This document shows, piece after piece, positions 1-64,000 of a stretch of DNA of 64,000 nt. This DNA comes from Vagococcus carniphilus (GTDB lineage: Bacteria; Bacillota; Bacilli; Lactobacillales; Vagococcaceae): positions 2,186,001 to 2,250,000 of the forward strand of contig NZ_CP060720.1 of assembly GCF_014397115.1 (NCBI RefSeq). Direction: 5' to 3'. The notes under the pieces are model-generated. The model saw only the letters and a program-made list of their open reading frames with translations, did no database searches and was not told the origin of the DNA. A program made the translations under genes and the position numbers. Numbering within the stretch: position 1 is the first letter of the stretch; every line of letters begins with the position of its first letter.

Positions 1-218
1 AAATGTTGTTGTAACTCTTTTGTTTCATCAAAAACAAGTTTAATTTCATCCTCATACTCAGCATATTTCTTCTTACCGATAGTTAATTCACAAACCATTT
101 TAGTTAATGAAATACCCATAGCAGCAGATAATGCAGCCGCTGAGCCTCCACCTGGAGCTGGTGCATCAGAACCTAATACTTCAACAAAATCTTTTACTGT
201 TAAATCAACTAATTTCAT
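1..218 (-). CDS. fchA: Cyclodeaminase of the FTCD/FchA family, C-terminal part cut by window edge
   Basis: Formimidoyltetrahydrofolate cyclodeaminase family; converts 5-formimino-THF to 5,10-methenyl-THF and ammonia in the cytoplasm. Only about the first 72 residues lie in the window: the gene starts with MKLVDLTVKDFVEVL and shows the glycine/alanine-rich PAPGGGSAAALSAAMG segment typical of the family. A good ribosome site (AAGGAGAG) sits 7-8 bases before the ATG. The start is about 15 bases after the stop of the formimidoyltransferase gene, so the two are very probably one transcript performing consecutive steps on formiminoglutamate carbon. The remainder runs off the left edge, so this is truncation by the window and not a broken gene. 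Confidence 0.85.
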   Translation of the reverse strand, partial: MKLVDLTVKDFVEVLGSDAPAPGGGSAAALSAAMGISLTKMVCELTIGKKKYAEYEDEIKLVFDETKELQQH

Positions 219-233
219 TTAGATAGTCTCTCC

Positions 234-1133
234 TTATCCTAATAAATGGTTTTCTAAAATTTGTTTGTCATAATCAAAGTCTTCTACTTGTAAGTAGTAT
301 TCCGCACAATCAATCATTGCTTTTGCTGGTGTTAAACCAATGATTTCACTTCCAATGATATTAACGCCATAACGTTTTGCTTCCATACGGATTGTCTCAA
401 ATGTTCTATATAAAGGTGTTCCTTCAAAGTTAACCATATTCATTGATACTTGAGCGATATTACGATCTTCTAACATAACGCCAATACCTTTAGCGTATTT
501 GAATCCTCCACCTGAAGCACGGATGATTTTAGCAATTTTATTAGCAATTGTAATATCAGAAGTATCTAAGTTAACATTAAACGCTACTAATGGCATTCTA
601 GCTCCTACTGCTGTAATACCAGCTGTTGGATGGATTTTCCTTTCACCAAAATCAGGTGCCCATTCTTCTTCTTGTAATTTTTCAGGCATTCCTTCAAATT
701 GACCTTTACGAACTTTTGCTAAGTTTTTACGATTTGGTGTAGATGCTGAATCTTCATAAAGAAAAATCGGAATATTTAATTCATCATTAATTCTTTTAGC
801 TACTTTTTTTGAAATCTCAATACATTCTTCAACAGAAGAATCTTTTATAGGAATAAATGGAACAACGTCTGTTGCACCCATACGAGGATGTTCACCATGG
901 TGTTTTGTCATATCAATATTTTCACTTGCATATTTTACTAATTGAAAGGCTGCTTCTTGAATTCCTTCCTCATCCCCAACTAAAGTAAATACACTACGGT
1001 TATGACTTGCATCAGATGAATGATCTAAAAGAGTTACGCCTCCTACACTTTTAGCAACAGAAACTAATCCATTAATAACAGCTTCATTTTGACCTTCACT
1101 AAAATTTGGAACACATTCGATAATTTTTGCCAT
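234..1133 (-). CDS. ftcD: Glutamate formimidoyltransferase, monofunctional
   Basis: Transfers the formimino group of N-formimino-L-glutamate (a histidine breakdown product) to tetrahydrofolate. The 299-residue protein matches the length of stand-alone formiminotransferase domains. It begins MAKIIECVPNFSEGQN, the conserved N-terminal motif of the family, and carries HHGEHPRMGATDVVPFIP, a hallmark substrate/folate-site segment, around residues 79-96. The gene is followed immediately by the cyclodeaminase, so the bifunctional vertebrate enzyme is here two genes. The ribosome site is AAGGATG shortly before the ATG. A candidate cre site lies about 155 bases upstream, suggesting carbon catabolite repression. 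Other histidine-utilisation genes are not in the window and may lie to the left. Confidence 0.93.
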   Translation of the reverse strand: MAKIIECVPNFSEGQNEAVINGLVSVAKSVGGVTLLDHSSDASHNRSVFTLVGDEEGIQEAAFQLVKYASENIDMTKHHGEHPRMGATDVVPFIPIKDSSVEECIEISKKVAKRINDELNIPIFLYEDSASTPNRKNLAKVRKGQFEGMPEKLQEEEWAPDFGERKIHPTAGITAVGARMPLVAFNVNLDTSDITIANKIAKIIRASGGGFKYAKGIGVMLEDRNIAQVSMNMVNFEGTPLYRTFETIRMEAKRYGVNIIGSEIIGLTPAKAMIDCAEYYLQVEDFDYDKQILENHLLG

Positions 1134-1779
1134 TGAAACAACATCCTTTCCATTTTGTTTTATTAAAATGAGTCATTAAATTACTCATTAAGATAACTAT
1201 ACCTTATTATTGAAAAAATTGAATATATGAACGGTGGTACAAAAAAATATTTTTTTAACCTCCTTATTTAATTAGAAAGCCCTCTTTTTAACAGCGCTTT
1301 CATTAACATCCAAAGAATAACATTGAGGTTTTGGACTGTCAACAGACCAAAACCCTTAAATTACAGGCCTCTTCCTAAATCTATATTGCTCTTTTTTACC
1401 ATTCAATTTTTAAAATTTTTTTTTAAAAAAGGGAACTAACAAAGTTTATTTTTTTATCGATAATTTTTTGACACTTTTTTGACTTAGTAGATTTTTACTG
1501 ATAGAAAGATATCAATTTTTCCTTAAAAAAATGTCTTGAGTATCCATTGATACACTCTGTTACTATTAAATTAGAAAATTTTATTTTATTTAACTCACCT
1601 ATTAACCTATTTTATTTTTATCAATTAAATCTGTTATTTTTTCATTAGATGAGTTTTAGACGAAAAATAGATTAATATTTAGCGTTTAAAAAAAATTAAA
1701 TAACAAAAATTTTTTTTGTTTATTTCAATTTTTATACATTTCTCTAACTACTTCAAACAAAAGAATAGGAGTTTTTATT
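1134..1779. other. 646-bp intergenic region with structured elements, no gene seen
   Basis: Very AT-rich spacer between divergent ftcD and mutL. It holds: a candidate cre (1289-1302); an inverted repeat GGTTTTGG/CCAAAACC at 1327-1334/1347-1354 with a TGT/ACA inner pairing; a second short hairpin GAAAGC/GCTTTC that overlaps the cre; an AGGAGG-like sequence at about 1258-1264 on the minus strand with no suitable start codon at normal distance; and a weak sigma-A-like promoter toward mutL (TTGACT at 1479, TAGAAA at 1502, 17-bp spacer). No open frame with a plausible start and ribosome site was found. A regulatory leader or gene remnant is possible. Confidence 0.5.
1289..1302 (-). promoter_or_regulatory. 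Candidate cre (CcpA) site upstream of ftcD
   Basis: Minus-strand TGAAAGCGCTGTTA fits the consensus TGWAANCGNTNWCA at 13 of 14 positions, the exception being the penultimate base. It lies about 155 bases before the ftcD start, which would suit catabolite repression of formiminoglutamate use. The match is read from sequence; CcpA binding is inferred. Confidence 0.5.
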
Positions 1780-3165
1780 ATGAATAATTGCTTACTGATT
1801 GATTTTGGTAGTACTTATACCAAACTAACTGCTGTAGATTTAGAACAAGAAGAAATACTTGGAACGGCAAAAGCAAAAACAACAATCGATACATCTATAA
1901 TGGAAGGTTTTGAACTTGCAAAAAAAAATCTAATTCAAGATTACAACCTTGAAAACACAATATTTCATCATCATTATGCTTGTTCATCTGCTAGAGGTGG
2001 GTTTCGAATGGTTGCTATAGGCTTATCTCCAACTCTTACAACAGAAGCTGCAAAAAGAGCTGCCTTAGGAGCAGGGACTCGTATTCTAAAAGTATTTAGT
2101 TATGGTTTAAAAGAAAAAGATGTTAGAGAAATAGAAGATCTTTCTCCTGATATCATTTTGGTTTGTGGTGGAACAAACGGTGGCAATCAAGTAGGAATTG
2201 TGAATGATATTAAACAACTATCTACTCTTAAAAAAACATTTCCCATCGTAGTTGCTGGAAATGAAGAAACTTATTCTACTATTGAAGATATTTTAAAGAA
2301 AACATCCCATCCTTACTATTTAACTGAAAATGTTATGCCTCAAGTCAATATTTTAAATGCTCAACCAACTAGAGAAATTTTGAGAACGATTTTTATGGAA
2401 AAAATTGTGGAAGCTAAAGGAATGGGTACTGCTGAAAAAGAAATTGGTCAAATTTTAATGCCCACACCAACAGCTGTCTTAAGAGCTGCTGAACTATTAG
2501 CAAAAGGAACTAATAAAGAGCCTGGTTTAGATGATGTGCTAATAATAGATATTGGTGGTGCAACAACAGACCTTCATTCTGTTGGAGATGGAAAACCTCG
2601 AAATCCGGAAATACGTGTTGAAGGCTTACAAGAACCATTTGTTAAACGTACAGTAGAAGGAGATCTTGGTATGCGCTATTCCGCACTAAGTTTATTAGAA
2701 GCTGTTACACCGAAGGCTTTTACTAATTATTTGCCTATTGAGGAAGAAGATATTATTGAATCATGTACGTATCGATCAACCCATCCTAATTTTGTTTCAA
2801 CTAATAAAAAAGATATCTCTTTTGATGAAACCATGGGAAAAATAGCCATTGAAACAGCATTTAATCGACATGCTGGAAGCTACCGAAGAGAACCTACACC
2901 ATCTCGGATTGTTTATTATCAATCAGGAAAAGATTTAGGTTATTTTAAAACAGTTATTGGGACAGGTGGCATCCTTGTTCATAGCCAGCAAGCAAAAGAA
3001 ATGATGTCTGCTTGTCTCAAGAAAGAAAACGACCTTTTCTTGAAACCAGTTAATCCAGATTTTTATTTAGATGCTACTTATATTCTATCTGCTATGGGAC
3101 TACTAGCAGAAGAGTTTCCTGAAATAGCTCTTAGAATAATGAAAAAATTTTTGGTACAACTTTAA
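1780..3165 (+). CDS. mutL: MutL/GlmL-family protein (cobamide aminomutase-associated ATPase)
   Basis: ASKHA-type ATPase family usually encoded with adenosylcobalamin-dependent carbon-skeleton or amino mutases (glutamate mutase, D-ornithine aminomutase) and thought to act as a reactivating chaperone. The N-terminus LLIDFGSTYTKLTAVD is the phosphate-1 motif of the actin fold; DIILVCGGTNGGN near residue 130 and VLIIDIGGATTDLHSV near residue 260 are further nucleotide-binding segments. At 461 residues it is full length. Gene start: ATG preceded by AATAGGAG. No mutase subunit genes (glmS/glmE, oraS/oraE, kamDE) are present in the window, so its client is unknown. The neighbours concern histidine/glutamate carbon and an amino-acid permease, which makes glutamate mutase a reasonable guess, but ornithine aminomutase is equally possible. 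Confidence 0.85.
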   Translation: MNNCLLIDFGSTYTKLTAVDLEQEEILGTAKAKTTIDTSIMEGFELAKKNLIQDYNLENTIFHHHYACSSARGGFRMVAIGLSPTLTTEAAKRAALGAGTRILKVFSYGLKEKDVREIEDLSPDIILVCGGTNGGNQVGIVNDIKQLSTLKKTFPIVVAGNEETYSTIEDILKKTSHPYYLTENVMPQVNILNAQPTREILRTIFMEKIVEAKGMGTAEKEIGQILMPTPTAVLRAAELLAKGTNKEPGLDDVLIIDIGGATTDLHSVGDGKPRNPEIRVEGLQEPFVKRTVEGDLGMRYSALSLLEAVTPKAFTNYLPIEEEDIIESCTYRSTHPNFVSTNKKDISFDETMGKIAIETAFNRHAGSYRREPTPSRIVYYQSGKDLGYFKTVIGTGGILVHSQQAKEMMSACLKKENDLFLKPVNPDFYLDATYILSAMGLLAEEFPEIALRIMKKFLVQL

Positions 3166-3170
3166 AAGAA

Positions 3171-3219
3171 AAAACTAGTTTAGAATAATCGGATTTACCG
3201 ACTACTCCAAACTAGTTTT
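3171..3219. terminator. Bidirectional terminator between mutL and permease gene
   Basis: AAAACTAGTTT pairs with AAACTAGTTTT, with an inner TCGG/CCGA helix. A-rich and T-rich flanks serve both convergent genes. Confidence 0.8.
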
Positions 3220-3236
3220 ATTTATTAAATAAATTT

Positions 3237-4568
3237 TTAGTTATTTTCTGTTTCTACACGATATTTTTTTTGAATGAAAAAAATAGGAATACCTGTTGCT
3301 GTAATCAAAATTCCTGTTAGTGCTAACATTGTTTGCGTTAGTAAGGTAACTCCTAAAATAAATACACCACCCAAAATTGCAAGTAATGGAATAATAGGAT
3401 AAAGAGGGACTTTATATGGCCTATTTAATTCAGGTTCTCTTTTTCTTAAAATAAAAACTGCAAAGAAAATCATAACGCTAAATAGCCAAATAACAAAAAC
3501 TAGCATATCTGTTAGTAGATCAAATGATCCTAAATTAATCATAATAAATGCGATACCAATTTGAACTAAAGCTGCAATATAAGGAACTTTTGTATGTTTA
3601 GATAATCGACTAAGCCATTGACTACCAGGAATCAAGTTTTCTTTAGCTAAGGCATAAGGCACTCTAATACCTGTCATTGTATAACCATTTAGTGCTCCGT
3701 AAACAGATAACAGAATACCTAATGTTACAATTTTTCCTCCCACTTCACCAAATAAGACATTAGCCACATCAGAAGCTGCATTTTCATTACCACTAAGCGC
3801 TTCTATTGGTAATGTTTTTAAGAAAACATAATTAATCACAACATAGACTACTGTTATAAAGAGTAATCCTGAAAAAATAGCTTTAGGTAAATCCTTTTCA
3901 GGACGTTTCATTTCACCTGCCACTGCACCAACTCCCAGCCAACCATCATAAGCAAAAAGAGTCGCAAATAAGGCACCGCTAAATCTAGAAAATGCGGAAT
4001 GATTACTTAATGTTGACGGGATAAAAGAAACAGTTTCTCCACTACCTTTAAATAGGCCTACAACGATAATTAAAAAAATAGGAATTAACTTCAACACAAG
4101 AGAAACTGATTGAAATCTTGAAGCGACTTTTGTCCCTAGTAAATTTATTCCAGTAACAGAAAAACCTACTATCATTGCAATTGGGATCAACCAGCTTATT
4201 TTTAAATGGAACAAGTTAATAAGTTGCGTACTAAAAATAATTGATAATGCTGCAATATTAGCCGGAAAATAAATTAACATTTGTGCCCAACCTAATAAAA
4301 ATCCCCAAAGTTTTCCATAAGTATATTCTATATATTTTACAGCTCCACCTGTTTTAGGTATTGCCGTTGCCAGTTCTGCACTTGTTAATCCAGCACATAA
4401 CGTTAGTAGCCCACCAACAAACCAAGCGAGTAAGGTGATACTTGCCGAACCGCTTTCTTTTGTAACTGTTGCGACCTTAAAAAATACTCCTGCACCAATA
4501 ACAGTTCCCATAACAGTCGAAAAAGCACCGAGTAGGGAAATTTCTTTTTTCAGTTTATCTTCTTCCAT
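3237..4568 (-). CDS. APC-superfamily amino-acid permease, SteT/LAT-like
   Basis: Integral membrane amino-acid transporter of about 12 membrane segments and 443 residues. The first segment carries SLLGAFSTVMGTVIGAGVFF, the unwound GxG substrate-binding motif of APC transporters, followed by IPKTGGAVKYIEYTYG, typical of the LAT/SteT branch (serine/threonine exchanger of Bacillus subtilis). It is a single-gene unit, convergent with mutL across a shared terminator and upstream of nothing obvious on its strand. Substrate cannot be read from the sequence; exchange of neutral amino acids is the family norm. Placement beside formiminoglutamate and mutase-type genes suggests supply of a fermentable amino acid, which is inference. 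Confidence 0.85.
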   Translation of the reverse strand: MEEDKLKKEISLLGAFSTVMGTVIGAGVFFKVATVTKESGSASITLLAWFVGGLLTLCAGLTSAELATAIPKTGGAVKYIEYTYGKLWGFLLGWAQMLIYFPANIAALSIIFSTQLINLFHLKISWLIPIAMIVGFSVTGINLLGTKVASRFQSVSLVLKLIPIFLIIVVGLFKGSGETVSFIPSTLSNHSAFSRFSGALFATLFAYDGWLGVGAVAGEMKRPEKDLPKAIFSGLLFITVVYVVINYVFLKTLPIEALSGNENAASDVANVLFGEVGGKIVTLGILLSVYGALNGYTMTGIRVPYALAKENLIPGSQWLSRLSKHTKVPYIAALVQIGIAFIMINLGSFDLLTDMLVFVIWLFSVMIFFAVFILRKREPELNRPYKVPLYPIIPLLAILGGVFILGVTLLTQTMLALTGILITATGIPIFFIQKKYRVETENN

Positions 4569-4652
4569 TTACTCACTCCTAAAATAACATTATGCTTAAT
4601 GATAAGCCTATCTATTAAGAAGTGCAATATTTATTTAACCCACCAATATAAA

Positions 4653-4680
4653 AAACTATTTCAACAATGTGAAATAGTTT
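4653..4680 (-). terminator. Terminator of treR
   Basis: On the minus strand AAACTATTTCA, a six-base loop, TGAAATAGTTT, then TTTATA. It lies just past the treR stop. Confidence 0.75.
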
Positions 4681-4685
4681 CTTCA

Positions 4686-5402
4686 TTAATTTTGTTTTCT
4701 ACGTCTAGCAAACTCAACAAAGCGAAACTTATCTAAACGGTGAATAGACTCTGTATATTCAAAACATCTCGTATCTTCGAGATACACCAAACTCTTAACT
4801 ACTACGACATGTTCATCACCATGTAAATCCATCAAATCTTTGATTTCTTTTGTAACAGGTTCTACTAAAATTTCTTTTTGAGCATAGGCAATATTTAATC
4901 CTAACTCTTCTTCAAAATATTCATAAATTGAGTCTTCCGCTTTTTTTATAGGTAAATCTTCAACGACACTAGTCAGTAAATAATCCTTATCTAAAATAAC
5001 AACTTCATTATCAATTTTTCTTTGTCTAACCAATTTCCAGATTTCAGAAGCAACTGGCCACTCAGTTAATTTGCTTAATTCTTTTGGTGTCGCAATTTTT
5101 TTTAACTCAACAACTATCGTTTCACTTGGTATATGCTGATTTTTTTGTAATTCTTTATAGCTTGTCAGTCCTGAAATAGGAAAATCAAAACGATTCATAT
5201 CTAAAACGATTGAACCTTTTCCTTGTTTTTTATGAATATAACCCGCATTTGTTAAAAGGTTCAATGCTTTTCGAATTGTTTCTCTTGAAACACCATACAT
5301 TTTGATTAACTGATTCTCACTAGGGAGCAGTGTATGCGGAGGATACTCATTATTTAAAATTTTTTCTTCTAAGTCCAAAAATATCTCTTTAAATTTATTC
5401 AT
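4686..5402 (-). CDS. treR: Trehalose operon repressor TreR (GntR family)
   Basis: DNA-binding repressor of trehalose uptake and breakdown, with trehalose-6-phosphate the usual inducer. 238 residues: an N-terminal GntR winged helix (LPSENQLIKMYGVSRETIRK, residues about 26-45; KKQGKGSIV wing) and a C-terminal UTRA effector domain (GLNIAYAQKEILVEPVT; FEYTESIHRLDKFRFVEFARR). These segments closely resemble B. subtilis TreR as remembered. The gene lies downstream of the GH65 phosphorylase, separated by a terminator, and has its own promoter. Palindromes suited to a TreR dimer flank the divergent phosphorylase/PTS promoters. Confidence 0.93.
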   Translation of the reverse strand: MNKFKEIFLDLEEKILNNEYPPHTLLPSENQLIKMYGVSRETIRKALNLLTNAGYIHKKQGKGSIVLDMNRFDFPISGLTSYKELQKNQHIPSETIVVELKKIATPKELSKLTEWPVASEIWKLVRQRKIDNEVVILDKDYLLTSVVEDLPIKKAEDSIYEYFEEELGLNIAYAQKEILVEPVTKEIKDLMDLHGDEHVVVVKSLVYLEDTRCFEYTESIHRLDKFRFVEFARRRKQN

Positions 5403-5426
5403 CTCTGTTCTCCTTTATGTCTCTTC

Positions 5427-5455
5427 ATTATAAAGGGGGGAAAGAATTCTCGCAA
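5427..5455 (-). promoter_or_regulatory. Sigma-A promoter of treR
   Basis: Minus strand: -35 TTGCGA, 17-bp spacer, -10 TATAAT, ending about 25 bases before the treR ATG. Confidence 0.75.
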
Positions 5456-5463
5456 TCTAAAAA

Positions 5464-5497
5464 AGTTCAAAGCATAATAATTGATATGCTTTGAACT
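5464..5497 (-). terminator. Terminator of the GH65 phosphorylase gene
   Basis: Minus strand AGTTCAAAGCATA pairs with TATGCTTTGAACT, followed by TTTTTT. It insulates treR from the phosphorylase transcript. Confidence 0.85.
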
Positions 5498-5504
5498 CCT
5501 TACT

Positions 5505-8087
5505 TTAATAACTAAACTTATTTATTTTATTTGGTAAAAGTAACCGTTTTTCTTTATTAACATATATTTCAATTTCTTTATCGACCAAAATTATAATCGA
5601 CTCTTTTGAAAGAGATACTTCTAATTTAACACCTTGTTTTTCAAAAGAAAAAGCTAAGCTATTCCATTTTTCAGGTAAGTGTGGTTCAAACGAAATCACA
5701 TCTTCTCTAATATCCAATCCAGCAAAATCAGAAAGTGTTACAGCTAATGTTGAAGCCATAACTCCTGTATGGATTCCTTCTGCAGTTGTTCCACCTTGTA
5801 TATCTCTGTAATCAGAATAAAGAGCTTCTTGATATAGTTTCCATGCGAGTTCTCTATTTCCTACAACTTCCGCTAGTTGAGAATGAACCACTCGAGATAG
5901 AGTCGAACCATGAGATGTTCTTTGTAAGTAGTAATCTAGGTTTTTCTCAACAAAATCAGTAGGTAATTGATACCCTAAATTAACTAACAAATTTTGTATT
6001 TTCTTAACGGGAAAATTATAAAAGATCATCAAACTATCTGCTTGTTTAGCAACTTTAAATTCATCAGCAGATTTACCTTCTGCATTTAAAATACGATCCA
6101 TGCGGTAAATATTTTTATATGTTTTTCTGTAATACTCCCAATCTATCTCCTTAAGGTCAAAATACCCTTCAAATTGAGCAATAATACCATCTTCATTGAT
6201 TTCTAAATATAATTTTTCTTTGACTGCTTTCAGTTTTTCAAAGTCTAAATCAATTTGTTTGTCATATTTTTGAGATAGTTGTTCCATCACATCTAATAAC
6301 CAAACAACCATTAGATTTGTGTAAGCATTATTCTTTAATCCACCTTCATTAGCACCCGGATAAGCTTCATGAAATTCATCAGGTCCCATCACGCCTTCAA
6401 TTACATAACGATTTAGTTTAGAATCATACTTAGCTAATGATAACCAGAACTTACTAATTTCAGTTAGCATTTCAATGCCATAATTTTCTAAAAATGCTTG
6501 ATCTTTCGTATATTGAAAATACATCCAATAATTATAAGCAATTGCTAAAGATACATGTCTTTGTCTTCTACTATGATCTTCTTTCCACTCTCCACTTAAA
6601 GGATTTAGATGTAATTTTTGTGATTGCTCACTTCCATCTAAGCCTGACTGCCATGGGAACATAGCCCCGTCGTGTCCCTCTTCTTTAGCAAGCTCTTTTG
6701 CTTTTTCTAACCTTAAGTAACGATACATTAACAATTGTTTTGCTGTTTCAGGAAAATGAATTAAATAAAACGGCATCATAAACAATTCATCCCAAAAAAT
6801 ATGTCCTCGGTAAGCTTCCCCGTGAAGTCCTCTTGCAGTAATAGAGGCATCAATCATTTCATTTCCTTTAGGAGAGGCAGATACAAGCATATGATATGTG
6901 TGAAGGTTTAACATTTTTTGAGACATCAAATCACCAGAAATATCTATCTTAGCAGCAGTCCATAATTGACCCCACTCTTTTTTAGATGCTTGAAGTAATT
7001 CATCATATCTCGAAAAAGTAATTTCTTCTTCAACATCTTTTGAAACATGAACGATTTTTTCGATGTCATACCATTCGTTTTTCTCAACATCTAAAGAAAT
7101 AGATTGAATAACTTGATTATCACTTGTTTCTATATTGATCTCATCAAATGATAGTTGGTTACTGAATAATTGGCTTGTTTCCATAATTTTTATCTTTGAG
7201 CTAGTTGTTTCAACTTGCATACACGCTTGAGTACTAAGTCCAGAATTTTCTATTACATTTAAATGCTGACTAGCTAACTTTCTATAGCGCTCCACATTAT
7301 AATTCTTAATATTCCCATCAATTTCTGAAATCAGCTGAACGTTTTTAGTTGAATAATCAAGACTGAACCGATATTTAATGCCATAGAAAGAACGATTTTC
7401 CATACTAGCAAATTTTCTTGTTTCAATGTTTAGTCTTTGTCCATTTTTTAAAGTTATTTCAGAGCAGCTATTAAACTCACCTGTTTTCAAATCTAAGTTT
7501 CTATGCAGATAATTGACTTGATTATCCTCTAAATTAATTAACTCATTATCAACAACTAAATAAATTTTTTGAGCATTCGGTAAGTTAACAAAATCTTCAT
7601 TAACAACTGAAGTTCCTTCAATACTTGAAGTTAAAGAATTATAAACACCTGCTAAATACGTTCCTGGGTAATTAGCATCTGATAAGTCCATCTCTGGTGT
7701 AGTTCCTCTTAAGCCTAAGTAACCATTCCCAACAGTCAAAAGTGACTCTATTGAATATTCTTCTTTACCTTTTGGATAGTCAAAGTAGGATAATTGCCAT
7801 TGAAACTCTTCAAGTGCTCTACTAATTTGTTCGTCCATTGTTTTAGTCTCATCATAATAAAAAAGAGGAATATTTAAAGCTTCGGTTAATCGATATAAAG
7901 TTTCTTTAACATCATCACTTGTTAACGTTTCTCCAAAAAATACACCTGCTTGATATTCCATATCTCTTAATTCATCTATGATTTCACTTATTTTTCTTTT
8001 ATCTAAAAATTCATTTAAAGTAAATTCCCTTTTTAAATCTTCTGAAGATATACTTAAGTTTTTTTCACAAATTTTGATTAACTTCAT
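5505..8087 (-). CDS. GH65 disaccharide phosphorylase, probably trehalose-6-phosphate (or trehalose) phosphorylase
   Basis: Cytoplasmic inverting phosphorylase family acting on alpha-glucosides such as trehalose, trehalose-6-phosphate, maltose and kojibiose. The GH65 core begins near residue 95 (SLLTVGNGYLGLRGT) and includes the catalytic-acid segment GVMGPDEFHEAYPGANEGG. The context of TreR and a trehalose PTS favours trehalose-6-phosphate as substrate, releasing glucose-1-phosphate and glucose-6-phosphate, instead of the usual TreA hydrolase. The start is the ATG preceded by AAAAGGGG at 7-8 bases; an ATG ten codons further upstream lacks a site. The protein (860 residues) has about 95 extra N-terminal residues with no recognised domain compared with a typical maltose phosphorylase. 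No beta-phosphoglucomutase gene is adjacent. Exact substrate is uncertain. Confidence 0.85.
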   Translation of the reverse strand: MKLIKICEKNLSISSEDLKREFTLNEFLDKRKISEIIDELRDMEYQAGVFFGETLTSDDVKETLYRLTEALNIPLFYYDETKTMDEQISRALEEFQWQLSYFDYPKGKEEYSIESLLTVGNGYLGLRGTTPEMDLSDANYPGTYLAGVYNSLTSSIEGTSVVNEDFVNLPNAQKIYLVVDNELINLEDNQVNYLHRNLDLKTGEFNSCSEITLKNGQRLNIETRKFASMENRSFYGIKYRFSLDYSTKNVQLISEIDGNIKNYNVERYRKLASQHLNVIENSGLSTQACMQVETTSSKIKIMETSQLFSNQLSFDEINIETSDNQVIQSISLDVEKNEWYDIEKIVHVSKDVEEEITFSRYDELLQASKKEWGQLWTAAKIDISGDLMSQKMLNLHTYHMLVSASPKGNEMIDASITARGLHGEAYRGHIFWDELFMMPFYLIHFPETAKQLLMYRYLRLEKAKELAKEEGHDGAMFPWQSGLDGSEQSQKLHLNPLSGEWKEDHSRRQRHVSLAIAYNYWMYFQYTKDQAFLENYGIEMLTEISKFWLSLAKYDSKLNRYVIEGVMGPDEFHEAYPGANEGGLKNNAYTNLMVVWLLDVMEQLSQKYDKQIDLDFEKLKAVKEKLYLEINEDGIIAQFEGYFDLKEIDWEYYRKTYKNIYRMDRILNAEGKSADEFKVAKQADSLMIFYNFPVKKIQNLLVNLGYQLPTDFVEKNLDYYLQRTSHGSTLSRVVHSQLAEVVGNRELAWKLYQEALYSDYRDIQGGTTAEGIHTGVMASTLAVTLSDFAGLDIREDVISFEPHLPEKWNSLAFSFEKQGVKLEVSLSKESIIILVDKEIEIYVNKEKRLLLPNKINKFSY

Positions 8088-8105
8088 AACCGCACCCCTT
8101 TTAAC

Positions 8106-8117
8106 TTGTATATACAT
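8106..8117. promoter_or_regulatory. Probable TreR operator in the phosphorylase leader
   Basis: TTGTATATACAT contains the ten-base palindrome TGTATATACA and nearly equals the TTGTATATACAA half-symmetric operator known for B. subtilis TreR. It lies about 20 bases before the phosphorylase start. Confidence 0.55.
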
Positions 8118-8249
8118 TTATGCCGTTATCATAGCAAACTATTTTTTTAAAAGCAATAATTAATATTTATCAATATTTTTATTTTTTTATAAAACGTTGA
8201 TTTAAAGCCTATAAAAAGCTTTTAATTTTTCTTTTTTATTATTTTTTTA

Positions 8250-8288
8250 TGTAAAACGCTTGCAATCCCCCAAAAAAATAGGTATGAT
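8250..8288 (+). promoter_or_regulatory. Trehalose PTS promoter with overlapping cre-like site
   Basis: -35 TTGCAA (8260-8265), 17-bp spacer, -10 TATGAT (8283-8288). A cre-like stretch TGTAAAACGCTTGCA (8250-8264) overlaps the -35; it has the AAACGCTT core but is not a perfect consensus match. A second imperfect cre-like core lies near 8195-8208. Confidence 0.65.
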
Positions 8289-8302
8289 TGCCTTACAAAA
8301 AC

Positions 8303-8320
8303 AACTTGACTAGACAAGTT
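8303..8320. promoter_or_regulatory. Probable TreR operator before the trehalose PTS gene
   Basis: AACTTGACTAGACAAGTT is an 18-base near-perfect palindrome (AACTTG/CAAGTT arms, centre CTAG). It sits just after the -10 and before the ribosome site, so a bound repressor would block transcription. Confidence 0.65.
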
Positions 8321-8337
8321 AAAAAGGAGTGTAAAAT

Positions 8338-10296
8338 ATGGGAAAGTATCAAAAAGATGCTGAAGATCTTTTAGCTTATGTTGGTGGTAAGGATAATATT
8401 GCCGCAGTAACTCATTGTGCAACAAGAATGAGATTTGTTTTAAATGATCCTACAAAAGCGGACGAGGATAAAATCGATGAGATTCCTAGTGTTAAAGGTA
8501 TGTTTACCAATGCAGGACAGTTTCAAGTCATTATAGGAAATGATGTCCCTGTCTTCTTCAATGATTTTTCTGCTGTTTCTGGTATTTCTGGTGTTTCTAA
8601 GGAGGCTGGAAAAGAAGCTGCCAAACAAAATTTAGGTGTTGTTCAACGTGCAGTTTCAGTTTTAGCTGAAGTATTTGCACCAATTATTCCTGCTATTATT
8701 ATTGGAGGGTTAATCCTCGGTTTTAGAAATATTTTAGATGGTGTCCCTATTAGTGCTTATGGTGGACAAACGATCATTGAACATTCTCAGTTCTGGGCTG
8801 GTGTTCATAGTTTTCTTTGGTTAATCGGCGAAGCAATATTCCATTTTCTTCCAGTTGGTATTACCTGGAGTATCGCTAAAAGAATGGGAACAACCCAAAT
8901 ACTTGGGATTGTTCTTGGTATTACTTTAGTGTCACCTCAATTACTTAATGCTTACGGTATGGCTGAGATAGCTGCAGATAAAATTCCATTCTGGGATTTT
9001 GGTTTTGCGCAAGTACAAATGGTTGGTTATCAAGCACAAGTAATTCCGGCAATGCTTGCTGGATTCATGTTGGCTTATATGGAAATATTCTTTAGGAAGA
9101 TAATACCTCAGTCTATTTCAATGATTTTTGTTCCTTTCTTCTCTCTTGTTCCAACCGTTTTAGCGGCTCACGTTATTTTAGGACCAATCGGTTGGGCAAT
9201 CGGTAGTCAAATTACCAACGTTGTTTCATTAGCAATCGGTTCAAGCTTCTCTTGGTTATTTGGAATCATCTATGGAACATTCTATGCGCCACTCGTTATC
9301 ACCGGTCTTCATCATTTGATGTTGACAATTGACTTACAAATGATTGCGGACTTAAAATTCACTACATTGTGGCCTATGGTTGCTTTATCAAATATTGCTC
9401 AAGGTTCAGCTGTTTTAGCTATTATTTATTTACATCGTGGAAATGAAAAAGAAGAACAAGTATCTATTCCCTCTACTATTTCAGCTTATCTAGGTGTTAC
9501 TGAACCGGCTATGTTCGGGATTAACTTGAAATACTTATATCCTTTTGTAGCTGCTATGATAGGATCTGGTATTGCTGGTTGCTATATTACTGTCATGAAT
9601 GTCAAAGCAACAGGAATTGGGATTGGTGGTTTACCAGGTATCATTTCTATCCAATCAGGTTCAAAAATGCATTTTATGATTGGTATGACAATTGTTTTAG
9701 TGGTACCTTTTATTCTAACTATTCTTTTTAGAAAATATGGTATCTTGAATAAATTAGATCCTGTTAACGTTCCAAATACTCAAAATCCATCACCAGAGTT
9801 TGATCAAGTTGAACCTACTTCAACTCAAACAGAAGTACAAATTGAAGCTTTTTATGCTCCAGCAGATGGTAACTGTCTAAGTATTGCTAATGTTTCTGAT
9901 CCTGTCTTTTCACAAAAAATGATGGGAGATGGTTTTGCCGTTCAACCAGATAATTCAGATGTTTATTCACCTGTTAATGGGGTTGTATCAAATATTTTTA
10001 ATACGAAACATGCCATTGGTATCACTTCAACTACCGGAATTGAAGTTCTCGTTCATATGGGATTAGACACTGTTGAACTAAACGGAACTCCATTTGACTT
10101 ATCTATTTCTGAAGGTGATGCTGTCACACCTGATACGTTAATAGCCAAAATGGATATTGAAGCAATTAAAAATTCTGGAAAACAAACTGATATTATTGTT
10201 GCTTTAACTAATATGGATAAAGCACCACATATAGCTTTAGAAAAAGAAGGTTCTGTCAAACATTCTGAAACAATTGGAACTGCAGAAGTTTTCTAA
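8338..10296 (+). CDS. treP: Trehalose-specific PTS enzyme IIBCA
   Basis: Membrane phosphotransferase permease that imports trehalose as trehalose-6-phosphate. 652 residues in the order EIIB (1 to about 85; phospho-accepting Cys27 in THCATRMRF), EIIC (about 105-460; multiple membrane segments, conserved GVTEPAMFGIN), linker, and EIIA of the glucose type (about 500-652; phospho-accepting His573 in VLVHMGLDTVELNG). The fused EIIA means no separate EIIA is needed. It is transcribed divergently from the GH65 phosphorylase, with operator and cre-like sites between them. The TreR context makes trehalose the best substrate; sucrose or maltose PTS enzymes of the same Glc family are the alternatives. 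Confidence 0.92.
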   Translation: MGKYQKDAEDLLAYVGGKDNIAAVTHCATRMRFVLNDPTKADEDKIDEIPSVKGMFTNAGQFQVIIGNDVPVFFNDFSAVSGISGVSKEAGKEAAKQNLGVVQRAVSVLAEVFAPIIPAIIIGGLILGFRNILDGVPISAYGGQTIIEHSQFWAGVHSFLWLIGEAIFHFLPVGITWSIAKRMGTTQILGIVLGITLVSPQLLNAYGMAEIAADKIPFWDFGFAQVQMVGYQAQVIPAMLAGFMLAYMEIFFRKIIPQSISMIFVPFFSLVPTVLAAHVILGPIGWAIGSQITNVVSLAIGSSFSWLFGIIYGTFYAPLVITGLHHLMLTIDLQMIADLKFTTLWPMVALSNIAQGSAVLAIIYLHRGNEKEEQVSIPSTISAYLGVTEPAMFGINLKYLYPFVAAMIGSGIAGCYITVMNVKATGIGIGGLPGIISIQSGSKMHFMIGMTIVLVVPFILTILFRKYGILNKLDPVNVPNTQNPSPEFDQVEPTSTQTEVQIEAFYAPADGNCLSIANVSDPVFSQKMMGDGFAVQPDNSDVYSPVNGVVSNIFNTKHAIGITSTTGIEVLVHMGLDTVELNGTPFDLSISEGDAVTPDTLIAKMDIEAIKNSGKQTDIIVALTNMDKAPHIALEKEGSVKHSETIGTAEVF

Positions 10297-10308
10297 CTAA
10301 CATAAAAA

Positions 10309-10345
10309 AAAAGCATCTAAAATCAAACAGATTTTAGATGCTTTT
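10309..10345. terminator. Bidirectional terminator between treP and the LPQTG gene
   Basis: AAAGCATCTAAAATC pairs with GATTTTAGATGCTTT around a five-base loop; A- and T-runs on both sides. Confidence 0.9.
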
Positions 10346-10348
10346 AAT

Positions 10349-12571
10349 TTATTCATTCTCAACTCTTTTAATTTTAAAGGTAACAACTAAAAATGTACTA
10401 ACTAGTATAACAATCCCTACAATAAATGAAACAAAACTATCCTTCTCACCAGTTTGTGGTAAAGTAGGTTTTGGAGTAGTTGGTTTTACAGGAGCAACTG
10501 TTTTTTTGAAAACTTCAACTGTTGCAGTTTCTGTTTTGTCTCCATAAGTGTAAGTGATTTGGTATTTACCAACTTTGTTAGTATTCACACTTCCTTTTAC
10601 CTTGATATCTTTTACGACGTCTTTCCAAACTAATTCTCTTCCATCAGCCATTTTCACACCAACAAAATTATCTGATGCTTGCCATTTATTTCCAACTTGA
10701 AGTGTTGTGTTTTTAACAAACAAGCTATGAACACCAGTGATAGCTTTTTCTTTAACAACAATAGTAGCTACGGCAGACTTTCCTCCATACTCATAAGTGA
10801 CTTTGTAAGTGCCTACTTTTTTAGTATCTACATTTCCTCTTACTTTAATATCCTTTGCAACATCTTTAAATGCTAATTTACTACCATTTGTCATCAAAAC
10901 ATAATTAAAGTTATCTGATGCTTGCCATTTGGCACCAACAGTTAAGGTACTATCTTTAACAAATACTTTATCTACTTTAGGTTTAGCTACTTCTTTTACT
11001 TGAATAGTAGCCACATTAGATTTATCTCTAAATGTGTAAGTAACTTTGTAGGTACCTACTTTGTTAGTATTTACCTCTCCACTAATTTCTATCTCTTTTA
11101 CAACTTCATCCCATGATAATTTGACACCATCTGACATTAATACATAGTTAAAATTATCTACTGCTTGCCATTTCATGCCAACAGTTAAAGTTGTATCCTT
11201 TAACGAAATTTCTTGAACCTTAATAACTTCCATATCTTTAACAGTTACAGTTGCTACCGCACTCTTGTCTCCATACTCATACGTAACCTTATATGTTCCT
11301 GCTTTTTGTGTATCCACTTGTCCTTTAATTACAATATCTTTTTCAACATCTTTCCATGTTAATTTAACGCCGTTTGACATCATGACATAATTAAAGTTAT
11401 CAGCAGGTTTAAATGAAGTACCAATTGGTAAAGTACTATCTTTAACAGATACTTCCTGAACCATAATAACCTCTACGGCTTTAACAGTCACAACAGCTGT
11501 TGCACTTTTATCGCCATACGTATAAATAACTGAGTAGGTGCCTGATTGACTTGTGTCTACTTTTCCATTTACAACTATTGTATTAGCAACATTTTTCCAC
11601 GCAAGTTTAGTTCCATCTGACATAACAACTGAATCAAAGGTTAACTCAGGTGACCAAACATCGCCAACGTTAAATTGACGATTAACTACTTTTACCTCGA
11701 CAGGTGTCACTTGTTTTCCTTGAACGGTTACTTGTGTCACATTAGAAATACCTTGATAACTATAAGTAATATTATAAACACCTGGTTTTGTAACATCTGG
11801 ATTTTGATCAATGATAATATCTGATTGGACTGCATCCCAACCTAACTGACTTCCGTCTGACATATCAATAGAAATAAAATTGTCTCTAATATTCCAAGTA
11901 TTTCCTGCTTCAATAGTTACCGGTTTTAAGTTGATTTTTGTTGGTACAGCTACAACAGTCACTTCTGAAATAGCTACGAGATTACCATAAGTAAAGGTCA
12001 CTTTATGAGTACCTAATTTGGTTGTATCCACTTGATTGTCTACTTTTAATAAGGTCGCTACCTCTTTAAAAGCTAATGTTTTTCCTTCACTATCAATAGC
12101 AAAATCAAATGATTGAGAAATATCAAAAGCTCCCTTAAAAGGTATAACTACATTTTTAGCTTTAATTTGAGTTAGTACTTTTTTATCTTTTGGAGGTTCT
12201 ACAGGTTTAACAGGTTTAGGTTGTTCTATCACCTCGATTGTTGCTGTTTGAACTAGTTTATTATATGTGTAAGTTACTTTATACACACCGACTTTTTTTG
12301 TATCCACAGTGCCAGTTACAACTACAGCCTTCTTGATATCTTTCCATTCTATTTTTTTCCCGTTAACATCAGTTGCTGAAACAAAGTTATTTTCAGGTGC
12401 CCAGTTACTATTAAGATTTATTTGACTATTCTTTACATTTAAAGTTTCTTTTGTTGCTTGTTGATTGACTGGAGTAACATTCTTATTTGAAGGTGCTTGA
12501 GCCATGGTGACTAAAGGAGCAGAAAATGACATTAGATACATCGCAACAATTAATAATCTAAATCGTTTCAT
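10349..12571 (-). CDS. LPQTG cell-wall-anchored protein with eight Ig-like (Big_3-type) repeats
   Basis: Secreted surface protein covalently attached by sortase. The chosen start is the ATG eight bases after GGAGAGG, giving 740 residues with a signal peptide (KRFRLLIVAMYLMSFSAPL, cleavage after AQA). Eight repeats of about 75-80 residues follow, each with a pattern like ...VGxKWxAxDNFxxVxMxDG.KLxWKDV...GxVDTxKVGTYKVTYxYGDKSAxAxVxV, characteristic of bacterial Ig-like group 3 domains; repeats 5-8 are closest to each other and the first three are more diverged. The C-terminus has a proline-rich wall spacer, LPQTG, a hydrophobic helix and a positive tail. No catalytic domain is visible; an adhesin or wall-spacer role is the usual guess. 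Repeat number may vary between strains. Confidence 0.9.
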   Translation of the reverse strand: MKRFRLLIVAMYLMSFSAPLVTMAQAPSNKNVTPVNQQATKETLNVKNSQINLNSNWAPENNFVSATDVNGKKIEWKDIKKAVVVTGTVDTKKVGVYKVTYTYNKLVQTATIEVIEQPKPVKPVEPPKDKKVLTQIKAKNVVIPFKGAFDISQSFDFAIDSEGKTLAFKEVATLLKVDNQVDTTKLGTHKVTFTYGNLVAISEVTVVAVPTKINLKPVTIEAGNTWNIRDNFISIDMSDGSQLGWDAVQSDIIIDQNPDVTKPGVYNITYSYQGISNVTQVTVQGKQVTPVEVKVVNRQFNVGDVWSPELTFDSVVMSDGTKLAWKNVANTIVVNGKVDTSQSGTYSVIYTYGDKSATAVVTVKAVEVIMVQEVSVKDSTLPIGTSFKPADNFNYVMMSNGVKLTWKDVEKDIVIKGQVDTQKAGTYKVTYEYGDKSAVATVTVKDMEVIKVQEISLKDTTLTVGMKWQAVDNFNYVLMSDGVKLSWDEVVKEIEISGEVNTNKVGTYKVTYTFRDKSNVATIQVKEVAKPKVDKVFVKDSTLTVGAKWQASDNFNYVLMTNGSKLAFKDVAKDIKVRGNVDTKKVGTYKVTYEYGGKSAVATIVVKEKAITGVHSLFVKNTTLQVGNKWQASDNFVGVKMADGRELVWKDVVKDIKVKGSVNTNKVGKYQITYTYGDKTETATVEVFKKTVAPVKPTTPKPTLPQTGEKDSFVSFIVGIVILVSTFLVVTFKIKRVENE

Positions 12572-12907
12572 CTTACTCACCTCTCCATTTATTTGTCTTT
12601 CCTTTATAAATTCATTTTACCATGTTTTGTAACACTTTTGTAATATTTCCGCAAAAAAAGTAACAATAAAAATTAATTGGTCTATATAAGATTTATAAAA
12701 TAAAGTAAATTTATTAAAAGTACCTGATGTGATTATTTTAATAAACAAGGACATAAAGTAAGAGATTTCTAATAATTTCCACTTTACCTTTGAAACCGTT
12801 TTCTTTTAGTGGGATATTAGAGTTGGAAAAATAATAAAAGGAGGATAGTACGTTATTTAATATTTATATTTGTAGTAGCACTTATAACGAGAAAGAAGGA
12901 ATAAAAT
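12572..12907. other. Intergenic region upstream of pepV
   Basis: AT-rich divergent spacer of 336 bases between the LPQTG gene and pepV. It contains one candidate cre (12791-12804) and an AAAGGAGG sequence at about 12837-12844 that is not followed by a usable start codon. No RNA gene or riboswitch was recognised. Confidence 0.5.
12791..12804 (+). promoter_or_regulatory. Candidate cre site upstream of pepV
   Basis: TGAAACCGTTTTCT matches TGWAANCGNTNWCA at 13 of 14 positions (last base differs). About 105 bases before the pepV start. Function inferred. Confidence 0.45.
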
Positions 12908-14305
12908 ATGTCTATTAATTGGCAAGAAGAAGTAAATTCAAGAAAAGATGAACTTATGGAAGATTTATATTCACTAATCCGTATTAACAGTGTGAAAGAC
13001 TTAGAAAATAAAACAGACGATATGCCTGTTGGACCTGGTCCTGCTAAAGCCTTACACAAATTCTTAGAAATTGGTGAAAGAGATGGCTTTATCACTAAAA
13101 ATATAGAAAACGTAGCTGGCCACATCGAATACGGTGAAGGTGATGAAACTCTTGGCGTTTTAGCTCACGTTGACGTAGTTCCGACTGGTGATGGTTGGGA
13201 TACAGATCCTTTTGAACCAGTTATTAAAGATGGAAAATTATATGCTCGTGGCTCAAGCGACGACAAAGGTCCTGCTGTCGCTGCTTATTATGCCCTTAAA
13301 ATTATTAAAGATTTAGGCTTACCAGTATCTAAAAAAGTTAGATACATTATTGGTACTGATGAAGAAAGCGGCTGGTATTGTATGGACCGTTATCAAGCAA
13401 ATGAAAAAATGCCTGATTTTGGTTTTTCACCAGACGCTCAATTCCCTATTATTAATGGAGAAAAAGGAATTGCTACTTTCCTTCTAACATTCCCTAACCT
13501 TGATACAAAAGGTGATGTTGAATTGAAAGCATTCCAATCAGGTTTAGCTTCAAACATGGTACCAGGAAACGCTTCTGCTACAATTGTTTCAAGTGAAGTA
13601 GATACATTTAAGCAAGCTTTTGAAGCTTATATTACTAAAAATAATTTAGGTGGTTCAGCAGCTGTTAATGGAAACGAGCTTGAACTGACATTAGTTGGTA
13701 AAGCTTGTCACGCACAAAATCCTTCTTTAGGGGTAAATGCTGGAACTCATCTTGCTAACTTCTTAAAAGATTTATCTCTTGATGCTTCAGGTATGAAATA
13801 TGTTTCTACAATCGCTGAATTCTTCCATTTAGATCCTTCTGGAAAATTAACAGGTATTGATCATACTGATGCTGTTATGGGTGAACTTACTTCAAGTCCT
13901 AATATTTTTGTTTATGAAGCTGAAGGACAAAAAACACTAGCTCTTAACGTACGCTTCCCTAAAGGAACAGACGCTGATACTATTATCAAACAATTAACTG
14001 GAAAATTAGATAACGTAGAAGTTGTAGCGGAACCTGGTGTTAAAGGAACTCACTATGTACCTGCAACAGATCCACTTGTAGTAGCTCTTCTAGGTGCTTA
14101 TGAAGATAACACAGGTGAAAAAGGCGCTGAAAAAACTATCGGAGGCGGAACTTACGGTCGTCTATTTGAACGTGGTTGTGCGTTTGGTGCTATGTTCCCA
14201 GGTAGAGAAGATACAATGCATCAAGCAAATGAATATATGTATGTAGAAGATATCTTCAAATCAGCAGCTATTTATGCTGACGCTATCTATCGTTTAATTA
14301 AATAA
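12908..14305 (+). CDS. pepV: Dipeptidase PepV (M20 zinc peptidase)
   Basis: Cytoplasmic broad-specificity dipeptidase of lactic-acid bacteria that cleaves dipeptides, including Xaa-His/carnosine-type substrates. 465 residues, the normal length. Metal-site motifs: LGVLAHVDVVPTGDGW (His and following Asp), ARGSSDDKGP (bridging Asp) and IGTDEESGW (catalytic Glu pair); a late HQANEYM segment supplies another ligand. The lid-domain insertion between residues about 180 and 380 is present. The ribosome site AGAAAGAAGGA precedes the ATG. The oligopeptide transporter gene follows after a terminator, so peptide import and hydrolysis are neighbours. Confidence 0.95.
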   Translation: MSINWQEEVNSRKDELMEDLYSLIRINSVKDLENKTDDMPVGPGPAKALHKFLEIGERDGFITKNIENVAGHIEYGEGDETLGVLAHVDVVPTGDGWDTDPFEPVIKDGKLYARGSSDDKGPAVAAYYALKIIKDLGLPVSKKVRYIIGTDEESGWYCMDRYQANEKMPDFGFSPDAQFPIINGEKGIATFLLTFPNLDTKGDVELKAFQSGLASNMVPGNASATIVSSEVDTFKQAFEAYITKNNLGGSAAVNGNELELTLVGKACHAQNPSLGVNAGTHLANFLKDLSLDASGMKYVSTIAEFFHLDPSGKLTGIDHTDAVMGELTSSPNIFVYEAEGQKTLALNVRFPKGTDADTIIKQLTGKLDNVEVVAEPGVKGTHYVPATDPLVVALLGAYEDNTGEKGAEKTIGGGTYGRLFERGCAFGAMFPGREDTMHQANEYMYVEDIFKSAAIYADAIYRLIK

Positions 14306-14316
14306 TCTCAACACTT

Positions 14317-14352
14317 ACTAAAGTAGAAGTCCCTTTCTGCTTCTACTTTAGT
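14317..14352 (+). terminator. Terminator of pepV
   Basis: ACTAAAGTAGAAG pairs with CTTCTACTTTAGT; followed by CTATTTTTTT. Confidence 0.9.
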
Positions 14353-14427
14353 CTATTTTTTTAAGAGTGGTAATCTTTTTAAGGTGTTTCAAAAAAGGTA
14401 TGATAAAAATAGATTGGGGTAAAATAC

Positions 14428-16368
14428 ATGAAAAAATTATCAAAAGACGCTTACGGTGGCATTAAGGGACAAGACTATAAGCCTTATGTTGCTGACGGAA
14501 AAAATCGTAAAAACGGTGGCGGTTTAATTATTTTATTTGGTATCTTGCTTTCTGTTATCTTTGCTGCATCAACTGCCTATTCAGGGATGAAAGTTGGACT
14601 GACGGTTGCTGCTGGTATCCCAGGTTCAATTATTGGTTCTGGTTTAGTCTCAATGTTTGTTAAATCTAAAAATATTTTAAGTAAAAATATTTTATCTGGT
14701 ATGTCTTCAGGTGGGGAATCAATTGCTAGTGGAATGATTTTCGTCTTACCTGCTATTATTTTAATTGGTGGTAAAATTAATTTCCTTGAAGGTGTTTTAG
14801 TTGGAATTACAGGTGTTCTCTTCAGTTTAGGAGCGACTAGTTTGGTCCAAAATTATTTACTTGTTGAAGAACATGGTAATTTAGTCTATCCAGAAGCTAT
14901 GGCAATTGCAGAATCGCTTGTCGCTTCTGATGCTGGTGGAGATTCTTTAAAAAATATGGGAATCGGATTTGGAATAAGTGGTGTTTTAACTGCTCTTACT
15001 TCTTCTGTTTTTGGTCTTGTTAACAATACTATTAGTTATGTTAGTGAAGGATTCTATAAATCTAAAATGGAAATAGAAGCTAACCCTATGTTATCAGGTA
15101 TTGGATTCATCGTTGGGTTCCAAGTAGCCATGACAATGTTTGCAGGATCACTTTTGACTAACTTCGTCCTAATTCCATTAATCGGTTACTTTACTACCCT
15201 AGCAGACTCATCTGCGGCCGTTTGGGATGTTTCCAATCTTTTAGTTAAAGAAATGACTGTTAATAATATTGCCAGCTCATACGCAAAATATATTGGTGCA
15301 GGAATGATGATTAGTGGTGGTTTAATTGGTGCTATTAAATTAATTCCTACTATTTTCAACTCTATTTCTCAAACACTAAAAGCTAAATCTTCAACTCAAG
15401 GTGGAAACGATGCTTCTGGTATGATGGTCCTTCTTGCTGGAACTGTAATGACTTTTATTATGGGATTCATTATCTCTAAAGACATTGTTATTACACTTGT
15501 CGGCTCATTAGTATCACTTATTTTAAGTTTGCTTTTCGCAATTGTTTCTGGCCGTTTAACAGGTACTATTGGTACATCTAATTTACCTGTTTCAGGAATG
15601 ACTATTGCTTCTCTTGTCATCATGACACTTGTTTTCGTGATGATGGGTTGGAAATCAGAGCAACATAATATTATTTTACTTTTATTTGCAACATTCGTGG
15701 TTATTGTTATTGCCGTTGCTGGTAGCTACATGCAAGCTCAAAAGGCAACATTTGTCATGGGTGGTAGTAGTACTGAAATGATGAAATACTTCCTAATTTC
15801 TGGCGTTGTTGGGGTTATAACAGTTGTTGGGGTTATCTCTTTATTAGCTCCACAAATTGCAATCACTGGTGAAGATGCTCCATTTGCTGTACCTCAAGCT
15901 AATTTAATGGCTACCTTAACAAGTGGTATCATGCAAGGTAAATTACCTTGGTTAATGATTATCGTTGGGGTTGCTTTAGGAATTGTATTCTTCCTTCTGG
16001 ATTTATCTGTTATGAGTATTGCTGTTGGGGCTTACCTACCAATCGCAACAACTTCAATTATTCTAATTGGAGCTCTTGTTAGAGTATTCGTTGAAAGAAC
16101 TAGTAAAGAAGAAAAAGTGAAAGAAGAACGCTTAACAAACGGAATCAGTTTATCATCAGGCTTAATTGCCGGTGGTTCAATTATTGGTTTAGTTGGTATC
16201 ATTCTTCAAATTACTGGCGTAGTCACACCAGGCAATCCAACTGGCATTTTCAGTGGCAACTCTGGAGGATATATCCTGTTGATTGGATTACTCATAGCTA
16301 GTTTAATTCCTATTATGAAGGTTAAAGGCTCAGGAGGAGATGTTGGTAATGAAAGTAAAAAAGAGTGA
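14428..16368 (+). CDS. OPT-family oligopeptide transporter
   Basis: Integral membrane, proton-coupled oligopeptide transporter family (OPT), 646 residues with roughly 14-16 hydrophobic segments. Early segment FAASTAYSGMKVGLTVAAGIPGSIIGSG and the following ILSGMSSGGESIASGMIF are characteristic of the bacterial EspB/YhaU-like OPT branch; the internal NLVYPEAMAIAESLVASD is another conserved loop. Unlike ABC oligopeptide systems it needs no ATPase or binding protein. It overlaps the following PqqD-like gene by about 20 bases, so the two are translationally coupled. Peptide preference is unknown. Confidence 0.9.
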   Translation: MKKLSKDAYGGIKGQDYKPYVADGKNRKNGGGLIILFGILLSVIFAASTAYSGMKVGLTVAAGIPGSIIGSGLVSMFVKSKNILSKNILSGMSSGGESIASGMIFVLPAIILIGGKINFLEGVLVGITGVLFSLGATSLVQNYLLVEEHGNLVYPEAMAIAESLVASDAGGDSLKNMGIGFGISGVLTALTSSVFGLVNNTISYVSEGFYKSKMEIEANPMLSGIGFIVGFQVAMTMFAGSLLTNFVLIPLIGYFTTLADSSAAVWDVSNLLVKEMTVNNIASSYAKYIGAGMMISGGLIGAIKLIPTIFNSISQTLKAKSSTQGGNDASGMMVLLAGTVMTFIMGFIISKDIVITLVGSLVSLILSLLFAIVSGRLTGTIGTSNLPVSGMTIASLVIMTLVFVMMGWKSEQHNIILLLFATFVVIVIAVAGSYMQAQKATFVMGGSSTEMMKYFLISGVVGVITVVGVISLLAPQIAITGEDAPFAVPQANLMATLTSGIMQGKLPWLMIIVGVALGIVFFLLDLSVMSIAVGAYLPIATTSIILIGALVRVFVERTSKEEKVKEERLTNGISLSSGLIAGGSIIGLVGIILQITGVVTPGNPTGIFSGNSGGYILLIGLLIASLIPIMKVKGSGGDVGNESKKE

Positions 16369-16708
16369 TGCTTTAGATGAAACTTTTTTACAACAAATTT
16401 ATCAAATCAATCCACAAGTAATTTTTACGATTAAAGATGGGCAAGTTATTATTGAAAAAAAACAAAATCATTGGACTCAACGATTATTTAGAAAGTTATA
16501 TGTTAAAATACCTGAAACGTCATACATTACCTTAGACCCTTATGGTAGCTTCATTTTTCAAGCCATAGATGGTAAAAAAGATATTGAAGAGTTAGGCAAA
16601 CTACTTTCTAGTAAATTTGAAGAAGCTGATACCTATCTTTATGATCGTTTAACCCTTTATCTTCATTATTTAGAAATTGAAGAGAAATGGATATACTCTG
16701 TTAACTAA
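16349..16708 (+). CDS. PqqD-like small protein coupled to the OPT transporter
   Basis: 119-residue cytoplasmic protein resembling the PqqD fold (small winged-helix peptide-binding chaperone seen with radical-SAM peptide-modifying enzymes). Features: beta-rich N-terminal half, then YITLDPYGSFIFQAIDGKKDIEELGKLL, the usual PqqD pattern of an aromatic/hydrophobic segment, xIxxxIDGxxxIxEI and a helix. The start chosen is the ATG nine to ten bases after GGAGGAG; an in-frame ATG nine bases upstream abuts that site and is unlikely. It overlaps the OPT gene's 3' end. No radical-SAM enzyme or precursor peptide is nearby, so a transporter-accessory or peptide-binding role is inferred only from coupling. 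Confidence 0.7.
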   Translation: MKVKKSDALDETFLQQIYQINPQVIFTIKDGQVIIEKKQNHWTQRLFRKLYVKIPETSYITLDPYGSFIFQAIDGKKDIEELGKLLSSKFEEADTYLYDRLTLYLHYLEIEEKWIYSVN

Positions 16709-16727
16709 AAAATCAAATTCAACGTTA

Positions 16728-16759
16728 AAGAGATTGTGACTAATTAATCACAGTCTCTT
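16728..16759 (+). terminator. Terminator after the PqqD-like gene
   Basis: AAGAGATTGTGA pairs with TCACAGTCTCTT (one mismatch), followed by TTTTATTTT. Confidence 0.88.
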
Positions 16760-16847
16760 TTTTATTTTATATAGGTCGTTTTGTTTGCGACTTGTTTTCT
16801 TTTTTTGTAAACTTTACTCAAGCTTATTTTACTAAGGGGAAGACAAA

Positions 16848-17507
16848 ATGAAAAAAATAAATTTTGAACCTGTTGATTGGAACTATCAAGAAAAAGAGGC
16901 TTGGACTTGTCCATCTCATCAATTTCAATCACCTATTAATATTGTTAACGATCATGCTAAACCAATGAAAGAAGACGGTAGTCTCATTTTACGTTACCGA
17001 AAAAAAATTGATGCTATAGTCAATACAGGCTATTGTGTTCAGGGTTACTTAAAAGGGGTTGCCTCTATTAATAATCGTCTTTTTAATTTTCAACAATTTC
17101 ATTTTCATGCCAAAGGAGAGCACACTATCGATGAAAAAGAATTTCCTTTGGAACTACACTTAGTACATCAATCTGAAAATGGAAAAATGGCTGTTATTGC
17201 TGTTTTATTTGAAATCGGAGAAGAAAATAATAGTATTGATTTTATTTTAGATCATCTTAATGAATCTGAATTTGATAATCGCTTTAATTTACTTTCATTG
17301 GTTCCTAAAAATCTAAATTACTATCATTACCTTGGATCTTTAACTACACCTCCTTTAACAGAAAATGTTGAATGGTATGTTTTAATGGAGCCAATGACTT
17401 TATCAAAGAAACAATTAAATCGATTAACTGAAATTCATAACCATAATTACCGTGAGACACAAGAAATAAATGATCGCCAAGTTTTAAAAAAAATATTTCA
17501 TGCCTAA
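16848..17507 (+). CDS. Alpha-class carbonic anhydrase, no signal peptide
   Basis: Zinc enzyme interconverting CO2 and bicarbonate. 219 residues with the alpha-class zinc ligands visible: His85 and His87 in QFHFHA and His104 in LELHLVH; also SPINI near the N-terminus and GSLTTPPLTENVEWYV, the conserved substrate-pocket segment (Thr199-equivalent). Most bacterial alpha-carbonic anhydrases are exported, whereas this one starts MKKINFEPVDWNYQ with no hydrophobic leader, so it is predicted to be cytoplasmic. Preceded by AAGGGGAAG ribosome site and flanked by terminators on both sides, so it is a single-gene unit. Confidence 0.92.
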   Translation: MKKINFEPVDWNYQEKEAWTCPSHQFQSPINIVNDHAKPMKEDGSLILRYRKKIDAIVNTGYCVQGYLKGVASINNRLFNFQQFHFHAKGEHTIDEKEFPLELHLVHQSENGKMAVIAVLFEIGEENNSIDFILDHLNESEFDNRFNLLSLVPKNLNYYHYLGSLTTPPLTENVEWYVLMEPMTLSKKQLNRLTEIHNHNYRETQEINDRQVLKKIFHA

Positions 17508-17518
17508 TTACAAAAAAT

Positions 17519-17565
17519 AAGACAGATAGGAAAAAAGATTTTACATCTTTTTTCCTATCTGTCTT
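17519..17565. terminator. Bidirectional terminator between carbonic anhydrase and bioY
   Basis: A 21-base arm beginning AAGACAGATAGG pairs with its complement ending CCTATCTGTCTT around a five-base loop, followed by a T-run. Confidence 0.93.
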
Positions 17566-17572
17566 TTTTTGT

Positions 17573-18109
17573 CTAAGCTTTTATTTTTTTAAAATTTAAC
17601 TTTTTCAGTTTTTCACCTACAAAATACACCAGAACAATCTTTATGATAGCTGTTGGAATAAACGGTAAGACACAAGCTGTAAATGCAACCATTAAAGTAC
17701 TTGATGTCATTAAAGAAAAATAAAACATTCCAACTAAATAATTAAGAATAGCTCCAATTACTAACCAACTAATCACAGATATTTTAGATTCTTTTTCAGA
17801 AGCAATACCTGAGCAGTAAGCCATCAAAGGAAATGATAAAATAAATCCTCCGGTAGGTCCTAAAATAATACTTAGTCCGCCGGTAAAACCAGCAAATACC
17901 GGTAAACCTATCAAACCTAAAATCATATAAATAATTGAGACATAAGTGCCTTCTTTTTTTCCTAGTAAAAAGGCAACTAAAGGTATAATGAATGTCTGCA
18001 TGGTCATTGGAACTCCGTAAGGCATTGGTATACTAATTTGTGACATAATAATAGTTAAAGCTGTAAATAAGCCAATTCGACTTATTTGAGCGGTTGATAA
18101 TCGAAACAT
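17573..18109 (-). CDS. bioY: Biotin transporter substrate-binding subunit BioY
   Basis: Membrane S-component of ECF-type biotin uptake. 178 residues and about six membrane helices; conserved IPMPYGVPMTMQTFIIPL and GPTGGFILSFPL segments identify BioY. The start chosen is the ATG after AAAGGGGAG; an upstream in-frame extension runs through the promoter and is not used. It lies downstream of birA on the same strand with its own promoter. The energising EcfA/T module is not in the window and is presumably shared. Confidence 0.93.
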   Translation of the reverse strand: MFRLSTAQISRIGLFTALTIIMSQISIPMPYGVPMTMQTFIIPLVAFLLGKKEGTYVSIIYMILGLIGLPVFAGFTGGLSIILGPTGGFILSFPLMAYCSGIASEKESKISVISWLVIGAILNYLVGMFYFSLMTSSTLMVAFTACVLPFIPTAIIKIVLVYFVGEKLKKLNFKKIKA

Positions 18110-18131
18110 AAAAACTCCCCTTTCTTTTTTC

Positions 18132-18160
18132 ATTATAAAAAAAGAAAGGATTATCGTCAA
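18132..18160 (-). promoter_or_regulatory. Sigma-A promoter of bioY
   Basis: Minus strand -35 TTGACG, 17-bp spacer, -10 TATAAT; about 20 bases before the bioY ATG. An AAGGTTGAC stretch at the -35 is preceded by a CCTTTTTATAAAAAAAGG near-palindrome that could be a birA terminator or operator part; a canonical BirA box was not recognised. Confidence 0.8.
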
Positions 18161-18184
18161 CCTTTTTTTATAAAAAGGTGACAA

Positions 18185-19165
18185 TTAATTAAGCATGATT
18201 CTTATTTCTCCTGAGTTAAATGTCTTTGTCTCTCCTTCTTTTGTTTCAATGACTAATTGTCCAGCTTTATCAATATCTTTTATAAGCACCTCGTAAGTTT
18301 TAGAGCCTTGTTGAATAATTACTTGTTTATTCAAAACAATCGATCTACTTTTATATTCTTGCATCATTAAATCAACTGATAACTCCTCACTTGGTTTCAC
18401 TACTTCTTCATAAATCTTAGCTACCAAAAGATTTCGACTTATATTAGTATCACTTGAGTTAAAAATTGATCCAGCCTTTTCCCTAACCTCTTTAGAGAAT
18501 GTTGTTTCTGACGTTGACAAGTTAATCCCTATTCCTAAAACAATCCATTCGATTTGGCCACTTTCAAAATCCGTTACTGCTTCAGTTAAGATACCGCAAA
18601 CTTTTTTATTTTCGTAGAATAAATCATTTACCCATTTGATGCCAATTTGTTTGCCTGTTAACGTCTCTATTACTCTTGAAACAATCACTGCAGCATAAGC
18701 CGTAACAAGAGTTGGATCATTAAAAAATAACTCTTTTGGTTTAAGAACAGCACTCATATAAATACCTGTATCTTCTGGAGACTCAAATTGTCTGCCATAT
18801 CTTCCCTTACCCTTTGTCTGTTCGTTTGCAACTACAAGAGTTCCATGTGTAGCTCCTTCAAGTGCTAACTCTTTAGCTTTTTTATTGGTTGAATCGATGG
18901 TCGAAAAATAATGAATTGGGGCATCTTTGAAATTAGTTCGTAAATTTTCTCTAATCCCTATTTCAGACAATTGATTATTCTCTTTTAAAAGAGAATATCC
19001 TTTATTAGTCACTGCATCTATTTTAAAGCCTTCTTTTTCTAATTGCTTAATGGCTTTCCAAACTGCATTTCTAGAAACATCTAATTCTTTGGCCATCTTA
19101 GCGCCTGAGATATGCTGTCCCCTATTAGCTTCTAAAAAAGTTAATACTTTATCTTTCGTACTCAC
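18185..19165 (-). CDS. birA: Bifunctional biotin-protein ligase / biotin repressor BirA
   Basis: Activates biotin to biotinyl-AMP and attaches it to carboxylase or decarboxylase carrier proteins; the N-terminal helix-turn-helix (residues 1 to about 60, GAKMAKELDVSRNAVWKAIKQL) marks the repressor type. The ligase domain carries the ATP/biotin loop KGKGRYGRQF (usual GRGRxGR) and KWVNDLFY; the C-terminal SH3-like domain ends the 326-residue protein. Adjacent bioY is the expected regulatory target. Starts with ATG after AGGAGAG. Confidence 0.94.
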   Translation of the reverse strand: MSTKDKVLTFLEANRGQHISGAKMAKELDVSRNAVWKAIKQLEKEGFKIDAVTNKGYSLLKENNQLSEIGIRENLRTNFKDAPIHYFSTIDSTNKKAKELALEGATHGTLVVANEQTKGKGRYGRQFESPEDTGIYMSAVLKPKELFFNDPTLVTAYAAVIVSRVIETLTGKQIGIKWVNDLFYENKKVCGILTEAVTDFESGQIEWIVLGIGINLSTSETTFSKEVREKAGSIFNSSDTNISRNLLVAKIYEEVVKPSEELSVDLMMQEYKSRSIVLNKQVIIQQGSKTYEVLIKDIDKAGQLVIETKEGETKTFNSGEIRIMLN

Positions 19166-19225
19166 TTAATTTTCTCTCCTAACTTCTGATTTCATTTTTC
19201 TCATTATATCATGGAGAAAATAAAA

Positions 19226-19257
19226 AAGACGAGATTTCTTTTGAAATCATCGTCTTT
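19226..19257 (-). terminator. Terminator of the glutamine/glutamate-type ABC operon
   Basis: Minus strand AAAGACGA...ATTTC pairs with GAAAT...TCGTCTTT, followed by TTTATTTT, just after the last permease gene. Confidence 0.85.
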
Positions 19258-19263
19258 ATCACA

Positions 19264-19917
19264 TCATTTAGCATAGTTTACTTCAAATCGTTTTGAAAAA
19301 TAAGAAAGTGAATAACAAATAATAAAATACAATAATGCCATAATTAGGAACATAGGTAATACCGTATTTGGGTACTCAGCATATATTATTTTTGTATTAT
19401 GCGTTAATTCTGGTAATGAAATAATTACTGCTAATGAGGTATCTCTGATAAGTGATACAAACTGACTCACTAATGGTGGAACCATTAATTTTAATCCTTG
19501 AGGTAAAACAATATAGTAAATAGTCTGAATTTTAGTTAACCCCGTAGAAATACCCGCTTCTAATTGTCCTTTTGGAACAGCTAATAACCCACCTCTAATA
19601 ATTTCAGATAGCATAGCTGATTCAAAAATAGTCAGTGCTATTACTGCTGACCAAAAAATACTAAACTGAATACCAATCTGTGGTAAAGCAAAATAAGTAA
19701 AGAATATAATTAAAAGCAACGGTAAATTTCTTATAATATCGATAATGATTCCAACACCTACAGAAATGACAGGTATTTTTAAATACCGAATAACACCAAA
19801 AATGCCTCCAATAACAAAACTTAAAATAATTGAAACGATAGCTACTTCTAATGTTACCCATAGACCATCCAAAATAAAACGTAAATTACTCCATGTTAAT
19901 GCTTGTTCTAAAGCCAT
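19264..19917 (-). CDS. Polar amino-acid ABC transporter permease (second)
   Basis: Membrane subunit of the His/Glu/Gln/Arg ABC family (HisMQ type), 217 residues with about five membrane helices. The coupling-loop segment EIIRGGLLAVPKGQLEAGISTGLT contains the EAA-like motif. It is the last gene of a four-gene operon (ATPase, binding protein, two permeases), 18 bases after the first permease; the two permeases likely form a heterodimer. Layout resembles Lactobacillales glutamine/glutamate or gluABCD systems, but substrate is not determined by sequence here. Confidence 0.88.
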   Translation of the reverse strand: MALEQALTWSNLRFILDGLWVTLEVAIVSIILSFVIGGIFGVIRYLKIPVISVGVGIIIDIIRNLPLLLIIFFTYFALPQIGIQFSIFWSAVIALTIFESAMLSEIIRGGLLAVPKGQLEAGISTGLTKIQTIYYIVLPQGLKLMVPPLVSQFVSLIRDTSLAVIISLPELTHNTKIIYAEYPNTVLPMFLIMALLYFIICYSLSYFSKRFEVNYAK

Positions 19918-19935
19918 AAAATAAACCTCCCTTCT

Positions 19936-20580
19936 CTACGATACCGCTAGTCTAGTTTCTAAATATTTCATTAGATAAGATAATGGTAGCGTCAAAACTA
20001 AATAAATTAAACCGATTAATGTATAAGTACCAATCGTATTAAAAGTTGTACTAGCAATTAAATCTCCCTGATACATTAAGTCTGCTCCTGTAACCATTGC
20101 TAATATAGAAGAGTTTTTAACCAAATTAATAAATTGATTTCCTAATGGTGGAATAACAATTTTAAAAGCCTGAGGTAAAATGATGTACCACATCACTTGA
20201 ACATGAGTTAAGCCAGATGAAATGCCTGCTTCCATTTGACCTTTAGGTATTCCTTCGATTCCTGCTCTAACAGTATCTGCAATAAATGCTGATGTATAGA
20301 GAGTTAAACCAACTGTTCCAGCAGTAATACCATCCATTTTTATACCATATAATGGTAATACAACAAATAAAAACATCACTACAATTAGTAATGGCAAGTT
20401 TCTAAATAGATTAACATAACCATTACCTATTCTTTTAACCCATTTATTTCTTGATACTTGAAAAATTGCCATTAGAGTTCCAATAATTAGGCTAAATATT
20501 AATGCTGTAATACTTGCTATTAGTGTTACTTTTAAACCTGATAAAATATCACTTTGATACATTTGCCAAATGTTAACCAT
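19936..20580 (-). CDS. Polar amino-acid ABC transporter permease (first)
   Basis: HisMQ-type membrane subunit, 214 residues, about five helices, with the EAA-loop segment ADTVRAGIEGIPKGQMEAGISSGLT. It pairs with the next gene as a heterodimeric channel. Located 14 bases downstream of the binding-protein gene; ribosome site GGAGGT. Regulated as part of the operon from the promoter upstream of the ATPase gene. Confidence 0.88.
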   Translation of the reverse strand: MVNIWQMYQSDILSGLKVTLIASITALIFSLIIGTLMAIFQVSRNKWVKRIGNGYVNLFRNLPLLIVVMFLFVVLPLYGIKMDGITAGTVGLTLYTSAFIADTVRAGIEGIPKGQMEAGISSGLTHVQVMWYIILPQAFKIVIPPLGNQFINLVKNSSILAMVTGADLMYQGDLIASTTFNTIGTYTLIGLIYLVLTLPLSYLMKYLETRLAVS

Positions 20581-20594
20581 ATTTTACCTCCATT

Positions 20595-21401
20595 CTACTT
20601 AGGTTCTTCATTAAACCATTTTTTATAAATTTTTGTATATGTACCATTTTCTTTAATCTTAACAATAGCTTCATTAATTGTTTCTCTAAATTTATCTTGA
20701 CCTTTATTAATCGCAATTCCGTAAGGTTCATCTGTAAACTTCTCACCCGTTAAAACATAGTTAGGATTTTCACTAGACATTCCTAATAAAATACTATTAT
20801 CAGTCGTAAAAGCATCTCCTTGCCCTGATTGAAGAGCAGTGAAAGCTTCTGCATAATTTTCCAGTTCTAATACTTTAGCTTCTGGAGCATGCTTTCTAAT
20901 ATTTTCAGTTGAGGTAGATCCTTTAACAGCTAAAACTGTTTTGTTTTTATTTAAATCAGAGATGTCCTTAATATCACTGCCTTTTTTAACAAGCAATGAT
21001 TGACCTGCATCAAAATAAACATCTGAAAAATCAACCTGTTTTTTTCTTTCTTCACTGATTGTCATAGTCGCAATAATTGCATCAATATTCCCATTTTTGA
21101 GCAAAGGAATTCTTGTTTTTGATGTCACTTCCACAAATTCAGCTTGAGCGTCTTCACCTAAGATCTCTTTGGTCAAAGCACTTGCGATATCAATATCAAA
21201 ACCTTCAACTTTTCTTTTTTCAATATTGATTGAACCAAATAACTTTGTATCATACTTAACACCCCAAGTTATTTGATTACTCTCTGTTGCTTTTTCAAGT
21301 ATTTCCTGATTTGCTACTGTTTTACTTTGACAACCAGCTAGCATTACCATTAAAAAAGTAAACAAAAAAAGAAAAGGTATTTTATTTAATTTTTCTTTCA
21401 T
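20595..21401 (-). CDS. Polar amino-acid ABC transporter substrate-binding lipoprotein
   Basis: Extracellular solute-binding protein family 3, membrane-anchored by a lipid on Cys of the lipobox LAGC (residues about 20-23). 268 residues from the ATG eight bases after AGGAG; a GTG three codons earlier overlaps that site and is rejected. Family hallmarks: VEGFDIDIASALTKEIL, PLLKNGNIDAIIATMTISEERKKQVDFSDVYF. Closest in pattern to glutamine/glutamate/aspartate-binding proteins (GluB/GlnH type), a judgement from motifs only. Confidence 0.88.
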   Translation of the reverse strand: MKEKLNKIPFLFLFTFLMVMLAGCQSKTVANQEILEKATESNQITWGVKYDTKLFGSINIEKRKVEGFDIDIASALTKEILGEDAQAEFVEVTSKTRIPLLKNGNIDAIIATMTISEERKKQVDFSDVYFDAGQSLLVKKGSDIKDISDLNKNKTVLAVKGSTSTENIRKHAPEAKVLELENYAEAFTALQSGQGDAFTTDNSILLGMSSENPNYVLTGEKFTDEPYGIAINKGQDKFRETINEAIVKIKENGTYTKIYKKWFNEEPK

Positions 21402-21412
21402 CCTTACCACTC

Positions 21413-22144
21413 CTAATGATTAATAATTTTACTTAAGAATTGTTTAGCTCTTTCATCTTTTGGATGATCAAAAAAGCTTTCTGACTCTCTATCTTCTAAG
21501 ATTTGCCCATCTGCCATAAAAATAACTCGATCTGCTACTTCACGAGCAAATCCCATTTCATGAGTGACTACAATCATTGTCATACCAGAGTCTTTAGCTA
21601 GAGATTTCATAACATCTAGTACTTCCCCAACCATTTCAGGGTCTAGTGCTGAAGTTGGCTCATCAAACAGCATCACATCTGGTTCCATCGCTAAACTTCT
21701 TGCAATAGCAATACGCTGTTGTTGACCACCTGATAATTGTGTTGGATATTCATCTTTTTTATGTAACATGCCAACTTTTTCTAATAATTTTTCAGCTTTT
21801 TTAGTAGCTGTTTCCTTATCTTCTTTTAACACCTTAATAGGAGCAATCGTCACATTTTCTAAAACCGTCATATTTGGATATAAATTAAAATGCTGAAAAA
21901 CCATTCCTAAATTTTTTCGCACTTCATTTAAGTTTGTTTTTTTGTCGTGAATATCAACACCATCCACTAATAACTCTCCCGTAGTGATTTCTTCTAGCGC
22001 ATTAATACAACGAAGCATTGTGCTCTTTCCTGATCCAGATGGACCTATCGCTACAACGACTTCCCCTCTCTCAATTGTTAAATTGATATCTTTTAAAGCA
22101 TGGAATGAACCATAGTATTTTTCCACATGTTTAAATGAAATCAT
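21413..22144 (-). CDS. glnQ: Polar amino-acid ABC transporter ATPase (GlnQ/GluA type)
   Basis: Cytoplasmic ATPase of the amino-acid importer, 243 residues. Walker [11 protein letters not shown]-loop [18 protein letters not shown], signature [15 protein letters not shown], Walker [20 protein letters not shown] and H-loop [15 protein letters not shown] are all intact and typical of PAAT ATPases. First gene of the operon, with a promoter upstream. The gene name denotes family, not proven glutamine specificity. Confidence 0.92.
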
Positions 22145-22217
22145 TTATACTCACCCCTTAACATTAAATAATGATAAAATAATTAGAAAGTTAATTTTTT
22201 TATCATAATAAGAATAT

Positions 22218-22247
22218 ATTATAACTTTTTTTAAAACAATTTGTAAA
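22218..22247 (-). promoter_or_regulatory. Promoter of the amino-acid ABC operon
   Basis: Minus strand -35 TTTACA, 18-bp spacer, -10 TATAAT, about 75 bases before the ATPase start. Confidence 0.55.
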
Positions 22248-22307
22248 GTATCATGAAATTTGTTTGTGATTTTTTCATCAAATACTCATCTAAATTCTAT
22301 AAAAAAA

Positions 22308-22331
22308 GCCTTGAATAATTATATTCAAGGC
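22308..22331 (-). terminator. Terminator of the LTA-synthase-like gene
   Basis: Minus strand GCCTTGAATA/TATTCAAGGC with a four-base loop, followed by TTTTTTTATAG. Confidence 0.88.
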
Positions 22332-22342
22332 ATTTCTATCGA

Positions 22343-24157
22343 TTATTGTTTTTGACTGCTCTGTCTTTCAGACACAAACTCATGATTATAAAATTTACTA
22401 TTTTTGGCTAATTCATCATTAACTTTTTCTAATGAATCTCTTTCAATTAATGTTTTTTCACCAGAAGATAAATCTGTTCCTAGTCCTAAACGATTTCCTT
22501 CTATTTTAACACCCATACCTGATAAAATTGTCGGATACATATCAAAAGGTGCAAATTTTCGATTAGTTGTTTGAATTGATTTTTCATCAAAATCACCATT
22601 CAAGATTAGGTTAGTTGTTGTACGATGATAACTCGGATCAAAATCTTTAAAGAATTTTTTATCCATACTTAAATGATCTCCAGTTAAAACAATCGTAGTA
22701 TTATCATAAAATGGTTGTTCCTGAATCCATTTAACAAAATCTGTTACTTGTTTTTGAGAATGGAAAATAACATTAGCATACTGCTCATCAAATGGTCTTG
22801 GTGTATCCTTTTCAATATAGCCATCTGGAAAATGAGTATCCGCATTTTCCATCGTAAAGTTAAATGGTTTCCCTTCATTAGCTAATCGAGTAATTTCTTC
22901 TTGAGCATACGCGTATAATTTCTTGTCTTCAAATCCCCACCAGACATTGTAATCATTAGGTATTTTACCAATTTTTCTGGCATGCTTAACATCATAAATA
23001 TTGAAATCATGATGATTATTAAAGAATGACGTTAAACCACCAAAATCTGCATCTGCCCCAAACATGATTGTTTGGTTATAACCTTCTTTATAAAGGATAT
23101 CACCAATTCCTACAGCTCCTGGTAAAAAATAGCCTGATTTTCCATAAGAATTACCATTCATAGGTATTTTAAGTGGTAAGCCAGTACTCATATTCACCAT
23201 CGAAGCTACTGACCAACTTGATCCATATGTTTGATAGGCCCCACCACGTTTTTCTGATTCAGAGAATGAAACACCTTCAGCATACAATTTTTCATAATCC
23301 GGCATTAAATTCTTCTTCATATACCCGCCTGATTTTTTATCAAAATAGGTATTTTCATACGACTCTAAATAAATATGAATTAAATTTCGTTTTTGTTTTG
23401 GAAACTCTAATTTTGTTGTTTTAGGCGAACGATAATTATCCTTGATGTAGCTTGAATCATCAAAGTATGCATGATAAACCTTTACAAGTTGTAATTCTTT
23501 CACGCTATAATTAAGTCCAAATAAAAGTAAACCTAGAGAAAAAATCCATCCAAATCGTTTTACTAAACGATCAGAGAATACTTTTTCTCCGTGCCATTGT
23601 ATTTCAAATTTTGCCATCATTAAAAGAGAAAATCCAACTAAGATAGCTACAAGTAGTAATACAGGTCCATTTACCGCTTGTTCTGTGACACCTGAAGCAG
23701 TACCTGTAACAGGTGAATTAAAATTAAATAAAAACTGTTCTGGAGTTAGTTTACCGAAAAAATCAATAAACCAAATAGTTCCAATCAATAAAAAACTACC
23801 TAAAAAAACAAAGATTCCAGAAACAATTGAACACACAATAGCTCCTTTTTTTTCTTTTTTTTCATTGGTTTTAAATGTAATATCTTTTAAAATAACACCT
23901 TTAATAAAAAGGATTATGAAGCCAAGCACCATAGTAAATAAAAAATATTTCAAAACAAATAATGTTTTATAATTCTCTATACTTAACACGTACTCTTTTT
24001 TTAAAATATACCTCATTATAAATAAAGACAATGTATTGACTCCAATAGTATAAACAATACCGGTTTTTATTTTCTTTTTGATGTCTGTTTTTTTAAACAA
24101 CAAACTATCGATAAAAAATAGTAAACCCCCAACAATTAAAAATAATAATAATCTCAT
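22343..24157 (-). CDS. LTA synthase / MdoB-like phosphoglycerol transferase
   Basis: Membrane enzyme of the alkaline-phosphatase superfamily that transfers glycerol-phosphate units to lipoteichoic acid or other surface glycans. 604 residues: about five N-terminal membrane helices (to about residue 225) and an extracellular sulfatase-like domain. Visible motifs: NLIHIYLESYENTYF (metal and nucleophile region), GSSWSVASMVNMSTGLPL (nucleophile threonine/serine zone, MdoB-like), MFGADADFGG and VLTGDHLSM (metal ligands). Segment SWSVASMVNMSTGLP looks nearer to OpgB/MdoB-type proteins than to canonical LtaS. Single-gene unit; acceptor unknown. Confidence 0.85.
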   Translation of the reverse strand: MRLLLFLIVGGLLFFIDSLLFKKTDIKKKIKTGIVYTIGVNTLSLFIMRYILKKEYVLSIENYKTLFVLKYFLFTMVLGFIILFIKGVILKDITFKTNEKKEKKGAIVCSIVSGIFVFLGSFLLIGTIWFIDFFGKLTPEQFLFNFNSPVTGTASGVTEQAVNGPVLLLVAILVGFSLLMMAKFEIQWHGEKVFSDRLVKRFGWIFSLGLLLFGLNYSVKELQLVKVYHAYFDDSSYIKDNYRSPKTTKLEFPKQKRNLIHIYLESYENTYFDKKSGGYMKKNLMPDYEKLYAEGVSFSESEKRGGAYQTYGSSWSVASMVNMSTGLPLKIPMNGNSYGKSGYFLPGAVGIGDILYKEGYNQTIMFGADADFGGLTSFFNNHHDFNIYDVKHARKIGKIPNDYNVWWGFEDKKLYAYAQEEITRLANEGKPFNFTMENADTHFPDGYIEKDTPRPFDEQYANVIFHSQKQVTDFVKWIQEQPFYDNTTIVLTGDHLSMDKKFFKDFDPSYHRTTTNLILNGDFDEKSIQTTNRKFAPFDMYPTILSGMGVKIEGNRLGLGTDLSSGEKTLIERDSLEKVNDELAKNSKFYNHEFVSERQSSQKQ

Positions 24158-24240
24158 TTCTTTCCCCCTTTTTCATATAATCATAGAATAAGCAATTTTC
24201 ACCTAATAAACAACTTATTTTTTCCTTAGAAAACAAAATA

Positions 24241-24268
24241 AAAAGACCAAATTTAATTTTGGTCTTTT
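24241..24268 (-). terminator. Terminator of the choloylglycine-hydrolase-family gene
   Basis: AAAAGACCAAA pairs with TTTGGTCTTTT around a short T/A loop; T-rich continuation on the minus strand. Confidence 0.85.
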
Positions 24269-24281
24269 TTTGTAACTGAGC

Positions 24282-25268
24282 TTATTGTAATAATTCTATC
24301 TGCAACTCTTTCGAACATTTAAATTCTTTAATTTCATGTTGAGTTCTACTCATTTTTTTTAAGTCGACTTTAAATAATTGATTCGTTTCATAATAATTAA
24401 TAACGTAAGAACAATCATTAAGAGCCATATAACTAATGAATTGAGTATAATCATCTTTTCCATTTTCTTTCTTCTTTATTCCTTTAGGGATAAAAACAGA
24501 TGATAATAGCCGAGTTATTACGTTAATACTTTCTTCAAATCCACCAACTTTTTCAATATGTTCACTTATAAAAGCAGTGCGAATAAATCTTGAAATAGAT
24601 GTATAATCACCTGGCAAGCCAAGTGCACCACTACCTGCACCGTTTCCTTTGGCTAAAAAATGATGATAAGAGGACTCTTTCAATGTTGTATTAGATAGTT
24701 GATTATATTGATTCAAATTAGTTAAATGCCAAGAAAAATCAGGACTATTTGTCATAACTTTGACAGGATTATCATAGATTATTAGACCAGCTTTTGTCGG
24801 TTCAATAACAATCGTTTCTCCTTTTTGATCTGATACTATCCAATGAAGTGGTAAAACATTACCAATCACAGAACATTCTTCAGCTTTAATAGTTTGACTT
24901 GCTATTCCTTTTTTTACCTCCGCTACCGTTTTAAAAGAACTAAGGAGCCAAGCTACTACATCATGCGGAGCTAAAAAATGTTCAGCTTCATCATCTAAAG
25001 CAGTATAATTTGCATCATCTGAAAAATAGAGAGAGGCTACACCTAACCCTTCCTCATTCACTCCATCTGCAAATAAATAATCTTCTATGTGTCTACCAGA
25101 TCCAACAAAACTATACTGAACATCAAAGTTCTTTGAATCGTTATCAACATAAAATGTATAATCTTTTGGAATAAAAATAGGAGAGCCTCCAAGAGGGAAT
25201 GAAAAATCCATCGTTCTTGCTAAAAAGAAGTTATTTTCTTTATTTTCGTAAACAATACTCGTACACAT
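24282..25268 (-). CDS. Choloylglycine hydrolase-family enzyme (penicillin V acylase or bile salt hydrolase type)
   Basis: Ntn-hydrolase that cleaves linear amide bonds. The start taken is the ATG directly before TGT, so that Cys2 becomes the N-terminal nucleophile after Met removal; AAAGG lies at proper distance, and an ATG three codons upstream overlaps it. Family residues seen: Cys2, Arg18 and Asp21 (LARTMDF), Asn in FSWHLTNLNQYNQLS and the Arg in DYTSISRFIRTAF. 328 residues is normal. DFSFPLGGSPIFIPKDY resembles penicillin-V-acylase-like members more than the standard gut bile salt hydrolases, so bile acid activity should not be assumed; N-acyl homoserine lactone or other amides are also possible substrates. 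Lone gene with its own terminator. Confidence 0.85.
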   Translation of the reverse strand: MCTSIVYENKENNFFLARTMDFSFPLGGSPIFIPKDYTFYVDNDSKNFDVQYSFVGSGRHIEDYLFADGVNEEGLGVASLYFSDDANYTALDDEAEHFLAPHDVVAWLLSSFKTVAEVKKGIASQTIKAEECSVIGNVLPLHWIVSDQKGETIVIEPTKAGLIIYDNPVKVMTNSPDFSWHLTNLNQYNQLSNTTLKESSYHHFLAKGNGAGSGALGLPGDYTSISRFIRTAFISEHIEKVGGFEESINVITRLLSSVFIPKGIKKKENGKDDYTQFISYMALNDCSYVINYYETNQLFKVDLKKMSRTQHEIKEFKCSKELQIELLQ

Positions 25269-25369
25269 AAAAATCATCCTTTCTCTTTTTCAAGAGCCTT
25301 AATACCTTCACTTTAAATCTTTTTTAATAAAAATGTCAACTAAAACCAAAGTTATTTTAAATATACCTT

Positions 25370-25398
25370 TTGCTTTTTTTAGTTTTGTGTGATATATT
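25370..25398 (+). promoter_or_regulatory. Promoter of the Lsa-like gene leader
   Basis: -35 TTGCTT, 17-bp spacer, -10 TATATT; predicted start near 25405, about 225 bases before the coding start. Confidence 0.55.
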
Positions 25399-25404
25399 TA
25401 AAAA

Positions 25405-25610
25405 AATGAAAGAGAGGGATTTGTATATTGAATATCTAAGCCAATTTTTTAAGCAAATTGTATGTAACTCCGTTTTTTTAACGGGATTAGTCCGCAATTT
25501 GACAGAATTGGTAAGATGACAATAAATACTCCTTCTAGCATGTTTATGTAGAATACTGTCGATTTCTTAACAATCCGTTCTGTCAAAAGGACTGATTGTT
25601 TTTTGTTTTT
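25405..25610 (+). promoter_or_regulatory. Leader RNA with uORF and terminator/antiterminator switch for the ABC-F gene
   Basis: The leader has a strong ribosome site GAGAGGG (25412-25418) followed nine bases later by a minimal frame TTG AAT ATC TAA (25428-25439). Downstream lie mutually exclusive pairings: CAAATTG (25454-25460) with CAATTTG (25495-25501); TTGACAGAA (25499-25507) with TTCTGTCAA (25578-25586); and a terminator AACAATC (25569-25575)/GATTGTT (25594-25600) with inner GTTC/GGAC plus a T-run. The second pairing would destroy the terminator and the first would block the second. A ribosome stalled on the uORF would cover the first element and favour readthrough. uORF-based attenuators of this logic are known before ABC-F resistance genes; here it is inferred from complementarity. 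Confidence 0.72.
25569..25610 (+). terminator. Regulatory (attenuator) terminator upstream of the ABC-F gene
   Basis: AACAATC-C-GTTC stem pairing with GGAC-T-GATTGTT, followed by TTTTTGTTTTT, only about 20 bases before the coding start. Confidence 0.75.
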
Positions 25611-25631
25611 TAAAGAAAGGATGATGACATT

Positions 25632-27131
25632 ATGTCTACAATCGAAATTAAAAATCTATCATTTAGTTATGATGACGCTGGATTAACATTATTTGATCAA
25701 GTTAATTTAAATATTGATACCAATTGGAAACTTGGATTAATTGGACGAAACGGCCGAGGGAAAACAACATTCTTCAATATTCTTCAAAATGAATTACCTT
25801 TTTCTGGCTCTATTAATCACCAAATGTCTTTTTCTTATTTTCCTCAATCAATCTTGGATAAAGAAAAAATGACATATGAAATAATAGATGATTTAAACTC
25901 TGGAGAAATTTGGGAAGTTGAACGAGAGTTAACGCTTCTTGGAACAGATACAGATATTTTATGGCGACCTTTTTCAAGTTTATCAGGAGGAGAACAAACC
26001 AAAATTTTACTAGCCGTTTTATTCTCTAAAAAAGACTTATTCCCTTTGATTGACGAACCAACTAATCACTTAGATGCTTCTGGAAGAAAACAAGTTGCTA
26101 GCTACCTAAAATCAAAAAAAACAGGATTTATTGTTATTAGTCACGATCGTTTATTTATCGATGAAATTTGTGATCACATTTTAGCCATTGATAAAAATCA
26201 AATAACCATTTCTCAAGGTAATTATTCCAGTTATCATTTTCAAAAACAACGCCAAGATGAATCAGAAAAAGATAAAAATGAAAAACTAAAAAAAGAAGTT
26301 GATCGATTAAAACAAACTGCTGTAAAAAAAGCTGACTGGGCTCATTCTAGAGAAGGCGATAAATACGGTAGTGCTAATGTTAAAAATAGTGGTGCTATTG
26401 GAGATACTGGATTTATCGGTGCCAGAGCTGCCCGTACAATGAAAAAATCAAAAAATCTACTCCACCGAATGGATAAAGAGATTGAAGAAAAAGAAAAACT
26501 GCTAAAAAACATTGAATACATTGATCCTTTAAAAATGAACTATCAAGCTTCTCACCAAAAAAATCTATTAATAGCAGAAGATTTTTCCTTAAGCTATGAC
26601 GGAATTGATTTATTCAAACCAATCAGTTTTGATATCAAACAAGGTGAAAGAGTCGCTATTGTTGGTCCTAACGGTGTCGGAAAGACTTCATTTATTAAAG
26701 CATTACTTGGTAACTTTAATGGTGAAATGTCAGGAACATTGAATCACCCTAATCAAAATGAATGGAGTTTAGTTAAACAAAATTACGAAGTTAATGAAGG
26801 CTATTTGAAAGACTTTTGCGTGACTCATTCATTAGATTACCAAACTTTTTTAAGTAACTTAAAAAAATTAGGTTTAGAAAGAGAATTATTTAACAATAAA
26901 ATTGAACAAATGAGTATGGGACAAAGAAAAAAAGTTGAAATTGCCAAATCTTTAACCATGGAAGCCTCATTTTATTTATGGGATGAGCCTTTAAATTACC
27001 TAGATATCTTTAATTATGAACAACTAGAAGAAATTATCCTTCTAACAAAACCGACTATGCTTTTTATTGAACATGACAAAGCTTTTATTGATACTGTTTC
27101 CACAAAAATAATTGAACTAGAGAGAATTTAA
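25632..27131 (+). CDS. lsa: ABC-F ribosome-protection protein, Lsa-type
   Basis: Soluble ATPase with two nucleotide domains and no membrane segments; ABC-F proteins of the Lsa branch remove lincosamides, streptogramin A and pleuromutilins from the ribosome. 499 residues: Walker A GRNGRGKTTF, signature SLSGGEQTK, DEPTNHLDASGRKQV in domain 1; linker (about 195-295) with KKADWAHSREGDKYG and GARAARTMKKSK; Walker A GPNGVGKTS, signature MSMGQRKKVEIAKSL and WDEPLNYLD in domain 2. These match Lsa(A) of Enterococcus faecalis closely in pattern. The upstream leader suggests antibiotic-inducible expression. Actual resistance depends on the linker tip and expression and cannot be stated from sequence. 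Confidence 0.9.
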   Translation: MSTIEIKNLSFSYDDAGLTLFDQVNLNIDTNWKLGLIGRNGRGKTTFFNILQNELPFSGSINHQMSFSYFPQSILDKEKMTYEIIDDLNSGEIWEVERELTLLGTDTDILWRPFSSLSGGEQTKILLAVLFSKKDLFPLIDEPTNHLDASGRKQVASYLKSKKTGFIVISHDRLFIDEICDHILAIDKNQITISQGNYSSYHFQKQRQDESEKDKNEKLKKEVDRLKQTAVKKADWAHSREGDKYGSANVKNSGAIGDTGFIGARAARTMKKSKNLLHRMDKEIEEKEKLLKNIEYIDPLKMNYQASHQKNLLIAEDFSLSYDGIDLFKPISFDIKQGERVAIVGPNGVGKTSFIKALLGNFNGEMSGTLNHPNQNEWSLVKQNYEVNEGYLKDFCVTHSLDYQTFLSNLKKLGLERELFNNKIEQMSMGQRKKVEIAKSLTMEASFYLWDEPLNYLDIFNYEQLEEIILLTKPTMLFIEHDKAFIDTVSTKIIELERI

Positions 27132-27132
27132 A

Positions 27133-27173
27133 AAGAACTCAATCGACGTCTAACAAGCATCGATTGAGTTCTT
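27133..27173. terminator. Bidirectional terminator between the ABC-F and GW/NlpC-P60 genes
   Basis: AAGAACTCAATCGA pairs perfectly with TCGATTGAGTTCTT. Confidence 0.9.
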
Positions 27174-27178
27174 CTACT

Positions 27179-29416
27179 TTATAATGAAAAAAGATAAACT
27201 TTAGAGTATGGTGTATAGCTATAAATTTCAGAAATCTTCGTTGCTGGCCAAGTTGCATGGAAGAAACGATTATGACTACTGTAATCTCCCCAGAAAATAC
27301 CAATATGTGGATCTGGTCCTGGTTTACTAAAGTCAGCTTCTAAATAAATAATATCACCTTTTTTAGCTTTTCCACTAGAGAGTAATTGCCCAATTGTTCC
27401 AAACGTTTCATAATCAGTGTTTTTTGTTAATGCGTCACGCCAATTATAAGCATTTGCTGCACCACCCCAAGCATTAGCAACTTGTGTGATTTTATTTAGA
27501 TTAGCTCCTCCATCTTGATATGCATAAGCAACAAACCCAGTACAATTCATACCTGGTCCATAACCATTTGATCTACCTCTTGGACTCATAGAGTAAGCCG
27601 CGTCATAACTTAAACCTCTAAACGGTGTTCCAACATAAAATCCATCATGTTCATGGCGTTTCAAGTTATTCAGTACACGATCTGGTGTTGTCCCCATATA
27701 ATCTGACACAGTTGTTTTAAAACGAACAGCACTTGAATTTAAATAACCATGCCACTTGCCACTATTATCATATAATGAAAAATAAGTATCCCCATTAAAG
27801 TGATTGTAATAACCACCTACACGATATTTTTTATTGAGCATTGAGTTAGTACTACCTTTTTTCTGCCAATTAAAGTTTTGCCAAGTTGTATAACCACTCT
27901 TAGCAATAGTACCTTGTTTATTCATTCCAAACCAAATACCTTGTTTACCTGGAGCAACTTTTGCTCCTGTAGCATTCAAGTAACCTTGCCAAGTACCTTT
28001 ATTGTCATACAATGAATAATAGGTATCACCATTCATATGTTTATAGAACCCTTTAACTTGGTAAGTTTTATTTTGCAAGGCACTACTTGATTTTTTCTTT
28101 TTCCAATTAAAATTTTGCCATACTGAATAATTTCCTTTAGTTACCGTCACAAAATCTTTCGAAGGAATATACGCACCTTGTCTGCCACTACCTTCTTTTA
28201 CCCCTTTTTTATTGATATAGCCATACCATTTATTATTATTATCATAAAGGGAATAATAAGTAGATCCATTTAAATGTTCATAACGACCTGTTACTTTAAA
28301 AGTTCGGTTAACAAGACTTGTTCCATTATGACGTACTTGCCAATTGAAATTTGAATATGTCGAGTAATTTTTATTAGAAATAGTGACATACTTAGATGTT
28401 TTTATCCACGGACCCTGTCTACCACTTGTTTTTGTAACAGCATTTTTATTAACGTAACCTTTCCAATTTCCATTACCATCATATAACGAATAGTAAATAG
28501 AGCCATTAAAATGATTATAATAACCCTTTACATGTAACGTTTGGTTAAATAAGTTAGTTGTATTATTTTTTTCAGTCCATCCAAAATTTTGCCAAATCGA
28601 ATAATTTTTCTTTGTCACTGAAACATATTCATCCATTTTTCGCCATAAGCCTTGTTTGCCTGCAGCGATGGATACATTTTTCTCTTCCACATAACCTAAC
28701 CATTTATTATCTTTGTTATAGATAGAGAAGTATTTATTGCCGTTTAAATGAGAGTAAACACCTTTTGCATGGAGTGTTTCATCTTTTGCTGGTCTACCTT
28801 CCTTTATTTTCCAATCAAAATTTTGATAAATTTGAATATTGTTATCATTTAAAGAAACAAACTGATCATTTTTTTGCCAAATTCCCTGAGCACCTTCAGC
28901 TTCTTTAAGCGCTTCTTTAAGAACATAACCTATTTTTTTATCATCTTTATCAAATAATAAATAATAAATTTTTCCTTTTTTAGTTGTAGCTATTTCTTTA
29001 ACTGAAAAAGTTCGATTAAATAAAGACTCTGTTGTTCCAATTGTTTCTTTATTAATCTCTTTCCAAATATGCTCTTCTTTATTAATAACTGTGATGAATT
29101 TATTTTCAACTGCTTCAAAACTAATTTCATCCTCATCAGGTTGTTCTCCACTAGAATCAGTTGTCTCTGTTGTTGATGTATCTGTAGTTGATGAAGAGGT
29201 ACTTTCTTCTAATGAACTACTTGATGTTTCTGAAATGCTTTCTGATTCAGAGTTAGATGTACTCGACGTTTCAGTAGTTGATTCACTTGTCATGCTACTC
29301 TGAACAATTTCACTGCCTTTGTGTGTGTCTATTGTTTTTTGAACCGTTTCCGCAGATACTAAACTTGGAAACATAAGCAATAAAAAGGCTGATAGTTTAA
29401 CAACATTCTTTTTCAT
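27179..29416 (-). CDS. Secreted GW-repeat protein with C-terminal NlpC/P60-like hydrolase domain
   Basis: Extracellular peptidoglycan hydrolase candidate, 745 residues. Signal peptide (residues 1 to about 22, cleavage near VSAET), a Ser/Thr/Glu-rich stretch (to about 95), six GW modules of about 80 residues (each with YYSLYDNxxxWxGYxN and WQNFNW-like signatures) that bind lipoteichoic acid non-covalently, and a C-terminal cysteine peptidase-like domain with Cys625 in GMNCTGFVAYAY and His704 in GPDPHIGIFWG. The catalytic domain being C-terminal to GW modules, and the Cys-His spacing, fit NlpC/P60 or a related papain-like amidase; bond specificity is not readable. Shares near-identical GW modules with the GH25 protein at 37520-39748. 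Confidence 0.87.
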   Translation of the reverse strand: MKKNVVKLSAFLLLMFPSLVSAETVQKTIDTHKGSEIVQSSMTSESTTETSSTSNSESESISETSSSSLEESTSSSTTDTSTTETTDSSGEQPDEDEISFEAVENKFITVINKEEHIWKEINKETIGTTESLFNRTFSVKEIATTKKGKIYYLLFDKDDKKIGYVLKEALKEAEGAQGIWQKNDQFVSLNDNNIQIYQNFDWKIKEGRPAKDETLHAKGVYSHLNGNKYFSIYNKDNKWLGYVEEKNVSIAAGKQGLWRKMDEYVSVTKKNYSIWQNFGWTEKNNTTNLFNQTLHVKGYYNHFNGSIYYSLYDGNGNWKGYVNKNAVTKTSGRQGPWIKTSKYVTISNKNYSTYSNFNWQVRHNGTSLVNRTFKVTGRYEHLNGSTYYSLYDNNNKWYGYINKKGVKEGSGRQGAYIPSKDFVTVTKGNYSVWQNFNWKKKKSSSALQNKTYQVKGFYKHMNGDTYYSLYDNKGTWQGYLNATGAKVAPGKQGIWFGMNKQGTIAKSGYTTWQNFNWQKKGSTNSMLNKKYRVGGYYNHFNGDTYFSLYDNSGKWHGYLNSSAVRFKTTVSDYMGTTPDRVLNNLKRHEHDGFYVGTPFRGLSYDAAYSMSPRGRSNGYGPGMNCTGFVAYAYQDGGANLNKITQVANAWGGAANAYNWRDALTKNTDYETFGTIGQLLSSGKAKKGDIIYLEADFSKPGPDPHIGIFWGDYSSHNRFFHATWPATKISEIYSYTPYSKVYLFSL

Positions 29417-29555
29417 TTCTTTTCCTCCAGTAAAAATACTAATATAACTTAATTTTGTTATATCTATTCATTTACTATTTTAACATATGATAATCGCTAA
29501 CTAAAGGTAATAAAAAAAGGTAACGACGGCTAAAACTAGACAAGCAAATCAAAAA

Positions 29556-29596
29556 AAGTACCAGAAAAAAGCAATTCTAACTTTTATCTGATACTT
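29556..29596 (-). terminator. Terminator of the cross-bridge operon
   Basis: Minus strand AAGTATCAGA pairs with TCTGGTACTT (one wobble), followed by TTTTTGA; just after the racemase gene. Confidence 0.7.
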
Positions 29597-29618
29597 AAAA
29601 ACTATTTTATTTAGTTAA

Positions 29619-30332
29619 CTACTTATTGCGATAAGAAAGAGCTAATTTAACACTTTCATCAGCTAGTACATTTTGCGGGTCAATCACACAAGGATTTTTA
29701 TAACCTTCGATATCTTCCATTAAAGAAAGTTCTGTACATCCCAGTATAACGACTTCACAATTTAATTCATCAAACATTTTAGATAATATTTGATTATACA
29801 ACTCAACATCTAAAACGTTTTGTTGTTTAATTTTATCAAAAATCAATGTGCTAACCATTTGTTGAATTTCTAATGTTGGATGAATTAAGTTGAATCCTTC
29901 ATTTAAAATGAATGGGTCGTATATTTGATTTTTGATAGTTCCTTCTGTCCCGATAATTCCAACCCTTGTACCTTTTGGAAATGATTTAGCTGCCGCTTTG
30001 GCTGCTAAACGTGGCATATGAAGAATTGGTATCTCAGTCGCTGCTTCTAATTCATTAAAGAAATAATGTGCTGTATTACAAGTTAAAACAAAAAACTTAG
30101 GATTCAAAGCACCTTGAGTTTTAATAATGTTTAAAAGATAAGGAAGTGGATTGATACTCTCATCTTTACTCATTAAATAAGTGCTTCTATCTGGTATTGT
30201 TGAATAATTAACTAACACATAATTTAAATAGTCTTGGTCATTTTTAGCAGGTGTTTTCTGGTTAATTTGTTTAATATATAGCTCTGTTGCCATAGTTCCC
30301 ATGCCACCAATGATGGTAAAAAAATTATCCAT
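29619..30332 (-). CDS. racD: Aspartate racemase (Asp/Glu racemase family)
   Basis: PLP-independent racemase supplying D-aspartate. 237 residues with both catalytic cysteines: LTCNTAHYFF (about residue 85) and VVILGCTELSLM (about 197); N-terminal FFTIIGGMGTMATELYIKQIN is the usual aspartate-racemase start. The gene begins five bases after the D-aspartate ligase stop and ends the operon asparagine synthase - ligase - racemase. In Enterococcus faecium and Lactococcus the same pair makes and activates D-Asp for the peptidoglycan cross-bridge. Confidence 0.92.
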   Translation of the reverse strand: MDNFFTIIGGMGTMATELYIKQINQKTPAKNDQDYLNYVLVNYSTIPDRSTYLMSKDESINPLPYLLNIIKTQGALNPKFFVLTCNTAHYFFNELEAATEIPILHMPRLAAKAAAKSFPKGTRVGIIGTEGTIKNQIYDPFILNEGFNLIHPTLEIQQMVSTLIFDKIKQQNVLDVELYNQILSKMFDELNCEVVILGCTELSLMEDIEGYKNPCVIDPQNVLADESVKLALSYRNK

Positions 30333-30337
30333 ATAAC

Positions 30338-31591
30338 TTACCTCCCGACACGATCACCATATTGTTTAAACGCTTTTCGGTAATAACGGAACATGCGTTG
30401 GAGTAATAAATAGCGTTTAAAACTTTTATCCCCTTCATAATAAAACGTATAACCATAACGTTTTTCAGCAATCATTCGTTTTGCCTTTTCTTTATATGGT
30501 GATTCTGGTGTGTATTTATTGAAGACATCAACCGGAACATTTAACCATAGTTTACCTTCTTCATCAGAGATGTCTGCAACAAACATCTCTTTATCTTTTA
30601 AATCGTCATAAACATAATCTCTGACAACCCATTCTGCTAAATTAATACCGTTTAGAGAAACAAAGAAACTACTTCTTCCTTGTCTTAGGTTAATCTCGAA
30701 AAATTTATATTTTTTATCTTTGATATCATACTTCAAATCAAAGTTAGCAAATCCTGTGTAATTAATATCTTCCAAGAAGTACTTAACTTGATTAAAGATT
30801 TCTTCATTATAATCAGGAATAATGGCTAGGTAATTACCGATACCTAATGGAGTTGGGTCTGCTAAAACAGCATTACCAAGACACATCATTTTTACTTTAT
30901 GATTTTTATCCACGTATACATTTAGAACTCGCATTGGACTTTCATCCCCTTGAACGAACTCTTGTAAAATCATATTATCTTCGTAGCCATCTTTATAAAT
31001 ACCATGAATAATACGGTTAAAATCTGTTTGATTATCAATAATATAAACTTTCTCTTTAATAGGAGACTCAAAATCATTCCAAGTCACACTATTAGCAGAT
31101 TTTAAAGCAACTGGGTAATCGTAAAGTTGTAGTTCTTCCTTATTTTCTACCATTTCTTTTGTAAGAACTTTGGTTTTTGGATAAGGTAAATCATATTTCT
31201 CACAAATTGCATAGAAGCTTTCCTTATTCTCTAATTCTTTTTCTAATTGTTTGTCAATATATGGACAAATAAAAGTTTTAGATAGTTCTTCACGATGTCT
31301 AGATATTAATTCTGTATACCAATCTCCCATTCCCATTAAGATAACAGGAACATCTGAATCAGCATATTCTTCAGATACTTTTCGCATTTTTTCAATAAAA
31401 GTTGGGTCCGTATCAAAGTTAGAAACATACTCGATATCTAGAATACTAGAATATTTAGTGGGAGCAATTTGAGCACTTGCTATTACTCTAACGGGTTTGT
31501 TTGTTAACTCATAAAAAGACCGCGCCATTCCATATAGATTTAAGTCTCCACCTAGTAATACTGGAATAAAGTCCTTTTTAATTGTCGTCAC
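30338..31591 (-). CDS. asl: D-aspartate ligase (Asl family, ATP-grasp)
   Basis: Cytoplasmic ATP-grasp ligase that adds D-Asp through its beta-carboxyl to the epsilon-amino of L-Lys in UDP-MurNAc-pentapeptide, giving the D-Asp/D-Asn cross-bridge. 417 residues; FIPVLLGGDLNLYGMARSF at the start, ELISRHREELSKTFICPYID, PVALKSANSV, MRVLNVYVDKNHKVKMMCLG and FEINLRQGRSSFF parallel the E. faecium enzyme as remembered, and the last motif includes ATP/Mg ligands. Flanking racemase and asparagine-synthase genes on the same strand (5- and 22-base gaps) strongly support the role. Confidence 0.92.
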   Translation of the reverse strand: MTTIKKDFIPVLLGGDLNLYGMARSFYELTNKPVRVIASAQIAPTKYSSILDIEYVSNFDTDPTFIEKMRKVSEEYADSDVPVILMGMGDWYTELISRHREELSKTFICPYIDKQLEKELENKESFYAICEKYDLPYPKTKVLTKEMVENKEELQLYDYPVALKSANSVTWNDFESPIKEKVYIIDNQTDFNRIIHGIYKDGYEDNMILQEFVQGDESPMRVLNVYVDKNHKVKMMCLGNAVLADPTPLGIGNYLAIIPDYNEEIFNQVKYFLEDINYTGFANFDLKYDIKDKKYKFFEINLRQGRSSFFVSLNGINLAEWVVRDYVYDDLKDKEMFVADISDEEGKLWLNVPVDVFNKYTPESPYKEKAKRMIAEKRYGYTFYYEGDKSFKRYLLLQRMFRYYRKAFKQYGDRVGR

Positions 31592-31613
31592 GTCAATCTA
31601 TCCCCTTCTATAA

Positions 31614-33449
31614 TTAGTTTTCTATAAAGAATACTTGATACCACGCAATGAAGGTATAAATTGTAAATATCTTTTGCATATTTGCAATTCCTTGTTTTTG
31701 TTCTTCAAGCAATCTATTTAAATAGTCTACATTGAAGAATTTCTTAGCAATATCAGAGTTAAACGCTTCTTTGATTAATGCTTGGTATTTATCTTCTTTT
31801 AACCATGTTGCTAGTGGTGATGGGAAACCTAATTTTTCTCTGTTAACAATTCTTTCTGGTAATTGACTCTCAGAGGCTTGACGCCAAGCTACTTTAGTTA
31901 CACCATCTTTTACACGAGTGTTTGTTGGCATTTTTTGAGCAATTGCAGCTACTTCTTTATCCACTAAAGGTGTACGAACTTCTAATGAATTCGCCATGCT
32001 CATACGGTCTGCTTTATGTAAAATATCATAAGCTAACCAAGCGTGGATATCGAAATGTTGCATTTGTGTAATAGAATCTTTATCTTTTGCTTCAGCAAAA
32101 ATATTTTTAACAAATCCAGAAGAAGGTTTATTGTATTTAGGATCTTTTAATAATTCTTCTCTTTCCAATTCATTAAAGACATAATTTACTCGGTAATATC
32201 TTTCACTTATATCTTGTGCCCCACGAACTAAGAATCGTCTTCCGTGGAAATGTGGCATACGTTTTGCTGTTTGAGCAAAAAGTTTTCTCATTGGTAAAGT
32301 AGTAAATTTTTCATATTTTTCAAAAGTATTTGCTTCTAGGTAAGTATTATAACCTCCAAAGAATTCATCAGCACCTTCACCTGATAAAGCAACTTTAACA
32401 TGCTTGCTTGTTTCTTTTGACAAGAAATAAAGTTGTAAAGCAGATGGATTAGATAATGGTTCATCCATATGGTACATTGCTTTAGGAATAATATTGAAAA
32501 AGTCTTCATCATTAATCATGATTGGCACATTTTTTTGATTGATCTCTTCAGCAAATTGTTCTGCCCAAGGAAGCTCACTAATTTTTTCATCATCAAATCC
32601 TAGAGAGAATGATGTAATATCACGATCTCTTGACGCTTCATTTAAAATGTAGCTAGAATCAATCCCACTTGATAAGAAACTACCAACTTCAACATCAGCG
32701 ATCATGTGTTTTTTCACTGATTCTTGAACTGTTTCAACAATTTGTTTTTTAGCTGTTTCCATATCAACAGTTTTATCTTCCTTGAATTCAAAATGATAAT
32801 ATTCTTGAACTGATAATTTATTATTTTTAAATCTGAAGAAGTGACCTGGGTTTAATTTGTAAACATTTTTAAACATTGTTTCATCACTTGGAATGTACTC
32901 AAAACTCAAATGAACAGGTAATAACTCTTCATTTAATTCTTTAATAAATCCTGGGTGATCTAAAAAGCTTTTAATTTCTGATCCCCACATGAAATTTTCT
33001 TGATCTTTATAGTAGTATAATGGTTTGATTCCAAAATGGTCTCTTGCTCCAAATACTTCTTGATTTTTTTTGTCATAAATAACAAAAGCATACATACCAC
33101 GGATTCGGTCTAGTAAACCTTCTCCCCAAGCATCGTAGCCATGAATTAATACTTCTGAATCCACATCTGTTTTAAAGTTGTAACCCAGTCCGATTAATTC
33201 TTCTCTTAATTCTAAATAATTATAAATTTCACCATTAAATGTCAATACTTTCGTATCATCTTGATTACTCATTGGTTGAGCACCATGATCTAAGTCAATA
33301 ATTGATAATCGTCTAAATCCCATTGAAATTGTCTCATCTTGGTAAAAACCTTCATCATCTGGTCCTCTATGGACAATTCTATCTGTCATTTTCTTTAGGG
33401 TTTCTGACGCTGTTGTTGGGTGATTAATATATCCTACAAATCCACACAT
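31614..33449 (-). CDS. asnH: Glutamine-hydrolysing asparagine synthase-family amidotransferase (AsnB/AsnH), likely cross-bridge D-Asp amidation
   Basis: Two-domain enzyme: class II glutaminase (Cys2 nucleophile, MCGFVGYINHP; RHRGPDDEGF; FNGEIYNY) and an ATP-pyrophosphatase synthase domain (SSGIDSSYIL P-loop, SLGFDD, GEGADEFFGGY, KADRMSMANSLEVRTP). The start selected is the ATG before TGT after GGAGG, giving 611 residues; an upstream in-frame ATG would bury Cys2. In Lactococcus a paralogue (AsnH) amidates the D-Asp of the cross-bridge; being first in an operon with D-Asp ligase and racemase argues for that role over free asparagine synthesis. The substrate is inferred from context. Confidence 0.88.
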   Translation of the reverse strand: MCGFVGYINHPTTASETLKKMTDRIVHRGPDDEGFYQDETISMGFRRLSIIDLDHGAQPMSNQDDTKVLTFNGEIYNYLELREELIGLGYNFKTDVDSEVLIHGYDAWGEGLLDRIRGMYAFVIYDKKNQEVFGARDHFGIKPLYYYKDQENFMWGSEIKSFLDHPGFIKELNEELLPVHLSFEYIPSDETMFKNVYKLNPGHFFRFKNNKLSVQEYYHFEFKEDKTVDMETAKKQIVETVQESVKKHMIADVEVGSFLSSGIDSSYILNEASRDRDITSFSLGFDDEKISELPWAEQFAEEINQKNVPIMINDEDFFNIIPKAMYHMDEPLSNPSALQLYFLSKETSKHVKVALSGEGADEFFGGYNTYLEANTFEKYEKFTTLPMRKLFAQTAKRMPHFHGRRFLVRGAQDISERYYRVNYVFNELEREELLKDPKYNKPSSGFVKNIFAEAKDKDSITQMQHFDIHAWLAYDILHKADRMSMANSLEVRTPLVDKEVAAIAQKMPTNTRVKDGVTKVAWRQASESQLPERIVNREKLGFPSPLATWLKEDKYQALIKEAFNSDIAKKFFNVDYLNRLLEEQKQGIANMQKIFTIYTFIAWYQVFFIEN

Positions 33450-33592
33450 TTTATAATCCTCCATCTATCTAGTTATTTAAAAAAGCTATAACAAGCTATT
33501 TAAACATGTAACGTATCAATTTACAAGTATACTGGAAAAAGACAATAAATTAAAGACTTTGACTCATTCTTTTCTTAATTATTAACATTTTT

Positions 33593-35098
33593 TTATAACT
33601 TTTTTTCTTTTTTCAGGGGAAATTTAATTCTCACTTCTACTTGTTGATTCTCTAAAACATTAAATGAAATGGCACCACCATGCCTTTTAGTAATCTGTTT
33701 AGCAATAGTTAAGCCCAGTCCATGCCCGTTTTCATTTTGAACATTCCCCCGATTAAAAGCTTCAAATAAATGGTTTAATTCTGATTGATTCAATCTCTGA
33801 TTTGTTTTATTTGAAATAATTAGCTGTATCTCATCCAAGCTTTTGTCTACTACAATAAAAATAGTTTGGTCCTTCTCACTGTATTTCGATGCATTATCTA
33901 TTAATATCTTGATTAACTGTAGGAGTCTTTGGTAATCACCAATAAAGACATCTCTTTCTGATAAGTTACTCGAAAAATTAACCACTTGTTTTTTTTGAAT
34001 CAAGATAGGACGATAAGATCTGATTCCATCTTCAACGACATAGTTTAAATTAACCTCTTCTGCTACTATAGAAAATTCTGTTGATTGTAATCTACTTAAT
34101 TCCAATAGATCATTAACAAGTAAGTTCAATTGTTCGATTTCAACCATTAAATGAGAAAGATACTCTTTTCTTTCGAATTCATTTAAAAAATCATCATTCA
34201 ATGTCTCTAAAGAATTTTTTATGACCATAACAGGAGTTCTTAATTCGTGAGAGATTTGAGATAAGAACAATTTTTGACTTCTTTCTTTATTATCTTGTTC
34301 TTTTTGAGCATTCAACAACCGATTTTTTAGAACAATCAATTTGCTTCCGAGTTCTGCTAATTCATCTTTTGTTTTGATATCAAGGCTTGACTGATAATTT
34401 TGTTTAATTAATTCATCTGTAAATTCTCCCATTTCATGAATCGGTTTAACAAAACGTTTAGCCATACCAATTGAAATAAGAACGGTAATTAAAAGAGCAA
34501 TTAATAGGCTCCAAATCAACAATCGATAATCTGCTAAAGATTGAGTAAAGCTTCCTTTTTTAGTCGAAAGAACAATAACACTACCATACACATTTCCCTC
34601 TTTATTTTTCAATGGAACACCGTAACCAATTCTATTATTGTCCTTAAGTGTGCCTTTTTCAAAAAAAACAGGCTCTTTTACTCCTTGAACTTTATCTAAA
34701 ATAAATCGTCCTTCTTCATCTAGCTCTTTTGGTTCTTCTTGATTCATATGATTACTACTATACAAAGGATTCCCAAAATCATCCACGATAAAAATATCAT
34801 CATTTGATAAGCGACTAATTAATTCAAGATAGGATTGAGTACTAGATTGTCGATCCATTCGATGTCTCATTCGACTATGCCTGCTTGTTGATTCTTCTGC
34901 TCTTTCCTCATTTTCAATTTGACTTTCTTCTATGTTTTTGGCAATCGTATCTCCTTGCTCTTGGAGTTGATTTAAGTGAATTTCACTTTCTTGTTTATTC
35001 AGTAGGGTAAAAAATATTGTTAACATAACACCAGCAAATAAAACTAAAATAATCGTATAGTTTCGAATTAATCGTGTCACAATTTTTCGTTTAGTCAT
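33593..35098 (-). CDS. Sensor histidine kinase
   Basis: Membrane sensor of a two-component system, 501 residues. Two membrane helices (about 13-34 and 193-212) enclose a sensor domain of about 160 residues containing a basic His/Arg patch RHSRMRHRMDR (73-83) and a PAS/dCache-like part. HAMP follows (to about 265), then HisKA with His284 in SQISHELRTPV, and HATPase_c with LIKILIDNASKYS (N-box) and GHGLGLTIAKQI (G2). It overlaps the regulator gene by one base. Signal unknown; the divergent secreted basic protein is a candidate ligand or target. Confidence 0.92.
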   Translation of the reverse strand: MTKRKIVTRLIRNYTIILVLFAGVMLTIFFTLLNKQESEIHLNQLQEQGDTIAKNIEESQIENEERAEESTSRHSRMRHRMDRQSSTQSYLELISRLSNDDIFIVDDFGNPLYSSNHMNQEEPKELDEEGRFILDKVQGVKEPVFFEKGTLKDNNRIGYGVPLKNKEGNVYGSVIVLSTKKGSFTQSLADYRLLIWSLLIALLITVLISIGMAKRFVKPIHEMGEFTDELIKQNYQSSLDIKTKDELAELGSKLIVLKNRLLNAQKEQDNKERSQKLFLSQISHELRTPVMVIKNSLETLNDDFLNEFERKEYLSHLMVEIEQLNLLVNDLLELSRLQSTEFSIVAEEVNLNYVVEDGIRSYRPILIQKKQVVNFSSNLSERDVFIGDYQRLLQLIKILIDNASKYSEKDQTIFIVVDKSLDEIQLIISNKTNQRLNQSELNHLFEAFNRGNVQNENGHGLGLTIAKQITKRHGGAISFNVLENQQVEVRIKFPLKKEKKL

Positions 35099-35772
35099 TA
35101 TTTAGATACCTCAAGTAAATAACCTTTTCCCCAAACTGTTTTTATTTGCCAGTTAACAGTAGTTTCATGTTTTAATTTCTCTCTAAGTCGTTTGATATGA
35201 CTATCCACTGTTCTAAAATCACCAAAATAATCCATTCCCCAGACACTATCTAAAAGATGGTCTCTTGTAAAAATTTGATTTGGATGCTCAATCAAATGAT
35301 GCAGTAACTCAAATTCTTTTTTAGTTAGATGAACTGATTCTTCAAATAATTTCACTTCATAGGTTTCTGGGTTCACAGTTAGTCCCGAAAGAATATTTTT
35401 TTGATTTCCTTTTGGTTCAATTCTTCTCATAATAGCACGAATTCTAGCTGCTATTTCTTGATGAGAAAATGGTTTAACGATATAATCATCTGCTCCTACA
35501 TCTAAACCAAGTATCTTATCATGATCCTCACTTTTAGCTGTAATCATAATAATTGGTACCATCGACTGTTTTCTTATTTCTTGGCAAACTTCAAACCCAT
35601 CTATTCCTGGAAGCATGATATCTAGTAGGACTAAATCAATTACTTCCTCAGAAAATAGTTTTAGTCCCTCTTCTCCACTTTCTGCTTCAAAAACTTTATA
35701 TCCTTCATTTGTTAAAAAGCGACCTAGCATTTGTCTTAACGACTGATTGTCTTCAATAATTAGTATTTTCAT
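35098..35772 (-). CDS. OmpR/PhoB-family response regulator
   Basis: DNA-binding partner of the adjacent kinase; 224 residues. Receiver domain with the phospho-accepting Asp51 (LVLLDIMLPGIDG), Thr in MITAKS and Lys in VKPF; C-terminal winged helix with LTKKEFELLHHLIEH and FRTVDSHIKRLREKL. First gene of the pair. The promoter region is shared with the divergent small secreted protein, the likely regulon member. Similar overall to CiaR/ArlR-type regulators, but orthology is not claimed. Confidence 0.93.
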   Translation of the reverse strand: MKILIIEDNQSLRQMLGRFLTNEGYKVFEAESGEEGLKLFSEEVIDLVLLDIMLPGIDGFEVCQEIRKQSMVPIIMITAKSEDHDKILGLDVGADDYIVKPFSHQEIAARIRAIMRRIEPKGNQKNILSGLTVNPETYEVKLFEESVHLTKKEFELLHHLIEHPNQIFTRDHLLDSVWGMDYFGDFRTVDSHIKRLREKLKHETTVNWQIKTVWGKGYLLEVSK

Positions 35773-35863
35773 CGTTTTTCTCCCGCTATTTTTTTACTAT
35801 GACATAATTCTGCCACATTTGTCTTATATACTTACTATATCAAATATATATAGGAGGTTTAAG

Positions 35864-36247
35864 ATGAAAAAGAAAATTATTATAACAAGTATTTTAGGTT
35901 TAATAGGTATTTTTCTAGTAGCTGGTACAATGACTCTAGCAAGCACTACCAATCAGAATCGTTCAGAGACTACTGTGGCACCTAAAGAAAATAAACCAGT
36001 TAGGAATGAAGAAAATAGCTATTGTCAACGAGAAGGGCATCAAATGAATGGCGACTCTTATCGTTGTGACGGACCTAAAAAAGGGTATCATAATGAAAAT
36101 TGTGATTACTATGATGAATTAAAAGAAGAGGACAGCTCTAAAGAAGAAAATTTTAGTCGTAGAAGAGGAGGTTGTCACGACGATAATGGTAGTGGTCGTG
36201 GAAGACATCGCAACTCTGGGCGTCATATGAGAATGAATAATTATTAA
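35864..36247 (+). CDS. Small secreted Cys/His/Arg-rich protein of unknown function
   Basis: Not recognised. 127 residues from the ATG seven bases after AGGAGG; an in-frame extension upstream crosses the regulator gene's start and lacks a site. A signal peptide (KKKIIITSILGLIGIFLVAGTMTLAS) is followed by a polar mature part with four cysteines spaced in YCQREGH, YRCDG, NENCDYY and GGCHDD, then a basic His/Arg tail GRGRHRNSGRHMRMNNY. The Cys/His pattern could bind metal or form disulfides. Divergent from the two-component system (92-base gap), so probably its target or signal. Confidence 0.7.
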   Translation: MKKKIIITSILGLIGIFLVAGTMTLASTTNQNRSETTVAPKENKPVRNEENSYCQREGHQMNGDSYRCDGPKKGYHNENCDYYDELKEEDSSKEENFSRRRGGCHDDNGSGRGRHRNSGRHMRMNNY

Positions 36248-36255
36248 TTAAATAA

Positions 36256-36298
36256 GACTAACATCTTTGTGCGCCTTACAAAAATGTTAGTCATTTTT
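36256..36298 (+). terminator. Terminator of the small secreted protein gene
   Basis: GACTAACAT pairs with ATGTTAGTC, followed by ATTTTTTC. Confidence 0.8.
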
Positions 36299-36351
36299 TC
36301 TGTACATCAGACAGCCTCTTTTATAAGATAGTACTAAAGGAGGAGTATCCA

Positions 36352-37473
36352 ATGGCTTCATATGCTATTCCATTGTCCACAGCATTTTTCACTTTTTTTG
36401 TCATTGCTTTTTTAGGTACTATGCCTTGGACTATTTATCAATATCGAAAATATGGTTATTTTAACTTTTGGCGTAATGTTATTATTTTTAGTTTTATTTA
36501 TTATTGTTTGACAGCCTTTTTCTTAGTTAGTTTGCCATTACCTAAAAACAGAAATAACGATTTAGAATTTAAAGATCATGTTTTTACGCAATTAAAACCC
36601 TTCAATATGATTCATAATTTCCAACAAGTTCCTGGATTTGTTCCTAATAATATTCGAACCTATCCTACTTTATTTAAATCCTTCACCTTTTTAGAGGTAG
36701 CTTTCAATATAGCTTTATTATTTCCTCTAGGAGTCTATCTCAGATTTTTCTTGAAGAAAGTAAACAAATGGTATCTCGCTCTTTTAATTATTTTTTCTGT
36801 TACTTTATTCTTTGAAGTCTCTCAACTAACAGCTTTATTCGGTTATTATGCGTACCCGTATCGTTTATTTGATGTAGATGATTTATTAATGAATACATTA
36901 GGTGGAATGATTGGTTTTTTCTTTGCTCCTATACTACTTATGTTGATCCCTAGTCGAGATCAGATTCATCAAAAAGATAAGCATTACGACCAACATCAAT
37001 TAGCTTCTTACGGAGCACAGTTAATCGAAATATTTGTTAGTATGGCTATTGCCAGATTTTTAGGAAGCCTATTTGCTACGATTGTTTTTCATGGTAATTA
37101 CTTATTTTGGTGCAATACCGCTTTTATTTTTCTAATGATTGTTATTTTTCCAATCATAACAGATGGTAAAACGATTGGTGGTAAAATCGTAAAAATTAAA
37201 TTTGATGTTACTTCACTAAAGGATTTCTATAAGTTAGTTTATCGCTTTTTAATGATTTATTTTCCTTCGTTATTAAGCCAAGCTACTTTAGTTATGAACA
37301 GTAAACAATCAGACAATGTCTATACGGTTTCTGCTCAATTAATTCTTTTTTTAGCTACTCTATTTACCTGGGGTTTATTTTGGTTAATGATTCTTAGAGA
37401 TTGGGTTCAAAAAAGAGAAGAACCTTTCTTCAATCGATTTATTTCCGTTAAAATGAAACGTTATACAAAATAA
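36352..37473 (+). CDS. VanZ-like / RDD membrane protein
   Basis: Membrane protein of 373 residues with about eight hydrophobic segments. The N-terminal two thirds has the VanZ pattern (NIALLFPLGVYLRFFLKK, FFEVSQLTALFGYYAYPYRLFDVDDLLMNTLGG), the family of the teicoplanin-resistance accessory VanZ, and the C-terminal part (QLIEIFVSMAIARFLGSLF ... DGKTIGGKIVKIKF) looks like an RDD domain. Function of chromosomal VanZ-RDD proteins is poorly known; envelope stress or lipid interaction is possible. Ribosome site AAGGAGGAG. It is not part of a van cluster. Confidence 0.8.
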   Translation: MASYAIPLSTAFFTFFVIAFLGTMPWTIYQYRKYGYFNFWRNVIIFSFIYYCLTAFFLVSLPLPKNRNNDLEFKDHVFTQLKPFNMIHNFQQVPGFVPNNIRTYPTLFKSFTFLEVAFNIALLFPLGVYLRFFLKKVNKWYLALLIIFSVTLFFEVSQLTALFGYYAYPYRLFDVDDLLMNTLGGMIGFFFAPILLMLIPSRDQIHQKDKHYDQHQLASYGAQLIEIFVSMAIARFLGSLFATIVFHGNYLFWCNTAFIFLMIVIFPIITDGKTIGGKIVKIKFDVTSLKDFYKLVYRFLMIYFPSLLSQATLVMNSKQSDNVYTVSAQLILFLATLFTWGLFWLMILRDWVQKREEPFFNRFISVKMKRYTK

Positions 37474-37516
37474 AAAATAGGTAGAAAAACTAATTTAAGT
37501 TTTTCTACCTATTTTT
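37473..37516. terminator. Bidirectional terminator between VanZ-RDD and GH25 genes
   Basis: AAAATAGGTAGAAAAACT pairs perfectly with AGTTTTTCTACCTATTTT. Confidence 0.92.
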
Positions 37517-37519
37517 AAA

Positions 37520-39748
37520 CTATTTTTCTATAACTTCTTCAAATGCCGCAGCGTTAGCGTTTAAATAACCCATCCACTCATCTTTATTATTATACAACGA
37601 AAGATAAGTTGAACCATTAAAGTGTTCATAGCGTCCCTTAGCTACAAAAGTTTTATTAAGAAGATTTCTTGTATTATGTTTCTCCGTTTTAAAACTAAAG
37701 TTAGACCAAACGCTATAATTTTTTTTAGTTATTTTGACTGTTCTACCATCTGATATGTATGCTCCTTGTCTACCATTACCAAACTTCAGAAGACTAGATT
37801 CAGCATAACCATGCCATTTACCATTTGAATCATATAATGAGTAATAAGTTTTGCCATTCATGTGTTGGTAACGACCACGTGTATTAAACGTTTTTTCATA
37901 AACCTCGTTAGTTGACTTACGCTCTTTCCAATTAAAATCATTAAATAAAATTTCATCTTTTTGATTAATTGTAGCGTATCTACCGTCTGATATATACGCT
38001 CCTTGAGCGCCGTCTCCCACTTTAGTTGCATTTATGTTGATATACCCATGCCAACTATCTTTTTCATCATATAAAGAAAGATAAGTTGAACCATTTAAAT
38101 GTTCGTAACGCCCTTTAGCTACAAAAGATTTCTCATGAACCTCACTTGAATTTTCTCTTACTTTCCAAGAGAAATTTTGCCAAGTATTATAATTTTTCTT
38201 TGTAACCGTAACATGTCGTCCGTCTGATATATAAACACCACTTCTATTTGGAATAGTCTTAGCTCCGCCATCATTCAAGTAACCTATCCACGTACCATTT
38301 CCATCATAAAGTGAGTAGTAAGTACTTCCGTTAAAATGTTCATAACGTCCTTTAGCTTGATACGTTTTTTGGTAAACGTCTTTTGTCATCCCTTTTTTAC
38401 TACTAAAGTTTAAATTCGACCAAATCGTATAGTTATCTTTACTAATAGAAACATAACGGCCATCTGATATGTATCTACCTTGTGGTCCATTTAAAACAGT
38501 AGTTGCATCAGCATTCAAATAGCCATACCAAGTGCCTTCGTTATCATATAAAGAAAAGTATGTAGAACCATTTAAATGTTGATAACGACCTCTCGCTTGG
38601 AATATTTTACCGTAAATTTCATCTGTTTTTCCTCTGAAGTCCCAGTCAAAGCTTGACCATCTACTATAGTTCTTTTTAGTAATTTCAACGTATCTACCAT
38701 CTGAAATATAATTTCCTTGTGGTGGTAACGGCTTACTAATAGCTTGTTCTGAATAACTACCATAGTAATCACTTGAAATATCAAAGACTCCGTGAACACC
38801 TGGGAAAGTCATTTTTGACGACCATTGCCATGCACCATATTGCGTATGTTGTTGCTGACTTGTTGGTGTAAAAGGATAAGCTGCTACCCAAACTTTTTCA
38901 TTTCCTAATTGTGCAGTGTTAATACGGTTTTCTCTAATCCAATGTAATCCTAAATAATGATTCACTCGGCTAAAACCTTGTCTGTTTAACTCATTTTCAA
39001 ATGCTTTGGCATTTTCAGTATGTCCATTTTTATATTTAATTTTGTTGTCTTCTAAATCATTAATCATAAGAGTTGATTTTGGCAAACCTAACTCGTTAGC
39101 CATTTTAGCAAAGTACTGTGCCTCTGCTTTAGCTTGAGCAGTCGTTTCAAACCAACTATAGTGATAAGCAGAAACAATTAAACCTGCTGCTTTTGCATTA
39201 GCAATTTGATTTTTGGCATAAGGATTTCGATAACTAGTCGCTTCTGTTAGTTTAACCGCAACTCCTTTTACGCCATATGAACGAATAATATTAAATTCTT
39301 CAACTGAAATATCATAATTGTGAGAAGAAATATCGATAAAGTCCGCTCTAGGTTTGTTCTTATCAGTAATAGATAAATTATCATCTTTTGCCTTTGCTCG
39401 TGGAGCTGCGAAAGCTCTAAAACTTGGTTCTAAATCTGAGCGATTAGTAGGATAATAAAACTCATCCTCTTCTTCATCTAAAACTGCTTCATCTGATTCA
39501 CTTACTTCTTCTGAATCAATGGAAACTTCTGTAGCTTTTTCTTCAACTTCCGGTACTACAGGTTGATTTTTTTCTTCTAAATCAGTAGTACCATTTAAAT
39601 CTTTCTCAACTGCATCTCCAACGATTGTTGAGCTAGTTTCTTTAACTTCACTTGCCTGAGTTGACTCCGCTAAAACAGTAGTCGAAACAGATAGACTCCC
39701 TAACACAAGAGTCGCTAATAAAAAATGCGATCCTTTTTTTCTAAACAC
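37520..39748 (-). CDS. Secreted GH25 lysozyme with five GW modules
   Basis: Extracellular muramidase candidate, 742 residues. Signal peptide (1 to about 27, ending VLAES), acidic linker (about 28-130), GH25 domain (about 135-320) with FIDISSHNYDI, VKLTEATSYRNPYAKNQ and LMINDLEDNK (the acidic catalytic set), then five GW modules of about 75-80 residues, each starting YISDGRxVxITKKNYxxW and containing HLNGSTYxSLYDxxxxWxGYxN. GW modules bind lipoteichoic acid. Single-gene unit, likely an autolysin. The first catalytic Asp of the DIS motif is present; activity is inferred. Confidence 0.9.
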   Translation of the reverse strand: MFRKKGSHFLLATLVLGSLSVSTTVLAESTQASEVKETSSTIVGDAVEKDLNGTTDLEEKNQPVVPEVEEKATEVSIDSEEVSESDEAVLDEEEDEFYYPTNRSDLEPSFRAFAAPRAKAKDDNLSITDKNKPRADFIDISSHNYDISVEEFNIIRSYGVKGVAVKLTEATSYRNPYAKNQIANAKAAGLIVSAYHYSWFETTAQAKAEAQYFAKMANELGLPKSTLMINDLEDNKIKYKNGHTENAKAFENELNRQGFSRVNHYLGLHWIRENRINTAQLGNEKVWVAAYPFTPTSQQQHTQYGAWQWSSKMTFPGVHGVFDISSDYYGSYSEQAISKPLPPQGNYISDGRYVEITKKNYSRWSSFDWDFRGKTDEIYGKIFQARGRYQHLNGSTYFSLYDNEGTWYGYLNADATTVLNGPQGRYISDGRYVSISKDNYTIWSNLNFSSKKGMTKDVYQKTYQAKGRYEHFNGSTYYSLYDGNGTWIGYLNDGGAKTIPNRSGVYISDGRHVTVTKKNYNTWQNFSWKVRENSSEVHEKSFVAKGRYEHLNGSTYLSLYDEKDSWHGYININATKVGDGAQGAYISDGRYATINQKDEILFNDFNWKERKSTNEVYEKTFNTRGRYQHMNGKTYYSLYDSNGKWHGYAESSLLKFGNGRQGAYISDGRTVKITKKNYSVWSNFSFKTEKHNTRNLLNKTFVAKGRYEHFNGSTYLSLYNNKDEWMGYLNANAAAFEEVIEK

Positions 39749-39825
39749 TTAATCATCCGCCAATATTATTGTCTATTTCCCATTCTATCATAGGTTATAA
39801 TCTTGTAAACAACTTATTTAATGTC

Positions 39826-41325
39826 TTATATCTTTTCTTGAGAAATTGCTCTTACTTTCCTCTCAATTTCAAGGAAATCCCTTTGATTAAAAGGAAATTC
39901 GAACAAATGAACTTTATGAGAGAATCTTAATTCTTCCTCCAACACATTCGGAATATTTGTCAATATTAAATCAGCTGAATCCTCGTCATTTGCTTCAATA
40001 AACGTCAAATTAAATTCATATTTGAAACGATTAACAATTTGATCCGTTACACTACTCTTTACAAAATATGGTAAATCACTATCAAGGAAAATTTGAATTT
40101 CTGGTTCATAATAAGTTAGTTGTGAAATTGATGAAAAAAGTAACATGTATTTTTGGATTAAAAAAGTTTCCTTTGAAAGAAGTTCAGCATCATTTTCTTC
40201 AGCCATTTTTCTTAATAAACAAGATAATTTTTCATACAAATTAGGATAATCATTTTCTAGATCTGAAAAGATTAAATAGCCATCAATATCTACCTGAATA
40301 CTCTTAAATAACTGACAGAATAAATGGGCACAAAAAGCAGTTACAAAAAAACGTTCCTCTAACTCTTCTGGAATTTCAGCAATTTCCGACTGAAAATCAG
40401 TCATAAATTGTTCTGTAATTCGATAGACAGTTGAATTCATTTTTTTATGATATTTAAAAACGCTTTTGCGATATCTTTCTGACTCATAAAACTTAGTTTT
40501 CAATTGAATCAACACCAAATAAAAGTAGAGTTCAGATTCAATATAAATATTATAATCATCAGCAAATTCTTTTAAGACTGGTAAATTAGCCATTAGTTTA
40601 GGCAAATTAGCATAATCCTTCCATTCCTCTTCCATCTCAATAACATGTTTTTTTCTTAATCTTAAAATATTTACGGCTAACATATAGGCCATTTGTTTTC
40701 TATGAATAATTGAAAACCCTAGATTAAGTTCCTCCGAAAAACTATCTACAGACAAATAAATCTTTTCCTGACTAATAAAATCAAATGGCCAAGTGACTCC
40801 TTTAAAGATAATCCATCCACTAATATAGATAATTAATCGTATTTGCTTTTCTTCACCCTCAATAATAAAAGTACTTCTTGATAATGATAAATGGTAAATA
40901 CCTAAAAAATCTTTTATCTTCTTTAAAGATTTTCTAACCGCATTTTCACTGACAAAGTAAGTTGAAGCATATTTTTGAATTGACTGAAACTCTTCAAAAA
41001 TAATTAATTTGAAAATTTTCATCGTCTCGTCATTTTCTAAAATATAACTTTTTAGCTCCATGTAATTACTACCACTGTCAATCTCTAATAAAACACCTTT
41101 GTATTTTTCATAGCTAAGAGCAATGTGATGATTTCGTTCCTCATTGTAATCGTCGATTGTTTCTTTCAACCGATGAATATAACGCTGTACAGTTCTTTCA
41201 ACGACATTTAGCTCATGACTTATTTCATTAACTGTATACCATCTGTGGCTTTCAGAAACCAAATCTAAAATATTTAACATAATTTTATTTTGCGTATCGA
41301 GTAAATTTAAAATATCTTTCTCCAT
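39826..41325 (-). CDS. Mga-type transcriptional regulator
   Basis: 499-residue DNA-binding regulator resembling Mga/AtxA proteins. Two N-terminal winged-helix segments: VNEISHELNVVERTVQRYIHRLKE (about 19-42) and ASTYFVSENAVRKSLKKIKDFL (about 119-140), then a long helical, PRD-like middle region and a C-terminal EIIB-like end. Eleven bases downstream of the ABC permease gene and on the same strand, so probably co-transcribed with the exporter. Targets unknown; Mga proteins commonly activate surface protein genes, several of which are in this window. Confidence 0.8.
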   Translation of the reverse strand: MEKDILNLLDTQNKIMLNILDLVSESHRWYTVNEISHELNVVERTVQRYIHRLKETIDDYNEERNHHIALSYEKYKGVLLEIDSGSNYMELKSYILENDETMKIFKLIIFEEFQSIQKYASTYFVSENAVRKSLKKIKDFLGIYHLSLSRSTFIIEGEEKQIRLIIYISGWIIFKGVTWPFDFISQEKIYLSVDSFSEELNLGFSIIHRKQMAYMLAVNILRLRKKHVIEMEEEWKDYANLPKLMANLPVLKEFADDYNIYIESELYFYLVLIQLKTKFYESERYRKSVFKYHKKMNSTVYRITEQFMTDFQSEIAEIPEELEERFFVTAFCAHLFCQLFKSIQVDIDGYLIFSDLENDYPNLYEKLSCLLRKMAEENDAELLSKETFLIQKYMLLFSSISQLTYYEPEIQIFLDSDLPYFVKSSVTDQIVNRFKYEFNLTFIEANDEDSADLILTNIPNVLEEELRFSHKVHLFEFPFNQRDFLEIERKVRAISQEKI

Positions 41326-41336
41326 TGAGATTCATC

Positions 41337-42920
41337 CTATTCTTTTAAATCATTCCAAAAGTTTTTATTAATAAACATTTGATAAGCAACTAGAACAATA
41401 ATTAAAAGAAGTAGACCAACGAGATTAACAAGTAATACCTGCGTTGTTATATTAATTATCGTCACTAAAACAAGAATAATAATACCACCGACTAACATAA
41501 CACCAAAAAGACTAGCAACAACTTGAAAAGATCCCATCCCTCGGTTAAATAATTGATTCACATTTGTCCAATTTAGCGATAAATACTTGGAATCTCTCTT
41601 TAAGTAGTAAGACGTACCAGCATAACAACCAAAAAAGTTCCCAATTAACATACCTATCATTAAAAGAACATTTAATTTAACCAATAGACAAGTTGCTAAT
41701 ATGATAACTGAACTTAATACTGTCTGTAAGATAAAAGCAAAATTGAATTTTAGTTTAATATATTCTTTAAATGAAATAGGCAACGATTTGATAAAAGTAA
41801 GATTCGATTGATCTAATGAAATAATAACACTTGCCAATGAATTTGCTCCTAACGTAAAGGCAGAAAAAAGAATACCTCCAACAACTAGAACAATAAAGTA
41901 GTCAATCGTTAAAAAGCTAAAATTACCTTGTCCATTAATCAAGATTGGTACTAAAAATATAACCGGAAAAATAATTAAAGATGACAACATTTGCATTTGA
42001 AGAGTTGGATTTTTAATTAGATTAAAGTGATACTTTATCAGTTGACTCCGTAAACCTTTATAACTTGTTGTTTTAGGAGCAGCTTGTAATGTTTGATAAT
42101 TATTTTGCATACTTGGTAGTACACGTTTTTTAATAAAAAAGGATAAGCCAAAACAAAGGACGAGTAATCCTAAAACTCCAATAACACTCTTTAATGAAAA
42201 AGGATAAACTAGTAGTTGGTGGAATACATCTAAAACAGGAATAACTGTTTGATCTTTAATAACGCCTGAATCAAAAACTTCACTTTGTTTGTGATTCAAA
42301 TACATCATCCCAGCTAGCATTCCGACTGTTGGAATAAACATTAAAAGAGTTGTTAACAACGTTTTAAAACGGTTAAAGACTTTTGTTTGAACCAAAAGAG
42401 AAACTAGACAAATAACTAAAGTTAACAAAATAGCAAAGAAAAGTAAAAAAACGACTATACTGATTGGCACCATCAAAATAGCAGTCACACTACTCCTAAT
42501 GGCCGTCAAAATAAAGAGAGCAATTATTGGGAGTGAAAATGGCAATAGAAAAAAACCAACAATTAACATCTTCGCAAGAAATATATTTCGTTCACTAAAG
42601 GGGAGTGGCAAGTAATCCTCAAAGTCTTTACTATCAAAAAAGACATTAAAAACAACTGATACACCCTGAGAAAAACTTAAAATACCAAACATGGCCATGT
42701 AATTAGTAAAAACACCTGGTAAAGTACTAAAATCAATAATGAACATACTTGCCCCATACAAAACAACAAAAAGAATTCCTAAAAATGCTTGTTGAAGTAA
42801 AATGCTTTTAAAGATATCATTTCCATACTTACCTTTTTTTCTTAACTGATCAGTTACTTGAGGATTGGCATAAAGTAAATTCACTTTAAAGAGTTCTTTT
42901 AATTGTCTTTTATTGTTCAT
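41337..42920 (-). CDS. ABC-2-type transporter permease
   Basis: Membrane subunit with about 12 helices, 527 residues from the ATG after GGAGGAAGAG (an in-frame longer form overlaps the ATPase gene further). The start codon lies inside the last codons of the ATPase gene, showing translational coupling. The sequence has VFNVFFDSKDFEDYLPLPFSERNIFLAKML, a pattern seen in Firmicutes exporter permeases of unassigned substrate. With the ATPase it forms a two-gene exporter of the bacitracin/nisin-protection or EcsAB-like kind; substrate unknown. Confidence 0.8.
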   Translation of the reverse strand: MNNKRQLKELFKVNLLYANPQVTDQLRKKGKYGNDIFKSILLQQAFLGILFVVLYGASMFIIDFSTLPGVFTNYMAMFGILSFSQGVSVVFNVFFDSKDFEDYLPLPFSERNIFLAKMLIVGFFLLPFSLPIIALFILTAIRSSVTAILMVPISIVVFLLFFAILLTLVICLVSLLVQTKVFNRFKTLLTTLLMFIPTVGMLAGMMYLNHKQSEVFDSGVIKDQTVIPVLDVFHQLLVYPFSLKSVIGVLGLLVLCFGLSFFIKKRVLPSMQNNYQTLQAAPKTTSYKGLRSQLIKYHFNLIKNPTLQMQMLSSLIIFPVIFLVPILINGQGNFSFLTIDYFIVLVVGGILFSAFTLGANSLASVIISLDQSNLTFIKSLPISFKEYIKLKFNFAFILQTVLSSVIILATCLLVKLNVLLMIGMLIGNFFGCYAGTSYYLKRDSKYLSLNWTNVNQLFNRGMGSFQVVASLFGVMLVGGIIILVLVTIINITTQVLLVNLVGLLLLIIVLVAYQMFINKNFWNDLKE

Positions 42921-43665
42921 CAACTCTTCCTCCAATCTCTTCTTCCTGTTTACTACCAATCATTGATAGATAGATGGTTTCAAGAGACTGCCCTGGATGT
43001 TTTTCTAAAAGTTCACTCACTGAACCATTATAAATTAATTCTCCTTGTTTTAAAATCGCTAACTCGTCACATAGCTGCTCAGCCGTATCTAAAATATGAG
43101 TAGAGAAAATAACTGTTTTTCCTTGTTCAACATGTTGTTTCATCAAATGCTTTAAGTCATAAGCAGCCTGAGGATCTAATCCCTGTAAAGGCTCATCTAA
43201 AATCCAAATATCTGGATTTGATAATAGCGCACCAATAACAATGACTTTCTGCCTCATCCCATGAGAAAAACTATCAATCTGATTATGCTTTTGAGCATTA
43301 ATCTCAAATAAATTAGCTAATACTTGAATCTGCTTATCTTTTTCAGTTTCTTCTAAATCAAAAGCAGCAGCAATTAAATTCCAATATTCCATTGCAGTCA
43401 ATTGTAAAAAGATATTTGGCGTATCAGGTACATAACCTATTCTCTTTTTTATTTCTAAACGATGTTCCTTTAGATTTTTTCCATCAAAATAAATATCACC
43501 TGATGTTGGCATCGTAATACTTACTAAACTTTTAATGGTCGTTGATTTTCCAGCACCATTATGACCTAGAAAGCCAAATATCTTTCCTTCTGGTATCGTT
43601 AACGATAATCCTTTTAACGCTTCTTTAGTTCCATACCTTTTCTTAACATTCTCCAAAACAATCAT
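42910..43665 (-). CDS. ABC transporter ATP-binding protein
   Basis: 251-residue ATPase: Walker A GHNGAGKSTT, Q-loop IGYVPDTPNIFLQ, signature FSHGMRQKV, Walker B IWILDEPLQGLDPQA and H-loop FSTHILDTAEQL. The degenerate signature SHGMRQK is common in ABC-2 exporters such as EcsA. First gene of the exporter plus Mga-type regulator operon; overlaps the permease gene by 11 bases. Confidence 0.9.
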   Translation of the reverse strand: MIVLENVKKRYGTKEALKGLSLTIPEGKIFGFLGHNGAGKSTTIKSLVSITMPTSGDIYFDGKNLKEHRLEIKKRIGYVPDTPNIFLQLTAMEYWNLIAAAFDLEETEKDKQIQVLANLFEINAQKHNQIDSFSHGMRQKVIVIGALLSNPDIWILDEPLQGLDPQAAYDLKHLMKQHVEQGKTVIFSTHILDTAEQLCDELAILKQGELIYNGSVSELLEKHPGQSLETIYLSMIGSKQEEEIGGRVDEQ

Positions 43666-43766
43666 CTGAACAAACTCCCTATTTAAATATTTATTATCCT
43701 TTATTATACCTTATTTAAGCCAATAAAATAAAAACTAATTAGATTTATCTTGGTTTAAAAGTAAAA

Positions 43767-43799
43767 AAAATAGAGCAAACAGGACGTTTGCTCTATTTT
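43767..43799 (-). terminator. Terminator of the Cys/Met PLP-enzyme gene
   Basis: AAAATAGAGCAAAC pairs with GTTTGCTCTATTTT around a five-base loop; T-run on the minus strand. Confidence 0.9.
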
Positions 43800-43807
43800 A
43801 ATGTTAT

Positions 43808-44947
43808 TTAAAGGTAACTTAATGCTTGTTCAAGATCAGTCAGTAAATCCTCTGTATCTTCAATACCACAAGAAAGGCGTAGTAAACCAGGTGTCACACC
43901 TTGTTTTAATCGTTCTTCTTCAGATATACAGGCATGAGACATCGTACGAGGATAAGAAACAATAGATTCAACTCCACCTAAACTAACAGCAATTATCGGT
44001 AAGTTTAAATGCGTTGTAAAAGTATGAACGTTTTCCTCACTACCTAATTCAAAGGATAAAACAGCTCCCCCATTTTTCGCTTGACTTAGATGAACGTCTG
44101 AATCTGGGTGACTACTTAGTCCTGGATAGAATACCTTCTCAATTTTAGGATGTTTTTCTAAAAATTCAGCAATCGTTGCTGCATTTTGACAACTTTTTTC
44201 CATTCGGATTCCCATTGTCTTCATTCCTCTTAATATAAGCCAAGCATCTTCTATTCCTAAGATTGAGCCAAATGATTTTTGATAGACAGTTAACTGCTCA
44301 GCAATTCGTTCGTCATTTAGCGCCACTAAACCAGCGACAACATCACTGTGGCCATTTAAAAATTTTGTCGCACTTTCAATAACAATATCAACCCCTAATT
44401 CAAGTGGTTTTTGGTATAAAGGCGTCATAAACGTATTATCCATAATTGTTACTAATTCATGTTTTTTAGCAAGAGCAACTAATTTTTTGATATCAGCTAC
44501 TTTTAAAAGTGGATTTGATGGTGTTTCAATGTATAAAACTCTCGTATTTGGTAAAATAGCTTTTTCAACAGTTTCAATATCACTATAGTCAACAAATGAT
44601 GATTCAATATGATAGCTTGGTAAGATGTCTTTAACAAACTGACAGGTTCCTCCATAAACTTCATTTGGGACAATAATATGATTGCCTGTTTCCATTAACA
44701 TTAAAACAGTAGAGATAGCTGCCATACCTGATGAAAATGCAAAACCGTATTTTGCTCCTTCAAGTGTTGCAATTCCTTCTTCTAAAGCTGCTACCGTTGG
44801 ATTTCCAAAACGTGTATAACTATAATCTTGTTTTTCAAAGACATCCTTTTGATTAAATGTTGACGTTTGATATTTTGGTATTGATGCTGCTCCTGTATAT
44901 TTATCCACAACAGGATAACCATGAATTAATTTTGTGTTTTCTAACAT
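43808..44947 (-). CDS. Cystathionine gamma-synthase / gamma-lyase family PLP enzyme
   Basis: Cytoplasmic PLP enzyme of the Cys/Met-metabolism family, 379 residues from the ATG that has GAAAGG at proper distance (an ATG three codons upstream is too close). Motifs: YSYTRFGNPTVAALE, FSSGMAAISTV, YGGTCQFVKDILP, ESATKFLNGHSDVVAG (PLP lysine) and VSLGGVESIVSYPRTMSHA near the C-terminus. Sequence alone does not separate synthase (MetB) from lyase or homocysteine desulfhydrase; a lone gene with no metA/luxS/cysK neighbour leaves the direction open. Confidence 0.87.
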   Translation of the reverse strand: MLENTKLIHGYPVVDKYTGAASIPKYQTSTFNQKDVFEKQDYSYTRFGNPTVAALEEGIATLEGAKYGFAFSSGMAAISTVLMLMETGNHIIVPNEVYGGTCQFVKDILPSYHIESSFVDYSDIETVEKAILPNTRVLYIETPSNPLLKVADIKKLVALAKKHELVTIMDNTFMTPLYQKPLELGVDIVIESATKFLNGHSDVVAGLVALNDERIAEQLTVYQKSFGSILGIEDAWLILRGMKTMGIRMEKSCQNAATIAEFLEKHPKIEKVFYPGLSSHPDSDVHLSQAKNGGAVLSFELGSEENVHTFTTHLNLPIIAVSLGGVESIVSYPRTMSHACISEEERLKQGVTPGLLRLSCGIEDTEDLLTDLEQALSYL

Positions 44948-45100
44948 ACTAAACATCCTTTCGACTTACTCCTTATGTTTCATCATACACTCAGAAGTAA
45001 GCGTTAACAATATTTATTAAAACACACTAATAAACTCCCAAAAGAACCTCATTAAAAGGTAAGATAGTATTAATCTTGTTAAATTAAAGGAGCTGTTAGT

Positions 45101-45457
45101 ATGACACTTGATATTGGCTTGTCTTTTGAAAAAGAAATTACAGTTAATGAAACAAATATAGCCTCTAGATTTGAAGAAGGTTTACCTGATGTCTTTTCAA
45201 CACCAGATATGATCCAGGAAATGGAGTCAGCTAGTTATCGTTTGTTAAAAGAAACATTACCTGAAAATCAAACATCTGTTGGAACTCATGTCAATGTCTC
45301 TCATGATAAATCATTACGAGTAGGACAAGTTGTCCATGTAAAAGCAGTTGTTATTGATATTGATCGAAAAAAAGTAACATTTTCTGTTACAGCAACCTCA
45401 GATGAAGATATTGTGGGTCGAGGTACCCACTCACGATTTATTATTGATAAAGAATAA
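45101..45457 (+). CDS. Hotdog-fold thioesterase (fluoroacetyl-CoA-thioesterase-like)
   Basis: 118-residue single-domain hotdog protein of the FlK-like group. The helix segment GLPDVFSTPDMIQEMESASYRLLKETL and the strand VGTHVNVSHDKSLRVGQVVHVKAVVID, then IVGRGTHSRFII, are typical; TPDMIxxME and a HxxH-like ending (GTHSRF) supply catalytic residues in related enzymes. Substrate unknown, likely a small acyl-CoA. Convergent with oleate hydratase across a shared terminator. Confidence 0.8.
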   Translation: MTLDIGLSFEKEITVNETNIASRFEEGLPDVFSTPDMIQEMESASYRLLKETLPENQTSVGTHVNVSHDKSLRVGQVVHVKAVVIDIDRKKVTFSVTATSDEDIVGRGTHSRFIIDKE

Positions 45458-45463
45458 TTTAAA

Positions 45464-45500
45464 AAATCACCAAAATGCTTTTTAGCACTTTGGTGATTTT
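45464..45500. terminator. Bidirectional terminator between thioesterase and oleate hydratase
   Basis: AAATCACCAAA.TGCT pairs with AGCA.TTTGGTGATTT (one mismatch), with A/T runs outside. Confidence 0.88.
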
Positions 45501-45508
45501 TATTGCTT

Positions 45509-47302
45509 TTAAATAATATGATATTCTTCTAAAAGAGCCTCAATATCAGTTCCTTTTATTTTTTTAGTTAATTCATGTTTTACAAGATGTGGTAATTTGA
45601 TATCTGGTGTTTCTCCATCAAGTAAGCTTAGTCCCGCATAAAGTAAATAACGAACATCATATCTTGAATTAAAGACTTCTGGCACTCCTTTTTCTACTCC
45701 AGTTAAGACATAAACTGCTTCCATTGCTGTTCTACCTGAATATTCAATCGTGAATACTGTATCTCTTCCTGGATTATCCAACGTTTCAGCAAACTGACCT
45801 AAAAAGGCAAAATTGACTGCTTTACTTGGAACGACAAACGGACGGTCTCCTTGTTCTCTTGGCATAAATTGTGCAGTAATATAAGGCATCATAACTGGAA
45901 CTGCTGTACAAGTTTCGGCAAGTTCATCAATTTCACCGACTGGTACTCCCATATGATACAACCATTCTTTAGTAATTTCCTTACCTGTACAATCTCTCAT
46001 TGTTTTTTTGATATAGTCTCCTTCAACATCTGAGAATAACCCATATACCCATACAATAACATCTTCTTTTGGTTGTTCAACATATTGTTCTTGACGATTA
46101 ATAGTCCAGCTAAGTAGCCAAGATGAGTCTTTCGCTGTAACAATACCTCCTGTGACTGTTTTACCTCCATAAGGGGAACGTTTAGTAATTTTTTCAATGT
46201 ATTTTGGTACCCTGTCATTATGACACGTAACTGTACAAGATTCCCAATTGGATTTTTCCAAATCAAAGTTGAATTTTTCTGGTTTACCAAATTCTGGTGA
46301 TTGCTCAGCGATATTTTGCCATAAATTCCAACAACCTGTTAATTCACGATTAAATGGAGCAGGTGTTTGATCATCCCCATAACCAGAAGCTTCTGTAATA
46401 GATCCATTAGTAATGAAAACCAAGTCATCTTCTGTTAAATTAATAGAAGCATCTTTTCCATTAGCATCACTTGCTACTATTTTTTTAGCTACTTTATGTT
46501 GATCATTAATATCAAAAATAACATTATCAACAGTTACACCATATTCAAATTTTGCACCATGTTCTTCTAAATATTTCACCATTGGAAGAACAAATGATGT
46601 GTATTGATCATGTTTTGAAAACTGTAAAGCAGATAAATCTGGTAAACCGTCCACATGATGAATAAAACGATTCATATAGAGTTTCATTTCTAGAGCACTA
46701 TGCCAATTTTCAAAGGCAAACATTGTTCTCCAATATAACCAAAAATCACTCTCTAATAATTCTTTTGAAAAAATATCTTCTATTGTTTTATTTTCTAATA
46801 ATTCATCTCTCATCATCACAAATTCAGCTAACTCTTTAGCCAAGTCTTGTCCAAGGTTAAACTTGCCATCATCGTATCTTTCACCACGATTTTCAGTCAC
46901 ACGGCAATTACTGTAGTTAGGATCATCATAATTAGTATAATAAAAGTAATCTAAAACACTCATACTTGGATCTTCTGTTGCCGGTAAAGAACTAAATAAA
47001 CTCCAAAGTACTTCAAAATGATGTCCCATTTCTCGTCCACCACGAGCAACGTAACCAGCATTTTGTCTAACGTTTCCATCTAAAGAACCGCCTGCTTTAT
47101 CTAATTGTTCTAAAAAGACAATCTTACTACCATCCATATGGGCATCTCTAATTAGAAAACAACCTGCTGCTAATGAAGCAATACCAGTACCAATCAAATA
47201 AGCTTTCTTATTTTCAATGCCTTCAGGTTTTCTGGCTTGAACCAATGAATGATAGCTTCCGTTTGTTAATGTTAATCTAGGATCAAATGTTTTAAGTTCC
47301 AT
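45509..47302 (-). CDS. ohyA: Oleate hydratase (myosin-cross-reactive antigen family)
   Basis: FAD-dependent hydratase that adds water to the cis-9 double bond of unsaturated fatty acids, giving 10-hydroxystearate; a detoxification enzyme of lactic-acid bacteria and cocci. 597 residues from ATG with GTGGGA upstream (a TTG two codons earlier is possible). The dinucleotide fold motif is YLIGTGIASLAAGCFLIRD; further family segments: RENRGERYDDGKF-like TENRGERYDDGKFN, NLWQNIAEQSPEFGKPEKF and GQFAETLDNPGRDTVFTIEYSGRTAMEAVY. The upstream TetR gene likely controls it. Confidence 0.94.
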   Translation of the reverse strand: MELKTFDPRLTLTNGSYHSLVQARKPEGIENKKAYLIGTGIASLAAGCFLIRDAHMDGSKIVFLEQLDKAGGSLDGNVRQNAGYVARGGREMGHHFEVLWSLFSSLPATEDPSMSVLDYFYYTNYDDPNYSNCRVTENRGERYDDGKFNLGQDLAKELAEFVMMRDELLENKTIEDIFSKELLESDFWLYWRTMFAFENWHSALEMKLYMNRFIHHVDGLPDLSALQFSKHDQYTSFVLPMVKYLEEHGAKFEYGVTVDNVIFDINDQHKVAKKIVASDANGKDASINLTEDDLVFITNGSITEASGYGDDQTPAPFNRELTGCWNLWQNIAEQSPEFGKPEKFNFDLEKSNWESCTVTCHNDRVPKYIEKITKRSPYGGKTVTGGIVTAKDSSWLLSWTINRQEQYVEQPKEDVIVWVYGLFSDVEGDYIKKTMRDCTGKEITKEWLYHMGVPVGEIDELAETCTAVPVMMPYITAQFMPREQGDRPFVVPSKAVNFAFLGQFAETLDNPGRDTVFTIEYSGRTAMEAVYVLTGVEKGVPEVFNSRYDVRYLLYAGLSLLDGETPDIKLPHLVKHELTKKIKGTDIEALLEEYHII

Positions 47303-47386
47303 GATCAATTCCCACTTTCTAATTATCTAATTTCCTTCAACACAATTAGTATAATCCTAGATCAATTGATAATCATTAGACACAAA

Positions 47387-47462
47387 AAACGAATGTCTAA
47401 AAATAAGACACTCGTTTAATTTGTATAAAAACTAGGCACTAAGATTCATATGCCTAGTTTTT
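47387..47462 (-). terminator. Tandem terminators after the TetR-type regulator gene
   Basis: Two minus-strand hairpins: AAAAACTAGGC/GCCTAGTTTTT (47427-47462, overlapping the regulator's stop) and AAACGAGTGTCT/AGACATTCGTTT (47387-47417), each followed by T's. They insulate oleate hydratase from the regulator transcript. Confidence 0.8.
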
Positions 47463-48026
47463 ATAATTATCTGAAATACTTCTTTTTAAAGAGAGCGCAA
47501 TATTACCATCAAATAAATAACCAATTCTTTCAATGATTTCTTTAGGCTCGCCTCTCATACCTGTTTCTAGCCACGCAACAACCATCCCAGAAAGAGCACA
47601 TTGATAAAAGCTCACAATTAAACGTTGATCTTCTTCTGTTGCCTGAATAGATTCATTTTCTCTTTTAATATAGTCAGTCATCATATTGCCTGAAACGTCA
47701 TAAATAAATTTAATTAACTCATCTTGTTGCATTGAATCATAAACGTGATAAATAGCTTTTTTATTAGCTAACGCAAAATCTGTTGCCTTAATAAAACTTT
47801 CTTCCCAGGAATTTGTATCATTAAACTCATCTACTACCAATTGAATTTGAGTTTCAAAAATTTCAGATAACAACTCATAAATATCCGCATAGTAATAATA
47901 AAAAGCATTTCGATTAATTTCACAGGCAAGAGCTAAATCTTTTACTGTAATTCGTTTAAGTGGTTCATCGTTTAGCATTTGAATAAAGGTATCGTGAATC
48001 AATTGTTTCGTGTATTTTTTTGCCAT
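47454..48026 (-). CDS. TetR-family regulator
   Basis: 190-residue transcriptional regulator from the ATG after GGTGGAAG (MAKKYTKQLIHDTF). N-terminal helix-turn-helix RITVKDLALACEINRNAFYYYYADIYELL; C-terminal all-helical ligand domain with DSMQQDELIKFIYDVSGNMMTDYIKRE resembling TetR_C_8-type regulators. Located upstream of ohyA on the same strand with terminators between; fatty-acid-responsive control of oleate hydratase is a plausible inference. Confidence 0.85.
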   Translation of the reverse strand: MAKKYTKQLIHDTFIQMLNDEPLKRITVKDLALACEINRNAFYYYYADIYELLSEIFETQIQLVVDEFNDTNSWEESFIKATDFALANKKAIYHVYDSMQQDELIKFIYDVSGNMMTDYIKRENESIQATEEDQRLIVSFYQCALSGMVVAWLETGMRGEPKEIIERIGYLFDGNIALSLKRSISDNYKN

Positions 48027-48084
48027 TCTTCCACCGCCTAACACTAACAATTATAACACCTATTCTCTAAATTTCTAAGTAAAC

Positions 48085-48558
48085 TTAAGAAGTAAACCCT
48101 TTTAAATACCACTTATCCATAAAGGAATGAACAGATCCTTCTAACGGGCTTTCTAATAAATCAAAGTCATATTTTTCATATAAATGGCAAGCAGCTCCTA
48201 AATCAGAATGGGTCTCTAAATAACATGCTTCATAATTATCTTTTGCAAAAGACAAAGCTTGATCCATCAATAGTTTTGCTAAACCTTTTCCTTGTTGAGA
48301 AGCATCAACATATAATTTTTGAAGTTCACATGTGGTTTCATTAAAAGGAGCAATTCCTACACCACCAACAATCACTCCATTTTCTTCTACCACCCAATAA
48401 GCTGATTTTGGTTGCTTATCATAAAATGAAAATAAATTATTTAACTCTGGGTCAAAGTATGCCGTTCCTGGTTTATCAAGCCCTAAAGATTTCAAAGATG
48501 ATTGAATTAACTGTTTTACCCCTTCGTTATCTTCTGCTGTCATTGATCGTAATGTCAT
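48085..48558 (-). CDS. GNAT-family N-acetyltransferase
   Basis: 157-residue acetyl-CoA-dependent acyltransferase. The start chosen is the second of two tandem ATGs, six bases after AGGAGG. Acetyl-CoA site: LQKLYVDASQQGKGLAKLLMDQAL (Q/RxxGxG/A); upstream strand AYWVVEENGVIVGGVGIAPF; ends in the C-terminal GNAT strand pattern CYLETHSDLGAACHLYEKYDFDLL. Substrate unknown. Single gene. Confidence 0.88.
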   Translation of the reverse strand: MTLRSMTAEDNEGVKQLIQSSLKSLGLDKPGTAYFDPELNNLFSFYDKQPKSAYWVVEENGVIVGGVGIAPFNETTCELQKLYVDASQQGKGLAKLLMDQALSFAKDNYEACYLETHSDLGAACHLYEKYDFDLLESPLEGSVHSFMDKWYLKGFTS

Positions 48559-48634
48559 CATGTGCCTCCTTAATTTTATTTTTAAAACCTATCATACATG
48601 AATTATCAGAAAAATCAATTTTTTTAGTCTAAAA

Positions 48635-48679
48635 AAACTAGTTATACTAATCAAAAATTTGATTAGTCATAACTAGTTT
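48635..48679 (-). terminator. Terminator of the sel operon
   Basis: Minus strand AAACTAGTTATGACTAATCAAA arm pairs with its near-complement, followed by TTTTTTTAG, just past selA. Confidence 0.88.
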
Positions 48680-48696
48680 CATGTTTCTCTATTTAA

Positions 48697-50085
48697 TTAT
48701 TGAAAAATATGAGTTAACTGCTGCATGATTTCTTCCATTTCGCCTTCTCTAATGGTTCGTACATCAAACCAAACACAATTATTTTTTACACGAGTGATAA
48801 TTGGTAAATCATTTTTTCTTAATTTTTCTTCCAATTGTGTTGTACTTAAATCGTCACTTGAAATACCTACTAACTCAGTTGAAAGCTGGTATTCTGGATA
48901 AGAACCTCCGCCAACTTGACTCTTTCCAGCTTCACGTTTAATTTGAATTGGCCATTTAGTTGAGCTTAGTTTTTCTTCAAAAGATTTTGCCTCTTCTAGA
49001 CACTCTTCATAACTTTTACTAATCATTTGAAGTGTTGGTATTTCCTGAACTGCAACTTCTGGTTCTAAATAAAGAGAAAGCGTTGCTTCTAGGGCACTCA
49101 ATGTTAATTTATCTACTCTTAACGCTCTTAACAGCTGATTTTTTTTCATTGGTTCAATAAATTCTTTTTTCCCAACAATCACACCAACTTGAGGGCCACC
49201 AAGCAATTTATCGCCACTAAACATAACCACATCACAGCCTTGATCCAGACTTTCTTTAATCGTCGGTTCGTATGGCAAACCAAATTGTTGCATATCTATT
49301 AGTAAACCACTGCCTAAATCATTAATAAGAGGAATGTCGTGACTATGCGCTAGTTCAGCCAATTCAGTTATTTCTGGTGACTCAGTAAAACCGATTACGC
49401 GGTAGTTACTTGTGTGAACTTTCATGATAGCTCCTGTTTCTTCTGTTATCACTTTTTCATAATCTTTTAAATGTGTTTTGTTAGTAGTACCTACTTCTTT
49501 AATCATCCCACCACTTAATTCGATTACTTCTGGAATTCGAAACGAGCCACCTATTTCAACTAACTCACCTCTAGAAATAACAACCTCTTTGTTAGGAATT
49601 AATGTACTTAAAGCAAGCATCACAGCTGCTGCGTTGTTGTTAACAACAACAACATCCTCAGCACCTGTTAGTTTTTGAATAATTTTTTCTAAATGTTGAT
49701 ATCTAGAACCGCGCTCACCTTTTTCTAAGTTATACTCTAAATTAGAGTAAGAAAAAGCTGAGGTTTCAAGTTGTTCCTTAACTCTTGAACTTAAAAGAGA
49801 ACGCCCTAAATTTGTATGAACGATTGTCCCGGTTGCATTAATAACACGTTTTAGAGAAAAGTCATCTGTATCTTTTTTCTCATTAAGTATCATATGAATA
49901 ATTTCTTCTTCAGTGGGTAGATTCACTAGTTCATTCGAAACAAAACTATTTCTGATATTTTCCAGCAAATGCCTAATTGTCTCTTTCCACACATTCGGAG
50001 ATTCTTTAACTCGTTCTTTTAAATCTGGATGTTTTAACAAATAATCTACAGAAGGTAAATTAGCTAATTGTTTAAAATCGACCAT
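48697..50085 (-). CDS. selA: L-seryl-tRNA(Sec) selenium transferase SelA
   Basis: PLP enzyme converting Ser-tRNA(Sec) to Sec-tRNA(Sec) with selenophosphate. 462 residues: N-terminal tRNA-contact domain (LPSVDYLLKHPDL, RRVINATGTIVHTNLGRSLLS-like KRVINATGTIVHTNLGRS), PLP lysine in FSGDKLLGGPQVGVIVG, and RALRVDKLTLSALEATL. Last gene of the selD-yedF-DUF3343-selB-csd-selA run; its start overlaps the stop of the desulfurase gene by one base. Required for the two selenoproteins PrdB and PrdC. Confidence 0.96.
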   Translation of the reverse strand: MVDFKQLANLPSVDYLLKHPDLKERVKESPNVWKETIRHLLENIRNSFVSNELVNLPTEEEIIHMILNEKKDTDDFSLKRVINATGTIVHTNLGRSLLSSRVKEQLETSAFSYSNLEYNLEKGERGSRYQHLEKIIQKLTGAEDVVVVNNNAAAVMLALSTLIPNKEVVISRGELVEIGGSFRIPEVIELSGGMIKEVGTTNKTHLKDYEKVITEETGAIMKVHTSNYRVIGFTESPEITELAELAHSHDIPLINDLGSGLLIDMQQFGLPYEPTIKESLDQGCDVVMFSGDKLLGGPQVGVIVGKKEFIEPMKKNQLLRALRVDKLTLSALEATLSLYLEPEVAVQEIPTLQMISKSYEECLEEAKSFEEKLSSTKWPIQIKREAGKSQVGGGSYPEYQLSTELVGISSDDLSTTQLEEKLRKNDLPIITRVKNNCVWFDVRTIREGEMEEIMQQLTHIFQ

Positions 50086-51248
50086 TACGCTGTCACTTCC
50101 TTACTCAATTCATTTATTGCTTTAATCGCTACTTCAACTTCCTCTAAAGTATTGAAAGTAGAAAATGAAAAACGTAATGTTCCTTGATCTTTTGTTCCTA
50201 AAGCTTCATGCATTAGTGGAGCACAATGATAGCCAGGTCTTATTGCAATCCCATAATCCTCCCAAAGAACATCACTCACAGTTGCCGAATCAATGTTTTT
50301 TAGATTAATCGAAACCACACCTGCTCTTTCAGCTGTAAAATCACCATAGATTTCAATTAAGGGATTGTCTTTAATCCCTGAAATGAAGACATTAGCAAGA
50401 TCGTTAACATATTGATGAATTGCTTTCACCCCACGTTGATTCACATAATCAATACCAGCCCCTAACCCCTTAATACCTGCTACATTCAATGTGCCAGCTT
50501 CAAGAAGAATTGGCAACTCTCTTGGTTGGATTTTAGAAAAAGTTTGCATCCCGTCACCACCTGAAATTAGTGGTGTTAAATCTTTTTCTAGTTCTCTTTT
50601 TAAGCAAATACCGCCAGTACCTGTTGGACCATATAAAGATTTATGACCAGTGAAACAAAAAGCATCAATGATCCCATCTTCTAAAGAAACAGGATATTGT
50701 CCCATCGTTTGCGAGCCATCAATAATTAGCCTTAGTTGATGTTTCTGAGCTATTTTTTTAACTCTCTTTAAATCCATAATATTTCCTGTTACATTCGAGC
50801 CATGAGTAACTAGTAAAGTTGTTGTTTCTTTTTTTATTGTTTTTTCTAAAAAATCAAAATCTAACATACCTGTTTTTAAGTCACTTGGTACCACATCAAA
50901 AGTTACTTTTTTTTCTTCAGCTAATTGATATAGAGGTCTAAGAACCGCATTATGTTCCCAAGAAGTTGTTACAACATGCTCACCTTCTCCAATGAGACCT
51001 TTAATCATCATATTAAGGGACAAGGTGGCATTATTAGTAAACGCGACTTCATATTGATTACTAGCTTCTAATAACTCTTTAATTTGTTGTCTAACCATAG
51101 AAACATCTCTAAAACTATTTAAGGAAAAATCATGACTGCCACGAGCAGGATTGCCAAATTCACCAGAAAGAAGGGTTTCACAAACAGCTTGCGCTACCTC
51201 TTTTGGTTTAATCGCTGTTGTTGCTGCATTATCAAAATAAATTGACAT
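50085..51248 (-). CDS. Cysteine desulfurase-family protein of the selenium cluster
   Basis: Class V aminotransferase-fold PLP enzyme, 387 residues: IYFDNAATTAIKP, THGSNVTGNIMDL, CFTGHKSLYGPTGTGGI (PLP lysine) and RPGYHCAPLMHEALG (catalytic Cys). Its family (TIGR01977-like) is regularly found beside selD/yedF and is thought to liberate selenium or sulfur for selenophosphate synthesis. Located between selB and selA with very short gaps. It could also act as a selenocysteine lyase; no evidence here distinguishes these. Confidence 0.9.
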   Translation of the reverse strand: MSIYFDNAATTAIKPKEVAQAVCETLLSGEFGNPARGSHDFSLNSFRDVSMVRQQIKELLEASNQYEVAFTNNATLSLNMMIKGLIGEGEHVVTTSWEHNAVLRPLYQLAEEKKVTFDVVPSDLKTGMLDFDFLEKTIKKETTTLLVTHGSNVTGNIMDLKRVKKIAQKHQLRLIIDGSQTMGQYPVSLEDGIIDAFCFTGHKSLYGPTGTGGICLKRELEKDLTPLISGGDGMQTFSKIQPRELPILLEAGTLNVAGIKGLGAGIDYVNQRGVKAIHQYVNDLANVFISGIKDNPLIEIYGDFTAERAGVVSINLKNIDSATVSDVLWEDYGIAIRPGYHCAPLMHEALGTKDQGTLRFSFSTFNTLEEVEVAIKAINELSKEVTA

Positions 51249-51259
51249 CGCATTTTCAC

Positions 51260-53152
51260 CTAACCTTCCATTAGTTCTCTTGTATTCTCAACTCGTTTAG
51301 TTACTTTTTTCTCATCTAAATACTCTAAAATAAGCATTGAGGATTTCCGACTAGAATCTGTCATATCTCTAAAATCTGCTAAAGTCATTGCACCGTTTTT
51401 CTGAATAAAATCTTTGACTAAATCGACTGATTTCAAATAATATTTTTTACTAATAACATATTCAAACGTTAAAGAGACTACCGATTGATCTTCCAACATT
51501 TCTAATACATCGCGACCATTCTTAGCATCTAGAGCTTCAAGTTCTTCTTTCTTGATTGGTGTAAAACCAGATTTTTCAAGTTTTTTCTCAATGTCATTTT
51601 TTACTTTTTCTTGGTATTTATTAAGTTCAACTTTAAAATCAGAATGAGATAACCGATGATTATTTAATTGGAAAACGCCTTGTTCGACAAATAATTTTAC
51701 TAATTTATCTAACTGCTTTGGTGTTAAGAATTGTTTTACTTTTGAGCGAATTTCTTCTAACGGCATACCAGGTCTTAAACGAAAAGCTTTATGATACGTT
51801 TCAAGTTCTTGATAAATCATTTTTTCAATTTGTTGAAGTTTATTTACATGAATCCACTCTGTTTCAGATAGTTGAATTAATAGTTTTTCCTCTAACAACG
51901 TCTCAAGCATTCCTTGTACTGTTTCTTTTGGAAGATTCATATAATCACAGATATCTTTCAAACTACCAACAATAGCCTGTTGATTTAATAAGAAATCTAA
52001 AATCAAATGATCTAGGTTACCTTCTTCTTTAACCTTCAAGCTATCTAGAACATCTTGTTTGAATCGACGATGTTTACTAGGTACCGCATCTAAAATCTGC
52101 CCTCCACCGATAGTAACCATTGGAGAATAAGCTCTCATAATAAAACGATCACCTGTTTTAACAGCTAATTGTTCTTCTAAACGTAATTGGACAAAACCTT
52201 CTTCCCCTGCTTCAATTCTTTCTTGTCCTATTGGAACCAAGCGAGCAAAGACTTCTTGCGTTCCAATTAAAACTCGTACTCTATCCCAAAGGCTAAAACC
52301 GAATTTAACATCTTCCAAACAACTTACTTTAGCATCAAGCATCCATGTTGCTTCAAGTGCTGCTCCATTAGTTAAAACATCTCCACGGGAAATTTCATCT
52401 TTAGAGATATTAGTTAAATTAAGGGCTGTTCTTTGACCAGAAAAAGCTTCTTTTTTATCAGTTTCATGAACTTGAATCGTTCTAATTTTTGTTTTTTTAC
52501 CACTTGGAAAGACCGTTAATTCATCTCCTACACGGAATGTACCATCAATCAATGTTCCTGTGATAACCGTTCCAAATCCTTTAACTGAAAAGACACGGTC
52601 CACATTTAAACGCCCCACTTCTTGAACTGTTTTTTCTGGAATGGTTTCAGCCAAGTCTTGGATAGCTAATTTCAATTCATCTAATCCAATCTTCTCAACT
52701 GCATCTGTTTCAATCAAAGGAGCGTCTTTTAATGCTGTATCAGCCAACTGCTCTCTAATATCCTCTTTTACCAATTCTTTTAAATCTTCATCCACTGTTT
52801 GGCACTTCGTTAACACAATCATGAAATGTTGAATTCCTAATAAACTCAAAATATCAATATGTTCTTTGGTTTGTGGCATAATTCCTTCAGCTGCGTCAAT
52901 TACCAGTAAAATTAAATCAATTCCTGGAAGACCTGCAACCATGTTTTTGATGAATTTTTCATGTCCTGGAACGTCAACAATACCCACACGTTGTTTATTC
53001 GGTAAATCTAAATAAGCAAAGCCTAAATTAATCGATAAGCCTCTAGTTTTTTCTTCTTTTGTCGTATCTGTTTCAATACCTGTTAATCCTTTGATTAATG
53101 TTGTTTTACCGTGGTCAATGTGTCCTGCGGTTCCAATTACAATATCTGCCAT
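51260..53152 (-). CDS. selB: Selenocysteine-specific elongation factor SelB
   Basis: GTPase that brings Sec-tRNA to UGA codons marked by a SECIS hairpin. 630 residues: G1 GTAGHIDHGKTTLI, G3 DVPGHE, G4 TKCQ; EF-Tu-like domains II/III (GFGTVITGTLIDG), then C-terminal winged helices (about 370-630) that bind the SECIS. Full length compared with E. coli SelB (614). Six bases after the DUF3343 gene. Its presence and intactness support decoding of the TGAs in prdB and prdC. Confidence 0.96.
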   Translation of the reverse strand: MADIVIGTAGHIDHGKTTLIKGLTGIETDTTKEEKTRGLSINLGFAYLDLPNKQRVGIVDVPGHEKFIKNMVAGLPGIDLILLVIDAAEGIMPQTKEHIDILSLLGIQHFMIVLTKCQTVDEDLKELVKEDIREQLADTALKDAPLIETDAVEKIGLDELKLAIQDLAETIPEKTVQEVGRLNVDRVFSVKGFGTVITGTLIDGTFRVGDELTVFPSGKKTKIRTIQVHETDKKEAFSGQRTALNLTNISKDEISRGDVLTNGAALEATWMLDAKVSCLEDVKFGFSLWDRVRVLIGTQEVFARLVPIGQERIEAGEEGFVQLRLEEQLAVKTGDRFIMRAYSPMVTIGGGQILDAVPSKHRRFKQDVLDSLKVKEEGNLDHLILDFLLNQQAIVGSLKDICDYMNLPKETVQGMLETLLEEKLLIQLSETEWIHVNKLQQIEKMIYQELETYHKAFRLRPGMPLEEIRSKVKQFLTPKQLDKLVKLFVEQGVFQLNNHRLSHSDFKVELNKYQEKVKNDIEKKLEKSGFTPIKKEELEALDAKNGRDVLEMLEDQSVVSLTFEYVISKKYYLKSVDLVKDFIQKNGAMTLADFRDMTDSSRKSSMLILEYLDEKKVTKRVENTRELMEG

Positions 53153-53157
53153 AAGCC

Positions 53158-53418
53158 CTAGCCAACCTTTCTATACGTCATGTTAAGACCTTTACCACTT
53201 GCATGATAGTACGCCTCATATAAAACTTTCTCTTGATTAAGTAAATTTAAAATTTCTTCTTCTGAATCAATCTCATATTTTAAAGAAAATCCGCAACTAG
53301 CCTTTATCTTTTCTGGTGTTGAAATGATTCGAGCCGGTAAGTTTAATTCTTTCAAATGCTTTTCTGCCTCCATTGCATGATGGGTTGATTCAAATAATAG
53401 AACACCGTACTCTTTCAT
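53158..53418 (-). CDS. DUF3343 small protein (putative Se/S carrier)
   Basis: 86-residue protein with the DUF3343 pattern (YGVLLFESTHHAMEAEKHLKELNLPARIISTPEKIKASCGFSLKYE); the single conserved Cys in ASCGFSL is the presumed chalcogen-carrying residue. Family members accompany yedF and selD genes in selenium-using bacteria and are annotated as putative Se/S carrier-like proteins. Between yedF (11-base gap) and selB (5 bases). Precise role unproven. Confidence 0.85.
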   Translation of the reverse strand: MKEYGVLLFESTHHAMEAEKHLKELNLPARIISTPEKIKASCGFSLKYEIDSEEEILNLLNQEKVLYEAYYHASGKGLNMTYRKVG

Positions 53419-53429
53419 CTCAAATCCTC

Positions 53430-54029
53430 CTAAGGTTTAACCACTTTAATGGCTGAACTCATCATTTCTACAATACGATACATATTAGTTACTTCACCAA
53501 TTGCAAGTTGTTCTGTTAATCCATAAAAATTCAAACAAGCGCCGCAAGCATAAATAGTCACACCTTGTTCTTCCATTTGCTTCAAATCATCTAAAACATC
53601 TGAGCCTTCAACAGCAAGTTTAACGCCGCCATTATAAAAAATAATGGTTTCAGGCAATTCATCTTGCTCTAATAATGAATAAACAAATGCTTTCATTAAA
53701 TTAGCTCCTAATTCATCAGAGCCTCTTCCCATAACTGCCGTGTCAATTGCTACGGTATAACCAATTTTTTCTGATACTAAATTTTCTACCTCAGGAGTCT
53801 CTTGAATCTCAATTTCAGCCCCATCTTTACTAATTATTACCACAAAATGAGTTGCTGAAAGTTCTTCTCTTGTATAGTTTAATCCTAATTGTTCTGCTAA
53901 TTTTTTTAAATTTTGAGTCGCTATGTCATTATCTACAACTGTTTTAACACTTTCATTTTCCTTTAAGGCTTTTTTAGTTTTAATAACTGGTAATGGACAA
54001 GCCATTCCTCTTGCATCTATTTCAAACAT
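53430..54029 (-). CDS. yedF: YedF-family selenium metabolism protein (TusA-like plus DsrE-like)
   Basis: 199 residues from the ATG after AAAGGTGAG. N-terminal TusA/SirA-like domain with the CPxP motif (MACPLPVIKTKKAL) and C-terminal DsrE/F-like domain with a conserved Cys pair in YACGACLNFYGL. Such fusion proteins are encoded beside selD in selenium-using Firmicutes and are proposed to shuttle selenide or persulfide. Overlap or near-overlap with selD supports one transcript. Confidence 0.9.
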   Translation of the reverse strand: MFEIDARGMACPLPVIKTKKALKENESVKTVVDNDIATQNLKKLAEQLGLNYTREELSATHFVVIISKDGAEIEIQETPEVENLVSEKIGYTVAIDTAVMGRGSDELGANLMKAFVYSLLEQDELPETIIFYNGGVKLAVEGSDVLDDLKQMEEQGVTIYACGACLNFYGLTEQLAIGEVTNMYRIVEMMSSAIKVVKP

Positions 54030-54045
54030 AATTATCTCACCTTTC

Positions 54046-55068
54046 TTATTTAACAATCATTTCATTAGTTGTTTTTTCAATAATTTGACCAAAATCTTTA
54101 GCAGGAATTCCTGCTTCTATTAATTCTTTAACTAAATTTTCTGCTTCATCCTCAGCAATACTAATAAGAAGACCACCTGACGTTTGAGGATCAAATAATA
54201 ATTCCTCAATACCAAAATCATCTATTTCAAAAGACACGAAATCAGCTAAATAGTTTCGATTACGTTGACCTCCTGCTGTTAAAATAAATTCTTTAGCTCC
54301 AGTATAGGCCTCTTTAAAATAAGGTAAATTGTTACTTTCAATCACTGCTGAAAATTCTCCATGAAGCATCTCATGTAGATGGCCTAATAGACCAAAACCT
54401 GTCACATCTGTACAACTATTAACTGGGTATTTTTTAGCAATATCCATCGCATACTTATTAAGGGTCTGCATATAACCAGTTGCCTCTTCAAATGCCTCTT
54501 GACTAATTTCTCCTACACTATACCCTGTAGTAATTACGCCTACACCAAGTGGTTTAGTTAAAATCAAATGATCTCCTATTTGACCAGCATTATTCATTAA
54601 AACTTCTTCTGGGCGTGCTGTTCCTGTTACTGATAAACCGTATTTTACCGAATGATCATGAATTGAATGACCTCCCGCTAAGATACCACCAGCTTCTTGA
54701 ACCTTTTCAGCTCCACCTCTTAAAATTTCTTTTAATATATGAAAATCTTTTTCTTCTGGAAAAGCAACAATATTCAGGGCTGATAAGACGGTTCCACCCA
54801 TAGCGTAAATATCGCTTAAAGCGTTGGCTGCTGCAATTTTTCCAAAAAGATAAGGATCTGTTACCATAGTTGGGAAAAAATCCAGGGTTTGAATCAATAC
54901 TTGATCATCGCTTATTTTGATAACAGCTGCATCATCTGTATTTTCGAAACCGACTAATAATTTATCACTCGTTACTTTTGGTAGATCTGCTAATAAATCA
55001 CCTAAATCTCCTGGTCCAATTTTTGCATTACATCCACCACATACAATTAATTGTTCTGAATTTTCCAT
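54046..55068 (-). CDS. selD: Selenide, water dikinase SelD (Cys form)
   Basis: Makes selenophosphate from selenide and ATP, the selenium donor for SelA. 340 residues: active-site loop VCGGCNAKIG with Cys where many SelD proteins have Sec; ATP motifs GFENTDDAAVI, GGHSIHDHSVKYG, CTDVTGFGLLGHLHE and DPQTSGGLLISI. First gene of the selD-yedF-DUF3343-selB-csd-selA operon, with a long inverted repeat upstream. Intact. Confidence 0.95.
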   Translation of the reverse strand: MENSEQLIVCGGCNAKIGPGDLGDLLADLPKVTSDKLLVGFENTDDAAVIKISDDQVLIQTLDFFPTMVTDPYLFGKIAAANALSDIYAMGGTVLSALNIVAFPEEKDFHILKEILRGGAEKVQEAGGILAGGHSIHDHSVKYGLSVTGTARPEEVLMNNAGQIGDHLILTKPLGVGVITTGYSVGEISQEAFEEATGYMQTLNKYAMDIAKKYPVNSCTDVTGFGLLGHLHEMLHGEFSAVIESNNLPYFKEAYTGAKEFILTAGGQRNRNYLADFVSFEIDDFGIEELLFDPQTSGGLLISIAEDEAENLVKELIEAGIPAKDFGQIIEKTTNEMIVK

Positions 55069-55090
55069 ATTGTCATCTCCTATTATCTAC

Positions 55091-55133
55091 TAAAATAACA
55101 ATACCATAAAAACGCTATTATATTGTTATTTTA
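55091..55133. promoter_or_regulatory. 13-base inverted repeat around the selD promoter
   Basis: TAAAATAACAATA (55091-55103) and TATTGTTATTTTA (55121-55133) are exact complements. On the minus strand TATAAT overlaps the inner edge of the right arm and may be the selD -10; no convincing -35 was found. It could be an operator or an RNA hairpin. Confidence 0.5.
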
Positions 55134-55153
55134 AGGGATAAAATAAAAAAGAA

Positions 55154-55186
55154 CGAAAATAAAGGTTAAAAAGAGCTTTATTTTCG
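55154..55186 (-). terminator. Terminator between the prd and sel operons
   Basis: CGAAAATAAAG pairs with CTTTATTTTCG; on the minus strand followed by TTCTTTTTTATTTT. Confidence 0.88.
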
Positions 55187-55199
55187 AACTTATTATATA

Positions 55200-56072
55200 T
55201 TATGCTGCTGTTTTTCTGCTCTTTAAGATATAAGTAATACCTGTATAAATAATAACGGCAATAATAACCCAAGTTAAAACATCCATTGGCATATTAGTAA
55301 CAAAGTTAGCTGCAATTGCTACCCCAATAACACCACCAATAATGATACCAATTGTTCCTTTTCTTGAATAATTACCGTTTTTAATAAACTCAACTCCAGC
55401 AACTGGCATTAAACCAGCACAAGAAGCCATCATAATTGGAAATGCAATCAATGGATTAAGTCCTAACATATAAACCATTGCCATACATGGTGCATAAAGT
55501 CCAACACCAATTGTCATTAAAGCACCAAAAATGAAGTTTCCTACAACACCAATAACTAATTTAATACCAGTTAAAGCTGTTGCTGTATTACCAGCACCTA
55601 ACATATCAAGCCAACCTAATTGTCTAGCTGCCATTAAAAAGGCAGTTACAACTAAAGCTAACCCAATATAAAGTTGTACTTTCTTTTCAGGTAATTTAGC
55701 TACAGTTTTAGAGCCTACCCAAGAACCTACAATTGCTGCAAATACAAGGGATAATAAAGTAACTGGTGAAACATCTACTACTTTAATGAAGATAAATGCT
55801 TCAATCATTACAGGAATTGTATGAGCTATATTAAGCGTTCCTGGAATTTTTTTATCATCATCCATGTATTTTGTTAATTGAAATAACATTGTCGTTGGTG
55901 CGAAACTACCAATTCCTAAAGTATCCAAAAAGTCTGTAACAAAGCCTATTCCGACAGCTATCGGAAGACTTTCATTTCCTAAATTAGATTTGTTTGCGAT
56001 TAAATCTTTTACTAAGAAGACTGTATAGTAAAGAAGTAATAAACCTAAAATACCTAATAATACTGCTACCAT
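55200..56072 (-). CDS. TSUP (TauE/SafE) family membrane transporter
   Basis: Integral membrane protein of 290 residues, about eight helices, with the family's duplicated pattern (VGIGFVTDFLDTLGIGSFAPTTMLF and GVGLYAPCMAMVYMLGLNPLIAFPIMM). TSUP proteins move sulfite, sulfoacetate, organic acids or other anions. It is the last gene of the prd transcript, 19 bases after prdF. Substrate unknown; export of a 5-aminovalerate product or uptake of a selenium/sulfur species are both speculative. Confidence 0.85.
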   Translation of the reverse strand: MVAVLLGILGLLLLYYTVFLVKDLIANKSNLGNESLPIAVGIGFVTDFLDTLGIGSFAPTTMLFQLTKYMDDDKKIPGTLNIAHTIPVMIEAFIFIKVVDVSPVTLLSLVFAAIVGSWVGSKTVAKLPEKKVQLYIGLALVVTAFLMAARQLGWLDMLGAGNTATALTGIKLVIGVVGNFIFGALMTIGVGLYAPCMAMVYMLGLNPLIAFPIMMASCAGLMPVAGVEFIKNGNYSRKGTIGIIIGGVIGVAIAANFVTNMPMDVLTWVIIAVIIYTGITYILKSRKTAA

Positions 56073-56091
56073 ATGTGTTCTTCCTTTCTAT

Positions 56092-57108
56092 CTAACCTAA
56101 AACAAATCCATCTTTAAGAGGATCTTTTGGATCAATTAAAAATGTATTAAATCCGTTAATATTTGCTGAACCTGATACGCGAGGAATGATTGCTTTGTAA
56201 TCACCTAAGTCAGCTGTACGTACAACTTCCCCTTTAAATTTAGTTCCTAAAATACTTTCGTAAACAAATGTATCGCCAACGCCCATTTCACCTTTCGCAT
56301 AAAGAGTTGCTAATTTAGCACTTGTTCCAGTACCACATGGTGAACGGTCAACTTGTCCATCACCAAAAACAACAACGTTTTGATAAGTTGCATCAGGACT
56401 AGTTGCTGGTCCATAGATTTCAACTAAATCAACTGTTTTAATGTGTTCTAACGTAGGATGTTGGATTTCAATTTGTTCGTTTACTGCATCTCTGATTTTA
56501 ATTCCTAAATCTGAGAATTTAGATGCATTTTCAGGTTTAATTTCTAAGCCTAAATCAGCTGCTGGAAGAATAGCAAAGAAGCTACCACCAAAAGAAATAT
56601 CAATTGTTAATTCACCAATTTCTGGTACATTAACTTTCACGCCTTCTTTATAAAGGAATGATTCAACGTTTTCAAAAGATACTGATTCTGCATAGTAATC
56701 TTCACTTAAATGTACTTCTCCATGAACAATTCCTGCAGGTGTATCTTGAACAACTTTTACTTCTCTTTGACCAGGTTCTACATCTACCCAACCAGTTTCA
56801 ACAGCAGCAGTCATTGCTGCAATTGTATTATGTCCACACATATTTAAGTAACCACCAGCATCCATAAAGATAATACCGTAGTCCGCTTCATCGTGAACTG
56901 GCTCACAAATAAATGCCCCAAACATTTCATTATGTCCTCTAGGCTCATGCATAATTGACGTTCTTAAATAGTCTTTTTGTGTTTCTAAATATTCTTTCTT
57001 TTCAGCCATTGTTTTTCCTGGGAATTTTGGAATTCCCCCAATAACTAAACGAGCTGCTTCTCCAGCTGTATGTGTATCAATAGCTGTCATCATTTTTGAA
57101 AATTTCAT
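56092..57108 (-). CDS. prdF: Proline racemase PrdF
   Basis: Interconverts L- and D-proline and so supplies D-proline reductase. 338 residues; both catalytic cysteines are present in NMCGHNTIAAM (about residue 91) and SPCGTGTSAKLA (about 257), with DAGGYL and GSFFAI near the substrate site. 4-hydroxyproline epimerases share the fold, but the second Cys and the placement inside the prd cluster identify proline racemase. 30 bases after prdE. Confidence 0.95.
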   Translation of the reverse strand: MKFSKMMTAIDTHTAGEAARLVIGGIPKFPGKTMAEKKEYLETQKDYLRTSIMHEPRGHNEMFGAFICEPVHDEADYGIIFMDAGGYLNMCGHNTIAAMTAAVETGWVDVEPGQREVKVVQDTPAGIVHGEVHLSEDYYAESVSFENVESFLYKEGVKVNVPEIGELTIDISFGGSFFAILPAADLGLEIKPENASKFSDLGIKIRDAVNEQIEIQHPTLEHIKTVDLVEIYGPATSPDATYQNVVVFGDGQVDRSPCGTGTSAKLATLYAKGEMGVGDTFVYESILGTKFKGEVVRTADLGDYKAIIPRVSGSANINGFNTFLIDPKDPLKDGFVLG

Positions 57109-57138
57109 TTTTTATAAAACTCCCTTCCAAAAAGTTAA

Positions 57139-57609
57139 TTACCTTTTATCTTTTCTCATTTTTAATTTAATTGATGCAAGCGCTTTATTTGCGTCGCGAT
57201 AATCAATTGTATTTTCTCCTACGACTTCCGTTTCAATCCCTTGTTCGGATTTATTAAAATCAAGGACAAAATCAGTATAACTATTCTCAACTACAAATTT
57301 CGCTTGTTTTCCGATAAACTTCAAACCGATTACGCTGACATCACGTTTTCCTATTTCTTCCAATGTATTGGCAAAATCAACATCTGAGTTACCCCAGCCA
57401 TCCGTTGAAACGATTGCTCCATCACAACCCATACTTTTTACCCAAGTTGCTGCTCTGTTTCCCACAAAATGTTTCATTTTATTGCTTTGCGGGGTTCCTA
57501 CTACTACAACTCCTAAAAAGTTAATATCTGGATCATTAGATAAACAATCAACTAATGGATCTCTAAAATGGTGTAGGGTAGTTTCTTTCGTTGAAGGTCC
57601 TATTCCCAT
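57139..57609 (-). CDS. prdE: D-proline reductase-associated protein PrdE
   Basis: 156-residue homologue of the C-terminal (post-cleavage) part of PrdA: MGIGPSTKETTLHHFRDPL corresponds to CIGPASKETSRHYWREPL of PrdA, and FLGVVVVGTPQSNKMKHFV, AAWVKSMG-like TWVKSMGCDGAIVSTDGWGNSDVDFA follow. The residue aligned with the pyruvoyl-forming Cys is Gly2, so it should not generate a pyruvoyl group. Start ATG with weak site AAAGTGGG. It lies 30 bases after, and in the same frame as, prdD. Role in the reductase complex unproven. Confidence 0.88.
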   Translation of the reverse strand: MGIGPSTKETTLHHFRDPLVDCLSNDPDINFLGVVVVGTPQSNKMKHFVGNRAATWVKSMGCDGAIVSTDGWGNSDVDFANTLEEIGKRDVSVIGLKFIGKQAKFVVENSYTDFVLDFNKSEQGIETEVVGENTIDYRDANKALASIKLKMRKDKR

Positions 57610-57639
57610 AGATATCCCACTTTCTTTTTCACAATAACA

Positions 57640-58380
57640 TCAGACCATAGCTCTTATGGCACCATCACGATATTCATTTGGTGAAATAATAACTGGCACA
57701 TTGTTCATATCAATAATTGATGTTCCGCCTGTAAAACCACTTGGTTCATCAGGAAATACCATTGTGTCATACATAGCACCTTGACCTGCTACCTGTTTCA
57801 CAAGTGCAACTCTAGGTTTACCTTCATTAAATGTTTCAACAAAGGTATGTACTTCCGTAGCATTTCGTCCATCCATCATTTTTAGTGCTTCTCTTATTTC
57901 TTGAATATAATTGTCAGTAATTTCAAACATCTTTAAACATAACTCGCGTGTGAATTTTGCCTCAGGGTAAGCTAGCATATCTATATGGATAATATAGTCA
58001 TCATCTGTAGGCGTTCCTACACGGTTCAGTTGTAAATTCTCTGACAAAATTCCTTCTGAAGAACCAAATTCATGCATTTGTTCTCCATCTTCTATCGCTC
58101 CTGTTAACACAACATAAACACCCGTTAAGGTATGCGTGATTCCATCACCAAGTTGCCCCAACACTTTTGTGGATATTGGAATAATATCCATAATTGTGTT
58201 GGTGCGAACATCGTGATGCTTAGGAGTTAAAAGCTGGATTGTCATTTGCTTAATATCTTCTTCTTCAAAAGAATGATTGGTTTTAATTTGTAAGGCATTT
58301 GGGTCTAATTGAAACTTATCTCCTGATGTAACTGTGTTCATATGAAAAGCTTTAATTTTTAATTCTTTCTGACTCATCAT
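57640..58380 (-). CDS. prdD: D-proline reductase-associated protein PrdD
   Basis: 246-residue homologue of the part of PrdA before its cleavage site: NTIMDIIPISTKVLGQLGDG, HEFGSSEGIL, VAGQGAMYDTMVFPDEPSG and NVPVIISPNEYRDGAIRAM align with PrdA (DIMDVQPIATK-like, GEFGSSEGEL, IMGQGAMHDNLIMPVEPVG, LPVILAPTEVMDGGIHAL). It ends with TGA exactly where PrdA is processed. No SECIS-like hairpin follows that TGA, so it is treated as a stop. Part of the prd transcript; function unknown. Confidence 0.88.
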   Translation of the reverse strand: MMSQKELKIKAFHMNTVTSGDKFQLDPNALQIKTNHSFEEEDIKQMTIQLLTPKHHDVRTNTIMDIIPISTKVLGQLGDGITHTLTGVYVVLTGAIEDGEQMHEFGSSEGILSENLQLNRVGTPTDDDYIIHIDMLAYPEAKFTRELCLKMFEITDNYIQEIREALKMMDGRNATEVHTFVETFNEGKPRVALVKQVAGQGAMYDTMVFPDEPSGFTGGTSIIDMNNVPVIISPNEYRDGAIRAMV

Positions 58381-58421
58381 TCAACCCAGCTTTCATTTCA
58401 ATAACTACTAACCCTTACCCT

Positions 58422-59147
58422 TTAAACGTGTGCAATGTACTCGTAAGGTAAACTAACAATTTTTCCTGGAGTTTCAATTGCTACTAATTCTTTTAATGTA
58501 TCTTTTAAGATACCTGTTTGCATTTCAATATTATGTGGTTCCCCAGCATTTGCACCCATTGGTACAAGTGGAGCAACCGCTCTAGGTGAACCATTTTGAC
58601 GCACTACTGGAGGTAATGCGGCGATTAAAATTGTAGGAATTCCTGCTTCCTCAATAGCTCTCTGCACGATCACGGCAGTTCTGTGGCAAGTCCCTCAACC
58701 AGCTGTTAAAACAACTGCGTCGACGCCTTCGTCCACTAATTTTTGAGCAATTTCTGGACCAGTTACATCGTGAAATGCTTCTTGGTCTCCCCCACCACCC
58801 ATGAAACCAAAGTGCATAGGTGCTACTTCTTTAATGAAGCCTTCCTTAGCAAGTTCATGTAAGCGATCGATTGGGAACATAGCGTTCACGTCACGGTTAA
58901 CGTCTGCATTATCATAACCACCGTGAGACACCATTAATTCGTCTGTTGTTGCAGTATCTGGAATTTCTCTATAAGAAGTATCCCCTGCTAAATTAAATCT
59001 TGCATCTGTTTTCAAATGTACTCCGGCTGCTGTTGCCATTGCTACACGCATTTCTTTTAACTCTTTTTTCACAGGAGTAAAAATTGATTTTGGTGTAATA
59101 GGTACATAAATTTCTGATTGTAAACCTTCAAAAACCGTTAAACTCAT
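58422..59147 (-). CDS. prdB: D-proline reductase selenoprotein subunit PrdB (in-frame TGA = Sec151)
   Basis: Catalytic subunit that with processed PrdA reduces D-proline to 5-aminovalerate. 241 residues if TGA codon 151 (58695-58697) is read as selenocysteine; the sequence around it is LTAG-Sec-GTCHRTAVIV, matching the known Sec-x2-Cys-type active site of PrdB. Reading through gives one uninterrupted protein; stopping gives a 150-residue fragment without a C-terminal half. A small hairpin starts 17 bases after TGA, the usual bacterial SECIS distance, and selA, selB and selD are downstream in the same region. Homologous to the glycine/sarcosine reductase B subunit family. Three bases after the CBO2463-family gene. 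Confidence 0.95.
58662..58678 (-). promoter_or_regulatory. SECIS-like hairpin in prdB
   Basis: Minus strand CTGCCG-TGAT-CG(T)GCAG, a six-pair stem with one bulged base, located 17-33 bases after the TGA codon. The apical loop TGAT lacks the GGU of E. coli SECIS, so identity rests on distance and context. Confidence 0.6.
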
Positions 59148-59150
59148 GGT

Positions 59151-59444
59151 TTAAATCTCCTCTCGTGTTTTCATCATATTTTCTTGTCTTCTTTGATGTT
59201 CTGTTATTGCGTTGACATAATGTTCGTTAGGATTTTCATCTAAAACTTCTGGATATGACATCATAAAACCAACCTCTTGGCCAATTTTTACATCATATTC
59301 TGAAATTAACATTCTTCTAGGAATTTTAAACTGTCCCAAACGACCTTTAATATCAATCGTAACACTTGCATCGGTAATATCTACTAGAACGCCTTCAAAC
59401 ATTCTCTCTGTCGATAAGTATTTTAATTGATCTATTCTATCCAT
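59151..59444 (-). CDS. CBO2463/CBO2479-family small protein of the proline reductase operon
   Basis: 97-residue protein, not enzymatically characterised. MFEGVLVDITDASVTIDIKGRLGQFKIPRRMLISEYDVKIGQEVGFMM resembles a small OB/S1-like beta-barrel strand pattern. Small proteins of this family are found between prdA and prdB in D-proline reductase clusters, which is its place here (20 bases after prdA, 3 before prdB). It may help assembly or PrdA processing; that is inference. Confidence 0.75.
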   Translation of the reverse strand: MDRIDQLKYLSTERMFEGVLVDITDASVTIDIKGRLGQFKIPRRMLISEYDVKIGQEVGFMMSYPEVLDENPNEHYVNAITEHQRRQENMMKTREEI

Positions 59445-59463
59445 CTTCTCACCTACGATTTAA

Positions 59464-61362
59464 TTATTCTTTTTCGTAAATCTCTTGACGTTTTTTACTC
59501 TTAGGTAAGATTTGTTCATTTTCAACACGTTCAACCTTTTGGCCAAGTGTTTTTTCAATGACTTCAATGTTATTTTCTTTCACATTAGGATTCCATTTAC
59601 GTTCAGCTTCTTTAATAGTTCCGCCACCCATAAGTGTTTTAAGCATAGCTAAATCACGGATTGCGTCCTCTTTACATAACGTATTATTTGAAAGAATTTC
59701 ATTTTCAATACCTTGTTTAGATTTGTTGTTATCAACCATTGCGATCATTTGTTTGTTACCAACAACTAAAGCACCTTGAACAGCACTATAAGTGTCACCA
59801 ACAACATGAATACCACGTTTACCAACTTCTTCAATATGTGAAGCAAAGTCGATATGGTTATTACCAAATCCTTCAGTTGTTACAATAGCACCATCGATAC
59901 CCATTGCTTCAACTGTCATACCTAAACGTTTTGAGACATAGTATTTTTCAGAGTTTGCTTGAGGAGAACCTACAAACATAACCCCAACTAAGTCAATTTC
60001 TTCATCATTCATTGCTTCAAGAACTAATGGTTCACGCCAATAATGACGAGAAGTTTCTTTTGAAGCTGGTCCAATACATGTTAACGCATGGATACCACCA
60101 TCCATAACTTCTGTTGGTGCTAAAATAACTGGTAAGTTACCTAAGTCAACGTTAGGTTTAGCGCCTAATGTTCCAACTGGTTCCACAGGCATGATTAAGT
60201 TATCATGCATAGCACCTTGTCCCATGATTTCTTTAATGATAAGAACTTTTTTCTTACCTGGACGACGATATTGAACTAATTCGTCTTCTTTATAAACTAA
60301 AGAGCTATCAGCAACTTTCAATGCTTCTCTAATTTGTTGAGTGATATAATCTGAAGCTTTATGAGCAGCTAGAGGTCCAGGTCTTTCCATGTTTGCGCCA
60401 GCTTTAATAGTTACTTGCGTTTTAACAAAGATTTCTCCTTTTTCAGGAGCTCCTGGGCGTCCCCACATAATGTTACGATCTAATTCACCTTCAGATGAAC
60501 CGAACTCACCAATTTGTACGCCATTTTCATCAGTACCAGTTACAACCATAACAACGCCATCAAGCACACGAGTTACCCCATGACCTAAGTCGCCTTCTGT
60601 TTTTGTTGCGATTGGTTGAACATCCATGATTGTTTCACTATATTCACCATAACGATCTGGTGTAATAATATCAATTTTCATGTCAGTTACTAATTCTTCT
60701 AATTCAACAGCTTCTGGTCCTAATACTTTAGGATCTTTAAGTGTTAAAGTAGTGCCTTCAATTTTTGTTTCTTCACCAAAGACAACTTCTTTAATTTGGA
60801 TGTGTTCTCTTTTAACCGAACGCATTTTAATTGCTTCTTCTTCAACTTCAGCTTCAACCGTTTGAGTTGCTTCTAATGAAGTTGCTTGAGCGGCTGGTGC
60901 TTCATTTTGTGCTACTAGCGCACTTTGAGTACCACCTGCCATAACGATTGGTAATTCTAAATCAATACCTTTACCTTCAGCAATATGAATTTTGATTGTT
61001 TGATTAGTTGATACTGCTGCTGTTTGTACTACTTGTGTTGGAGCAACTGCAGCTGTTTCTTCTACTGCTTCTTCAACAGTTTCTTCTACTGCTACCTCTT
61101 CTTCAATCACTTTAGCACCTTCAACTAAATCTGGTGTTAATGGAACTAAAGCATCAGTTGTTGCTAATAATTTAGCACCTAATACTTCTTCAATTGTTAA
61201 ACAATTTTCTGGGATTTCTAGTAAGCCTGAATCCTCTAAATCAGGGAAAATAGCTGGATCTTCCAAGTTAGATGGTTCAATAATGATATTTCCCTCAGCA
61301 CGACAACAAAGTACGGCTGGATCTTTTGCATGATCTTTCGCAGTTTCTACAGTAATAGACAT
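59464..61362 (-). CDS. prdA: D-proline reductase proprotein PrdA
   Basis: 632-residue precursor that is cleaved to form a pyruvoyl cofactor at Cys429 (GIHALTCIGPASKETSRHYW); the pyruvoyl group is thought to bind D-proline as a Schiff base. N-terminal 1-90 resembles the barrel-like start of PrdC/RnfC proteins; then a Glu/Ala/Val-rich linker (85-180) with acidic repeats; then the pro-beta part (about 190-428) and the alpha part (429-632, FVGSPQANSEKYYVSK, AIVTTEGFGNNHIDFASHIE). Length and layout match Clostridium PrdA (reported pyruvoyl Cys421 in C. sticklandii). Second gene of the transcript, after prdC. Confidence 0.94.
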   Translation of the reverse strand: MSITVETAKDHAKDPAVLCCRAEGNIIIEPSNLEDPAIFPDLEDSGLLEIPENCLTIEEVLGAKLLATTDALVPLTPDLVEGAKVIEEEVAVEETVEEAVEETAAVAPTQVVQTAAVSTNQTIKIHIAEGKGIDLELPIVMAGGTQSALVAQNEAPAAQATSLEATQTVEAEVEEEAIKMRSVKREHIQIKEVVFGEETKIEGTTLTLKDPKVLGPEAVELEELVTDMKIDIITPDRYGEYSETIMDVQPIATKTEGDLGHGVTRVLDGVVMVVTGTDENGVQIGEFGSSEGELDRNIMWGRPGAPEKGEIFVKTQVTIKAGANMERPGPLAAHKASDYITQQIREALKVADSSLVYKEDELVQYRRPGKKKVLIIKEIMGQGAMHDNLIMPVEPVGTLGAKPNVDLGNLPVILAPTEVMDGGIHALTCIGPASKETSRHYWREPLVLEAMNDEEIDLVGVMFVGSPQANSEKYYVSKRLGMTVEAMGIDGAIVTTEGFGNNHIDFASHIEEVGKRGIHVVGDTYSAVQGALVVGNKQMIAMVDNNKSKQGIENEILSNNTLCKEDAIRDLAMLKTLMGGGTIKEAERKWNPNVKENNIEVIEKTLGQKVERVENEQILPKSKKRQEIYEKE

Positions 61363-61413
61363 TCGAAAACTCCTCCTAATATATTTATAAATTGTATTTC
61401 TTTTATAACATTA

Positions 61414-62697
61414 TTAATTTGGTAGTCTACGATATAGCTTATGTCCAACTGCGCGAAGAACATGATCTGTATGATGATAAACTGGAACTCCTAACCTAGG
61501 AGCGACACCTAAGACGGTGTTTGTTCAATCGGAACAAGTACCTGTCAATACTACTTCGGCGCCTTCTTTTTTCATCTTCATGACTTTTTCGGCTTGACCC
61601 GGGCAAACACCCGGTTTCGAACATCTATATCGTCCATTAACCTCTACCATTCGTTTACACATTTCACTAGCAACAACTTCAGCACCCATATTGTTAGCAA
61701 TTTCTGTTAGGCGTTCTTCGGAACCACCACATTCACAGATTAATATACCAACTTTACGGCTTTCTTGTGGGAATGGCATTGCTACCAATACACCACCAGT
61801 TGTTTTAGTTACTGGGCTGGATTCTTCTCCACTACGCCCAGTCATTGGTCCACCAAGAACAATCTCACCATGAGGTTCAATATAGCCTCCTGCTTCATCA
61901 ATTAAAATTTTTACAGGTAAACCGATAGGAACATTGAAAAAGACATGCGATTCATCTTTCACTCGACCGGAAACTGTCAAGTCTTTATCAATAAATGGTT
62001 TACGATCTTCTATTGCTTCAACAATATGTTTAATTGTTTCGCTATTAGAAACCACTGTATTTACCTCAATTGGTAATTGGCCTGGTTCTAAAACAATACC
62101 TAGAAGTTCACGAATAATCATTCGTTCATCTCCAGCAGGATATATGTCAGGTAATCTAAAGACTTCAATCATCGGTTCGTCTTTAGTTGCTTTTAACAAC
62201 TCGATAACAGCTTGACGATTTTTATCTTTTATCGCAATGTAACTTTTCGGTGCTTTCGTGATTTCCATCACATATTTAACGCCGCGAATTAATTGATCAG
62301 AGTATTCTCTAATTTGTTTAATGTTATGGCTAAGTAAAGCCTCACACTCAACCGCGTTAGCAATAAAGCAGCCCTCAGGTATCTCAACGTTTAACTTAAC
62401 ATGTGTTGGAAAACCTGCGCCACCTGCTCCGACAATCCCTGCAGCTTCAATCAAAGCCAAGTTAGATGCTTCATCTTTCAACTTAACATAATCTACTTCT
62501 TGTTCTTCATTAGGAATAATAGCAATAGTTTCTTTTGTTACTTCTGAAATTTCACCAGAAATACTTGCGTGAATATTAGCTCCTAAACCATTTGGCTTAG
62601 CAATTAATTCACCTCTTTTAACAGCATCTCCTTTTTTCACTAACGCTTCACATGGAGCTCCTACGTGTTGTTTTAATGGGATATAAAATACGGTCAT
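61414..62697 (-). CDS. prdC: Selenoprotein PrdC, RnfC-like electron donor to proline reductase (in-frame TGA = Sec391)
   Basis: Electron-transfer protein related to RnfC/NQO1 that passes reducing power to PrdAB. With TGA at 61525-61527 read as Sec the protein is 427 residues, and continues TNTVLGVAPRLGVPVYHHTD to the stop TAA at 61414-61416; otherwise it stops after GTCSD. Visible parts: RnfC-like barrel (1 to about 75), Rossmann/Fe-S-region GIVGAGGAGFPTHVKL with NAVECEALLSHN (about 90-120), SLBB-like region, and a C-terminal redox segment with SMCKRMVEVNGRYRCSKPG, VCPGQAEK and TGTCSDU. First gene after a promoter region; ribosome site AGGAGGTG. Confidence 0.94.
61488..61502 (-). promoter_or_regulatory. 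SECIS-like hairpin in prdC with GGU loop
   Basis: Minus strand CTCCTA-GGT-TAGGAG: a perfect six-pair stem with a GGU loop, 23-37 bases after TGA (loop at 29-31). GGU loop and spacing resemble the E. coli fdhF SECIS. Confidence 0.75.
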
Positions 62698-62961
62698 TTT
62701 TTTTCACCTCCTGTTTTTGTGATGTTATGAGCATTTGAAGGTTAACAAATCTCGTGAACATAATAACATATCAGAAAAAAATATGAAACCCCTTTTCCAT
62801 TAATTATGTTACATTTCTTTTTAACGAGACTTTTAAGAGCTATCAACAACACTCTATATTCCTTAAGTTACTTAAATGGTTTTAATGATAAAATTCACAA
62901 ATTAAATAAAATAACGAAAAATAATTTTAAAAAAATTTGATCACTTTTCACAATTTAATAA

Positions 62962-62975
62962 TGTGTCCGCTTTCA
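62962..62975 (-). promoter_or_regulatory. Candidate cre site upstream of prdC
   Basis: Minus strand TGAAAGCGGACACA matches TGWAANCGNTNWCA at 13 of 14 positions. It lies about 265 bases before prdC and just after the activator gene stop, in the 298-base spacer. A weak sigma-A-like pair (TTTCAT, 17 bp, TATTAT) lies nearer prdC; no sigma-54-type GG/GC promoter and no PrdR gene was seen. Confidence 0.4.
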
Positions 62976-62995
62976 CGAAAACACTGAGAAAGTCA

Positions 62996-63745
62996 CTAAC
63001 TTTTTTTCAACATTTTTGCTGCTCCAATTGCTCCAGTATATTGAGCTAATGGATGGGTCCTTAATTGACGACCTGTGAAATCTTCTAGGATTTCTTTCAT
63101 GGCAACACTGCTCGATAATCCTCCTGAGAAGAAAACTAATTCATCTTGTTTTGGCGAAATTTTTAGATACTGACCATGAATTCTATGGCAAATAGAGTGA
63201 AGAACCCCTAGAGCTATATCTTCTCTAGCTTCTCCTTTAGCCGTTAAACTAATTACTTCTGTTTCAGCAAAAACTGTACACATACTATTAATTTTTATAG
63301 GTTCTGCATCTTTAACAAAGTCATCTAAATGATCTATGTCTTCTCCTAAAATTCTCATCAAAACTTCAACAAATCGGCCTGTTCCTGCCGCACATTTGTC
63401 ATTCATATTAAACTCTTCAACTTGACCAAAACTGTCCAACTTGATTGTTTTACTATCTTGACCACCAATATCGATAATACTTGTAATATCTGGATTTAAA
63501 AATTTAGCACCCTTAGCATGACATGTTATCTCTGTGATACATTTATCAGCATCAACCAGTTTTCTACCATACCCAGTTGTCACAAGTTTTGTCTCTTCAT
63601 CAAAGCCTAAAGTTTCCAAAATATCAGACATCGCTTTTTTAGGATTACCTGCTGTTAAAACTAGGGCTTGATTGATGATAACATCATCTTCCATAAGCAC
63701 CCCTTTTGTGGTCGTCGAACCAGAATCAAGACCTATAACACGCAT
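62996..63745 (-). CDS. 2-hydroxyacyl-CoA dehydratase-type activase (BadF/BcrA/HgdC, YjiL-like)
   Basis: ATP-driven single-electron donor, 249 residues. ASKHA nucleotide motifs VIGLDSGSTTTKGVL and SIIDIGGQDSKTIK; conserved cysteines for the subunit-bridging [4Fe-4S] cluster in NDKCAAGTGRF (about residue 127) and INSMCTVFAETEVI (about 166); C-terminal VFFSGGLSSS. In this family the activase reduces a partner dehydratase or double-cubane protein. It follows the partner gene by three bases. Substrate unknown; proximity to Stickland genes suggests amino-acid-derived acyl compounds or another small reduction. Confidence 0.92.
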   Translation of the reverse strand: MRVIGLDSGSTTTKGVLMEDDVIINQALVLTAGNPKKAMSDILETLGFDEETKLVTTGYGRKLVDADKCITEITCHAKGAKFLNPDITSIIDIGGQDSKTIKLDSFGQVEEFNMNDKCAAGTGRFVEVLMRILGEDIDHLDDFVKDAEPIKINSMCTVFAETEVISLTAKGEAREDIALGVLHSICHRIHGQYLKISPKQDELVFFSGGLSSSVAMKEILEDFTGRQLRTHPLAQYTGAIGAAKMLKKS

Positions 63746-63748
63746 GTT

Positions 63749-64000
63749 TTAACCTCCCATCATTTCGATAAACGCTTCAACTCTTGTGTTGATCTGTTCA
63801 ACGTCAGCATTTGAATAATCTGTTTCTAAGTAAAGATAAGGAACTTCTTTTTCATTTTGGCAGAACTCTTTAATTTTTAATGATTCAACTGAGAATGGTG
63901 TACAGAATTGTAAGACCATATCTAACACGCCATCCACTTGATATTCATCAATCATTCTATCTAACATATCGATACGAGGTTGATTATTAGAAACACACGC
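63749..64000 (-). CDS. 2-hydroxyacyl-CoA dehydratase-subunit-D/YjiM family protein, C-terminal end only
   Basis: About 83 residues at the right edge: ACVSNNQPRIDMLDRM, VDGVLDMVLQFCTPFSVES, YLYLETDYSNADVEQINTRVEAFIEMMGG. The Cys in QFCTPFSVE (Fe-S ligand) and the LETDYS ending are typical of the HgdB/YjiM family, whose members carry [4Fe-4S] or double-cubane clusters. The open frame continues to the edge, so it is cut by the window. If it is a single partner subunit followed by one activase it would fit the double-cubane (YjiM/YjiL) arrangement. Confidence 0.8.
   Translation of the reverse strand, partial: ACVSNNQPRIDMLDRMIDEYQVDGVLDMVLQFCTPFSVESLKIKEFCQNEKEVPYLYLETDYSNADVEQINTRVEAFIEMMGG

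Follow-up and report, generated by a model that had tools for sequence, protein, structure and literature searches.

Vagococcus carniphilus, a lactic acid bacterium, carries a gene of the PrdC family of D-proline reductase proteins that is interrupted by an in-frame TGA codon. Is this codon a stop or is it read as selenocysteine (Sec), which signal would guide the decoding, and how do the genes needed for it lie and move together? The window analysed was a stretch of 64,000 nucleotides (NZ_CP060720.1, positions 2,186,001 to 2,250,000); positions refer to the window unless another contig is named (Table 1).

Direct reading of the minus strand gave a frame of 390 sense codons from the ATG at 62697 to the TGA (61527..61525, codon 391), followed by 36 sense codons and a TAA (61416..61414, codon 428). 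With the TGA read as Sec the product has 427 amino acids, as stated in a preliminary description of the locus, and a plain open reading frame call yields 390 amino acids. The expectation that a standard gene finder loses the tail held for such a plain caller, but not for RefSeq, where prdC of E. gilvus and E. raffinosus is a coding sequence of 1,290 nt (WP accessions); the E. gilvus gene contains a single TGA, at codon 392. The product matched the NCBIfam model TIGR04481 (PrdC) with 599 bits (cut-off 490) over profile positions 2-424 of 425, thus the segment after the TGA is homologous to the family as well. The predicted Sec is located beside Cys-Ser-Asp, as first described, in a redox pair C388-S-D-U391 of the CxxU type, and the CPGQ site has a cysteine (residue 365). 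PrdC of V. fluvialis bH819 was 87% identical to the PrdC of the window.

Two domains were recognised. Pfam assigned a complex I 51-kDa FMN domain and an RnfC N-terminal domain. The RnfC family model TIGR01945 reached 225.5 bits, below its cut-off of 245.95, and the match ended at residue 308; PrdC shares the N-terminal NADH/FMN module with RnfC and has another C-terminal domain. The AlphaFold model (pLDDT 93.2, pTM 0.91) had RnfC subunits as nearest solved structures in the PDB (Foldseek, E 9e-30). Elsewhere in the genome, at G000:C1:2414176-2415528, a protein was encoded with two RnfC-related parts in reversed order, the FMN part first; we take it to resemble the PduS type. Predicted by itself, the C-terminal PrdC domain (pLDDT 81.5) was Cys-rich and of alpha/beta type. 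It had no match above any cut-off in Pfam and none at E 0.001 or better with Foldseek, and a known fold was not assigned from the middling Z scores of VIA-align, which reached up to 8.3 with various alpha/beta folds. An alignment of 38 sequences (A2; from 42 PrdC loci plus the window) revealed as invariant in this domain C321, C323, C347, C359, C365, C388 and C/U391 and, in the tail across Sec and Cys forms, N393, T394, A399, H408, T410, D411, L421 and R423. A further alignment (A3) comprised 29 sequences and left out L046, in which the motif searched for was not found.

Table 1. Features of the prdC locus and its surroundings; scores are given with the cut-off of the respective model.
Feature	Position	Strand	Evidence
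prdC	61414..62697	-	427 codons, Sec at 391 (predicted); RnfC-like NADH/FMN module, about residues 1-308, and Cys-rich C-terminal domain with CSDU
In-frame TGA of prdC, taken as selenocysteine (inferred)	61525..61527	-	only in-frame stop, as TGA, in 22/22 Lactobacillales carriers
Proximal helix ACACC/GGTGT, between TGA and apical hairpin	61505..61520	-	mostly implied by residues
Apical SECIS-like hairpin GCTCCTA-GGT-TAGGAGT	61487..61503	-	loop begins +29 after TGA
prdA, D-proline reductase proprotein	59464..61362	-	TIGR04480, 963.7 bits (700)
ORF with CBO2463/CBO2479 domain, between prdA and prdB	59151..59444	-	NF041553, 90 bits (50)
prdB, D-proline reductase selenoprotein	58422..59147	-	TIGR04483, 406.9 bits (300); in-frame TGA at codon 151, UGTC
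prdD	57640..58380	-	TIGR04482, 360.9 bits (320)
prdE-like ORF, presumably prdE	57139..57609	-	matches C-terminal part of PrdA
Proline racemase family gene, presumably prdF	56092..57108	-	NF010576, 531.4 bits, just below cut-off (556)
TauE/SafE-family permease	55200..56072	-	PF01925, 56.4 bits (32.6)
selD, selenophosphate synthetase	54046..55068	-	TIGR00476, 367 bits (125)
yedF, selenium metabolism protein	53430..54056	-	TIGR03527, 218.2 bits (110)
selB, Sec-specific elongation factor	51260..53152	-	TIGR00475, 350.2 bits (242.25)
Cysteine desulfurase family gene, sel cluster	50085..51248	-	TIGR01977, 385.7 bits (377)
selA, Sec synthase	48697..50085	-	TIGR00474, 594.2 bits (267.9)
tRNA-Sec	G000:C1:2252868-2252960 (L036:6869-6962)		outside the window, about 4.2 kb from prdC; 67.2 bits (gathering score 47)

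Conservation of the TGA codon

Genomes with a PrdC above the cut-off numbered 4 of 14 in the genus, 9 of 29 in the family and 22 of 395 in a Lactobacillales sample. Every one of these genes (4/4, 9/9 and 22/22, respectively) had exactly one in-frame stop, always TGA; a loss of the stem and of the frame after the TGA in close relatives, named in the preliminary description as the observation that would speak against Sec, was not found. In wider samples both states were present: three of 398 genomes of the class exceeded the cut-off, two with a TGA and one without a stop, and 16 of 398 genomes of the phylum gave 17 matches, seven with one TGA and ten without a stop. The CxxU site was occupied by Sec in 32 and by Cys in 10 of the 42 fetched PrdC loci, which did not include the listed second PrdC of genome G412. 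Full-length Cys-type genes ran on through the codon matching the TGA. In the PrdC tree (41 rows, L014 left out) the Sec and Cys forms separated once, with a branch support of 100/100; the change may have gone in either direction. A comparison with PrdC of C. difficile, suggested at the outset, led to this Cys form, the protein having Cys and not Sec at the site according to PMC3091704. A rule that PrdC of Lactobacillales is always of the Sec type was false: plasmid pMP1046A of L. salivarius encodes a Cys PrdC, whereas the prdB beside it has an in-frame TGA.

A second TGA in the operon was considered as a Sec site and rejected. The TGA at the end of prdD (57640-57642, minus strand) is in frame with prdE ten codons on, but the corresponding stop in V. 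fluvialis is TAA and several other relatives have a different frame here, indicating chance.

The hairpin downstream of the TGA codon

Behind the TGA of prdC lies a perfect 6-bp stem with a GGT loop, CTCCTA-GGT-TAGGAG (61488-61502), extended by a G-U pair (61487/61503). The stem begins about 21 nt downstream of the UGA, and the distance from the TGA to the loop is 28 nt. The bSECIS model, as summarised in a 2026 review, has a loop of 3-9 nt with a G in the first two positions, a stem of 4-16 bp, 16-37 nt from UGA to loop and a minimum free energy of -7.5 kcal/mol or lower (PMC13188914). Loop (GGU), stem (six Watson-Crick pairs and one G-U) and spacing of the prdC hairpin all fit, and the earlier view of a perfect stem at bacterial SECIS spacing was confirmed. 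Folding of the RNA, proposed as a check, gave -14.8 kcal/mol for a 48-nt stretch (z -2.5; 5 of 200 shuffles equal or better) and -5.5 kcal/mol for the 21-nt hairpin piece (z -1.5; 19 of 200 shuffles equal or better); the former is well past the limit of the model and the latter weaker than it. Taken alone, the folding energy is mildly unusual and would not decide the matter. A perfect stem of at least six Watson-Crick pairs occurs in 912 of the 36,864 synonymous encodings of VAPRLGV (2.5%).

Fifteen TGA codons in the window close open frames of at least 80 codons, and four of them have at least 30 open codons behind. Only at prdC was a 6-bp bSECIS-like stem present among these four. The accepted Sec site of prdB (58695-58697, minus strand) belongs to the same four and its best stem has 4 bp, thus the 6-bp test is strict and misses some SECIS, and a stem of this length is not required for Sec insertion in the operon. 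By this measure the SECIS elements of prdB and prdC, two genes of one operon, differ. A search with Rfam at gathering thresholds gave no matches in window positions 50000-64000, which is no argument against a SECIS. Over the Sec-type rows, 90.4% of the cells pair in the proximal helix, and three of its five pairs vary only by breaking; this helix may or may not belong to the putative SECIS.

The deciding evidence for the hairpin is comparative. The 32 loci of the Sec type, which comprise 27 distinct 60-mers, have stems of 6 to 9 pairs, and their loops begin at +28 or +29. When the same seven pairs were counted throughout, 28 of the 32 Sec-type loci formed all seven and four formed six. All 11 Cys-type genes, i.e. 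the ten fetched loci and L. salivarius, formed only 2-5. The two best of these, L081 and L. salivarius, had five of the seven pairs, discontinuous, and each had a longer stem at another place, of 9 bp in L081 and of 7 bp in L. salivarius; they might hold relics of a SECIS. The Cys-type proteins (C. difficile according to PMC3091704, the ten loci and L. salivarius pMP1046A) resemble the PrdC of the window in their domains and the full-length C-terminus, but have a Cys codon for the TGA, fewer of the hairpin pairs and other residues over the stem.

Compensatory changes, a further check proposed for the hairpin, were found in part. Of 189 cells 97.9% were paired, and none of 500 shuffles reached the covariation score. 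Three cells, belonging to two of the seven pairs, had both partners replaced (U-A to C-G; U-A to A-U and to C-G), but four of the seven pairs never vary. Sliding the alignment by -1 column raised the covariation score (0.079 versus 0.063), yet only 43% of the cells were then paired. The covariation is real but thin.

Codon choice is, as judged from the aligned genes, the stronger test of the hairpin. In 22 Lactobacillales rows, 145 columns with an invariant residue had a mean codon identity of 0.64, and 11 of them were codon-invariant: four of the five hairpin columns against seven of the 140 others (Fisher p 9e-5). The rows represent 21 of the 22 carrier genomes (L014, a near copy, was dropped, and L009 stands for L015, most likely the same genome) and the MAG L013. 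Without L118, a divergent sequence with a different loop that was left out only after the data had been seen, all six hairpin columns were codon-invariant against eight of 149 others (p 1.7e-7), and codons 399-404 were the most conserved of 418 six-codon windows; the p values of both comparisons are inexact because the rows are related. Further codon-invariant columns were located close to the TGA (390, 393, 394, 397, 407 and 411), so the codon freeze extends a little beyond the stem. At the hairpin places, the Cys-type genes had no invariant codon. In prdC of the window the single AGG codon lies inside the hairpin.

The hairpin may fix residues as well as codons, judging from the peptides encoded over the stem (codons 399-404; 61486-61503 in the window): APRLGV (28) or APRVGV (4) in the 32 Sec-type loci, and APKL (9), APKM (1) or AEKM (1) in the 11 Cys-type genes. 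The difference between APRLG or APRVG and APKL, APKM or AEKM is explicable by descent alone, since the Sec and Cys forms are the two sides of one branch. With its frozen codons, prdC is a clear example of an RNA hairpin constraining the codons, and perhaps the residues, of a protein.

Predicted decoding and electron transfer

We regard prdC as almost certainly encoding a Sec-containing electron transfer protein of D-proline reductase, with UGA 391 decoded as Sec by SelB and tRNA-Sec under guidance of the hairpin; Sec insertion in this organism itself very probably occurs. PrdC of the CxxU type, with a SECIS-like hairpin and adjoining a prdB with its own in-frame TGA, would thus be the second selenoprotein besides PrdB, which is in line with the preliminary description. 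In PrdC, an RnfC-like NADH/FMN module would be followed by a C-terminal domain that bears a Cys-Ser-Asp-Sec redox pair. Electrons would pass from NADH via the flavin to the thiol/selenol pair of PrdC and from there to the oxidised selenide-sulfide of PrdB, and PrdA/PrdB would then reduce D-proline supplied by the racemase. The reading frame, the family, the conservation of UGA and hairpin, the linked Sec machinery and the fold of the FMN module come from the present analysis. The transfer step from PrdC to PrdB was adopted from the literature: in PMC3091704, PrdC was proposed to reduce its own sulfide-selenide group with NADH and then PrdB.

A genuine stop at the TGA, with a PrdC of 390 residues and the 36 codons behind it as a relic, is extremely improbable. 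A plain ORF caller does stop the gene there, and the existence of Cys PrdC means that Sec is not essential. But the tail is conserved across Sec and Cys forms, with eight residues invariant in 38 rows, other stops have entered none of the 22 genes, and the Cys forms run on through the codon; the TGA that terminates prdD, another gene of the operon, was by contrast not kept in relatives. We also consider it very improbable that Sec is inserted but the hairpin has no role and only results, as a by-product, from the protein sequence and the codons chosen. The 2.5% of synonymous encodings with such a stem, the ordinary energy of the hairpin piece alone against shuffles and the lack of such a stem in prdB by the same measure would fit such a by-product, but it does not account for the codon freeze at the hairpin, the covarying cells and the 6-7 of seven pairs in 32/32 Sec-type loci versus 2-5 in 11/11 Cys-type genes.

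The remaining doubts concern the function of a Sec-containing PrdC. The searches with Pfam, Foldseek and VIA-align revealed no clear relative of the C-terminal domain, so its fold does not point to a particular partner, and the protein might be a general selenothiol reductase or serve in peroxide defence instead of acting on PrdB. Such a role is improbable: prdC adjoins prdA in 13/13 Lactobacillales genomes with inspected gene order, and the family model takes its name from the link to proline reductase. Electrons might also enter PrdC from ferredoxin or a membrane complex and not from NADH, in a respiratory-like chain of the kind suggested in the preliminary description. The RnfC-like N-terminal module would be compatible with such a chain, as would the ejection of protons by C. 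sporogenes when it reduces proline, reported in the title of a 1986 paper (Lovitt et al.) that PMC3091704 cites. The score of PrdC below the RnfC cut-off, the end of that match before the C-terminal domain and the absence of other rnf subunits among the identified genes of the cluster speak against it, and we hold this electron source to be unlikely. The path proposed in the literature depends on NADH, and transfer from NADH via PrdC to PrdB is the reading adopted.

The core claim, a second selenoprotein PrdC feeding PrdB, is known since 2010. Fonknechten et al. located Sec in a terminal -CxxU- motif of PrdC and proposed PrdC as reductant of PrdB (PMC3091704), the 2026 review lists a "PrdC form 1, CxxU" and a prdB-prdC operon (PMC13188914), and a review of 2022 lists the selenoprotein too; the literature consulted also included PMC9312934 and PMC5029168. 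PrdC of Clostridium (Acetoanaerobium) sticklandii, TIGR04481 "PrdC form 1", resembles the PrdC of the window in the C-terminal CxxU, the RnfC homology and a prd operon with PrdB, according to PMC3091704 and PMC13188914. The host differs in being a lactic acid bacterium, with sel genes and tRNA-Sec beside the operon. A PrdC record of Acetoanaerobium noterae, a congener of C. sticklandii, was 61% identical to that of the window. PrdC form 2 (UPGQ) belongs to the same family, TIGR04481 (PMC13188914); the protein of the window has Cys at CPGQ and, as predicted, Sec at CSDU. Less familiar is a lactic acid bacterium with PrdC plus the whole selenium-decoding kit. A survey of 2006 had almost no selenium genes in this bacterial group (PMC1794560), and a published selenoprotein family is here supported by comparison in that group. 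Literature joining Vagococcus with selenocysteine or with proline reductase was not found, which is no proof of absence from print. What the present analysis mainly adds is support for the hairpin from comparison, together with the linkage of Sec and proline reductase genes in one island.

The linked island and its likely transfer

The genes are arranged in the order prdC-prdA-orf-prdB-prdD-prdE-prdF-permease, followed by selD-yedF-DUF3343-selB-cysteine desulfurase-selA. The gene between yedF and selB we take to be DUF3343, the name it has in the E. gilvus pCR1A region. On this plasmid of E. gilvus the order is the same, prdC-prdA-orf-prdB-prdD-prdE-prdF-(permease place)-selD-yedF-DUF3343-selB-PLP enzyme-selA; it differs in being a 919-kb plasmid and in having no tRNA-Sec in the 31 kb examined. 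In V. carniphilus, the tRNA-Sec lies outside the window just before a prolyl-tRNA synthetase gene of the TIGR00408 type (proS). Between prdC and proS are located an ATPase of the acyl-CoA dehydratase activase type (62996-63745) and, outside the window, a double-cubane-cluster reductase (L036:3750-4913). This pair was also present near prd in the genomes G003, G005 and G798 and absent from the examined stretches of nine other carriers.

Sec synthase and PrdC co-occur. A selA above the cut-off was found in 41 of the 395 Lactobacillales genomes, in 22/22 PrdC carriers versus 19/373 others (Fisher test). Not all Sec use in the order is tied to PrdC: 19 of the 41 selA carriers lacked a PrdC above the cut-off. 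In 21 of the 22 carriers selA was on the contig of prdC, in 19 of 22 at a distance of 15 kb or less, and tRNA-Sec was within the fetched stretch in 12 of 13 carriers with inspected gene order, G017 being the exception. One carrier had at G1112:C2:2281122-2282234 a selA match that covers only profile positions 2-374 and is interrupted by a TAA, so either the gene is broken or the assembly is faulty.

The PrdC tree departs from the taxonomy. Holding the families f1, f3 and f195 together was rejected for each (AU p 0.0003, 0.0004 and 0.0002), as was holding the 22 Lactobacillales rows together against eight others, two of them Megasphaera (AU p 0.012); the groups are taxonomic and were named after the first PrdC tree had been seen, and the tree tested left out L014 and L009. 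Plasmids carry PrdC as well. At E 1e-80, 20 of 72,556 plasmid records contained it, from Terrisporobacter (7), Enterococcus (6), Ligilactobacillus (5), Acetoanaerobium (1) and Paraclostridium (1). E. gilvus pCR1A combines prd with selA, selB and selD, E. raffinosus pCX012922 has prd and no sel genes in the 31 kb seen, and L. salivarius pMP1046A combines its Cys-type PrdC and the prdB with in-frame TGA with selA, selB and selD. No tRNA-Sec was found in the examined stretches of these three plasmids.

On balance, the prd operon and the Sec decoding kit seem to form a single, almost self-sufficient module that moves jointly from one family of lactic acid bacteria to another, with Megasphaera also involved. 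The argument is drawn from the PrdC tree and the linkage, not from sel trees, and joint transfer of prd and sel is likely but not proven. Such a module would contain Sec synthase, the Sec elongation factor, selenophosphate synthetase, usually tRNA-Sec, and the selenoproteins PrdB and PrdC. A fermenting recipient would acquire an electron sink and the means of selenium decoding at once. With the linked island of Sec and proline reductase genes, the transfer of a whole extension of the genetic code becomes testable. Versions of the module are also located on large plasmids of Enterococcus and Ligilactobacillus.
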